Shown here: positions 1-37,479 of the stretch, piece by piece
How the letters are laid out: the number at the start of each line of letters is the position of its first letter
Numbering within the stretch: position 1 is the first letter of the stretch
From: a virus
DNA: 37,479 nucleotides
Virus record (IMG/VR): IMGVR_UViG_3300045107_000834
Span: 1 to 37,479 of that record
Direction: 5' to 3' (one strand)
The notes under the pieces: generated by a model
What the model was told of the DNA's origin: nothing
The model's input: the letters and a program-made list of their open reading frames with translations, nothing else
Database searches by the model: none
Program-made: the position numbers and the translations under genes

Positions 1-30
1 GCCGGCCGTCGCCCCACGCCACCACGCGGA

Positions 31-71
31 AAGGGGGTCGTGACGCCCAGTGATGGCGTCACGACCCCCTT
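31..71. terminator. Perfect 17-bp hairpin, probable terminator
   Basis: Arms 31-47 (AAGGGGGTCGTGACGCC) and 55-71 are exact reverse complements around a 7-base loop. It is the strongest short hairpin near the left edge. There is only a weak T run on either side, so it could work in both directions. No gene is visible between it and position 1, so it probably ends a gene lying to the left of the window. If the sequence were a circular assembly it would instead follow the last rightward gene, but nothing here proves that. Confidence 0.7.
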
Positions 72-806
72 GCTGTTGTCCTTCCCTGTGCCCTCTGTGT
101 CCTCTGTGGTGAAAGCCGTCGCTGTGAGGGGACGAGAGGTTCTGGAGAGGTCGAACATAGCGACGAGATTCGTGAAATAGCGTGAAGCGCCAGCGGGTCA
201 ACGAGTTACGCCGCCGCGGCGCCCACCACTGTCAAACCTCCCGATCGTCGCAGATCGAGGCTGTTCGAAGCCGATGCGAACCGCCATCAATCAACCCTCG
301 AGTTGGCCCCTGAAGCGCCGTAAAGTGCGCTGGAAGCCGTACTTATAGTAGCAGGCCCGACCCGCCAGGCAGTGAGGTGGGGGTGTTCGAACTCGGACGG
401 TCGAGGGCCGCGCGACGATGCAGCGTCCGAGTTCCATATCGCGCGCACCACCAACCACTTAGCCCATGCCGTTTGGCTGGAGCGAACTCGGACGCTCGCG
501 GTCGTCCGAGTTCGAGCGCGTGTGTGGCCATTTTCGGTTGTCAATCAGCGTCGATTCAGACGCCCTGAACAGGGCGCTACGCGTCGAACAAAACCGCCTC
601 TGGTGCGCCCCGCCTGGCCGCCCTATCCTTCATGCAGCTGTAGGTGCTCTGGCAACTGGGAAAGCTCCACCGCGAGTCCAGTTGGGTATCCCTCGCACAG
701 CACGCGCGCTGGGACAGCTCGAGGCCGGCTGAGATAACGCCGAGCACCTCCGGACGAGGCCACGCCGCCACGTTCGCACGGGGAAGGTCGCGTACCCCCT
801 CGGCAC
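72..806. other. Non-coding left flank, likely host-phage junction
   Basis: No frame here looks like a real gene: the open frames are short or are extensions of shadows of the gpF gene. At 92-108 the motif CCTCTGTG occurs twice in a row. From memory, this kind of CTCTGTG motif is common between genes of GC-rich environmental bacteria, which suggests the far left is chromosome. CGTGAA occurs twice ten bases apart near 171-186, and TGAAGCGCC occurs at 183 and 311. A small hairpin (561-566 with 571-576) lies 230 bases past the gpF stop. The phage end should lie in this stretch, but I cannot place it exactly. Confidence 0.5.
388..514. repeat. Four-copy inverted array of GAACTCGGACG
   Basis: The 11-mer GAACTCGGACG occurs at 389-399 and 484-494. 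Its reverse complement occurs at 424-434 and 503-513. The second pair makes a tight 12-bp inverted repeat (483-494 with 503-514) around an 8-base loop; the first pair is separated by 24 bases. I found no other copy in the window. Multiple inverted binding sites near a prophage end are what a MuA-type transposase would use, but a host intergenic repeat family would look the same. Confidence 0.7.
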
Positions 807-2132
807 CTACAGCGCTCCCCACACCAGCTCGTAGCGACGATCGCCCACGAGGCTCTGCTTCGTGATGACGGAGGCCGTGCGCAGCGAGTTGATCGGCGCG
901 CGACGGGCGCGGGCATCGCCGCCCTTCGTCTTTCGCTTCTGGTCGAGCCGCACGATCACCTTCGTCACCTGATCCTCGCCAGGGCCGGGGCGCACGAAGA
1001 GGAGCGCCGGGTCCTCGCGGTCGAAGTAGATGGCCGTGGGCTCGAGCAGCACGGACGGCAGACCATCGAGCAGCTCGGTGGTGAGCTGCTGCGTGACGTG
1101 ATCCCACTTGCCGTCCGCCAAGTGAGCGAGCTCCTTCGCGCGCAGCGTGACGGCGGCGCTTCCGGGCTTCACGCCGAGAGGATCGAGCGCCGTGAGCGCG
1201 TCGCTCGGGATCGCGCCCAGCACCACGGCCTGCGTTTGCTCCTCCTTGCCCCCGCGCGCGCGCACGCGCTCGAGCAGCGCCGCGTATTGGCGCTCGATCT
1301 CGTGATCGACGGCGCCGGTGCGGGCCTCGGCGTCCATCATCCGCGCGCCGATCGCCGCCTCCGCGGTGCTCGCGCGCTTGAGGTACGCGTCCGCCGCGCC
1401 GCTCGCGCTGCCGGTCTTCCCGACGTTGTAACCGAACCCGGGGTCGATCCCAACAGGCACCTCGACCACTTCCCCCGTCGACGGATTCGTCCAGGACCGC
1501 GTGACGATCGGCGGCGAGGGACTGACCGCGAGCCCGAGCCGATTGAGATCGCGCTTGCTCAGGCTCTGCAGCGTGCAGCGACAGTTCCAGCCGTTCGGGG
1601 GCGCGTGCGTGTCCCACCACGGGTGATCGACGGGCAGCACGGTGTTGTGCCACGCGCGGTGCAGCGGGCGCGTCCGCGCGTCGAGGATCGCAACGTAGCG
1701 GAGGTAGGGGCGGCTGCCGGTCGTCTCGGTGAAGTGCTCCCAATGCCCGGCGGCGTAACTGGTGCGCAGGTTGGTGTCGAAGATCGTGCGCAGGCGCCGT
1801 GAGCCGAGCCGCACCTCGCGCTCCTCGCCGGTCTCGGGCTTGGTGACGGTCGTGCCCGTGAGGTAGTCGGCGAAGCCACTGGCGACGAGCTTCGCGCGCA
1901 CGCGGCGCTTGAACTCCTGGAGCGTGAGCCCCTCGTCGAGTGCCGCGTCGACCACCTCGCGGATCGCCTGCAGCACGTCCATCTGCATGACGCCGGCGAC
2001 GGTGAACGCCTTCGCATGCTCCTGCTGCCACATCTCCGCCCAGCGGAAGGACTGCTTGAGGCCGGCCTTCCGACGGAAGAAGGCGACGGCCTCGGTGGGC
2101 GCGACGCTCGCGTCCCAGCCCGCCGCCGCCAT
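807..2132 (-). CDS. Phage head morphogenesis protein, Mu gpF-like, with extra C-terminal domain
   Basis: A 441-residue minor head protein of the Mu gpF / SPP1 gp7 family, which acts at the portal vertex early in capsid assembly. The family signature lies around residues 110-190: DARTRPLHRAWHN, then VLPVDHPWWDTHAPP and the Cys-containing NGWNCRC. Past about residue 305 the gpF domain is over. The remaining 135 residues look like an added globular domain with the spacing of the phage BECR-fold nuclease domains (PBECR) often fused to gpF; that assignment is inference. The ATG at 2132 lies 2 bases after the portal stop. It is the last gene of the leftward unit. In Mu, gpG and gpI follow directly; here they are on the opposite arm. 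Confidence 0.92.
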   Translation of the reverse strand: MAAAGWDASVAPTEAVAFFRRKAGLKQSFRWAEMWQQEHAKAFTVAGVMQMDVLQAIREVVDAALDEGLTLQEFKRRVRAKLVASGFADYLTGTTVTKPETGEEREVRLGSRRLRTIFDTNLRTSYAAGHWEHFTETTGSRPYLRYVAILDARTRPLHRAWHNTVLPVDHPWWDTHAPPNGWNCRCTLQSLSKRDLNRLGLAVSPSPPIVTRSWTNPSTGEVVEVPVGIDPGFGYNVGKTGSASGAADAYLKRASTAEAAIGARMMDAEARTGAVDHEIERQYAALLERVRARGGKEEQTQAVVLGAIPSDALTALDPLGVKPGSAAVTLRAKELAHLADGKWDHVTQQLTTELLDGLPSVLLEPTAIYFDREDPALLFVRPGPGEDQVTKVIVRLDQKRKTKGGDARARRAPINSLRTASVITKQSLVGDRRYELVWGAL

Positions 2133-2134
2133 CG

Positions 2135-3745
2135 CTACCGCGCCCCATCAACACGGTCGGCGCCCGAGAGCGCGCTGTCGGTGCGCCCGCCGAGCCGCGT
2201 GAGAAAGCCCGCGCGCGCGAGCTGCTCCGCCAGCTTCGCCCCATCCATCGCGGCGAGGACTTCGAGGAGCTTGTCGCGCACCTCCCCGATCGACTCGGCG
2301 GCGTCGATGGCGTTGAGCGCAGGCTGAATGATCGGCTCGAGCGCGGGCACCCAGCCATCATCGGCCAGCATCTGCTCGACGAGCGCGTCGATCGCATCGG
2401 GTTCGGGGCCGCTGCCCTGCGCCGCTTGGCGGGCGGTGCGCATGGAGGCCAGCGCGCGCTGCAGCACGGGTCCGCTCGGCCCCGGCGGCGCCACGGGCGC
2501 GTGCAGCAGCTCCACGTCATCGCCCTCCGGCGGCAAGGGCAGGCCCAGCCGATCGCTCACGACCTTCGCCTCCACGCGGAGCCCGAGCGGCACGGCATCC
2601 TTGAGCGCGGAGACCAGGTCGAGCGGCTCGAGGCGATTGGCGACGCCGAGCTTGACCCGCGGGTAGCCGTTCCGCGGCTTCGGCCCGAGGTTGAGATCGA
2701 CGATCGGGCGCACGAGGTCGCGGTGGAGCGTGCCCTGCAGCAGCCCCGCGTCCGCCTGGCGAATGTCGCCGCGCACGCGATCGTGCACTTCGCCCTGCGC
2801 GCGGCTGCCGCCGTTCTTCGCCGTGTCGGCGGTGAGCGTCTGGCCCACGACGGCCTTGCTCACCTGCCCATCGAGGAAGTTGCAGAGGCGCTCGTAGAGG
2901 TCGGTGCTGCCGGCCTTCTGCGCCTCGATGAAGTCGATCATCATCCCCTCGGGGACGATCGCCGCCGCGTCGCGCCCAATGTTCCGCACGGCGCGCAGCA
3001 GCGCGAGGCGATCGCTGTCGCTGGCGGCCGCGTCGTAGCGCCCGAGCCGCATGGGCTGGCCGAAGATCTCCGTGAACTGCACCCAGCTCTTGAGCGCGAA
3101 GTTCTTGAAGAGGTACGACCACGCGGCCGCGCGCGCGAGGCCGCCCCGCAGCGGGAGGCCGCTCTTCGCCGGGTGCACGTGGCGCACGAACTTGAACGGC
3201 ACCAGATCCTCCGGCGGGCCGATCGTGCGCAGCCGGATGGTGCGACCGTCGTGCCGATCGAGCCGGAACCACTTCGGATCGCGCCAGTGCAGCGCGACGG
3301 GCATCCATTCCTTGCCGTCCAGGTCCCACTCGATCTCGCTCACCGAGTAGCCCTTGCCCACGGCGTCGAGGATGTCGAACAGCGCGCTCTCGAGCCAGTC
3401 GGTGGCGAGCGCCGTGCGCACCAGATCGGCCGCGCGCTTGTCCTCGGCGCTGTCGCTCGCGGCCTCGACGGTCACCTCGAGCTGCGAGACGGCGCGCTTC
3501 CGCGTGCCCATCTGGCTCAGGTAGTGGAGGTCCTTCTCCTCCATGTCTTCCGCGAGCGCCAAGTATTCGTCGGCGTCGGTCGTCTCGGCCGCGAGCAGGA
3601 TATCGGCGATCCGGTCGGGCGTGAGCCCCTGCGAGGGATGCAGGAAGTCGACGGTGCGCACGCCGACGAGCGTCGGCCCGGCCTGCTCCTCGCGCAGCTT
3701 GCCCAGGTCGATCGGCTGCCCGAAGGCGTCATAGAGCGTCACCAT
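2135..3745 (-). CDS. Portal protein, Mu gp29-like (DUF935)
   Basis: A 536-residue portal protein, forming the ring through which DNA enters the head and to which the tail attaches. DUF935 hallmarks are clear: DADEYLALAEDMEEKDLHY near residue 60, SGLPLRGGLARAAAWSYLFK near 195, FGQPMRLGRYD near 230, and GQTLTADTAKNGGSRA followed by VHDRVRGDIRQADA near 320. The length is close to Mu gp29. The start ATG overlaps the terminase stop (TGATG), so the two are translationally coupled. The acidic and Pro-rich C-terminal 100 residues are more variable. Confidence 0.95.
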   Translation of the reverse strand: MVTLYDAFGQPIDLGKLREEQAGPTLVGVRTVDFLHPSQGLTPDRIADILLAAETTDADEYLALAEDMEEKDLHYLSQMGTRKRAVSQLEVTVEAASDSAEDKRAADLVRTALATDWLESALFDILDAVGKGYSVSEIEWDLDGKEWMPVALHWRDPKWFRLDRHDGRTIRLRTIGPPEDLVPFKFVRHVHPAKSGLPLRGGLARAAAWSYLFKNFALKSWVQFTEIFGQPMRLGRYDAAASDSDRLALLRAVRNIGRDAAAIVPEGMMIDFIEAQKAGSTDLYERLCNFLDGQVSKAVVGQTLTADTAKNGGSRAQGEVHDRVRGDIRQADAGLLQGTLHRDLVRPIVDLNLGPKPRNGYPRVKLGVANRLEPLDLVSALKDAVPLGLRVEAKVVSDRLGLPLPPEGDDVELLHAPVAPPGPSGPVLQRALASMRTARQAAQGSGPEPDAIDALVEQMLADDGWVPALEPIIQPALNAIDAAESIGEVRDKLLEVLAAMDGAKLAEQLARAGFLTRLGGRTDSALSGADRVDGAR

Positions 3746-5211
3746 CAGAATCCTCCCGCGCCGAAGCGCACCAGCGTGCCCCCGCGATCGTCGTCGTCCT
3801 GCTCGTCCGGCCGTGCCAGCGGGTTGCGCCGCGGCGCCGCCTCCGGCGTGGCCGCCGTGTAGCCCTCGTAGGCGAGCGCCGGCGTGCCGGCGACGCCGGC
3901 CGCGAGCGCGGCCGCCCAGAAGCGGTCCGCGTGGCCGCCGCCGTCGCGCTCGGTGATGATCCGCGGGTGCCCCGTGGGCCCCGCGATCTTCTTCGGGTTG
4001 TGGAGGTCGGACCGCAGCGCCGCATCGGCGGGGATGCGGATGCGCCGATCCTCGAAGCGATCCTTGAGCTCCGTCGCGAGATCGAGCTCCGACGCGCTCG
4101 TGAACACGACCCCTTCGACACGCCGCTTGCCGTAGCGCCGCTGGGCATCTTCCACGGGCTTCTCACCCATGCCCGTCTGGTCCATGCCGAGGCGCACCAC
4201 GCGATAGCGCTTCACGAGGGCATCGAGCGTCTCGTCCTGGCGCCGAAACGTCGCGCCCTTGAGCGTCTGGATCTCGCGGCACCAGAGGATGCCCTGCACC
4301 AGCTCGAAGACCTCAGCCACCCAGAGGTCGCGCCGGCGCGCAATGTCATTGCCGATGTAGCACGGCCCGCCGGTGTAGCGCTCGGGCTTGCCGGCCTCGG
4401 GATGCTCGCAGCTGGCGATCAGGTCGAACGAGAGCCAGGAGAGCGCTTCGTCCAGCCACTGCAGCTCGAACTCCTGCTGCCACGCCTCGTCGTCGTTGAG
4501 CGCGCGCTTGAGCTCCTCCGCATCGCGCGGCAGGCCGTCGGCGATCGCCTGGTAGATGTCCACCTGGTGACGCGACCACCCATCATCGGCGCCGGTCATC
4601 AGCTCGTAGAACTTGTTCCCCTTCCCGTTGGGGGTGCTGACGACGCGGAGCTTGAGCCCGGGCGCCGAGATCACCGGAAAGAGCGCCTTCCAGATCGCGC
4701 GGCTGTCCTGGTGGAACGCGAACTCGTCGAGGAAGACGTTGGCGCTGAAGCCGCGGGCGGTGTCCGCGTTCGCGGGGAGCGCGGTGATGCGCGAGCCGCC
4801 CGGGAGCACCACCTCGAGCGCCTTGTACGACCCGCCCTCGCCATTCCAGTCGAACTCCCGCTCTTCAAAGACCAGTTGAAAGGCCTGCGCGTGGCGCTTG
4901 ATGCCCTCCTCGATCGCCTCCTTCGCCTGGCGCTCCCCGCGCGAGAGAATCACCCAGCGTGCCTTGTCGCCCGTCGCGTGCGCGGTCATGCCATCGAGCA
5001 CGATCTCGAGCGTCGTGGTGAACGTCTTGCCCGTCTGGCGCGCGAACATCCCGCACTTGAAGCGGGACCGGTCCTCGGCCCAGCGACGCTGGTAGGGGTA
5101 GAGAATCCCGTCGCCGACAGGCGAAGTTGGTGCCGATGCGGGCGCCCCGGCTGGCGCGACCAGCGCCGAAGTACTCCGCGCGGTAGCGGTCTTCTTCCGG
5201 GCCGCCATCAT
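3745..5211 (-). CDS. Terminase large subunit, Mu gp28-like
   Basis: A 488-residue packaging motor: ATPase plus nuclease that cuts and pumps DNA into the prohead. The Walker A segment CGMFARQTGKT is at residues 53-63 (Lys62), Walker B NVFLDEFAF at 158-166 (Asp162, Glu163), and the coupling motif STPNGKGNK at about 192-200. In the RNase H-like nuclease half, acidic residues sit at Asp289 (GNDIARRRD), Asp344 (GMDQTGMG) and Asp429 (HADRFWAAA). Two adjacent ATGs, at 5211 and 5208, could start it; the first overlaps the previous stop. It belongs to the Mu-type terminase set with the DUF3486 genes upstream. Confidence 0.95.
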   Translation of the reverse strand: MMAARKKTATARSTSALVAPAGAPASAPTSPVGDGILYPYQRRWAEDRSRFKCGMFARQTGKTFTTTLEIVLDGMTAHATGDKARWVILSRGERQAKEAIEEGIKRHAQAFQLVFEEREFDWNGEGGSYKALEVVLPGGSRITALPANADTARGFSANVFLDEFAFHQDSRAIWKALFPVISAPGLKLRVVSTPNGKGNKFYELMTGADDGWSRHQVDIYQAIADGLPRDAEELKRALNDDEAWQQEFELQWLDEALSWLSFDLIASCEHPEAGKPERYTGGPCYIGNDIARRRDLWVAEVFELVQGILWCREIQTLKGATFRRQDETLDALVKRYRVVRLGMDQTGMGEKPVEDAQRRYGKRRVEGVVFTSASELDLATELKDRFEDRRIRIPADAALRSDLHNPKKIAGPTGHPRIITERDGGGHADRFWAAALAAGVAGTPALAYEGYTAATPEAAPRRNPLARPDEQDDDDRGGTLVRFGAGGF

Positions 5212-5486
5212 CCGAGAGCCTGAGCGGTTCGCTCACACCACGCGCGCAGCACCGCGAGCTGCTTCTCGGTGCCCTTCGGACTTCCACCACCGCTCGGCGC
5301 GTCGACCCGCTTCTCTGCCAGCAGCACCCAGCGACCGTCGGCTGGCGCCTTGCGTTCGACCGCCGCACGGAGCGTGGCGCCGCCGTCCCGCACGCTCACG
5401 GTGCATCCGTTCACGCGTGCGTACTGCTCGGCCCGCACCCACGCGAAGAGCGACTTCCGCGGACGCCACTTCACGCTCGCGCTCAT
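5208..5486 (-). CDS. Small conserved-position protein before terminase, unknown
   Basis: A 92-residue basic protein without a family I recognise. It begins MSASVKWRPRKSLFAWVRAE and contains a regular alternation that could be a small beta-sheet fold (VSVRDGG, LRAAVERK, WVLLAEKR). I chose ATG 5486 because a purine-rich run (AAGGGGGAAGGGTG) lies just upstream; GTG 5489 is the alternative. It overlaps both the preceding gene and the terminase by a few bases, so it is made together with the packaging proteins. A packaging or head role is inferred only from position. Confidence 0.75.
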   Translation of the reverse strand: MSASVKWRPRKSLFAWVRAEQYARVNGCTVSVRDGGATLRAAVERKAPADGRWVLLAEKRVDAPSGGGSPKGTEKQLAVLRAWCERTAQALG

Positions 5487-5830
5487 CACCCTTCCCCCTT
5501 GATGCCGAGCGAGGTGAGCATCTCGCCGGCGAGCGCGCGCCCGATGAGGACGCGCTGCGCGGCTGAGATCCCGTCGAGCGCCCGGGCACGCTTCAGGAAC
5601 TCCACGATCGCAGTGCCGCCTTGTCGCACGAAATCCTCGTGCGCCTCCCGCGTGCGCGGCAGGATCCAGACCGGGCCTGGCTCCATGATGACCAGCGGAC
5701 GCACGACGCTCGCCGCGGGGATCGCATCGGGCGTCTCCACGACCCTAGGCTCAGTTGGATAGAGCGTGATGCGCGGCTGCAGCTCCGCGACGCCAGCAAC
5801 CGCCGTCTGCGTGCGAGCGCCCATCGTCAC
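5486..5830 (-). CDS. Hypothetical protein between DUF3486 and terminase genes
   Basis: A 114-residue protein I do not recognise. The N-terminal half is Pro-rich with short beta-like runs (RITLYPTEPRVVE, VVRPLVIMEPGPVWILP). The C-terminal half is predicted helical (TAIVEFLKRARALDGISAAQR). GTG 5830 overlaps the previous stop as GTGA, with an ATG two codons later at 5824. The tight overlap on both sides places it in the packaging part of the leftward unit. Confidence 0.75.
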   Translation of the reverse strand: MTMGARTQTAVAGVAELQPRITLYPTEPRVVETPDAIPAASVVRPLVIMEPGPVWILPRTREAHEDFVRQGGTAIVEFLKRARALDGISAAQRVLIGRALAGEMLTSLGIKGEG

Positions 5831-6390
5831 GCGCCTCCAACGGGCGGCAGCCCGTAGATCGCGCGCACCTCGTTCACGACGGCCAGCGGGTCCTTCGCGG
5901 TGGCGGCCTCGTCGCCGGTCGCGGCGTCCACCTTCGCGGCGAGCTCCTTCCGAATGACCCGATCGATCTCCTCGTGCGTCTTCGACGAGAGTGTGATGTC
6001 GCGGAGCGCCTTCGCGAGCTGCGCAAAGTCCGCCGGCTTCACGGGCACCGCCTCGCCATCCTCACCGATGCGCGCGCTGATGACCTGAAACGCGATCGCC
6101 TTAAGCATCTCCAGCAGCGCCTTCCCGCGCATGCCGTTCGGGTCCTCACCGAACTGCGTGAGCAGCTGGCCGGCGATCGCCTGCGTGTCGCGCACGTGCG
6201 CGACGACCTTCTCGAACTGCTGGCGGTAGCGGTAGACCGACCCGCGGCCCGGTTCCTTGGACGCCGGGAGCCGGAACTGCTTGAGGTGCTCGACGAGCTC
6301 GTCGATCGTCGCGCCATCGCGGATGCGCGCATCGATCTCTGCTCGCACGCTCGCCGGGAGCTGTGTCACCTTGTTGCGGCGCGGGCTCAT
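5827..6390 (-). CDS. DUF3486 family protein, Mu gp27-like, putative small terminase subunit
   Basis: A 187-residue protein matching the Mu gp27 (DUF3486) family. The N-terminal 65 residues contain the characteristic helix-turn-helix region: KVTQLPASVRAEIDARIRDG, TIDELVEHLKQF and GSVYRYRQQFEKV. A helical second half follows (MRGKALLEMLKAIAFQV, DFAQLAKALRDITLSSKTHE). Family members sit just before the large terminase and are thought to act as the DNA-recognising small subunit. The ATG overlaps the stop of a shorter paralogue immediately upstream, so this phage has two copies of the same DNA-binding module. Confidence 0.9.
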   Translation of the reverse strand: MSPRRNKVTQLPASVRAEIDARIRDGATIDELVEHLKQFRLPASKEPGRGSVYRYRQQFEKVVAHVRDTQAIAGQLLTQFGEDPNGMRGKALLEMLKAIAFQVISARIGEDGEAVPVKPADFAQLAKALRDITLSSKTHEEIDRVIRKELAAKVDAATGDEAATAKDPLAVVNEVRAIYGLPPVGGA

Positions 6391-6704
6391 GGCGTCCCCC
6401 GGGCGAGCTCTGCGATCTCGTTGACCACGCGGGCGAGTGCGCGCAGCTCGTCACGGAGCTCGGCCAGCTTTCCATCGAGGACTTCGATGCGACGCGAGAG
6501 CGGCGCATCGCGCTCAGCCAGCGCCTTCTCGAACTGCGCCCGGTAGCGATGCACGGAGCTCCGCGCCGGCACCTTGTCGCTCGGCAATCCGAACGACTTG
6601 AGGTGTCCGACGAGCTCGTCCAGCGTGGCGCCGTCGCGGATGAGCCGGTCGATCTCGGCGCGCACCGGCGCCGGCAGGCGCGTGACCTTGCTGCGTGGGC
6701 TCAT
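6387..6704 (-). CDS. Short DUF3486 paralogue (N-terminal domain plus coiled coil)
   Basis: A 105-residue protein whose first 65 residues are nearly the same as those of the next gene: MSPRSKVTRLPAPVRAEID, TLDELVGHLKSFGLP and SSVHRYRAQFEKAL. After that it has only a short heptad-like helix (VLDGKLAELRDELRALARVV) instead of the 120-residue helical half of the full-length DUF3486 protein. It is intact, with overlaps at both ends. It is probably a duplicated DNA-binding domain that could pair with its longer paralogue, or a regulatory version of it; this role is inference. Confidence 0.85.
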   Translation of the reverse strand: MSPRSKVTRLPAPVRAEIDRLIRDGATLDELVGHLKSFGLPSDKVPARSSVHRYRAQFEKALAERDAPLSRRIEVLDGKLAELRDELRALARVVNEIAELARGTP

Positions 6705-7012
6705 CAGCCGTTCGGCAGCTCGCGCGCCACGCCAGGCTGCTGGGCCCGGCCGGCCGCGACGTCCTGGCCGCGCCGCGTGATCGTGGCGACGGGCACGTCG
6801 CCCACGAACTCGACGTCGACGAGCAGCTGCTCACCCAGCCAGGTCAGGTCACTCGCCACCTGATCCTGCGTGCAGATGAAAAACGCGCTCTCGAGCGCGC
6901 TGTGCACGACGGAGCCGTTGAGGCTCATCCCCGGCGCGGCGTCCAGGAAGCGCAGGATGGCGAGCCGGCGGTGCTCGGCCTGCAGCTGGGCGAAGGTCTT
7001 GCGGGCGGGCAT
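6704..7012 (-). CDS. VpaChn25_0724-family phage protein (Mu gp26-like position)
   Basis: A 102-residue winged-helix-like protein. The pattern LQAEHRRLAILRFLDAAPG, then SLNGSVVHSALE, QVASDLTWLGEQLLV and TRRGQDVAAGRAQQPGV is typical of a small phage family found between gp25- and gp27-type genes in Mu-like prophages. The segments fit a wHTH fold, so nucleic acid binding is likely, but its role is not known to me. ATG 7012 lies one base past the preceding stop; an upstream reading of the same frame is a shadow. Confidence 0.88.
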   Translation of the reverse strand: MPARKTFAQLQAEHRRLAILRFLDAAPGMSLNGSVVHSALESAFFICTQDQVASDLTWLGEQLLVDVEFVGDVPVATITRRGQDVAAGRAQQPGVARELPNG

Positions 7013-7013
7013 C

Positions 7014-7415
7014 TCAGCTCTGCTTGAGGAGGTGGCGCTGCACGATCTCGAGCTGGTGCACGATGCCGTCGAGCTGGCGCTGGATCGCACCGTCGAGCTG
7101 GCGCTGCATGGCCTCCGTCCGCTCGTCGATCGCGCTCACCGCGCCCTTCAGGTCCGACTCGAGTGTCTTCATGTCGCCCCGCTGCTCCTGGATCGCCGCC
7201 CACACCTTGCCGTACTGATCCCGATCGGGCCGACTGTCGATCTGCACGCGTAGCATCGCCATCTCGGATCGCATCGCGGCCACTTCCTCGCGCCGCGCGA
7301 TCTGCCGCTGGTGCAGCCACAAGAGCAGCAGGGCGAGCGATTGCACGAGCTGGAAGACGAGGCCGAAGATCTGGATCGGGGAGCCCATCCCGGCGGGCAC
7401 GTCGGCGAACGTCAT
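7014..7415 (-). CDS. DUF2730-like membrane-anchored coiled-coil protein (Mu gp25-like)
   Basis: A 133-residue protein with one membrane helix near the N-terminus (IFGLVFQLVQSLALLLLWLH, about residues 16-35) followed by a long heptad-rich helix to the end, with Met/Leu-Gln repeats (AMQRQLDGAIQRQLDGIVHQ). This matches the gp25/DUF2730 proteins that follow the endolysin in Mu-like phages and suggests a role at the inner membrane in lysis, perhaps spanin-like. ATG 7415 overlaps the endolysin stop as ATGA. Confidence 0.85.
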   Translation of the reverse strand: MTFADVPAGMGSPIQIFGLVFQLVQSLALLLLWLHQRQIARREEVAAMRSEMAMLRVQIDSRPDRDQYGKVWAAIQEQRGDMKTLESDLKGAVSAIDERTEAMQRQLDGAIQRQLDGIVHQLEIVQRHLLKQS

Positions 7416-7906
7416 GCGGCGACCCCGAGGTGCGCCCAGGCGGCGTAGAGCCCGCCCTGCTCGAACGCGGCGATCAGTTCGTCGCTCGGCTTTCCCGCGA
7501 TCGCGCCCAGCTGGGCGTGCGGGCGATCGCCCTTGCCTCCATCGAACCCCGGCCAGCGCCCGCCCCATGTGAGCCCCTGCTCTTCGACTGCCTCCCCGTA
7601 GGCGTTCCACTCGGCATCGGTGAGGTTCCAGCCGCGCTCAGCCGAGACGCAGTCCACCGCGCACCCGAGCCCGTGCGAGGAGTTCTTCGCCTCGCGCTGC
7701 TTTGACGCGCCGCGCAGGAAGTACTCCTGCTGCAGCACGTCGCGCCGGAGCGTCTCGTACACGACGAGGTCGAGGTGGTGCGCCGTGTTCACGGCAGCGA
7801 GCGCGGCGGTGATGCGCGTGCGCAGCGCGGGGTGGACGTAGGCGAGGTCGCTGATGCGAACGAGCGACACTTCGCGCGGGGACAACCGCGAGACGGTGGG
7901 GGGCAT
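7412..7906 (-). CDS. Endolysin, M15-family peptidoglycan peptidase
   Basis: A 164-residue zinc peptidase that cuts peptide stems or cross-bridges in peptidoglycan to release phage. The zinc-binding motif SSHGLGCAVD gives His78 and Asp85, and the second site WGGRWPGFDGG...DRPHAQ gives His130; both are diagnostic of M15 (VanY / L-Ala-D-Glu peptidase) lysins. There is no signal peptide, so release through a holin is expected, and a small membrane protein lies directly upstream. The whole protein is the single catalytic domain, typical for phages of Gram-negative-type hosts. Confidence 0.93.
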   Translation of the reverse strand: MPPTVSRLSPREVSLVRISDLAYVHPALRTRITAALAAVNTAHHLDLVVYETLRRDVLQQEYFLRGASKQREAKNSSHGLGCAVDCVSAERGWNLTDAEWNAYGEAVEEQGLTWGGRWPGFDGGKGDRPHAQLGAIAGKPSDELIAAFEQGGLYAAWAHLGVAA

Positions 7907-7910
7907 GCGA

Positions 7911-8168
7911 TCAGCGATCGGAGGGCGGCGGCGGCGTGTCCGGGGCAGCGTCGCCCTTCCAAGTGGTGCGCTTCCCGACGTACTGGAGCACGTCGAGGCC
8001 GGCCATGCCGCCCAGGAAGAGCAACCAGTTCACGTCCGGCGCCCAATCCCGCCAGAGCACGCGCCATGCGGTCGCCAGCACGCAGACGAGCGAGACGACG
8101 ATGCGGGTGTTCGTGGTGGGAAGGTCAACGAGCCAGCGCACGGGCAGCCAGGGCGGAAGACGCGACAC
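7911..8168 (-). CDS. Small membrane protein, holin candidate
   Basis: An 85-residue protein with two likely membrane helices (IVVSLVCVLATAWRVLW at about 23-39 and VNWLLFLGGMAGLDVLQYV at 46-64) and a polar Pro-rich tail. Its size, topology and place 4 bases before the endolysin suggest the holin that lets the lysin cross the inner membrane. The start is a GTG at 8168 without a clear Shine-Dalgarno. The GTG lies inside one arm of a strong hairpin (8166-8203), which may limit its translation. No sequence family was recognised, so the holin call is contextual. Confidence 0.7.
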   Translation of the reverse strand: MSRLPPWLPVRWLVDLPTTNTRIVVSLVCVLATAWRVLWRDWAPDVNWLLFLGGMAGLDVLQYVGKRTTWKGDAAPDTPPPPSDR

Positions 8169-8203
8169 GGGGGACGCGCGAACGATGTCGCGTGTCCCCC
8201 GTG
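8166..8203. terminator. Hairpin over the holin start, possible terminator
   Basis: Arms 8166-8180 and 8189-8203 pair over 15 positions with one mismatch around an 8-base loop. The left arm contains the holin start codon. It lies between the activator gene and the lysis genes. It may separate early from late transcription or hide the holin start; there is no T-tract to settle this. Confidence 0.55.
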
Positions 8204-8210
8204 GTCCCTA

Positions 8211-8228
8211 CCCTGAACGTGTTCCGGG
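8211..8228. promoter_or_regulatory. Dyad upstream of the lysis genes
   Basis: CCCTGAAC and GTTCCGGG flank a GT centre; seven of eight arm positions match. It falls in the only gap between the activator gene and the leftward late genes, the place expected for a Mor/C-type binding site. It does not share sequence with the dyad before gpI apart from composition, so the assignment is weak. Confidence 0.3.
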
Positions 8229-8234
8229 CGCCGC

Positions 8235-8642
8235 TCAGTCGAGCACGAACAGCTCGGCCTGCAACGCGTCGGGCCCGATCTTGTACAACGCCGGCGCGGC
8301 CAGCCCCGCGGCCGTCACCAGGCGGACGTAGCGCTCCGTCCGCGACAGCTTCTGCGCGATCTTGGGCATTGAGACGCCCTTGGCCCGAAGCTGCAGCACC
8401 TTCGCCGCCACGCCGATCTCGTTCGGGACGTCGACGCTCGTGCCCCCGTAGCGGCGCCCCAGCGCGCACGCCGCTCGCATGCCGATCACGCGCACGAGCT
8501 TGGAGCCTTGCTGGGGCTGGCGCGGAAAGTACAACCGGCGGCCGCCGAACGCAGCCGACAGGGCGATCGCATGCTTCTCGCCCACCACCTCCGAGAGCAG
8601 CGCGAAGGTGGTGCCGCGTGGGCCGCGGCTCGACTGGCTCAC
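8235..8642 (-). CDS. Mor/C-like transcriptional activator
   Basis: A 135-residue protein of the Mor/C family, which in Mu turns on middle and late promoters. Family features are visible: a dimerisation part with AAFGGRRLYFPRQP (30-43) and ALGRRYGGTSVDVPNE (60-75), then a C-terminal helix-turn-helix VLQLRAKGVSMPKIAQKL (82-99) followed by SRTERYVRLV. GTG 8642 overlaps the GemA stop as GTGA; a longer upstream reading has no family features. Only one Mor/C gene is seen where Mu has two, so it probably controls both the leftward lysis/packaging genes and the rightward capsid/tail genes. Confidence 0.88.
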   Translation of the reverse strand: MSQSSRGPRGTTFALLSEVVGEKHAIALSAAFGGRRLYFPRQPQQGSKLVRVIGMRAACALGRRYGGTSVDVPNEIGVAAKVLQLRAKGVSMPKIAQKLSRTERYVRLVTAAGLAAPALYKIGPDALQAELFVLD

Positions 8643-9136
8643 GACGCGGGCGCCTCGCCGGACGGCAGCGCCGGCGACGTCGTCGCCGTCGGGCTGCTGG
8701 TGGCGGACGTGGCGCGCACGCGCGCGCTCCACGCCTTGAGGCCCTCGAGCACGCTCCGCAGCTGCGGCGTGTCGCACCACTCGAGGCGCGAGACCTTCGC
8801 CTGGCGCTCGACGAAGGCGGAGAGCCCTTCCTCGCTCGCGTCGGTGACCGCGCCGGCCGCCGCGAGCTCGGCCCACAGCGCGCGGATGAACTTGACCTCG
8901 GGGCGGTCGGCCGACTTGAACGCCGGCGCGCCCGCCTTGGGCGCGAAGCCGCGCTCGCGCATCAGGGTGATGAGCTGCTCGAGCTCGCGCTGGGTGCAGT
9001 CCTTCGCGCTCGCCTTGCCCGTCACCTGGCGAAGGACGTCGCGATAGGTGGCCTCATCCCAGCCGAGGGCGCGCTTGCCGGCGTGCACTGCGCCGAGCAG
9101 GCCGCGGATGCCGTGCCGCATCGTCGCGGCCGTCAC
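8639..9136 (-). CDS. GemA-like regulatory protein (Mu gp16, DUF1018)
   Basis: A 165-residue protein with the DUF1018/GemA pattern: IRGLLGAVHAGKRALGWDEA, YRDVLRQVTGKASAKDCTQ, ELEQLITLMRERGF, then KFIRALWAELAAAGAV and FVERQAKVSRLEWCD. In Mu, GemA modulates host gene expression and supercoiling; whether that holds here is unknown. GTG 9136 overlaps the preceding stop (GTGA); ATG 9121 is an alternative start. The last 25 residues are a Ser/Thr/Pro-rich tail. It directly precedes the activator, as in Mu-like genomes. Confidence 0.9.
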   Translation of the reverse strand: MTAATMRHGIRGLLGAVHAGKRALGWDEATYRDVLRQVTGKASAKDCTQRELEQLITLMRERGFAPKAGAPAFKSADRPEVKFIRALWAELAAAGAVTDASEEGLSAFVERQAKVSRLEWCDTPQLRSVLEGLKAWSARVRATSATSSPTATTSPALPSGEAPAS

Positions 9137-9498
9137 CAGTCGGCGCGCGTGACGACATGCGCCACGCCCCCCAACGCGGTGGGACGGGTCTCGCCGGTGC
9201 GCTTGAAGAGCCCGGGCGCCGTGCGCGTCGGCCGGCACAACTTGGTCACGAGCGGACGCACGCTCAGCACCGACGCGTGCAGCTGCTCCGCGATCTCGTC
9301 GGCCGTGAGCGCCACGCCCGGGCGCATGAGGGCGCGGACGCGATCGGCGAGGCACGCCTGCTGCTCGGCCCGGGCCGTGCGCGCCTTCTCGATCGACGCG
9401 GAGACCTTCGCCTGCGCGCCCGTGCCCGCGGCCGCGTGCGCGACCGACGGCCGCGGCGTCGCGCGGTTTCGGAGGAACGTGAGCTGCTCGTCGTTCAT
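9133..9498 (-). CDS. Hypothetical early protein with winged-helix-like C-terminus
   Basis: A 121-residue basic protein. Residues about 45-105 look like a winged helix: DRVRALMRPGVALTADEIAE, LHASVLSVRPLVTKL, then LFKRTGETRPTA as the wing. The first 40 residues are Ala-rich and probably unstructured. ATG 9498 is preceded by a purine-rich stretch within the end of the upstream gene. It may be a small DNA-binding regulator of the early unit; I know no named family for it. Confidence 0.75.
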   Translation of the reverse strand: MNDEQLTFLRNRATPRPSVAHAAAGTGAQAKVSASIEKARTARAEQQACLADRVRALMRPGVALTADEIAEQLHASVLSVRPLVTKLCRPTRTAPGLFKRTGETRPTALGGVAHVVTRADW

Positions 9499-9920
9499 CC
9501 GACACCTCCCGCCGGCGCCGTCGCCGATGGCACCGGGATCGGCGTCACGAGGAGTACGGTGGTGGGGCTGGGGAAGCGCCACCGCGCACGGAGTTCGGCG
9601 GCCGCTTGCTCGAGCGCGATGGCCGTGGTGGCATCGCCCCAGCGCTGCAGTCGCTTGCCCTTCTCGGCGAGCAGCTCATGGATCGCGTCCGACTCGATCC
9701 ACGCGGCCTCGCGGAGCGCCGCGCCGATGATGCCGGCGAAATGGTCGATCATCGGCGCCGGCATGCCGAGGAGCTGCAGCTGCTCGAGGAGCGAGCCGAT
9801 GTGGCCGGCGACGGCGATCTCCGCTGCCTTGCCGCCCGCGCGCTCGCAGACGGCCGCGTGGCGGGCGCGCGCCGCCTGGACGCGGGCGGCCGGCGCGGCG
9901 TGCAGGGGGATGGTCGTCAT
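9495..9920 (-). CDS. Hypothetical early protein
   Basis: A 141-residue, largely helical, Ala-rich protein of unknown function. The central part (IGSLLEQLQLLGMPAPMIDH, AALREAAWIESDAIHELLAE) suggests a small helical bundle, and the C-terminus is Pro-rich. The start overlaps the Gam stop and the end overlaps the next gene, so it is co-translated in the early unit between gam and gemA. Nothing shows its job. Confidence 0.72.
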   Translation of the reverse strand: MTTIPLHAAPAARVQAARARHAAVCERAGGKAAEIAVAGHIGSLLEQLQLLGMPAPMIDHFAGIIGAALREAAWIESDAIHELLAEKGKRLQRWGDATTAIALEQAAAELRARWRFPSPTTVLLVTPIPVPSATAPAGGVG

Positions 9921-10468
9921 GCGGCCACCTGCCCCCGCGCGTCGAGCTCGACGTCCAGCGCCGCGGGCTTGATGTAGAACTGCTCGCCTGGGGAACGGAT
10001 CGTCACGCCGGCGATCGTCTCGGCCAGCTTCGCGTCGCGGAGCATCGCCTCCTTATCCACTTCCTCCTTCGTGCGGATGAACTGCGTGAGCTTGAGCTGC
10101 TTGCAGCGCGCGATCACGTCGTCGACCTTGCGGAGCGAGACGGAGCGTGGGAGGTCGCGCCACTGCAGGCGGCCCGAGGGCATCGTGGCGGTCTTCGTGC
10201 CCGGAGCGACGAGGCGCTCGCGATGCGCCGTGCAGTAGGCCTGGAGCGCGAGCGCGTGCTCCTCGATCGCGGTCTTGATCGGCGCGGCTTCCTCCTCGAA
10301 CGAGGCCTTGAGGCCGGCCACGTGCTCCTGCAGCTCGAGCTCGAGGCGCTGCAGTTCGCGGACGCCGGCGCCGAGGGATTCGATCACGGCGTTGGCGACC
10401 TCGTCATCCGGGATCGCGATCTTCCGAGGCGCAGCGATCGCACCCTTCTTCGTGGTCTTCGTGGTCAT
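9917..10468 (-). CDS. gam: Host-nuclease inhibitor Gam, Mu-type
   Basis: A 183-residue Mu Gam protein, a Ku-like DNA-end binder that protects phage DNA from exonucleases such as RecBCD. Clear family segments are APIKTAIEEHALALQAYC near 82-99, LQWRDLPRSVSLRKVDDVI near 120-138, and the highly conserved LKLTQFIRTKEEVDKEAML near 144-162. The N-terminus is Lys/Ala-rich. Its position after the B gene and before gemA is the usual Mu-like order. Length is close to Mu Gam (174 residues). Confidence 0.95.
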   Translation of the reverse strand: MTTKTTKKGAIAAPRKIAIPDDEVANAVIESLGAGVRELQRLELELQEHVAGLKASFEEEAAPIKTAIEEHALALQAYCTAHRERLVAPGTKTATMPSGRLQWRDLPRSVSLRKVDDVIARCKQLKLTQFIRTKEEVDKEAMLRDAKLAETIAGVTIRSPGEQFYIKPAALDVELDARGQVAA

Positions 10469-10848
10469 GCGGCAGGCGCCTCCTGGGGCGCAGGGATCGG
10501 TGTGGGAGGCGTCGAGGCCGAGCGGCCGAGCGCGAGCTGCTCGAGCCGGAACAGCGCGGCAAACGCCGCACTGTGGTCCTCGACGAAGCGTTCGAGTTGG
10601 TGCAGGCGCTCGAGGCGCGGCGCGGCGGCCTGCATCGCCGCCGTCAGCCGTCGGATCTCGGCGCTCTGGTGATCGAGGTGCTGCGTGAGCCAGTCGATGT
10701 CGCTGAGCACGGTCGTGTCCCAGCCCGTCTCATCACCGGCGTCCGGTGCCTCGGGACGGCCGTGCGTGATGAGCGCCTGCCGCCGCACCCGCTGGCGCCG
10801 AAGGATCTGCGCCAGCGTGCCGAGGTCGAGGGCGGGGCGGGAGGTCAT
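10465..10848 (-). CDS. Hypothetical early protein
   Basis: A 127-residue protein with a basic N-terminus (LAQILRRQRVRRQALI) and a helical, possibly coiled-coil middle (IDWLTQHLDHQSAEIRRLTA, LERLHQLERFVEDHSAAF), ending in a Pro-rich tail. I started it at ATG 10848, one base past the B stop, rather than at an upstream codon inside B. It lies between the B ATPase and Gam. I recognise no family. Confidence 0.72.
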   Translation of the reverse strand: MTSRPALDLGTLAQILRRQRVRRQALITHGRPEAPDAGDETGWDTTVLSDIDWLTQHLDHQSAEIRRLTAAMQAAAPRLERLHQLERFVEDHSAAFAALFRLEQLALGRSASTPPTPIPAPQEAPAA

Positions 10849-10849
10849 G

Positions 10850-11851
10850 TCAGCTCGCGTCCTCGGCATCGTTCGCACCCGACAGCATCGCGGCGGCCTT
10901 CTTCAGGTGCGCGAGGGTGATGTCGCCGCCCGCCTTGCCGGCGGCCGCGGTAGCGAGCCGCAGGACCTTCGTGATGAGCCGGAGCCCGCCGATCTTCGTC
11001 CCCAGCTGTTCGCAGAAGTCGCGCTCGTCCTCGTCGAACACGCCCCAGACGTCCAGCTGCGCGCGCACGTCGCGCGTCGTCGGCCGCTCGATCGAGAGCC
11101 GGAACCCGAGCCGCGACGCGAGCTGCGGCATCATGCGGAGCTTCGCGTCGAGCCCCAGCTCGCCGATCAGAACGACGCCCACGCTGGTTAGGTCGTGCAG
11201 CCGGCGAATGGCGTCGAGCGCGCGCAGGGACAGGTGGTGCGCCTCGTCGATCACGAGCAGACCGCCCGTGTCCACCAGCTTCGAGCGCAGCAGCTCGAAC
11301 GCCGGCGAGCCGCCGTTCTGGCGCGGGGTGACGTCCATCGCCTCGCAAATCGCGCGGAGACAGGGCACGTCGTTCTTGCTCACCGGCGTCATCTCGGCCA
11401 CGAACACCGAGGGATGGTTCGCCTGGTAGCGACGCACGACGGTGCTCTTGCCGACGCCTGGCGAGCCGGCGATCGCGCCGATGTCCCCGAGGCTCTGCAC
11501 CATGGCGAGCGTCTTTTCGATCTTGGCCGCGGTGGGCCCGCGGAAGTAGTCGGGCGCGCCAGGCATCATGGCCAGCAGCGAGACCTGCTCGCCGCGGTGG
11601 CGCAGCCAGTGCGCCAGCTTCGCCTCGAACCGCTCGGTGTCGGCGGGATACTTCCCGTTCAACACCTGGTTGAAGGTGCTTTGCGGGATGTTCGTCTTCC
11701 GCGCGAGCTCGACCTGCGTGATGCCCTCGCTCCGCATCACTTCCTTCACCCGCTCCACCACCGTCTTCCCGCCTGGTTCACCCACGATGACCTCGTTGGT
11801 CCGGTGTACCCGTTGTGCCGTCCCGCCGGCACCGTTAGCGTGCATGTGCAT
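10850..11851 (-). CDS. Transposition protein B, AAA+ ATPase with HTH domain (MuB-like)
   Basis: A 333-residue ATP-dependent target-DNA binder that delivers target to the transposase and stimulates it. From this start, residues about 30-90 form a lambda-repressor-like helix-turn-helix (GITQVELARKTNIPQSTFN). Walker A GSPGVGKST lies near 129-137, Walker B GGLLVIDEAHHL near 196-207, and a sensor-like VVLIGELGLDAKLR follows. I chose ATG 11851 because GAGGTG (11858-11863) lies 6 bases upstream; a GTG at 11908 would add 19 residues. Domain order matches MuB and its relatives. Confidence 0.95.
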   Translation of the reverse strand: MHMHANGAGGTAQRVHRTNEVIVGEPGGKTVVERVKEVMRSEGITQVELARKTNIPQSTFNQVLNGKYPADTERFEAKLAHWLRHRGEQVSLLAMMPGAPDYFRGPTAAKIEKTLAMVQSLGDIGAIAGSPGVGKSTVVRRYQANHPSVFVAEMTPVSKNDVPCLRAICEAMDVTPRQNGGSPAFELLRSKLVDTGGLLVIDEAHHLSLRALDAIRRLHDLTSVGVVLIGELGLDAKLRMMPQLASRLGFRLSIERPTTRDVRAQLDVWGVFDEDERDFCEQLGTKIGGLRLITKVLRLATAAAGKAGGDITLAHLKKAAAMLSGANDAEDAS

Positions 11852-11929
11852 GTGCTTCACCTCGGCGGCTTCGACCGCCCGTTGGGACGGCGCCTCGTGT
11901 TCGAGCACGGGGCGTCGTCGTTTTCCGCC

Positions 11930-13897
11930 CTAGCCCACCGCGCTCTGCGGCGGGCGCTCGAGCGGCGCCTCCAGCTCGCCATCGTCGGCGAGCAAGTCGT
12001 ACAAGTCGTCGATGTGCGCGCCCTGCCGGTCGTCGGCGAGCCGTGCCGGCGCGACGCGCGTCGGCGTCGCGGCCACTTCGCCGGGGAGCGGGACGCCCGC
12101 CTGCAGCGCGAGCGTGGCGCGATCGAGCAGGTTGCCCGTGCTGCGGTACTCGATCGACGGGTGACTGCCCGCGGCCTCGATCATCCGGCGCCAGAGCTCG
12201 CGCGCGGCCTTGCGGTGCTCGCGCTGGAGCCGGCCCACGCGTTCCGCGTCGGCCGCGGAGCGATAGCTCGTCTCGCCCAGCGGCTGTGCGCGCCCGAGCA
12301 CCTCGCCCGTCGGCGTCTCGATGCGCACGCCGAGCTGCAGGGATTCGTGGGGGTGGTAGCGCACCAGCACGCGCTTGCCCACGTGGCCGAGCAGGTTCAC
12401 ATCATGGAACGCGGTCCCGAAGACGTGCACCGTGCAGTCGCGCCGCACCTTGACCGTTTCCGAGAGCAGCCAGAACTGCTCGAGCTGCGCCGGCGTGGCG
12501 ATCGGGATCTCGCCGCGCGCGCGCCGCGCCTGCCACCCTTCCTCAAACACCGCCTGGTAGCTCGCGCCGTTCGCCACGCCGCCGCGACGCCCCGGAGTCT
12601 CGTTGTAGCGCGCGATCGCATCCAGCACGACAGCGAGCGTGAGCTCGTAGGGCACAACGTCGCCACGGTACGTGTGCGGCCGCAGATGCGGGCTCCGGCC
12701 GATCCACGCGCCCCGCAGTCGCTCGTCCACCTCGAACGTGGTGTTGAGCGTGCCGAAGGCGCGCTCGACCGGCTTGGCGCGGCCGTTCTTCACCGTCGCG
12801 AATCCCCAGGAGACGCCGAGGCGCGTGAAGACGCCCGCGACTTCATCCGGTACGCCGGACCACCGCTTGCGGCCGGAGCCACCGCCCGAGACGATCGGCG
12901 AGCTGAACGCGCGGCCGTTGTCCGAGCGCACGTGGTCGGGGAGCCCGTAGCGGCGGCACATGGCGCCGGCGCAGAGCAGCGTGTCCGCGATGCTCTCGCT
13001 CTTGGCGAGCTTCGCGCCCACGATCGCGCGGCTCCGCACGTCTTGGAAGGTGATGAGCGTGAGCCGCATCGCCTTGCCGCCGGGGAGCGCCGTCTGCCAG
13101 TTGAGCTCCGAGCCGTCGACGGTCAGCTCGCCGTAGACCACCACGTCGCGCAGATGCCGCCGCGGATGCGGCACGATGTTGCGGATCCCCTCGTCGCCGA
13201 ACGCCGCGAAGTGGCGCGCCAGCGCGGGCTCCTGCTGGAATCGCCGCGCCACGCGGGCGAGTGACGGGACCTGCGCGCCGGCGAACTCGATCGAGCCCAC
13301 GACCTGGCGGTAGCACTCCTGGAGCGAGCCGCGCGGCGCATGCAGCTTGAGCGCGCGCACGCGCAGGTAGACGGCCTCCTCGAGCTCGGTCCACGACCCC
13401 CGAGCGCCTGTCGCGTACTTCGGAAGCAGAAGGCCGATCCACTCGGACATCGGGTGCCCGGCTACGGTGGCTCGATAGCGCGCAATGGTCGCCTCCGACA
13501 ATCCGAAGTCGCGCGCGGTGCGCGCGACGGCCGCCGTCGCGCGCTCACCCGCCTCGAGCAGGTTGCCGAGATAGTTCAGCGCTTGCACGGCCCGGTCAGC
13601 GCGCGCGCGCACCTTTGGCGGAGCCGCGGCGTATCGCTCGATCGCCGGTGTCGAGGGCGCCGGCAGCGCGACCACACCCGCGGCATGTTCGGCTTCCCGA
13701 GCGGCGAGCGCCGCACGGACCGGTGCCGGCAGCGTCGCGACGCAGTACTCGCGGCCGCCGCCGCGCCCGAACCGTGGACGCCACGCCCACTGTTCCGCCT
13801 GCGCGCGCGCGAGGATGCGCCGCTCGCTGGTCGGCATACCGACGAGACGAAGCGCCGCGAGCGCGGCCGCCGAGACGTACTCGCGCGCGCTAGCCAT
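11930..13897 (-). CDS. DDE transposase A (MuA-like)
   Basis: A 655-residue transposase (MuA has 663) that binds the phage ends, nicks them and joins them to target DNA. The N-terminal winged helix occupies residues 1-70, and the end-binding domain I-beta/gamma is at about 95-161. The DDE catalytic triad reads Asp261 (LTVDGSELNW), Asp326 (HVRSDNGRAF) and Glu378 (NGRAKPVERAFG), matching MuA D269, D336 and E392. A beta-barrel and C-terminal B-interaction part follow. ATG 13897 has GAGG nine bases upstream; a longer reading of the frame runs into the previous gene. It overlaps that gene by 8 bases. Confidence 0.97.
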   Translation of the reverse strand: MASAREYVSAAALAALRLVGMPTSERRILARAQAEQWAWRPRFGRGGGREYCVATLPAPVRAALAAREAEHAAGVVALPAPSTPAIERYAAAPPKVRARADRAVQALNYLGNLLEAGERATAAVARTARDFGLSEATIARYRATVAGHPMSEWIGLLLPKYATGARGSWTELEEAVYLRVRALKLHAPRGSLQECYRQVVGSIEFAGAQVPSLARVARRFQQEPALARHFAAFGDEGIRNIVPHPRRHLRDVVVYGELTVDGSELNWQTALPGGKAMRLTLITFQDVRSRAIVGAKLAKSESIADTLLCAGAMCRRYGLPDHVRSDNGRAFSSPIVSGGGSGRKRWSGVPDEVAGVFTRLGVSWGFATVKNGRAKPVERAFGTLNTTFEVDERLRGAWIGRSPHLRPHTYRGDVVPYELTLAVVLDAIARYNETPGRRGGVANGASYQAVFEEGWQARRARGEIPIATPAQLEQFWLLSETVKVRRDCTVHVFGTAFHDVNLLGHVGKRVLVRYHPHESLQLGVRIETPTGEVLGRAQPLGETSYRSAADAERVGRLQREHRKAARELWRRMIEAAGSHPSIEYRSTGNLLDRATLALQAGVPLPGEVAATPTRVAPARLADDRQGAHIDDLYDLLADDGELEAPLERPPQSAVG

Positions 13898-14264
13898 TGC
13901 GCAGCGCCTCGCGGCACGAACGACAAGCGGTGCGTCGAGCCCAGACGACGTGCCACCACCGCTTCCCCGCGCGCGCTGCCTTTCGACGTCCGCCAGGGCG
14001 CCATCGCGGAACGAGCGACTGCAGACGGCTGGCCGGGTCGCTTCCGTCTGCGCGGCGACGGTAGTTGTAGATAGATCGCTTGCTGATCGCGAACTCGCGG
14101 GCTGCGGCCGCACACGCCGCGTCGACAGTCCAGCCGTTCGCGACCAGCGCGTCACAGACCTCGATCGCACGAAAGGCGCGCTCGGCGCGTTCACGCGCCT
14201 TTGGTCGCGCGGGCGCAGAGTGGTCTCGCGCGGACGCCGGCGCCGACAGGAGATGCTCAGCCAT
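13890..14264 (-). CDS. Free-standing MuA end-binding-domain paralogue
   Basis: A 124-residue protein just upstream of the transposase. Residues 22-88 align without gaps to residues 95-161 of the transposase: by hand about one-third are identical, including Lys/Arg at the start (KARERAERA versus KVRARADRA), the recognition helix region REFAISKRSIYNYRR versus RDFGLSEATIARYRA, and LVPRW versus LLPKY. So it is the I-beta/gamma DNA-binding unit without a catalytic core. The C-terminus is basic, Trp-rich and has a CxxC pair (ACRSCRE). It may bind the same phage-end sites as the transposase. Overlaps of 8 bases on both sides show tight coupling. Confidence 0.85.
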   Translation of the reverse strand: MAEHLLSAPASARDHSAPARPKARERAERAFRAIEVCDALVANGWTVDAACAAAAREFAISKRSIYNYRRRADGSDPASRLQSLVPRWRPGGRRKAARAGKRWWHVVWARRTACRSCREALRNG

Positions 14265-14676
14265 CGGACGGAGCGATCGCCTCGGAGAGGACCGCCTCAA
14301 CGACGTCGGCCGACGGCGCACCCGGACCGACAGGGAACCCCCACGCGATCGCGACCAGCTTGCCCTTGATCTGCGAGCGCACGCGCGCGTCATCGGGGAC
14401 GCCCAGCGCCAGGCGCCACTGCTCGATCTCCGCGGCCCACTTGGCCCGGAGCGGCTGCGACAGCGGGCCGTCGTTGCGCGCGACGCGCCAGATCACGAGA
14501 CCGTGCGTGCGCTTGCAGCTCACGACGCAGCCGCGGAGCAGCTCGCGCCAGCGCCACTTGTCGAGCGTGGCATTGGCCTCCTCGAGCAAGACCTGCCGCA
14601 GGTCATGGAGCGGGCCGATCCAGATCGAGGACCGCTTGCCCACCTTCACGTGGAGCAGCTGCGCGCGCCCGGTCAT
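14257..14676 (-). CDS. Hypothetical early protein
   Basis: A 139-residue basic protein without a recognised family. The N-terminal part is rich in Trp and Arg (KWRWRELLRGCVVSCKRTHG), and a helical stretch follows (AKWAAEIEQWRLALGVPDD). ATG 14676 overlaps the preceding stop as ATGA. It sits among regulators and transposition genes, so a role in early control or DNA transactions is possible but unsupported. Confidence 0.72.
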   Translation of the reverse strand: MTGRAQLLHVKVGKRSSIWIGPLHDLRQVLLEEANATLDKWRWRELLRGCVVSCKRTHGLVIWRVARNDGPLSQPLRAKWAAEIEQWRLALGVPDDARVRSQIKGKLVAIAWGFPVGPGAPSADVVEAVLSEAIAPSDG

Positions 14677-15152
14677 GCGTCGCTCCCCGGGCGCGAGTCC
14701 GCGGCGCGCAGCAGGAGGAGCTTCTTCCGCTTCTCGCGCAGCTCAGTCGTCTGGCGATCAAGGCGCCCGAGCTCGGCGTCGATCACGTCGGCGGGCGACA
14801 GCAGCTGACAGCCGCGGGACTGCGCGAGCCACGCGGTGAGAGCGAGCGTGCCCGTGGCGAGCTCGAACGCGGCGGCCCATTGCATCGGAAAGCGATGGGC
14901 GGTGCGGCTCTCGGCCGTCCACGCGTCGAGCATCGCCTTCGACACATGGATGCCGGTCAGCTCCGTCATCCGATCAGCAATGCGCTCGCGCGTGAGCCCA
15001 CGCTGCTGGCGCGCGTGCGCGATCGCATCGATGAGGATGGCCCGGAGGGGCGCGTCCAGGTCGAGCGTCCCGAGCTCTTCTGGCAGCGGACGGGGGAGGT
15101 CGAACTCGAGGGCGATCTGGTCGAGTTCGTGAGTCGAGGCAGGGGGCTTCAC
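14673..15152 (-). CDS. Conserved early Mu-like phage protein of unknown function
   Basis: A 159-residue protein of a type I know from other transposable phages, always between the ner-like gene and the transposase. It has an HTH-like segment LTRERIADRMTELTGIHVSK (about 53-72), followed by AMLDAWTAESRTAHRFP, a pattern seen in its relatives, and a C-terminal coiled coil (LDRQTTELREKRKKLLLL). It is probably a DNA-binding early regulator. The start is GTG 15152, three bases beyond the ner stop. Confidence 0.8.
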   Translation of the reverse strand: MKPPASTHELDQIALEFDLPRPLPEELGTLDLDAPLRAILIDAIAHARQQRGLTRERIADRMTELTGIHVSKAMLDAWTAESRTAHRFPMQWAAAFELATGTLALTAWLAQSRGCQLLSPADVIDAELGRLDRQTTELREKRKKLLLLRAADSRPGSDA

Positions 15153-15155
15153 TGG

Positions 15156-15446
15156 CTACGCCGCCTTGCCTGATAGACGATTGCGTCGGCGCGCCCAACC
15201 CGTAGGATTGCGGTGGCGCTCGGCTCGCCCGTCGATCCGCGTGCCGTCAGAGTGATAGCGGTCCGGCCAGAGGTTCCATGGCTTCAGCCCCAGCGCCATC
15301 GCCACCGCCGACTCGGCGCGCGCCGACTGGAGTTGACCGTGGATCGCCTTGATGGCCCACGTACGGCTCTTCTTGTTCTGCGCGGCGATCTTGGACGCGT
15401 TGGTGCCGCGGCGTCGCAGCTCGGCGATGATGATCTGGGGGTGCAC
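15156..15446 (-). CDS. Ner-like DNA-binding regulator
   Basis: A 96-residue Ner/Nlp-type helix-turn-helix protein. The pattern IIAELRRRGTNASKIAAQNK, then TWAIKAIHGQL, AESAVAMALGLKPWNLWPDR is the family signature (usually ending in WPSRY). In Mu, Ner turns down early transcription and the repressor promoter during lytic growth. GTG 15446 has GAGGG a few bases upstream. It is the first gene of the leftward unit and diverges from the repressor. The basic C-terminal tail (RAERHRNPTGWARRRNRL) may add DNA affinity. Confidence 0.9.
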   Translation of the reverse strand: MHPQIIIAELRRRGTNASKIAAQNKKSRTWAIKAIHGQLQSARAESAVAMALGLKPWNLWPDRYHSDGTRIDGRAERHRNPTGWARRRNRLSGKAA

Positions 15447-15499
15447 GCCGCCCTCGAGTGGACTGAAAAGGGATACTTGTAACCGCTTTTCCGAACATT
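15447..15499. promoter_or_regulatory. Divergent ner/repressor control region with dyad
   Basis: Only 53 bases separate the two divergent starts, and this is the most AT-rich short stretch of the area. GAAAAG (15465-15470) and CTTTTC (15486-15491) form a dyad centred at 15478, a likely operator for the repressor or Ner. I see no confident -35/-10 pair. The repressor ATG has no clear ribosome site. Confidence 0.6.
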
Positions 15500-16249
15500 A
15501 TGCCTCGTAAACGGTCTGTCAAGGGCGGTATTCAGGACACGCGCGCCGGCGATCAAGCTGCCTTCATCGAGCGACTTGGGGAGCTCCGCGACATGCTCGG
15601 CAGCGTTCGGGATCTCGCGATCCGGGCCGGCATCGCACCGAGCGTCGTCGCGTCGTATTTCAAGGGGGCGGACCCGAGCCGGCGGCGCGTCATCGCGCTC
15701 GCGGAAGCCGCGGGCGTGCTGCCGGAGTGGCTCCTAACGGGTGATGGGCCACGCGACCCAGCGACGCCTCCGCTCAGTCCCGTGCGCAACGGAATCGAAG
15801 ACGGTGCCTACCGTCCGCTTCAACGCCGGCTCGTCATGTTGCCAAGCCTAGACGCACGCGCCCCCGAGGGGACGCCAGGGCTCTCGATCTCGTGGCTCGG
15901 ATCGAAGTATCCCGATGGTCAGATGACGCAGCTATGGATCGCGGGTTGTACAGAGGATGCCTTGCGCCCCGTGCTGCGAAATGGCGCCATCGCGGTGATC
16001 GATCAGAGCGACAAGCCAAAGGGCAAGGCCGTGTGGGGCGTGTGGGCAATCGACCACAATGACCGCATCAAGTTTCGACGACTCGCCTACAGGCAGCCCG
16101 GTAGGTTGGTCGCCGTCGCGGCCGAGAGCGACGATGCCGCGCAGGCGAGATCAGAGCGCGACAAGGATTACCCTCCGATTCCGATCGCCGAAGGTTCGGA
16201 GACTCAGATTCTCGGGCGCGTCATCTGGACCTTTCAGCCAGTCGAGTGA
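15500..16249 (+). CDS. Phage repressor with S24-like domain lacking catalytic residues
   Basis: A 249-residue CI/c-type repressor. The N-terminal helix-turn-helix lies at about 34-75 (VRDLAIRAGIAPSVVASYF). The C-terminal half has the LexA/S24 dimerisation fold. Where active proteins have D-S-M-x-P-x-L-x-x-G, this one reads DALRPVLRNG (153-162), so the catalytic Ser is Ala154. Where the catalytic Lys is expected (V-K-R-L) it has FRRL, Arg193. It should therefore dimerise but not cut itself, so induction by RecA-stimulated self-cleavage is unlikely. It is the only phage regulator pointing right and diverges from ner. Confidence 0.9.
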   Translation: MPRKRSVKGGIQDTRAGDQAAFIERLGELRDMLGSVRDLAIRAGIAPSVVASYFKGADPSRRRVIALAEAAGVLPEWLLTGDGPRDPATPPLSPVRNGIEDGAYRPLQRRLVMLPSLDARAPEGTPGLSISWLGSKYPDGQMTQLWIAGCTEDALRPVLRNGAIAVIDQSDKPKGKAVWGVWAIDHNDRIKFRRLAYRQPGRLVAVAAESDDAAQARSERDKDYPPIPIAEGSETQILGRVIWTFQPVE

Positions 16250-16391
16250 CGGACGGGCTCGCAGAATGGTTCGGGTCGCTGGCGCGAAGAGGGTGTTCCT
16301 CGGCAGGTTGCCGCGACAGTCAGAAATCGTGATGGGCGCTCGGCGACGCGGTCGATGCCCTCCTTGCTGCGACTAGATGGAGGATTCGATC

Positions 16392-16862
16392 ATGCGAGTA
16401 CTCGGATATGGGGCAGCGGCCCTTCTGCTGTTGGGTGGCACGTCATGCGGCGGCGCGTCGTCGGCGACCGGCCCTAGCGCGCAATCGCTCGTAGGAGCAT
16501 GGGAGTTCACTCGAGGCGCTGGGCCGAGTGGGTGCCTGCAATCGGAGCTCACTTACTACGCGCGCATCACGAGCAGCTATCAGCTCGACGATGGCGGCGT
16601 CAACGTGGTGACCGACTGGGACGTTCGATCCCCGGCGCAGTTTCAGTGGTCGCTCACCGGTAACATCAACGTGAAGACGCGCCAGGTCGTGCTCAACTTC
16701 TGGCTGCGCACGTTGGTGACCGGTGAGGAGTTCGACGGAGTACTCGGTGACGACGGGACGATCACCGGAACGCTCGTGGATCCCAAGCCAGGCTTCGGCG
16801 CCCACTACACGGCCTATGGCAGTTGCACGGTCACGATGAGAGGGCGGCGAGTCGGGGCGTGA
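16392..16862 (+). CDS. Small lipoprotein, unknown
   Basis: A 156-residue predicted lipoprotein. ATG 16392 is chosen because GGAGG lies at 16380-16384. The signal peptide (MRVLGYGAAALLLLGG) ends at a Cys (GTSCGG) that fits a relaxed lipobox. The mature part is small and beta-rich (VGAWEFTR, FQWSLTGNINVKTRQVVLNF, DGTITGTL), with two further Cys residues that could form a disulphide. This resembles short host lipoproteins of a lipocalin-like style, not phage structural proteins. It may be a cargo gene expressed in the lysogen, or host DNA. Confidence 0.8.
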   Translation: MRVLGYGAAALLLLGGTSCGGASSATGPSAQSLVGAWEFTRGAGPSGCLQSELTYYARITSSYQLDDGGVNVVTDWDVRSPAQFQWSLTGNINVKTRQVVLNFWLRTLVTGEEFDGVLGDDGTITGTLVDPKPGFGAHYTAYGSCTVTMRGRRVGA

Positions 16863-16869
16863 ACCAATG

Positions 16870-16895
16870 CTCGTCGGATGCGCGTCGCCGACGAG
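16870..16895. terminator. Hairpin after the lipoprotein gene
   Basis: CTCGTCGG (16870-16877) pairs perfectly with CCGACGAG (16888-16895) around a 10-base loop, starting 8 bases past the lipoprotein stop. There is no T run. It is likely a terminator or transcript stabiliser. Confidence 0.5.
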
Positions 16896-16936
16896 GGTGG
16901 CACGCGTCGGGGTTGTTCAATCGCAGGAGGTGAATC

Positions 16937-17140
16937 GTGGGCCGTGATGCAGGTGGAGCCGTCGGAGCGCTGTTCGTTCTCGCCATCAGCCTGGGCTTTG
17001 CCGCCCTCGTCTTCCTCCTCGGCCGTGCGCTGGTGCTGTGGTACTGGCGCGTGAACGAGGCGGTGACCTCGTTGCAGGCGATCGAGAAGCACCTCGAGCG
17101 CATCGCGCGGCAGGGCGGCGGTTCGCGGACCGACGCGTGA
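16937..17140 (+). CDS. One-helix membrane protein, unknown
   Basis: A 67-residue protein starting at GTG 16937 with a very strong ribosome site (AGGAGGTGA at 16925-16933). One or two hydrophobic helices (VGALFVLAISLGFAALVFLL and RALVLWYW) are followed by a short amphipathic basic tail (SLQAIEKHLERIARQ). It is a plausible small inner-membrane protein, perhaps a superinfection-exclusion or cargo product, but nothing identifies it. It stands alone between two hairpins. Confidence 0.7.
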   Translation: MGRDAGGAVGALFVLAISLGFAALVFLLGRALVLWYWRVNEAVTSLQAIEKHLERIARQGGGSRTDA

Positions 17141-17176
17141 ACTGACGCTCGGCTGACGGGTACGGCTAGGTTCGGC

Positions 17177-17206
17177 GGCTCGGCCCGCGACGCGGTGGGC
17201 CGAGCC
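17177..17206 (+). terminator. Terminator-like hairpin before the D12 methylase
   Basis: GGCTCGGCCC (17177-17186) pairs perfectly with GGGCCGAGCC (17197-17206) around a 10-base loop, then TTCGCC. It lies 36 bases past the small membrane protein gene. Its location argues that the methylase starts downstream of it, at 17237. Confidence 0.6.
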
Positions 17207-17236
17207 TTCGCCACCCCTGGCCCCTGCACGTGCCCT

Positions 17237-18037
17237 ATGGCATCCGCCCGTCCCCCGCGTCCCGTCGTGCCGCTCCGCGGCGCGGCCCCGTACCAAGGCG
17301 GCAAGCGCAACCTCGCGCGCCGCATCCTGCCTCGCCTCGAGGCGATCCCCCACCAGTGTTACGCCGAGCCCTTCGTGGGCATGGGGGGCATCTTCTTCCG
17401 GCGGCGCCAGGCGGCGCCGCTCGAGGTCGTCAACGATCGCTCGCGCGACGTCGCGACCTTCTTCCGCGTGCTCCAGCGACACTACGTGCCCTTCCTCGAG
17501 ATGCTGCGCTGGCAGCTCACGGTGCGGACCGAGTTCGAGCGGCTCGTGGCCACCGATCCGGAGACGCTCACGGATCTCGAGCGCGCGGCGCGGTTCTACT
17601 ACCTGCAGCGGACGGCGTTCGGGGGGAAGGTGGCGGTGCGCTCGTTCGGCGTGAGCCCGACGACGCCGGCGCGCTTCGACCTCACGCGGCTCGTTCCCGA
17701 GCTCGAGGCGCTGCACCTGCGGCTCGCCGGCGTCGTGATCGAGTGCCTGCCGTTCGCGGAGCTGCTCCGCCGGTACGATCGCCCGACCACGCTCTTCTAC
17801 CTGGACCCGCCGTATTGGGGCTGCGAGGGGGACTACGGCCCGCTCTTCGCGCGGTCCGACTTCGAGGCGCTGGCGGACCAGCTGGCGCGGCTCAAGGGGC
17901 GCTTCCTGCTCTCGCTCAACGACGTGCCGGAGGTGCGGGCGACGTTCAAGCGGTTCAAGATCGAGCGGGTGGAGACGACCTACACGCTGGGGGTGCAGGC
18001 GGCGCAGCGGGTGGGGGAGGTGCTGATCTGCGCCTGA
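17237..18037 (+). CDS. D12-class DNA adenine methyltransferase (Dam-like)
   Basis: A 266-residue N6-adenine methyltransferase of the alpha (D12/Dam) class. The motif order is X then I then IV: PYQGGKRNLARR (18-29), SAM site AEPFVGMGG (43-51), acidic NDRSRDV (66-72), and the catalytic FYLDPPYW (187-194, DPPY at 190-193). Phage copies usually protect DNA from host restriction or alter regulation; the recognition site cannot be told from sequence. I used ATG 17237 rather than an upstream start inside a hairpin. It ends 3 bases from the oppositely directed methylase gene. Confidence 0.93.
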   Translation: MASARPPRPVVPLRGAAPYQGGKRNLARRILPRLEAIPHQCYAEPFVGMGGIFFRRRQAAPLEVVNDRSRDVATFFRVLQRHYVPFLEMLRWQLTVRTEFERLVATDPETLTDLERAARFYYLQRTAFGGKVAVRSFGVSPTTPARFDLTRLVPELEALHLRLAGVVIECLPFAELLRRYDRPTTLFYLDPPYWGCEGDYGPLFARSDFEALADQLARLKGRFLLSLNDVPEVRATFKRFKIERVETTYTLGVQAAQRVGEVLICA

Positions 18038-18040
18038 AAG

Positions 18041-19738
18041 TTACCCTTGAAGAGGCAATGTCCCCTGATGCTCCCAGCTGAGCGGCTTCACTCGAGCAGG
18101 CGTTTCGAACGGCCGTCCATCGAGCAGGTCCCTGACAGTGCGGATCTGCAGGCGCGGATATCTAACACCAGAATATGTGTACATGCCGGCCTTGGCGGCC
18201 TCTTCCAACATGCCCTTCGTTGGCTTGCCAAGGCAGATGAATCCCGCCATCTCGGTGGAGTCTCGCTCGAGTACGCCTCGCAGTTCGCGGATATGCGCGG
18301 GTTGCAAGTGCGATCCCCCCTTGACGGAGATCACCATGTTGCGGAGACCGGACTTGGTCTCGAAGTACAAGCGACCGTCGATGCCGTGGTCACCGGAGGA
18401 GCGGTTGTTGCAGAAGCCGCCCGCCTTCTCCACAACCCAGTGTTGGAACTGTCGGGGGTCCCGCTCGAAGAGATCCTGTGCTGATTCGACGCTCTGAGGC
18501 ACGCCTCCGATCAAGTATTGCTCCCCGTCGAGCAGGCCGTATCGCTGCTGCAGTACGTCGCGCACGATTTGCACCGAGAGGATCGCTATGTCGCAGCCGA
18601 TCCATCTGCGACCGTTGAGGTGCGCGGCGTAGATCGCCGTGCCACAACCGCAGAATGGATCGAGCACAACATCGCCAGGGTTGCTCGAAGCCTTCACGAT
18701 TCGATCGAGCAGGGCGAGGGGCTTCTGCGTCGGATATCCCAAGCGCTCCGTCCCGAGGTTGTGGATCGGCTTGATGTCTGTCCAGATGTCCTGAAGGGGG
18801 ACACCCGGAAGATCACTCAGGTACTGCTTGAGGCGAGGCATTCCGCCGCGGGCGCGCGGCCAGTGAATGCGGCCCAGTGCGTCGAGGCGCTCGAGTTCGG
18901 ATGGCGGATATGCCCAGTGTCGCCCCTTCGCGGTAACGTCAAGGTCGCGCCATGGCTTCCCAGTCTCGCCATTTCGAGTTCCTGCGCCGGTTAAGTCCAT
19001 CCGCTTCCAGCGCCGCCCGTCCGCATCTTCATGATCGAAGAACGTCTCTATGTAATCGGGATCGTATGGCTGGTAGAGCGGGTTCCAAGTGAAGCGCTCA
19101 GTCTTCGTGTAATACAAGAGGACGTCATGCACCGGGCCGTACTTCTTCGCGCTGCTATGGGCGCTAGTTCGCTTCCAGACGATTTCACTCCGGAAGTTGG
19201 TGTGACCGAAGACGGCGTCCATCATCACCTTGATGTAGTGACTCGCCGCGGGGTCGCAGTGCAAGTAGATCGACCCCGTCGGCTTCAGCACTCGCCGCAT
19301 CTCGAACAGGCGGTAGGTCATGTACAGCAGATAGGCGAGCAGCCGCGGCTCGCTGTTCCGTAGAGCTTTGATCCACGCGTTCCAGAAGATCACGACATCA
19401 TCCGCGACATCATACTTCCGGAGCTCAACGTTCAAGTTTCGCGCCAGCTCCTCCTTCTCTGCGTCCATCGTCCATGCGTCGCAAAACGCCTCCTCTTGTT
19501 CAGGCACCGGGAGGCCCGTGAGCTGCTTGTAGATCAGGTTGTAGGAGCGCTGGCTATTGAACGGCGGGTCGAGATATATCAGGTCCACTGAGTTCGACGA
19601 CATCGATCGAAGAACCGTCAGGTTGTCCCCGTAGAGCAACTGGTTGGGGCGATTGCCGCCCTCATAGGCTCCCGCCTCGATCAGGTGCGCCTGGTCCGGA
19701 TGGTTGCGGCGCGGGGCAGCTCGGCGACCTGGAGACAT
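18041..19738 (-). CDS. DNA methyltransferase fused to PD-(D/E)XK-like endonuclease domain
   Basis: A 565-residue protein with two parts. Residues 30-400 are a beta-class adenine-type methyltransferase: YLDPPFNSQRSYN (DPPF 57-60) comes first and the SAM-binding LDPFCGCGTA (359-368) later. Residues 420-540 are a restriction-endonuclease-like domain known at the end of such enzymes: RDPRQFQHWVVEKAG, GDHGIDGRLYFE (Asp454), then MVISVKGG (Ser471, Lys473). The usual acidic residue before V-K is Ser here, common in this subfamily. It could be a one-protein restriction-modification enzyme. Base use is visibly less GC-rich than the neighbouring phage genes. Start ATG 19738 is preferred over an Arg-rich extension to 19870. 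Confidence 0.9.
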   Translation of the reverse strand: MSPGRRAAPRRNHPDQAHLIEAGAYEGGNRPNQLLYGDNLTVLRSMSSNSVDLIYLDPPFNSQRSYNLIYKQLTGLPVPEQEEAFCDAWTMDAEKEELARNLNVELRKYDVADDVVIFWNAWIKALRNSEPRLLAYLLYMTYRLFEMRRVLKPTGSIYLHCDPAASHYIKVMMDAVFGHTNFRSEIVWKRTSAHSSAKKYGPVHDVLLYYTKTERFTWNPLYQPYDPDYIETFFDHEDADGRRWKRMDLTGAGTRNGETGKPWRDLDVTAKGRHWAYPPSELERLDALGRIHWPRARGGMPRLKQYLSDLPGVPLQDIWTDIKPIHNLGTERLGYPTQKPLALLDRIVKASSNPGDVVLDPFCGCGTAIYAAHLNGRRWIGCDIAILSVQIVRDVLQQRYGLLDGEQYLIGGVPQSVESAQDLFERDPRQFQHWVVEKAGGFCNNRSSGDHGIDGRLYFETKSGLRNMVISVKGGSHLQPAHIRELRGVLERDSTEMAGFICLGKPTKGMLEEAAKAGMYTYSGVRYPRLQIRTVRDLLDGRPFETPARVKPLSWEHQGTLPLQG

Positions 19739-19859
19739 GCTGTTTTCAGGGCGAAAGACGCGGCGAGTTCGGAAGGGGGAACAGCGCGACGAGATAGTAC
19801 CGCGGGGACCATGGCGCCGCGAGAACCCCCGGAACCGCCTAATCGCCCCTAGGACGCCC

Positions 19860-19903
19860 GATCGCCCCACCGGTGCCCCCTCGGGCCCAGCCGGGGGGCG
19901 ATC
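19860..19903. repeat. Inverted repeat with GATCGCCCC arms
   Basis: GATCGCCCC (19860-19868) and GGGGCGATC (19895-19903) are exact reverse complements with a GC-rich 26-base centre that can pair further (ACCGG with CCGG). It could insulate the leftward methyltransferase transcript from the late promoter region, or bind a regulator. Confidence 0.5.
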
Positions 19904-19909
19904 GGCCCG

Positions 19910-19939
19910 TCAATAGGGCAATCAATAGGATTCAATAGG
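19910..19939. repeat. Three direct TCAATAGG repeats
   Basis: TCAATAGG starts at 19910, 19922 and 19932, spaced 12 and 10 bases, close to one helical turn. It stands out in very GC-rich DNA. It is a possible binding array for a regulator of the capsid-tail promoter. Confidence 0.55.
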
Positions 19940-19968
19940 GGTCCCGGCGCCAATCGCCTCCGCGCATT

Positions 19969-20022
19969 GGCCGATTTCCGCGAAACCGGCCCCTTTCGGC
20001 CCGGAATGGGGGGTGGTATCCT
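19969..20022 (+). promoter_or_regulatory. Candidate late promoter with Mor/C-type dyad
   Basis: Arms GGCCGATTTC (19969-19978) and GAAACCGGCC (19982-19991) match at 9 of 10 positions around CGC. Directly after it come TTTCGG (19994-19999), a 17-base spacer and TATCCT (20017-20022), a plausible weak sigma-70 promoter. A dyad abutting a weak -35 is how Mu Mor and C sites are arranged. The gene it would drive starts at 20165. Confidence 0.45.
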
Positions 20023-20142
20023 GCCCCGTCGCGGGGGTGCCCCCGCCGGCCGCGCGGTGTCCATTGCCCGCGATCGCGCCCCCGCGCCCGTGGCCCTTCC
20101 GGGCGGCCCCGGAACCGCTTCCGGTTAACCCCGGGCGCCGCC

Positions 20143-20162
20143 CGCCGCGACTCTTCGCGGCG
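20143..20162 (+). promoter_or_regulatory. Leader hairpin abutting the gpI start codon
   Basis: CGCCGCGA (20143-20150) pairs perfectly with TCGCGGCG (20155-20162) around CTCT, and the ATG follows two bases later. No Shine-Dalgarno is visible. In RNA this stem would cover the normal ribosome site, so it may limit or time protease translation. Confidence 0.5.
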
Positions 20163-20164
20163 TC

Positions 20165-21196
20165 ATGGCCACCGTCGCTCGCCCGCTCCAGCTCGCCTGT
20201 CACGCCGCCCAGGTCCCGGCTTCTGCCGCGGACGGGACGCCGCCAGCGCGCGTGCAGCTCCTCCCCGCCGGCACGTTCGGCGGGGCCGACGGCCGCGGGC
20301 CGTGGATCGTGCGCGACGGCGCGGCCGTCGTCGCCGCCTCCCTGGCCAAGGCCGCCACCACGAGCGGCCAGATCCCGATCGACTTCGATCACGCCTCGTT
20401 CCTGGACGCCGACACGGCGCCGGCTGCGGGCTGGATCACCGGTCTCGAGATCGACAGCGACGGCTGCCTCTGCGGCGACGTCGAGTGGACGCCACGCGGC
20501 GCGCAGGCGATCGCGAGCAAGGAGTACCGCTTCCTCTCGCCGGTCTTCGACTTCGTCGCGGGCTCGTTCCCAGGCGAAGTCGTGTGCCTTCGCGGCGCCG
20601 GGCTGACCAACCGCCCGAACCTCCGCCTCACCGCGCTGTCCGCCCAGGACGCGCGCCTCTCCCCCTCATCCGATCCGTCGATGACTCCCGAGCAGCTTGC
20701 TGCGCTCCGGGCGGCGCTGGGCCTTGCGGCCGATGCGTCGACCGAGACCGTGCTCAACGCCGCGCGCACCGCGCAGGCGCGCGCCCAGGCGCCCGACCCG
20801 GCGCAGTACGTCCCCGTCGCCGTGCACACGGCGGTCGTCACCGAGCTCAACACGATGAAGCTCGAGACGCGGAAGGCCGAGGCGGCTCGCCAGGTCGAGG
20901 CCGCGATCACCGCCGGCAAGATCACGCCGGGACAGCGCGAGTGGGCCACCGCCTACTGCACGCAGAACCCCGAGGGGTTCGCGCAGTTCGTGGGCGCCCA
21001 GCCGACGATCGTCGCGGCCGGCGCCAGCGCCGCCGACGCCGGCAAGGACGGCGCCGACGCGGCCGCGCGCGACAACGTCACGGCGCTCAACGCCGACGAG
21101 CGCCGGATCGCCGAGCTGCTCGGGCAGGACCCCGCGAAGGTGCTCGCGCAGAAGCAGCGCGACGCCGCGGCCCCCTCCACCTCTCGCACGGAGTAA
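20165..21196 (+). CDS. Capsid protease/scaffold, Mu gpI-like
   Basis: A 343-residue protein of the Mu gpI family. The N-terminal half is the protease (IPIDFDHASFL with His76; AAGWITGLE; VEWTPRGAQAI; EYRFLSPVF with Ser125; GLTNRPNL). The C-terminal half is helical and Ala/Gln-rich, like a scaffold. In Mu the scaffold Z is also made from an internal start; here ATG 20681 (MTPEQLAALRAALG, residue 173) sits at the boundary but lacks a clear ribosome site. It is the first gene of the rightward arm. An in-frame TAA at 20126 rules out a longer start. Confidence 0.93.
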   Translation: MATVARPLQLACHAAQVPASAADGTPPARVQLLPAGTFGGADGRGPWIVRDGAAVVAASLAKAATTSGQIPIDFDHASFLDADTAPAAGWITGLEIDSDGCLCGDVEWTPRGAQAIASKEYRFLSPVFDFVAGSFPGEVVCLRGAGLTNRPNLRLTALSAQDARLSPSSDPSMTPEQLAALRAALGLAADASTETVLNAARTAQARAQAPDPAQYVPVAVHTAVVTELNTMKLETRKAEAARQVEAAITAGKITPGQREWATAYCTQNPEGFAQFVGAQPTIVAAGASAADAGKDGADAAARDNVTALNADERRIAELLGQDPAKVLAQKQRDAAAPSTSRTE

Positions 21197-21202
21197 GGCC
21201 CG

Positions 21203-21619
21203 ATGGCTGCTCTCGCTGCAATGCGCCAGACGCCGCGCCGGCGCGGGGAACTGATCCCCGTGCCGCTCAAGGCGAACGCCAAGCCCTACCAGGGCGGCAT
21301 GGTCCAGATCGACGCGACGGGCTACGGCGTGGCGGCCTCCGCCACCGTCGCGAACCGCACGGTCGGCGTCTGCCGGTCGAACGTCCTCGACGCGGACAAC
21401 ACCGGCGGCGCCGACGGCGCCAAGACGATCGAGGTCGAGCGCGGGGTCTTCCAGTTCGGCAACTCCGCCGCGGCCGACCTCATCGCGCTCACCGAGTTCG
21501 GCCAGCCGTGCTACGTGGTCGACGACCAGACGGTGGCCAAGACCAACAACGCCGGCGCGCGCCCCCAGGCCGGCATCGTCCGCGGCGTGGACGCGGGCGG
21601 CGTCTGGGTCGAGTTCTAA
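21203..21619 (+). CDS. Head decoration/cement-like protein
   Basis: A 138-residue Gly/Ala-rich beta protein between protease and major capsid, the usual site of a cement protein. Segments such as MVQIDATGYGVAASATVANR, RGVFQFGNSAAADLIAL and AGIVRGVDAGGVWVEF resemble phage capsid-cement proteins (DUF2190 style), with the short beta strands and a motif around the removal of a head-stabilising loop. The family match is by general pattern only. ATG 21203 follows GAGTAAGG. Confidence 0.65.
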   Translation: MAALAAMRQTPRRRGELIPVPLKANAKPYQGGMVQIDATGYGVAASATVANRTVGVCRSNVLDADNTGGADGAKTIEVERGVFQFGNSAAADLIALTEFGQPCYVVDDQTVAKTNNAGARPQAGIVRGVDAGGVWVEF

Positions 21620-21637
21620 CCTCCCACTCCCACAGCC

Positions 21638-22534
21638 ATGCTGATCTCGACCAATACCCTGCTGGCGCTCCGCACCAACCTGCGGGCGGAGTTCCAGTCG
21701 GCGTTCGAGACCGCCAAGCCCTGGTGGGCGCAGGCGGCCACGGAAATCCCCAGCTCGTCGCGCTCGAACACGTACGAGTGGCTCGGCGCCTTCCCGATCA
21801 TCCGCGAGTGGCTCGGCGATCGCGTCGTCCAGGCGCTCGGCCAGTCGAGCTACCAGATCCTCAATAAGACCTTCGAGGGCACCGTCTCGGTCTCCCGCGA
21901 CGATCTCGAGGACGACAACCTCGCGGGCGCGAAGATCCAGACGCAGCAGCTCGCGGCCGCGGCCGCGAAGCATCCCGACCAGCTGCTCGCTGCGCTCATG
22001 GTGGCGGCGTTCACGACGGGCCTCGCCTACGATGGCCAGGCGTTCTTCTCGACCACGCACCCGGTCAAGGACGTCAACGGCGTGGCACAGAACGTCTCCA
22101 ACTCGGGCGGCGGCGCCGGCAACCCGTGGATCCTCGCCCAGCTGGGCGGGCCGATCAAGCCGTTCCTGTTCCAGAAGCGGCGCGAGTACGCGTTCACCGC
22201 GCTCGACGACCCGCGCGACCACCAGGTCTTCTTCCGCAAGGAGTTCCTGTACGGCGTCGACGCGCGCGTGAACGCCGGCTACGGGCTCTGGCAGCTCGCC
22301 TACGGCAGCAAGTCCGCGCTGTCGACCGCGAACTACGACATCGCGCGCACGGCGCTGCGGAACATGACCGCCGACGGCGGCACCAAGCTCGGCGTCCAGC
22401 CCGACACGCTCATCGTCGGCCCGTCGAACGAGGCGAACGCGCTCAACATCATCGCGGCCGCCAACCTCGCCAACGGGGCCAGCAACATCTTCCTGAACAC
22501 GGCCAAGGTCCTGGTCGTGCCGGAGCTCGGCTGA
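21638..22534 (+). CDS. Major capsid protein, Mu gpT-like
   Basis: A 298-residue HK97-fold major head subunit of the Mu gpT family. Diagnostic segments are YEWLGAFPIIREWLGDR (about 47-63), YQILNKTFEGTVSVSRDDLE (72-91), HPDQLLAALM (113-122) and YDGQAFFSTTHPVKD (131-145), with LIVGPSNEANALNII near the end. It forms the capsid shell after processing by the upstream protease. No clear ribosome site precedes ATG 21638, which may reflect a leader effect or coupling to the gene before it. Confidence 0.95.
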   Translation: MLISTNTLLALRTNLRAEFQSAFETAKPWWAQAATEIPSSSRSNTYEWLGAFPIIREWLGDRVVQALGQSSYQILNKTFEGTVSVSRDDLEDDNLAGAKIQTQQLAAAAAKHPDQLLAALMVAAFTTGLAYDGQAFFSTTHPVKDVNGVAQNVSNSGGGAGNPWILAQLGGPIKPFLFQKRREYAFTALDDPRDHQVFFRKEFLYGVDARVNAGYGLWQLAYGSKSALSTANYDIARTALRNMTADGGTKLGVQPDTLIVGPSNEANALNIIAAANLANGASNIFLNTAKVLVVPELG

Positions 22535-22926
22535 TGGCGCGCGAGGACCAGCTCGTCCAGCGTCGGGTGCGGATCACCCACCCGTACCGCGATGGCATCG
22601 CCTTCGCGGGCTTCCAGCACCCGGCGGAGGCGACGTATCCGCCGGGCACGTTCACCGACGACGAGCTCGCGGCGATCCAGAGCGACGCCGGCTTCCAGGT
22701 CGAGGTCCTCGGCCCGGAGGGCGACGACCCGTCGAGCGGCGTCGTGGGCAGCATCAAGGGCGCCGCAGCGCCCGACCCTGGCGCCGGGGAGGTGAAGGCC
22801 CCCGACGCCCCCGTCACGGCCGGGGCCGAACCCCCGGTCGTGGCGGACACCGCCTCCTCCGCGCCCGACGCGTCCGCGTCGCCGGCGCCCACGCCCGCCT
22901 CGAGCGGGAAGGGCAAGGGCAAGTGA
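22534..22926 (+). CDS. FluMu_N-domain head protein with Pro/Ala-rich tail
   Basis: A 130-residue protein. The first 55 residues match the small FluMu N domain (HI1506-like) seen after gpT in Mu-like prophages: RRVRITHPYRDGIAFAGFQH, ATYPPGTFTDDELAAIQSD, FQVEVLG. The rest is a flexible Ala/Pro/Asp-rich tail ending in Lys-Gly repeats. The role in the head is not established. ATG 22534 overlaps the capsid stop (TGATG). Confidence 0.85.
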   Translation: MAREDQLVQRRVRITHPYRDGIAFAGFQHPAEATYPPGTFTDDELAAIQSDAGFQVEVLGPEGDDPSSGVVGSIKGAAAPDPGAGEVKAPDAPVTAGAEPPVVADTASSAPDASASPAPTPASSGKGKGK

Positions 22927-23333
22927 GCATCCGGTCCAGCTGTCGCCTCGCGCTGCTGGGGCTCGTCGTCGCGCTCGCCGCGATGGCGCCCCCGCCCGCC
23001 AGCGCCGCGCCGTCGGCCGCGCCGACCGCGGGCGCCCCCCCGGTGGCGCCGCGCCAGGCGCACGTCGCCCCGGCCACGCAGGGCTTCGTCTTCGTCTCGC
23101 TCCTCTCGGCCGCGACCATCACTGCAGCCGCGATCGCGAGCTTCGCCTTCGAGGCGGCGCCGCGGATCACGTTCGGACGTTCGCGCAAGCGGTCGCGCGA
23201 GCGCGACGACCGCCCCACGGGTCCAAACCGCGCGCCGCCGGCCCCGCGGGGCCTCCAGCGCGTCCGTGATCGCTCGGCCCTGCGACGGCTCGCCCGCCTG
23301 ACTGCGCCGCCGCTCGTGCTCCGCGCCACGTAG
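22923..23333 (+). CDS. Exported membrane protein within the capsid genes, unknown
   Basis: A 136-residue protein starting at GTG 22923, overlapping the previous stop. An N-terminal signal-peptide-like segment (LALLGLVVALAAMAPPPASA) is followed by an Ala/Pro linker, a membrane helix (VSLLSAATITAAAIASFAF, about 58-76) and a highly basic C-terminal tail (RSRKRSRERDDR). A secreted or membrane protein is odd between capsid and head-completion genes. I recognise no family, and it could be a lysogenic-conversion or exclusion protein. Confidence 0.65.
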   Translation: MSIRSSCRLALLGLVVALAAMAPPPASAAPSAAPTAGAPPVAPRQAHVAPATQGFVFVSLLSAATITAAAIASFAFEAAPRITFGRSRKRSRERDDRPTGPNRAPPAPRGLQRVRDRSALRRLARLTAPPLVLRAT

Positions 23334-23345
23334 CGCCCGGCGATC

Positions 23346-23777
23346 GTGCCCTACGCCACGGCCGCGGATCTCCGCGTTCGCTTCGACGAGCGGCAGCTCG
23401 CCGCCCTCACCGACCCGCAGGGGAGGCTGGCCGACGACGCCAAGCTGCTCCAAGCGTGCACGGATGCGAGCGCGGAGATCGACGGCTACCTGCAGGCGCG
23501 CTACGTCGTGCCCGCCGCACCCGTGCCGCTCGTCCTGGTCGATCGCTGCTGCGACATCGCGATCTACAAGCTCGCGCGCCTCAAGCCGCAGGCCACCGTC
23601 GCGAGCGCCAAGGAGCGCTACGACGAGGCCACCGCGTGGCTGCGCGATGTGAGCAAGGGTGTGGTCACGCTCGCGCTCAACGCGGCCGGCCAGGCGCCGG
23701 CGCCGGCCACGACGGGCCCGATCCTCACGGACCAGGCCGATCGGCTGTTCGGGACCTCGAGCCTCGAGCGCTTCTGA
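23346..23777 (+). CDS. Head-completion protein, Mu gp36-like (DUF1320)
   Basis: A 143-residue DUF1320 protein, an adaptor at the head-tail joint. Signature segments are MPYATAADLRVRFDERQLAAL at the N-terminus, ACTDASAEIDGYLQARYVVP (38-57), and VDRCCDIAIYKLARL (66-80). The start is GTG 23346. It comes directly before gpG, the usual Mu-like order. Confidence 0.93.
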   Translation: MPYATAADLRVRFDERQLAALTDPQGRLADDAKLLQACTDASAEIDGYLQARYVVPAAPVPLVLVDRCCDIAIYKLARLKPQATVASAKERYDEATAWLRDVSKGVVTLALNAAGQAPAPATTGPILTDQADRLFGTSSLERF

Positions 23778-24295
23778 TGCCCGGCGCTGGCGTCGCGATC
23801 ACGCTGGGCGTCCATGACGCCGAGGTGCAGCTGGGGATGAAGGCGCTGTCGGCGCGCCTCCTCCTCACCCGTCGGCGCGCGCTCACCGCGATCGGCGGCG
23901 CGATGGTCACGCGCACGCAGGAGCGCTTCGAGGCGGAACGCGGTCCCGATGGACGGCCGTGGAAGCCGCTCGCCCTGGCGACGACGCGCCGCATCGTGAG
24001 CCGCGGCGGCCGCGGCAAGGGACGGCGCGGCGTGCGGCGCGGCGCGCAGAACATCCTCCGCGTCTCGGGCCGCCTCTACAACTCGATCACGTATGAGGTG
24101 CCCACCACCGCCGATCGCGTGCGCTGGGGCACCAACGTCAAGTACGCGCCGCTCCAGCAGCTCGGCGGCACCGCGCAGATGCAGAACCGCGGCGCGCGGC
24201 GCGTGCCGGCGCGGCCCTTCCTCGGCATCAATGCGAGCGACAAGGCCGAGATCCTCGCGATCCTGACCGAGACGATGGGCGAGGCGATCCTGTGA
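23777..24295 (+). CDS. Phage virion morphogenesis protein, Mu gpG-like
   Basis: A 172-residue protein of the gpG / tail-completion (Phage_tail_S) family. The N-terminal helix carries ALTAIGGAMVTRTQERFEA. The conserved GPDGRPWKPLALATTRR follows, then ILRVSGRLYNSITYEV, WGTNVKYAPLQQLGG and RRVPARPFLGI. These proteins act at the head-tail connection. In Mu, gpG follows gpF directly; here they are about 21.6 kb apart on opposite strands. ATG 23777 overlaps the preceding stop. Confidence 0.93.
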   Translation: MPGAGVAITLGVHDAEVQLGMKALSARLLLTRRRALTAIGGAMVTRTQERFEAERGPDGRPWKPLALATTRRIVSRGGRGKGRRGVRRGAQNILRVSGRLYNSITYEVPTTADRVRWGTNVKYAPLQQLGGTAQMQNRGARRVPARPFLGINASDKAEILAILTETMGEAIL

Positions 24296-24753
24296 CCACG
24301 ACGGCCTACGTCGACACGCTCGAGCTCGTGAACGAGGCGATCCGTGAGCGGCTCGCGGAGCGGCTCGCCGCACTGCTGGCCGCCGACGCGCAGCCGGCCG
24401 CGATCGAGCCGATGCCCGACGACGTCGACCGGTACCAGCTCGCCGGCGCGAGCGCGCTCCTCGTGCAGTACGCGGGCTCACAGTACGGCGAGCCGGTGAG
24501 CTGGGACGTCATCACGCAGGACCGCACGATGCAGTGGCGCGTGATCCTGCTCGCCAACTCGACCTACTTCCGCGGCCGCACGGGCGCGGAGCAGCTGCTG
24601 GAGGCGTGCCGGCTCGCGCTGGTCGGGTGGGCGATCCCCGGCCTGCGGCCCTTCGTGATGCTCGAGGACGGCCCCGATTCCGAAAACGACGGCGTGTGGG
24701 CGTACTCGCTCGCGCTCAGCACCACCGGACCCGTCGGCGCGCTCGCCAGCTGA
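24292..24753 (+). CDS. Tail-terminator-like protein, Mu gp37-like
   Basis: A 153-residue protein matching the Mu gp37 family by position and pattern: LELVNEAIRERLAERLAALL, GASALLVQYAGSQYGEP, MQWRVILLANSTYFRG and AEQLLEACRLALVGWAIPG. It probably caps the tail tube or joins tail to head. GTG 24292 overlaps the gpG stop as GTGA. Confidence 0.85.
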   Translation: MTTTAYVDTLELVNEAIRERLAERLAALLAADAQPAAIEPMPDDVDRYQLAGASALLVQYAGSQYGEPVSWDVITQDRTMQWRVILLANSTYFRGRTGAEQLLEACRLALVGWAIPGLRPFVMLEDGPDSENDGVWAYSLALSTTGPVGALAS

Positions 24754-24788
24754 TCCCCGCCTGAACCCGCTCCCTCCACGAGACTCCC

Positions 24789-25514
24789 ATGCCGCGGACC
24801 AATAACGACACCGAGCTCTTTCGCAACCTCACGCGGGTCGACTTCTACCGCATCCTGATCGGCACGCCGGCGGACACGACGACCACCGTCGCGGTGGCCG
24901 TTGGCGACGCCACGGCGACGGTGGCCTCCTCGGCCAACTTCGCGAACGGCGATCCCGCGTTCATCGTCGGCGACGGCGGCATGGAGCTCGCCATCATCAA
25001 CAACGCGCCAGCGCTCGCCATGCCGCTCTCGCGCAAGCTCGCGATCCCGCAGTCGATCGGCGCGCGCTTCGTGAAGGCCGTGAAGACGTACGCCGGCAAG
25101 ACCGATGCGAACGGCTTCCAGTTCGGCGGCGATGCCGCGATGACCGCGATCATGTCGGGCGACCAGCGTCTGCCGGTCGGGTACTACTTCGACAAGGGCG
25201 AGATCTCGTTCGACATGGCGCTGCTCGGCTTCTCGATCGAGAACCTGCAGCTGACCATGGGCATGACCGAGTCCGTGACGGGCACCGGCGTGACCGCGGA
25301 TCCCTGGCAGGGCGCCGTCGCGGGCTCCTCGCTCGGTCAGCACGAGCTGATGTGCGTGCGCGTCACCGGCGTGCGCATGGACGGCCGCACCGTCGAGTTC
25401 GACTTCCTGAATGCGAAGGTCGGGCCGTCGGGCAAGAACCAGCTCAAGCAGCAGGCCGGCGTCTCCTACGGCCTCACGGGCAAGGCGACGGCCCTCATCA
25501 AGCGGGTCTGGTAG
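24789..25514 (+). CDS. Tail tube-like protein
   Basis: A 241-residue protein with the beta-sandwich composition of a siphovirus tail tube: TATVASSANFANGDPAFIV, a central KTYAGKTDANGFQFGGD, YYFDKGEISFDMALLG and the C-terminal VRMDGRTVEFDFLNAKVG. It lies immediately before the tape-measure region, with no sheath gene, so the tail is non-contractile. The specific family is not certain. Confidence 0.7.
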   Translation: MPRTNNDTELFRNLTRVDFYRILIGTPADTTTTVAVAVGDATATVASSANFANGDPAFIVGDGGMELAIINNAPALAMPLSRKLAIPQSIGARFVKAVKTYAGKTDANGFQFGGDAAMTAIMSGDQRLPVGYYFDKGEISFDMALLGFSIENLQLTMGMTESVTGTGVTADPWQGAVAGSSLGQHELMCVRVTGVRMDGRTVEFDFLNAKVGPSGKNQLKQQAGVSYGLTGKATALIKRVW

Positions 25515-25527
25515 GCGCGCCGGCGAC

Positions 25528-26370
25528 GTGGCCGCGGCCCCCTGGACGACCCCCGACCTCAAGCGACGCTGCGTCGAACTGCGCGAAGATCTCGCGCAGG
25601 GCGGCGCCGCGTCGGCCGAGGAGCTCGCCGCCTACTGGCCCGGCGGCGCTGAGAACACGTACGGCGGCCGCGGGGGCTGGATCTACTGCTACTCGCAGCT
25701 GTCACGATTCGTGGCGCGCCTCGAGCGCCGCGCACCCGGCTCGGACGCATCGATCGCGCGGGATGATGCGCGCGTGCTCGCCGCGCTCCGCGGCGCGCCC
25801 GTCGCGGTCACGGCGCTCGGGCCGCGCGCAGATGGCACCGCGTGGCAGGTGCACCCCAAGTCGTTCGAGGCGCTGCTCTACCTGCACGCGCTCGACGCCC
25901 AGCTCGGCTACGCCCTCGCCGCCAAACAGCGCTTCGATGCCGCGCTGCTCGCGGGGTTGCTGGATGCCGCCACCGCGGCACAGCTGCCCACGATCGCGGC
26001 GACGGTGAGCGAGCTGCAGCTGCTCTGCTGCTGGATCGTGACGACCCCGGGCCCGGGCGTGCCCGAGGGCGCGCGCGCACTCGAGCCCGCGATCCCGGCC
26101 GAACTCCGCGCGCTCGACGCCGTGGCCATCCTCGCCCTGGTGCGCGCCCATCAGCAGCTGCTGGGCCGCGCGCACGTCGTGCGCGCGCTCATCGACGAAG
26201 CGACCGAGCACGAGAGCGGCCAGCGGCCCAGCTGGTCGCTCTTCCTGGGCTCGCTCGCGGTCGAGTGGGGCGAAGACGCCGGCGTGCTGGCGCGCCAGCG
26301 CACGCTCGAGTCCCTCCTCGCCACGGCGCGCCTGGGTGCCGCGGCGCGGCGGCCGCCGGAGACCGACTAG
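25528..26370 (+). CDS. Hypothetical, tail-assembly-chaperone position
   Basis: A 280-residue, mostly helical Ala/Leu-rich protein starting at GTG 25528. It sits between the tube and tape measure, where tail-assembly chaperones are encoded, but no two-part frameshift arrangement is visible and no known chaperone motif was recognised. Its stop TAG overlaps the GTG of the tape measure by one base. A scaffold or chaperone role is inference only. Confidence 0.7.
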   Translation: MAAAPWTTPDLKRRCVELREDLAQGGAASAEELAAYWPGGAENTYGGRGGWIYCYSQLSRFVARLERRAPGSDASIARDDARVLAALRGAPVAVTALGPRADGTAWQVHPKSFEALLYLHALDAQLGYALAAKQRFDAALLAGLLDAATAAQLPTIAATVSELQLLCCWIVTTPGPGVPEGARALEPAIPAELRALDAVAILALVRAHQQLLGRAHVVRALIDEATEHESGQRPSWSLFLGSLAVEWGEDAGVLARQRTLESLLATARLGAAARRPPETD

Positions 26371-29300
26371 TGGCGGAGAGCGGTCGGATCGGGCGCGCGT
26401 TCGTCGAGCTCGAGGCTCGCACCACGGGCTTTCAACAGGGCTTTGATGACGCCCAGGATCGCCTCGCGAAGGCGGCCGAGTTCGTGAAGGGCGCGCCCAC
26501 GCTCGCGTTCGCCGCGCTCGCCGCGACGATCGGTGCGATCGGCGTCGAGGCCGTGAAGATGGCCGGCGAGGTGGATGGCGCGCTGCGGCGCGTCGTGGCC
26601 GCCGCGCCCGAATCCGCGCGCGACCTGGGCAAGGTGCGGGACGCGGTGCGCGCGATCTCGATCGAGTCGGGGCAGACGCAGGAAGCGCTCGCCGGCGTCG
26701 CCGCGCGGCTCGCGGAGATGGGCGAGCACGACCCAGGCGCCCTGGCCGATGATCTCAAGACCGTGAGCGAGATCGCCGAGGCGAGCGGCCAGTCGCTCGA
26801 TCGGGTGGCCGAGGGCCTCGACGCGATCGGGGATGCCTACCGGCTCGACGCGCGGGCTGCACGCGACGCGCTCGTCGAGATCGCCGCAATCGCGCAGGGC
26901 AAGATTGGCCTGGACGAAGTGCTGAGCGTCATCGAGCGCAACGGCTCCGCGCTCGCCGCGCTCAAGATCAAGGCGACCGACGCGGCCGCGGCGATGGCCA
27001 CGCTGATCGATGCCGGCGTGCCCAAGCGGAAGGCCGGGTCGCTCCTCGAGTCCGTGCTCGCCCAGGCGGACGCGGCGGCCAAGGAGGGCGCGAGCGGCAC
27101 GCGGCAGCAGTACGAGGCCGCGCAGCAGCTGCTTGCAAGCATCAACCCCGCGACGCTCGCCGCGAAGGGACTCACGGGCGCGCTGGTGGATCTCGGACAG
27201 CGCGCCAGCGGGAGCGCCGAGCAGCTCAAGCGCATGGGCTTCTCGCTCGATGAAGCCAACGCGATCCTGCGCCTGTCGAGCGCGGCCGCGACGGACACGC
27301 GCACCGCGCACGAGAAGCTCGCCGATGCCCAGGCGAAGATCTCGGCGGCCGCCACGGTCAACCGCGGCTCGGCCGAAGGGCTCGCCAAGGTGCTGAAGGC
27401 CGAACTCGCGGCCTCGATGATCGACTTGGGCAACATCGCCCTCCCCGCCGTGATCGGCGGGCTGCGGATGATGGTGGACCTGATGAACCCCGCCGGCGCG
27501 GCCGCGCAGGCGCTCACCGATCGCATCGGTACCCTCGCCGAGGCGGCGCGGCGCTCGCCCCGCGGCATCGTCGACCGCAACACGGCCGAGGGGCGCGCGA
27601 CGCGCGACGCGTTCTTCTCGGTCCGCGATCAGTTCACGACGAAGGGCGCGGGGTTCCTGAGCGAACTCGATACCGGCACGCTCGACAAGCTGCTCGTGGC
27701 CTACGCGCGCTATGGGCAGGCCACCAACGGGCTGCTCAAGACCGACATGGACATCGTGGCGGCGATCTCCGCCGTCGTGCAGGCGCGACGCACGGAGGCC
27801 GCGGAGACGGCCGCGGCCGCCGACGCGGACGAGAAGGCGGCCACGAAGAAGGCGAACACGGCGGCGATCGAGCTCGAGCGGAAGCGCGCCAAGCAGGAGC
27901 TCGCCACGTCGCGCAGCCTCGAGAGCAGCGTGTCGGGGGCGCTCGCGCAATACGTGGCGCCCTCGGTTGAGGCCGCGCAGCGCGCGATCGACTTGCAGGT
28001 GGCGGGGTGGCGCGCCATGGCCGAGGAGCTCGCGCCCAAGCTCAAGAAGGAAGCGAACGAGCTCGCCGACAAGTTCGCATACATCGCCGGCGTCCTGGCG
28101 CCCATCAAGCAGGATCTCGGCAACGCGGCCGACGAGTTCGCGAAGTTCCAGCAGGGGCTGGAGCTGCGTCAGGTGGGCAACGCGTCCGGCGTACTCGGGC
28201 CCGAGACGTTCGCGCAGCTCGACGTGATGATCGCGCGGGTCAACACTGACCTCGCCTTCATGCGTCAGGTGGGTGCCGAGGGCTCCGCCGAATGGAAGGC
28301 CGCCGAGCAGCTGCTCAACCAGCTCTATGCGGCGCGGCGCGGCCTTATCGAGAAGAACGTCGACGCGCGGCTCAAGGAAGCGACCGCTGGGCAGAAGGCG
28401 CTCGAGCAGCTCCAGCTGCAGGCGCTCACGCTCCAGCAGTCCGTCCAGGGCGCGCTCCAGCTCGCGGCCGCGATGGGGCTCGTCGATCAGAAGACGGCGG
28501 GGATCCTCGGGAGCCTGACGCAGGTCGGGACCAACCTGCCGATCCTCATCAAGCAGATCGACCTCTTCTCCACGACCTCGCAGGATCCGACGAAGGGCAT
28601 CTGGGGAGCCCTCTCAGGTGTTGTGGGGTCCGCCCTGCCGGTGATCGGCGGCATTGCGAGCCTGCTGGGCGGGCTGTTCGCGGACGACCCGCAGGTGGCG
28701 GCAAATCGCAAGGCGCAAGAGGACAACACACGTGCGCTGCAAGAGCTCGCGCGCAACATCGGCGATCTCGCGTCCTCCACCACGCCGGGCTCGAAGCTCG
28801 GTGCCGCGTTCAAGGTCGCCGCTGGCGCCGGAGAGCCCGGGCGGAACGTGCTCACGCTCCCGGGCGGATCGCGCGTCGACCTTGGGCTCGATCCGCAGTG
28901 GGCCGTCAAGCTCAGTCAGGCCTTCCGCAACGCCGGCCTCTCGGATGCCGATATCAACGAGCTGGCGAAGTCGCTTGGCATCACGCTGAACAACTCGTCC
29001 GAGGCGTGGAAGGCGTTCGTCGATGCGCTAAGGAGCGCCGACCTCCAAGGGTACGCGGATACCTTCGCTGGCTCGATGAAGAAGCTGCAAGACTCGTTCG
29101 ACGTCTACAACATCACCGATCCGGCGGAGAAGCTGCGTCGTACCATCGCGGCGCTCAGCGACAAGAAGACCGGCATCCCGGGGATCGGCACGGCGCTTGC
29201 CGGCCTGGACCTGTCGAACCAGAGCGATCGCGCGGCGGCCATCGAGCGCCTGCAGGGTCTCTTTGAGGCGCTCGCCAACGGGACGATCGACAAGTCGCTG

Positions 29301-29759
29301 ATCGGCGACGTCCTCGGTGGCGCCGACCTCGCGGACGCCCTCGACGCGATCAAGAACCTCCTCGGCCAGCTGCGCGGCGATGGATCCGCCTCAGCCACGG
29401 GCACGGGCGGCACGACGGTCAACCGCCAGGTGACCGAGGTGACCGCGAACCGCCTCGTCGCCGTCCTCGACGACTCGCGGACCTTCCTCGAGCGGATCGC
29501 CTTCAACACCGACGCGCTTCGCCCGGGAGCGCTGCCGCCGCTCCTGCCGCCGTCGCTCGGCGCCGCTGGCGCACTCACCGGCACGGTCATTCAGATCTCG
29601 ATCCCGGTGACGGTGGTCGTGGGCGCGGGCAGCGATCCCGGCGCGGTGGGCACGGCGATCGGCGCGGCGGCCGGCGCCGCGGCCGCGCAGCAGCTCGGGC
29701 GCATCTTCGGCAACGACCTCGCGCTGCGCGCCGCCGCGATCGGCGCGCGGGTGGGCTAG
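26370..29759 (+). CDS. Tail tape measure protein
   Basis: An 1129-residue protein whose length fits a long siphovirus tail. It has Ala-rich helical repeats, a hydrophobic N-terminal stretch (TLAFAALAATIGAIGVEAV, about 37-55), heptad-rich coiled coils in the middle (IELERKRAKQELATSRSLES), a membrane-like segment near 750-770 (VGSALPVIGGIASLLGGLF) and a Gly/Ala hydrophobic C-terminus. Tape measures set tail length and help DNA enter the cell. The start is GTG 26370, overlapping the preceding stop; a longer reading upstream is a shadow. Confidence 0.9.
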   Translation: MAESGRIGRAFVELEARTTGFQQGFDDAQDRLAKAAEFVKGAPTLAFAALAATIGAIGVEAVKMAGEVDGALRRVVAAAPESARDLGKVRDAVRAISIESGQTQEALAGVAARLAEMGEHDPGALADDLKTVSEIAEASGQSLDRVAEGLDAIGDAYRLDARAARDALVEIAAIAQGKIGLDEVLSVIERNGSALAALKIKATDAAAAMATLIDAGVPKRKAGSLLESVLAQADAAAKEGASGTRQQYEAAQQLLASINPATLAAKGLTGALVDLGQRASGSAEQLKRMGFSLDEANAILRLSSAAATDTRTAHEKLADAQAKISAAATVNRGSAEGLAKVLKAELAASMIDLGNIALPAVIGGLRMMVDLMNPAGAAAQALTDRIGTLAEAARRSPRGIVDRNTAEGRATRDAFFSVRDQFTTKGAGFLSELDTGTLDKLLVAYARYGQATNGLLKTDMDIVAAISAVVQARRTEAAETAAAADADEKAATKKANTAAIELERKRAKQELATSRSLESSVSGALAQYVAPSVEAAQRAIDLQVAGWRAMAEELAPKLKKEANELADKFAYIAGVLAPIKQDLGNAADEFAKFQQGLELRQVGNASGVLGPETFAQLDVMIARVNTDLAFMRQVGAEGSAEWKAAEQLLNQLYAARRGLIEKNVDARLKEATAGQKALEQLQLQALTLQQSVQGALQLAAAMGLVDQKTAGILGSLTQVGTNLPILIKQIDLFSTTSQDPTKGIWGALSGVVGSALPVIGGIASLLGGLFADDPQVAANRKAQEDNTRALQELARNIGDLASSTTPGSKLGAAFKVAAGAGEPGRNVLTLPGGSRVDLGLDPQWAVKLSQAFRNAGLSDADINELAKSLGITLNNSSEAWKAFVDALRSADLQGYADTFAGSMKKLQDSFDVYNITDPAEKLRRTIAALSDKKTGIPGIGTALAGLDLSNQSDRAAAIERLQGLFEALANGTIDKSLIGDVLGGADLADALDAIKNLLGQLRGDGSASATGTGGTTVNRQVTEVTANRLVAVLDDSRTFLERIAFNTDALRPGALPPLLPPSLGAAGALTGTVIQISIPVTVVVGAGSDPGAVGTAIGAAAGAAAAQQLGRIFGNDLALRAAAIGARVG

Positions 29760-29763
29760 CGCC

Positions 29764-30582
29764 ATGTGCAAGGGGCTCCTCTTCGACGGCAACGACGCCG
29801 TGGCCACCTTCGGGCTCTTCGTGGCCACGTGGGGCGGCTACCGCGACAGCCCCGCGTGGAGCTACCCGACGGTCGTCGTGCCCGGGCGCGCGGGGGAAGT
29901 GCTCACGGATCCCGTGGCGCGCGAGAAGGCGCTGGGCGTCACGCTGCAGGGCACGATCATCGGCAAGGATGCCGCGACGACGCGCACCTTCCTCGACAAG
30001 CTGCAGTGGCTGGCGGCGCGCGCGAGCGTGCGGCTCACGCTGCCGGACGACCCGACGCGCGAGCTCGTCTGCAAGCCGACGAGTTGTGTGGTCCCGCCCA
30101 GCGTGGCCCGCGTCGTCGGCCGCGAGCTACCCGTGACGCTCACGCTGCTCGCGCTCGAGCCTTACAAGCGCGACACGACCGACCAAGTGGTGACGCCGGC
30201 GCCGTCCGGGGCGGCGAGCATGGCGCTCGTCGGCACGGGCCCGGTGCGGCCCAAGCTGACGATGACGGCCACCGCGGCGTGCAACGGCGCCAACTGGAAC
30301 CTCTACGACAACGTCGGCGTGCTCCGCGGCTCGATCGGCACCACCGGCGCGCTCGTGAACGGCGACGTCGTGGTGATCGACTGTGACGCGCGCACGATCA
30401 CCAAGAATGGGGCGGACTACATCGCCGCCCTCCTCTATGGGGACTTCCTCGAGATCCGCCCGGAGTACTCTGACCAGATCGGGACGGCGGCGCTCAACCT
30501 CCGCATGCCGTCGATCGCCTGCGGCTGGACGTCGGGCACGGGGGGTACGGGCGAAGCGCGCTACCGGAGGCGCTGGCGGTGA
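29764..30582 (+). CDS. Distal tail (Dit)-like protein
   Basis: A 272-residue protein between tape measure and tip, the Dit position. The N-terminal half has the Dit-like pattern (SYPTVVVPGRAGEVLTDP, LGVTLQGTIIGKDAATTRTF, LDKLQWLA, VRLTLPDDPTRELVCKP). The C-terminal half is a galectin-like beta sandwich (RPKLTMTATAACNG, DVVVIDCDARTITKNGADY). In siphoviruses it forms the hub ring that holds the tip. ATG 29764 is 4 bases past the tape-measure stop. Confidence 0.75.
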   Translation: MCKGLLFDGNDAVATFGLFVATWGGYRDSPAWSYPTVVVPGRAGEVLTDPVAREKALGVTLQGTIIGKDAATTRTFLDKLQWLAARASVRLTLPDDPTRELVCKPTSCVVPPSVARVVGRELPVTLTLLALEPYKRDTTDQVVTPAPSGAASMALVGTGPVRPKLTMTATAACNGANWNLYDNVGVLRGSIGTTGALVNGDVVVIDCDARTITKNGADYIAALLYGDFLEIRPEYSDQIGTAALNLRMPSIACGWTSGTGGTGEARYRRRWR

Positions 30583-33500
30583 CCGTCCTCACTGCGCTCT
30601 GGTGCTCGCGCCTCGAGGTGTGGTCGGACCTGCAGTGCGCCGGCGGCACGCGGCTCGCCGTGCTGCAGCCGCCCGCGGCCGCGCTGGCGCGCGTCGAGCT
30701 CGCGGGCGACGACCGGATCACCGTCACGCTGCCGCTGTCGGAGCCCAAGCTGACAACGGTGGTCGAGCAGCGCGTGCTGCGCGTCGTGGACGTGCTCACG
30801 AACAGCTTCGACGAGTGGGTGATCCGCCAGCGCACCGATGATGCGACGGGCGCGAGCGTCCAGGTCGTCGCGCTGGCGCCGCTCTCGCGCCTGGGCACGG
30901 CGCTGCCCGTGTACCGCGTCGTGGGCTCGCGGCTCGAAATGGACCTCGACTACGTCAGCCGCACGCCGAGCGACATCGCCGGCACGATCATCGCGCAGGC
31001 GCAGACGCAAGGCCTGCCGTGGGTGTCACTCGGCACGGTCGATCCCACCGTCGCGCTCACGATCTCGGCCGCGTGGGAGTCGCCGCTCGCGGTGCTGCGG
31101 CGCCTCGCCGATGCGGCCGGCGCCGAGCTGCAGCTCCGACGAAACGGCACCGCCGGCTACCTCCTCGATCTCCTGACGCAGCGCGGATCGACCGCGCACA
31201 ATCTCGACCTCCGCTACGGGAAGAACCTGCCCGTGCACGTGGCCGCGCGCGACGCGACGCGCCAGTGCACGCGCCTGGTCGGCAAGGGCGCCTCTACCGA
31301 TGGGCTCGCGGCGGGCCTCGGCAGCAACATGTGGCTCGTGACGGCGATCGCGGCGGGCTGGGTGACGCTCGCGGATCCGGCCGGTGGCGATCCGCCGATC
31401 GCGTTCGACACGCAGTTGAACGGCCGCTATCTGGTGGGCCCCACCGGGGCGCTCGGCCTCATCAACGGCAGCCGCGTGGCGACGCAGGACGTGCAGGCCA
31501 CCGTCGCCGGGCTGTCCGTCGGGGATCTCTGCCGCGTCGCCTCCGATGGTTCCGGCGCCGAGCTCGTGTGGCTGAGCGAGCCGGCGGCCGAGACGCTGTA
31601 CGGCGCCACAACGCCCGTGTATCAGGTCCTCGAGCGCAGCGACATCCCAGACGTCGTCAACCGCATCAAGAACCCCTGCTTCCGCACGTGGCCGGGCGGC
31701 GTCAACACGATCCCGCCGGGCTGGGCGATCGTGAACGGCGGCACGATCACCCGGGTGAGCGTGGCGCCCTATGTGAAGTACGGGCCCAACAGCGCGCAGG
31801 TGGTGGCGAGCAACGACGGCAACGGCCTGGTCACCGACGGCTGGTTCCTCGCGCTCGGGTTCACCGCCGAGCGCCCCTACGCGAGCGGGCACGTCGCCGT
31901 GTGGGTCGTCACGGGGCAAGTGCGCGTCGAGCTGGTCATCACGACCGCGACGGCCACGATCGTGCGACCGGTGGGCACGCTGGCCACCTCCTCGCAGCAG
32001 GGCCAGTGGATCGACGTGCTCGGCGTGGCGGGCGAGGAAGTCTTCTCGCTCGCGCCGACCTCGATCCAGCTGCGCATCGTGCAGCACGGGCCCACGCCGG
32101 CGACCTTCTACGTGGGCGGCGTGCAGGGGGTGAACGGCGCGGCGCTCGAGACGTGGGTCGAGGGGAGCGGCGGCACGCAGCTGTGGCAGCAGGTCAACCG
32201 CGCGCTCGTGAAGGGCGCGGCGCGGCCGAGCGTGACCTACCGCGTCGGCTTCCTCGATCTCGCGCGGCTCGATCCCGTGACCTGGGCGGGCGACACGACC
32301 CCGACGCTGGGCGGCCCGGTGGTGCTCACCGACCCGCGCCTGGGTGTCGCGATCACCACGCGCCTGACGGCGCTCGAGCGCGACTACGTGGTCCGCGGCG
32401 GCGGCGCGCTCGAGTGCGCGACGCAGCCCTTCGATCTCAACCGTTACCTGCTCGGCAGCGCGGCCGCGGAGCGCGCAGCCGCGCGGGAGGCTGCGCCGGT
32501 GGCGCCCGCGCCCGCCGACAACGCGGCCGCGGCGACGCGCGTCGGTCGGCAGATCTTGAGCAACCCCGACTTCCTGCTGGGCACCACGGGCTACGGCGTC
32601 TACGACAACAACTTCACCGGCCGCGTCTCGCACACGATCGAGACCGACGCCACCGCGCCGAACACGAGTGGCAAGGTGCTGCGCATCGACGTCGCGGCCG
32701 GCGCCGGCGTCATCAGCCCGGGACTCGGCGGCGCGGTCCGCGGCATCCCGGTCGACGGCGGCAGTTACGCGCTCGACACCTACCACAAGGGCGCGACGCT
32801 CCTCGTGCGACTCCGCGCGAAGATCCCCGTGGGCTTAGCGCTGCAGTACCAGAACAACGCGTTCGGCGCGGAAGGGACGCTGGAGTATTTGACACCACTC
32901 GCCGGCACAGGGCAGTGGACCGAGTACGTGATCCGCCAGGTGATCGGGGTGACCGGCACCTTCTCGACGATCGGCCACTTCAACCTGGTGTCGTTCACCA
33001 CCGCGGCCGTCACCTGGCGCATCGCGGGCTGGTGGATGCACGACCTCGGGCAGATCGAGGCACCGCAGGTGGGCGTGGACCTCGGCACGGGCAAGGTGGA
33101 CGCCGGCGTCGCCACGAGCTCGGGGGGAGGGATCTTCGTCAAGAGTGGGCCGGGCACGCCCAACACCCTGGACGGCATCCCGAACGGCGCCACCTATGGG
33201 CGCCCCGTGCTCACGGCGCTCTCGAGCGGCTTCATCGATCTCGCGGCCGCGGGCGTGATCGGCACCGTTGACCAGACCAAGATCGCGGCCGACGCGGTCG
33301 TCGCGGGCAAGATCGCGGCGCTCGCCGTGCGGGCGCGCGAGCTCGCGATCGGGGCGCAGTTCCAGTTCCGGAACACGGCCAGCGGCCAGCAGATGGTGCT
33401 CAACACCGACGGCACGCTGTCGCGCTCGAGCACGAGCCCGAACGCGAATGACACGCGCTGGGTGGCCGACGATCAGAACAACTATGGGTCGAGCGAGCCC

Positions 33501-35117
33501 GTGGTGCAGGCGAGCGGTCGCGTCCGCAACGCGGCGAGCTACGCCTACGGCGTCGTGCTCGGACTCGCCAATCCCTGGGCGACGAGCGGCCAGAATGGGC
33601 TCCTCTGGTGGCGCCCGAACGGCACGCAGCTGCAGCTCTATCCCGTGACCGGCGTGGGCGTGCTCGGCACGCCCGTCACCTACAGCGCCGCGCTGGCGAG
33701 CGGCGATGAGCGCCTCACGATCATTCGGAACAACACGCTCCCGGCGGACAACATCCGGCTGCGCCTCTACGCGAACGGCACGCTCATCGCCTCGTACACC
33801 GACGCGCAGCTCACGACGGCGTTCGGCGCCGGCTGGGCGGGCGCGCAGGGCGGCTATGTCGCGCTGATGCTGGGTGACACCACGATGAGCATCAGCGAGC
33901 TCGTCGTGGGGCCCGGGCGCACCCTCATCACAGACGGCAGCGTGCGGACGCGGCACCTCGCGGCCGACACGCTCCAGACGACGAACTATGCCGAGGACGG
34001 CTCGGGGAACCCGACGGCCGGGGCGAAGCTCGACGCCTATGGGACGGCCGCGAAGATCGCCCCCGATGGATTGAAGGTCGGTCAATACCTCTTCAAGGAC
34101 GCGTGGTTCCGCGCCTTGAACGCGCTCGCGAGCTCCGGCGTGGCGGGCACCGATCGCACCTGGTACCGCGGCAACAACGACGAGGCCACGAAGGGTGGCG
34201 CGCCCGCGATCGCGCGGCTGACCGTGACGCCGCAGCTCTGGGACACGACGCTGCAGGCGATCCGCCTCGAGCTGAAGCTTCACGCGACGGCCAACACCGA
34301 CAACCTCGACGGGATGCGGGTCGCGAAGGTGGTGCTCTATCGCGCGACGGCGCGCGGCTCACCGTACACCCTGAGCGCCGCGCTTGCGACGTTCTGGATC
34401 CCGCTGGCCGATCGCCTCTACAACACGCCCGGCAACGACGCGGCCGTCGCGAACGATGTGATCGTCACGAGCACGCAGGTCGACAACGGGATCTCGACCG
34501 GCTACCCGGCGATGGAGATCACGCTCTACAACGCCGCGGGCCCGTCGGATACGAACTGCTACGGCCCGCCCGGGGGCTGGACGCCGGGCACCGCGCTCAC
34601 GAACCATGGCACCACGTGGCCGGCCGGTGGATCCGGTGGTGCGGGCGGCGGTGCTGGCGGCGGCGGCGGGAGTGGCGGCACCTGCGTGACGATCGACACG
34701 CCGGTGCTACTGGCCGATGGCACCACGAAGCGCGCCGACGAAATCCGCGTGGGCGACCGCCTGCGCACCATGCACGAGGACGGGCTGCATTGGGGCCTGC
34801 ATGCCGTGACGGCGGCCGCCATCGCCTCTGCCGAGGAGCTGGTCGTGGTCCGCCTGCGCGATGACCGCGACCTCTTCTGCACCCCCGCACATCGGCTCTA
34901 CGTGCGGCGCCGCGGCAGCACGAGCCCGTTCGGCTGGTGCGAGGCGCGCGCGCTCGAGCCGGGCGACATCATCGCGGGCCGTCCAGCGGGCATCGTGCGG
35001 CGCCTCGTCGCGCTGGGCGCGGATTTTCGCGGAGCCGAAGTCGTGAAGCTCACCGTCGAGGGGGCGCACACCTACGTCAGCGCCGGCCTGCTCTCTCACA
35101 ACATCAAGTACAACTAG
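30579..35117 (+). CDS. Large tail tip/fibre protein with C-terminal Hint (intein-like) domain
   Basis: A 1512-residue protein in the tail-tip position. Residues 1-350 resemble a baseplate hub/Tal head (LKLTTVVEQRVLRVV-type strands; VSRTPSDIAGTIIAQAQ). Two jelly-roll carbohydrate-binding-like domains follow (about 365-535 and 660-825), then a lectin-like beta domain (about 930-1110), a fibre-like region (1110-1340) and a Gly-rich linker (about 1347-1367). The end, residues 1369-1508, is a complete Hint domain: Cys1369 with VTIDTPVLLADG, the block-B TPAH (1435-1438) and the terminal LLSHN (His1507-Asn1508), followed only by IKYN. GTG start 30579 overlaps the previous stop. It should cut itself after assembly or bind to host surfaces. 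Confidence 0.88.
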   Translation: MTVLTALWCSRLEVWSDLQCAGGTRLAVLQPPAAALARVELAGDDRITVTLPLSEPKLTTVVEQRVLRVVDVLTNSFDEWVIRQRTDDATGASVQVVALAPLSRLGTALPVYRVVGSRLEMDLDYVSRTPSDIAGTIIAQAQTQGLPWVSLGTVDPTVALTISAAWESPLAVLRRLADAAGAELQLRRNGTAGYLLDLLTQRGSTAHNLDLRYGKNLPVHVAARDATRQCTRLVGKGASTDGLAAGLGSNMWLVTAIAAGWVTLADPAGGDPPIAFDTQLNGRYLVGPTGALGLINGSRVATQDVQATVAGLSVGDLCRVASDGSGAELVWLSEPAAETLYGATTPVYQVLERSDIPDVVNRIKNPCFRTWPGGVNTIPPGWAIVNGGTITRVSVAPYVKYGPNSAQVVASNDGNGLVTDGWFLALGFTAERPYASGHVAVWVVTGQVRVELVITTATATIVRPVGTLATSSQQGQWIDVLGVAGEEVFSLAPTSIQLRIVQHGPTPATFYVGGVQGVNGAALETWVEGSGGTQLWQQVNRALVKGAARPSVTYRVGFLDLARLDPVTWAGDTTPTLGGPVVLTDPRLGVAITTRLTALERDYVVRGGGALECATQPFDLNRYLLGSAAAERAAAREAAPVAPAPADNAAAATRVGRQILSNPDFLLGTTGYGVYDNNFTGRVSHTIETDATAPNTSGKVLRIDVAAGAGVISPGLGGAVRGIPVDGGSYALDTYHKGATLLVRLRAKIPVGLALQYQNNAFGAEGTLEYLTPLAGTGQWTEYVIRQVIGVTGTFSTIGHFNLVSFTTAAVTWRIAGWWMHDLGQIEAPQVGVDLGTGKVDAGVATSSGGGIFVKSGPGTPNTLDGIPNGATYGRPVLTALSSGFIDLAAAGVIGTVDQTKIAADAVVAGKIAALAVRARELAIGAQFQFRNTASGQQMVLNTDGTLSRSSTSPNANDTRWVADDQNNYGSSEPVVQASGRVRNAASYAYGVVLGLANPWATSGQNGLLWWRPNGTQLQLYPVTGVGVLGTPVTYSAALASGDERLTIIRNNTLPADNIRLRLYANGTLIASYTDAQLTTAFGAGWAGAQGGYVALMLGDTTMSISELVVGPGRTLITDGSVRTRHLAADTLQTTNYAEDGSGNPTAGAKLDAYGTAAKIAPDGLKVGQYLFKDAWFRALNALASSGVAGTDRTWYRGNNDEATKGGAPAIARLTVTPQLWDTTLQAIRLELKLHATANTDNLDGMRVAKVVLYRATARGSPYTLSAALATFWIPLADRLYNTPGNDAAVANDVIVTSTQVDNGISTGYPAMEITLYNAAGPSDTNCYGPPGGWTPGTALTNHGTTWPAGGSGGAGGGAGGGGGSGGTCVTIDTPVLLADGTTKRADEIRVGDRLRTMHEDGLHWGLHAVTAAAIASAEELVVVRLRDDRDLFCTPAHRLYVRRRGSTSPFGWCEARALEPGDIIAGRPAGIVRRLVALGADFRGAEVVKLTVEGAHTYVSAGLLSHNIKYN

Positions 35118-35127
35118 GAGGCGATCG

Positions 35128-35682
35128 ATGCGGCCAGCGGAGATGACCGATGACGTGACGGGGGCGTGGCTCGATCGCGCCACGCCGCCGTGCGCGTGCA
35201 CGTTGATGGTCGCGCTCGCACCCGAAGCCGCGCGCCGCGGGCAGGCCGTGCAGCTGCCGGAGCCGCAGTTCACGCCGCTCCTCAACCGGATCGCGATGCT
35301 GCGGCGGCCATCGATCGAGGTCAGCGCCGACACGCTCGATCGACTCTTGGCGGCCGACGAGGCGACGCTCGCGCGGGCGTTCGCCTGCGTGCGCGCCCAG
35401 CGCATCGAGGAGCGCGAGCCCGGCTACGCCTACGCGCTCACGCGCGACGAGATCGCGATCGCGATGGCGTGCGCGACCGCGACGGCGGAGGCGCCCTGGC
35501 CCCACCTCGTGCTCGACGTCGAGGAGGTGGCGGCGCTCGAGGCGTATCTCGAGGTGATCGGCCGTGAGCCGCCGGAGCCGCCGATGCCGGTGATGCCGCC
35601 GAGCGGTGAGGCGCTCGCGGCCGAGACGCAGAGCGTCGAGTCGCTGGCGCTCGAGGCGGTGGAGGTGCCCCATGGGACGTGA
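35128..35682 (+). CDS. Hypothetical protein after the tip gene
   Basis: A 184-residue acidic, helical protein with an excellent ribosome site (AGGAGG just upstream of ATG 35128). No family was recognised. The region SADTLDRLLAADEATLARAF and DEIAIAMACATATAE are helix-like, and the tail end is Pro/Glu-rich. It could be a chaperone or a tip/fibre accessory protein, given that it follows the Hint-tailed tip gene immediately; no function is claimed. Confidence 0.7.
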   Translation: MRPAEMTDDVTGAWLDRATPPCACTLMVALAPEAARRGQAVQLPEPQFTPLLNRIAMLRRPSIEVSADTLDRLLAADEATLARAFACVRAQRIEEREPGYAYALTRDEIAIAMACATATAEAPWPHLVLDVEEVAALEAYLEVIGREPPEPPMPVMPPSGEALAAETQSVESLALEAVEVPHGT

Positions 35683-35971
35683 CAAGATCGCGCATGCCGT
35701 CTTCTCGGCCGTCGCCGCCTGGTGCGTCGGCTGCATCGGCTTCGCCGCGCTCGGCGGGCACGCCTGGCAGTGGGCGTGGCTGGTGCTGATCCCGGGCGCC
35801 GTGCGCGAACTCGCGCAGCTGGGCACGACGCGCAGCGGCTGGCTGCTGATCTGGGCGTCGCGCTCGGCATGGACGCGCTGGATGATCGGCACGCCCGAGT
35901 GGGGCGACATGGCCGCGAACACGATCGGCACCTTCGCCGGGTCCGCGATCCTGCAGGCGGTGCTTTCGTGA
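35672..35971 (+). CDS. Small VanZ-like membrane protein
   Basis: A 99-residue membrane protein. It carries the sparse VanZ-type pattern: DKIAHA at the N-terminus, a membrane helix (VAAWCVGCIGFAALGG), REL-Q (VRELAQL), and D-x-x-A-N-x-x-G-x-x-x-G near the end (DMAANTIGTFAG). VanZ-like proteins are integral membrane proteins, some giving glycopeptide resistance; small phage versions have no established role. It overlaps the preceding gene by 11 bases and the next by one. Confidence 0.75.
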   Translation: MGRDKIAHAVFSAVAAWCVGCIGFAALGGHAWQWAWLVLIPGAVRELAQLGTTRSGWLLIWASRSAWTRWMIGTPEWGDMAANTIGTFAGSAILQAVLS

Positions 35972-36564
35972 TGCGTCGCGCCCTGAACGTTCTCCTCGTG
36001 GCCGCTCCGCTCACGCTCCTCGTGTTCGGCTGGCTCGCCTGGGAACACCACCAGGCGGCGACGGGCGCCGTGCGCGCGAGCTCGCTGCGCGAGTTCGCGA
36101 AGGACTCCGCGCGCGTGTACCGCGGCAAGGCCGTGGCGGCGGAGGCGGCGACGAAGGTGCTCGTGCGCGAGGCGCAGGCTGTGGCACCGCGTGCGCGCGC
36201 GGCCGCGGAGCGCGCCACGGCGCTCGATTCGCTCGTGCGGATCGTCCGCCCAGGCCTCATCCGCGTCACGGGTGAACCGGCCCCGACGCCGGTGCCCGTG
36301 TGGCTGACCGAGGACCTTGAGGCGAACCGCGCGGCGCGTGCGATCGCGGACAGCCTCGCCGCCGTGCAAGCGGCGGCCCTCACGACCGCGGCCGCAGGAA
36401 CCGATGCGCGCGAGCGCAGCGCCGCGGCCGATTCGGTCGGCGATGTAGCAGCCACGGCGGAACGCCGAGAGCTGGAGCGCGGCCGCTGGGCGGAACGGGC
36501 GCTGTGGCTCACCATCACCGGCACGGCGATCGCGATCGCGATCGCGGCCAGCAAGTCTCACTAA
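35971..36564 (+). CDS. Membrane-anchored coiled-coil protein, spanin-like
   Basis: A 197-residue protein with an N-terminal membrane helix (VLLVAAPLTLLVFGWLAW), a long charged helical middle rich in Ala/Arg/Glu, and a second hydrophobic helix near the C-terminus (LWLTITGTAIAIAIAA). This Rz-like shape suggests an inner-membrane spanin, but two helices at opposite ends are unusual and no outer partner was seen. ATG 35971 overlaps the previous stop (TGATG). The coding stretch is alternative-start sensitive, but this start is coupled. Confidence 0.65.
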   Translation: MRRALNVLLVAAPLTLLVFGWLAWEHHQAATGAVRASSLREFAKDSARVYRGKAVAAEAATKVLVREAQAVAPRARAAAERATALDSLVRIVRPGLIRVTGEPAPTPVPVWLTEDLEANRAARAIADSLAAVQAAALTTAAAGTDARERSAAADSVGDVAATAERRELERGRWAERALWLTITGTAIAIAIAASKSH

Positions 36565-36580
36565 CGATCGAGGTCGCCCC

Positions 36581-37009
36581 ATGCCGTACACCGACGTTGC
36601 CACCGACTCGTTCGAGTCGGATATCCTCCAGACCATCAACACCGCACTCGGCGCCGGCGGCGTGGCACTCGCCGCGTGGGACGCCTACGCGGGGCTGCTC
36701 TCTGCGGTGACCGACGCGGAAGCCGCGACCTTCACCGAGATCACCGGCGCGAACGGCCTCGCGCGCCAGCAGTTCACGCGCACGGCCGTGTCGCAGGTCT
36801 CGGGGGCCGGTGAGGTGAGCAACTCGGCGCAGATCAACTTCGGCACGTTCACCGGTGGCGCGGCCGTCACCGCGACGCACGTGATCCTGGCGACGGCCGC
36901 GGCCGGCGGCACGACCCGCGTCGTGTGCCAGCTCGAGAATCCGGTGACGATCAATCCGAACGATCCGGTGATCTTCCCGGTCAACCAGCTCAAGCTGCGG
37001 GTGAGCTGA
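36581..37009 (+). CDS. Phage tail-fibre-like beta protein
   Basis: A 142-residue protein that follows the layout of small phage tail-fibre or tail-tip proteins: LSAVTDAEAATFTEITGANG and LARQQFTRTAV, then SNSAQINFGTFTGGAAVTAT and HVILATAAAGG, and VTINPNDPVIFPVNQLKLRV at the end. These proteins are short beta structures that recur in tail regions. It ends overlapping the start of the last gene. The specific role is not certain. Confidence 0.75.
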   Translation: MPYTDVATDSFESDILQTINTALGAGGVALAAWDAYAGLLSAVTDAEAATFTEITGANGLARQQFTRTAVSQVSGAGEVSNSAQINFGTFTGGAAVTATHVILATAAAGGTTRVVCQLENPVTINPNDPVIFPVNQLKLRVS

Positions 37010-37479
37010 TGAGCGCCCTCGCCTGGACGTGCGTGTACGACCCGGCCGCTGGGGACGACCTGATCTCGGTCGGGGAGACGACGCAGCTCGAGCGCGACGG
37101 GCTCGTCGCGCGGGGGCTCGGCGTCGTCGTGGTGGCGACGGAGCCCGACTTCGGGATCCAGCAGTGGGACGCGGCGACGCGCATGCTCGTGGCGATCGCA
37201 CCGCCGCCCGTGCGGCGCATCACGCCGGCGGCCTTTCGCGAACGCTTCACCGCGGCGGAACGCATCCAGTTCGAGATGTTGACGGTGCAGACCGACATGA
37301 CCGGCGCGGTTGCGCGCGACTTGAAGGCGGACCTCGCTGCCAATCCCGTGGTGAACCTCGATGCGTCGAAGGTCGCGGCCGCGCTCGCATGGATGCGGAG
37401 CGTCGGCGTGCTGCAGTCGGATGCGCGCATCGCGGAGCTCACCGTCGACGGCACCCTCTCCGAGGCGATTGCCCCGTGA
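37009..37479 (+). CDS. Tail-fibre-region accessory protein
   Basis: A 156-residue protein with the RRITPAAFRERFTAAERIQFE segment and helical follow-up (LKADLAANPVVNLDASK, AALAWMRSVGVL) seen in small proteins at the end of phage tail clusters. The first 65 residues are a beta region (LISVGETTQLERDGLVARGL). ATG 37009 overlaps the previous stop. The gene is complete: the stop is the last codon of the window. Function is unproven. Confidence 0.72.
   Translation: MSALAWTCVYDPAAGDDLISVGETTQLERDGLVARGLGVVVVATEPDFGIQQWDAATRMLVAIAPPPVRRITPAAFRERFTAAERIQFEMLTVQTDMTGAVARDLKADLAANPVVNLDASKVAAALAWMRSVGVLQSDARIAELTVDGTLSEAIAP

Follow-up and report, generated by a model that had tools for sequence, protein, structure and literature searches.

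The window (the whole 37,479-nucleotide stretch of virus record IMGVR_UViG_3300045107_000834) encodes a 1512-residue tail-tip protein ending in a Hint domain, which is probably an autoprocessing domain resembling the A-type bacterial intein-like (BIL) domains, set on a flexible Gly-rich stalk. We favor this explanation because of the dN/dS of 0.12 within the family, the quality of the structural model (pLDDT 93.9), the structural and profile matches to BILs, the Lys conserved just after the domain, and the precedent of the BILs already described. The domain belongs to a large, apparently undescribed Hint family, carried by tail proteins in many uncultured phages, which spans siphovirus-, podovirus-, and T4-like tail genes. 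Hint chemistry itself is well known from inteins, hedgehog proteins, and secreted toxins.

The Hint domain and its carrier gene

The carrier gene (30579–35117, + strand) is an intact open reading frame (ORF) of 1512 residues with a GTG start, which lies within the stop of the gene directly upstream. That gene encodes the distal tail protein (Dit; 29764–30582, + strand; phrog_33, E = 4.3e-14) and follows the tape-measure protein ORF (25842–29759, + strand; phrog_28, E = 7.7e-11), whose real start is probably 3′ of 25842. The carrier itself gave weak matches to tail and minor head proteins in the PHROG search (phrog_1067, phrog_3475, and phrog_5911, in residues 38–243 and 649–827) and to Prophage_tail in Pfam (PF06605, E = 0.007). 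Its designation as a tail-tip (Tal/J-like) protein is therefore sound mainly by position, just after the Dit and tape-measure genes. The next gene (35128–35682, + strand; 184 residues), whose product is a conceivable partner of the carrier, had no match in the PHROG search, to tail fibers or otherwise. A search for relatives of the carrier detected none except on one identical contig: positions 26683–37479 of the window are identical over 10,797 bases to IMGVR_UViG_3300045256_000839 (17,315 bp), which is therefore not an independent relative.

Elsewhere in the window, a convergent pair of ORFs (17195–18037, + strand, and 18041–19870, − strand) comprises a phrog_67 DNA-methyltransferase (609 residues) and a Dam-type adenine methyltransferase-like ORF. 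An ORF resembling a head protein (36581–37009; phrog_240, E = 6e-11) lies 3′ of the tail genes rather than near the major head gene (∼21.6–22.5 kb).

The Gly-rich linker GGSGGAGGGAGGGGGSGGT (34626–34682; this and the following features are all on the + strand) ends with Thr1368, the residue at position −1, immediately before Cys1369; most members of the family likewise have a linker rich in Gly or Pro ahead of the Hint domain. The domain (residues 1369–1508, 140 amino acids; 34683–35102) begins with Cys1369 (34683–34685), the Hint Cys1 and predicted thioester-forming nucleophile, which is Cys in all 79 of the listed relatives that have a residue there. Cys1369 is followed by CVTIDTPVLLADG; DTPVLLADG lies between this Cys and TPAH. 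Next come two family signatures, TMHE (TxHE; 34767–34778; T 81/82, H 77/82, and E 81/82 among the matches listed) and WG (34791–34796; W 76/82 and G 82/82 among the matches listed), both lying within one of our search patterns, so that the high conservation of TMHE arises partly by selection. The block-B TxxH motif TPAH (34881–34892), which ends in His1438, lies outside both search patterns, with Ser or Thr at its first position and His at its last in 84/84 of the matches listed. Block F is AHTY (35064–35075), ∼95% conserved among the matches listed (A 81, H 82, T 83, and Y 79 of about 84), and block G is LSHN (35091–35102), which contains the penultimate His1507 and Asn1508 (codon 35100–35102); HN is present in 82/84 of the matches listed. 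Only the tail IKYN (35103–35114), with Lys1510 at position +2, separates Asn1508 from the stop codon, which ends at 35117.

Three Pfam models match the domain, all below Pfam's curated cut-offs: Intein_splicing (E = 5.8e-6; 26.6 bits, cut-off 35.8), Hint (E = 4e-4; 20.5 bits, cut-off 29.7), and PT-HINT (E = 8.5e-4; 20.0 bits, cut-off 27.7). A profile built on 82 relatives but not on the window scores 111 bits on the carrier ORF (E = 1.2e-31, Z = 50,000), matches that ORF alone among the 352 six-frame ORFs of the window, and matches none of 1000 shuffled copies. The original prediction of a complete Hint domain in residues 1369–1508, having Cys1, DTPVLLADG, TPAH, and His-Asn followed by IKYN only, agrees with the intact ORF, and the search of Hint and BIL profiles that it proposed returned the sub-cut-off Pfam scores and the family match just given. 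Together with the AlphaFold2 model and matches to Hint and BIL structures in the PDB (Z ∼20), these results strongly support a Hint/BIL-type domain at the C terminus of the tail-tip protein.

A family of Hint domains in uncultured phages

Single-sequence tblastn against phages and plasmids recovered almost nothing, and motif-based DNA patterns were required to detect the family. Direct protein search gave a single relative: In MT835519.1, an unannotated gut phage, the Hint domain forms the C terminus of a lambda-J-like protein and ends in LSHNIK plus a few residues. In viral contigs, the DNA pattern for HTY[VI]..G.L.HN found at least 80 stretches, mostly Hint domains in virion-type ORFs. A pattern that ignores both ends of the domain, VGDx[V]xTxHE....WG, found at least 79 stretches in viral contigs, and nearly all of the ORFs concerned also carry Cys1 and HN. 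The pooled scans comprise at least 163 domain matches, or at least 89 after reduction at 85% identity (fragments included), and at least 81 of the nonredundant relatives have a readable HN junction; this set probably does not exhaust the family. All conservation counts given here are for members that are related, and hence not independent, and two motifs served as bait. For close pairs within the family, the median dN/dS is 0.12.

Among 50,697 phage records, MT835519.1 was the only carrier found. The family is also present in the IMG/VR isolate contigs 2517093015, 2849153333, and 2828417763. Two further hits that resembled tail Hint domains were inspected and rejected: That in Escherichia phage ES is an intein of a helicase-like protein, and that in Microcystis phage Mvi-JY20 is an intein of a DNA polymerase. 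The Escherichia phage ES protein (WNO47614.1; OR466728.1, 30372–31864) is annotated as a “minor tail protein”; its helicase-like N terminus is broken by an intein fragment and its reading frame is disrupted downstream from this fragment, so the name is likely a misannotation. A scan of genome contigs with a two-sequence alignment gave only an RHS-like protein of Paractinoplanes.

None of the Pfam, NCBIfam, and PHROG models covers the family, which may be because only one carrier was found among the 50,697 phage records. PT-HINT is the most frequent Pfam match, yet it reaches E ≤ 1e-3 in only 31 of 74 members. A literature search that covered few subscription papers, and is thus no proof of absence, turned up no description of Hint domains in phage tails.

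The C-terminal junction

The original prediction noted that the residue after the terminal Asn is Ile (Ile1509) rather than the Cys, Ser, or Thr of a splicing intein. This is the rule across the family and not a quirk of one phage. Among the matches listed, position +1 in 81 relatives is Lys (32), Ile (25), Leu (12), Arg (four), Val (three), Ala (three), or Tyr (one), and the sole Ser belongs to a truncated record without a true end (L097). Of these 81 listed relatives, 75 have Lys at one or other of positions +1 and +2, against 5.6 expected from the composition of the ORFs, and 77 have Lys or Arg there; both positions lie outside the two search patterns. By contrast, in a small comparison set of five Hint domains from one Paractinoplanes genome, the +1 residue is Cys in three, Ile in one, and Gln in one, and Lys is found at neither +1 nor +2.

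The sequence that follows HN is of two kinds among the matches listed: 46 domains have 4–14 residues to the end of the protein, and 33 have 45 to 1516. The retention of HN and Lys where just 4–14 residues follow suggests that the chemistry at the C-terminal junction matters. The retained HN counts toward use of this junction because cleavage at the N-terminal junction alone needs no HN. Alternatively, the conserved Lys could merely position the scissile bond.

Predicted fold and comparison with known systems

The AlphaFold2 model of the window domain (74-sequence alignment) has a mean pLDDT of 93.9 and a pTM of 0.87. Its best structural match is BIL2 from the Tetrahymena BUBL1 polyubiquitin locus (Z = 21.6, 1.7 Å over 137 residues; Foldseek and VIA-align), followed in VIA-align by the DnaB intein (20.5), the C. 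thermocellum BIL 2lwy (19.9), and hedgehog (19.8); the RecA and DnaB inteins score Z of 20–21 against the model. The family sequence profile matches 2lwy with E = 2.8e-10 and BIL2 with E ∼1e-11. The Hint fold of the modeled domain is thus secure, but the structure does not settle the subclass, because gaps of about 1 Z are ties and true inteins and hedgehog lie within ∼1–2 Z. Entries named “Hint domain containing protein” from uncultured Caudovirales phages are among the top viral structure matches in BFVD, where the names are automatic.

On the sequence features compared, the window domain agrees with the A-type BILs and differs from class 1 inteins, Hog domains, and pretoxin HINT domains. 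With A-type BILs such as that of C. thermocellum (2lwy) it shares the Hint fold, the N-terminal Cys (Cys1369), the block-B His (of TPAH), the terminal His-Asn (His1507-Asn1508), the lack of Cys, Ser, or Thr at +1 (here Ile), and the lack of an endonuclease. Occurrence in variable proteins, another BIL trait, was seen in the family on carriers other than that of the window: The Hint domain is absent from 15 relatives of the J core of L064 and from three of 18 split tubular B loci (see below). Unlike the A-type BILs, the phage family resides on tail proteins, has its own TxHE...WG motif, and prefers Lys at +1 or +2, often with just 4–14 residues after HN; the location, the motif, and the Lys set it apart from described BILs. 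BIL2 (6y75, 6tmm) is the top structural match, and the window domain has a Lys at +2, but BIL2 is eukaryotic, is flanked by ubiquitin-like domains, and has 20% identity to the window domain.

Class 1 mini-inteins (Ssp DnaB, Mtu RecA) share the fold and blocks A, B, F, and G. They differ from the phage domain, which has no +1 nucleophile (Ile1509), is followed by four residues rather than a sizeable C-extein, and sits in variable tail regions rather than at conserved sites of housekeeping enzymes. In contrast to hedgehog Hog domains, the window ORF has no sterol-recognition region and ends four residues past Asn1508. Pretoxin HINT (PT-HINT, PF07591) matches weakly in profile, as given above, but no toxin domain lies downstream in the window ORF, where there are only those four residues.

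Carriers and mobility of the module

The carriers identified by PHROG include lambda-J-like proteins (phrog_31, phrog_5616), tail proteins (phrog_1101/4271), tail tubular protein B (phrog_376), a tail assembly protein (phrog_32), tail fibers, and a large T4-like structural protein (phrog_358); several other carriers had no match in this search. In L079 and L082, the Hint domain is on the phrog_32 tail assembly protein directly 5′ of the J gene, whose product starts MGGSSGGKGEGG.

Many unrelated carriers emerge when the proteins are grouped by their N-terminal parts. For 35 of 77 Hint domains, the closest relative belongs to a different carrier group, an upper figure because some carrier groups are fragments of the same kind. 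In clear cases across carriers, Hint domains reach 57% identity between L036 (J-like) and L029 (tubular B), and also between L032 (tubular B) and L091 (J-like group). The module has moved between unrelated tail genes. It is also dispensable as well as mobile, because close relatives of two carriers are without it. The J core of L064 has 15 other relatives (72% to 36% identity), all without the Hint domain and with a short C terminus or long fiber-like regions instead; in L179 and L186, two of the 15, the end is truncated or disrupted. A J core 54% identical to that of L005 occurs in Microcystis phage Mae-JY04, again without the Hint domain.

The gene for tail tubular protein B is broken exactly at the position of the Hint domain. 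The first ORF comprises phrog_376 positions 2–109, then a Pro/Gly-rich stalk and the Hint domain; the second starts at −3 or 0 nt, begins M[SG][VIG]AR[ILV]Y, and covers phrog_376 positions 102–707. In BPP-1 (bbp13) and in Caulobacter, Pseudomonas, and Pelagibacter phages, the protein is encoded by one unsplit ORF. A separate scan for the start of the second ORF gave 18 split loci, 15 with a Hint domain upstream and three (L162, L165, and L170) with the same split and stalk and a short tail in its place. The split is thus independent of the Hint domain, and rejoining of the halves by it is therefore less likely.

The split tubular B (nozzle) loci, with two overlapping ORFs, include L020, L029, L032, L071, L074, L076, L081, L124, L137, and others, and the split site is the loop where other phages have an FCCH-like insert. 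We rejected a programmed frameshift joining the two ORFs: Their relation is −1, but no common slippery site was visible by eye, and other carriers have no such −1 arrangement. Limnohabitans phage DC33 (PQ492659.1) is filed under Inoviridae, yet its 39 kb encode a podovirus-type tail tubular protein B, and its taxonomy looks wrong.

In the T4-like protein phrog_358, the Hint domain occurs at a single spot, just before profile position 1417, within one 2890-residue ORF in L085 and in the second of two ORFs in L061. Two adjacent ORFs near the Hint domain represent phrog_358 in L061 (3716–13064, − strand), L093, L139, and L090.

Mechanism and alternative explanations

The window domain has all the residues for thioester formation and Asn cyclization. 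We consider its catalytic competence highly probable, because Cys1, the block-B His, and HN are near-invariant and are kept also among matches to the pattern that excludes them. In Hint chemistry, Cys1 makes a thioester with the preceding residue, and Asn cyclization cuts the C-terminal bond (PMC4031507). In the window protein, Cys1369 would attack the carbonyl of Thr1368 to give a thioester at Thr1368-Cys1369, and Asn1508 could cyclize and release IKYN. The thioester would then be resolved by water, giving cleavage, or by an amine. This amine could be the new N terminus of the freed IKYN, giving splicing with ...GGT-IKYN as the product; the side chain of a Lys, for instance the one conserved at +1/+2; or one on a neighboring protein. 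By every route, the Hint domain would leave the tail.

The domain therefore need not be confined to cutting. Without a +1 nucleophile no branched intermediate forms, but A-type BILs can use the amine exposed on the released C-terminal segment to attack the thioester; in those with His-Asn and no +1 nucleophile, splicing is a minor route and cleavage dominates (PMC4031507). Tetrahymena BIL2 is reported to splice by forming an isopeptide with the side chain of a Lys (PMC8616854), and the family-wide conservation of Lys at +1/+2 would fit this type of isopeptide formation. The original prediction was that the domain cuts itself but does not splice. The active-site residues for cutting are in place, but the exclusion of splicing is too strong, because A-type BILs without a +1 nucleophile do splice and BIL2 splices to Lys; a tenable wording is that the domain cuts, and may join to an amine. 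Very probably, then, it would cut its own chain and might rejoin it. That amine transfer, and not plain hydrolysis, is the physiological route we propose only tentatively.

Plain autocleavage, in which the Hint domain would be removed hydrolytically as a cap and the stalk matured with nothing joined, is possible if doubtful. It accords with the dominance of cleavage products in characterized BILs (PMC4031507) and with the split loci that share the Pro/Gly-rich stalk and a short tail without the Hint domain, where a Hint-free stalk is evidently viable, but it leaves HN and the +1/+2 Lys unexplained where just 4–14 residues follow. Ligation in trans, which the original prediction also offered as an alternative, would instead join the carrier by its thioester to a second protein, such as the one encoded by the next gene, to form a two-gene covalent tail tip. 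Such a role could account for the break of the tubular B gene exactly at the Hint domain, where cultured relatives such as BPP-1 have one ORF, and BIL2 is reported to conjugate its cargo to other proteins (PMC8616854). We nevertheless hold it unlikely: The three Hint-less split loci indicate that rejoining is unnecessary for the split protein, the genes after J-like carriers are varied, and the window's next gene has no tail-fiber match.

The near-invariant catalytic residues and the dN/dS of ∼0.12 make it very unlikely that the domain is a former intein, no longer reactive and now a structural cap, despite two degenerate copies in the tandem protein of L102. Covalent adhesion, in which the thioester would react with a host-surface amine or hydroxyl and anchor the phage (compare hedgehog and cholesterol), is also very unlikely. 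In its favor, most carriers that could be identified are tail proteins, some of which are distal, and in L132 the Hint domain ends a full-length J. Yet transfer of the hedgehog type needs no HN, and the family retains it; the domain has no sterol- or lipid-binding extension after it; and self-processing would usually take place inside the producing cell, before host contact. Hedgehog-like lipid transfer was rejected, there being no room for a lipid-binding region.

If the A-type-BIL-like autoprocessing domain that we prefer is active, the tail proteins of many environmental phages would differ from their genes, being cut or having a C terminus that is reactive or ligated. A bolder and rather unlikely proposal is that the family glues tail proteins covalently, the Cys1 thioester passing to the amine of the conserved Lys in an ATP-free ligation at the tail tip by a module that moves between unrelated tail genes. 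The conserved Lys is a directly testable prediction, and the family is a possible source of new ligation tools that do not require a +1 cysteine.

Tandem arrangements also occur. L102 encodes a protein with four tandem Hint domains (residues 330–936 of the ORF), and L025, L045, L099, and L125 are further cases. In L102, one copy is without HN (LLSRTVK) but keeps Cys1, and the next is without Cys1 but keeps HN; these complementary lesions could give one N-cleaving and one C-cleaving unit. The degenerate copies show that some Hint domains can be lost.
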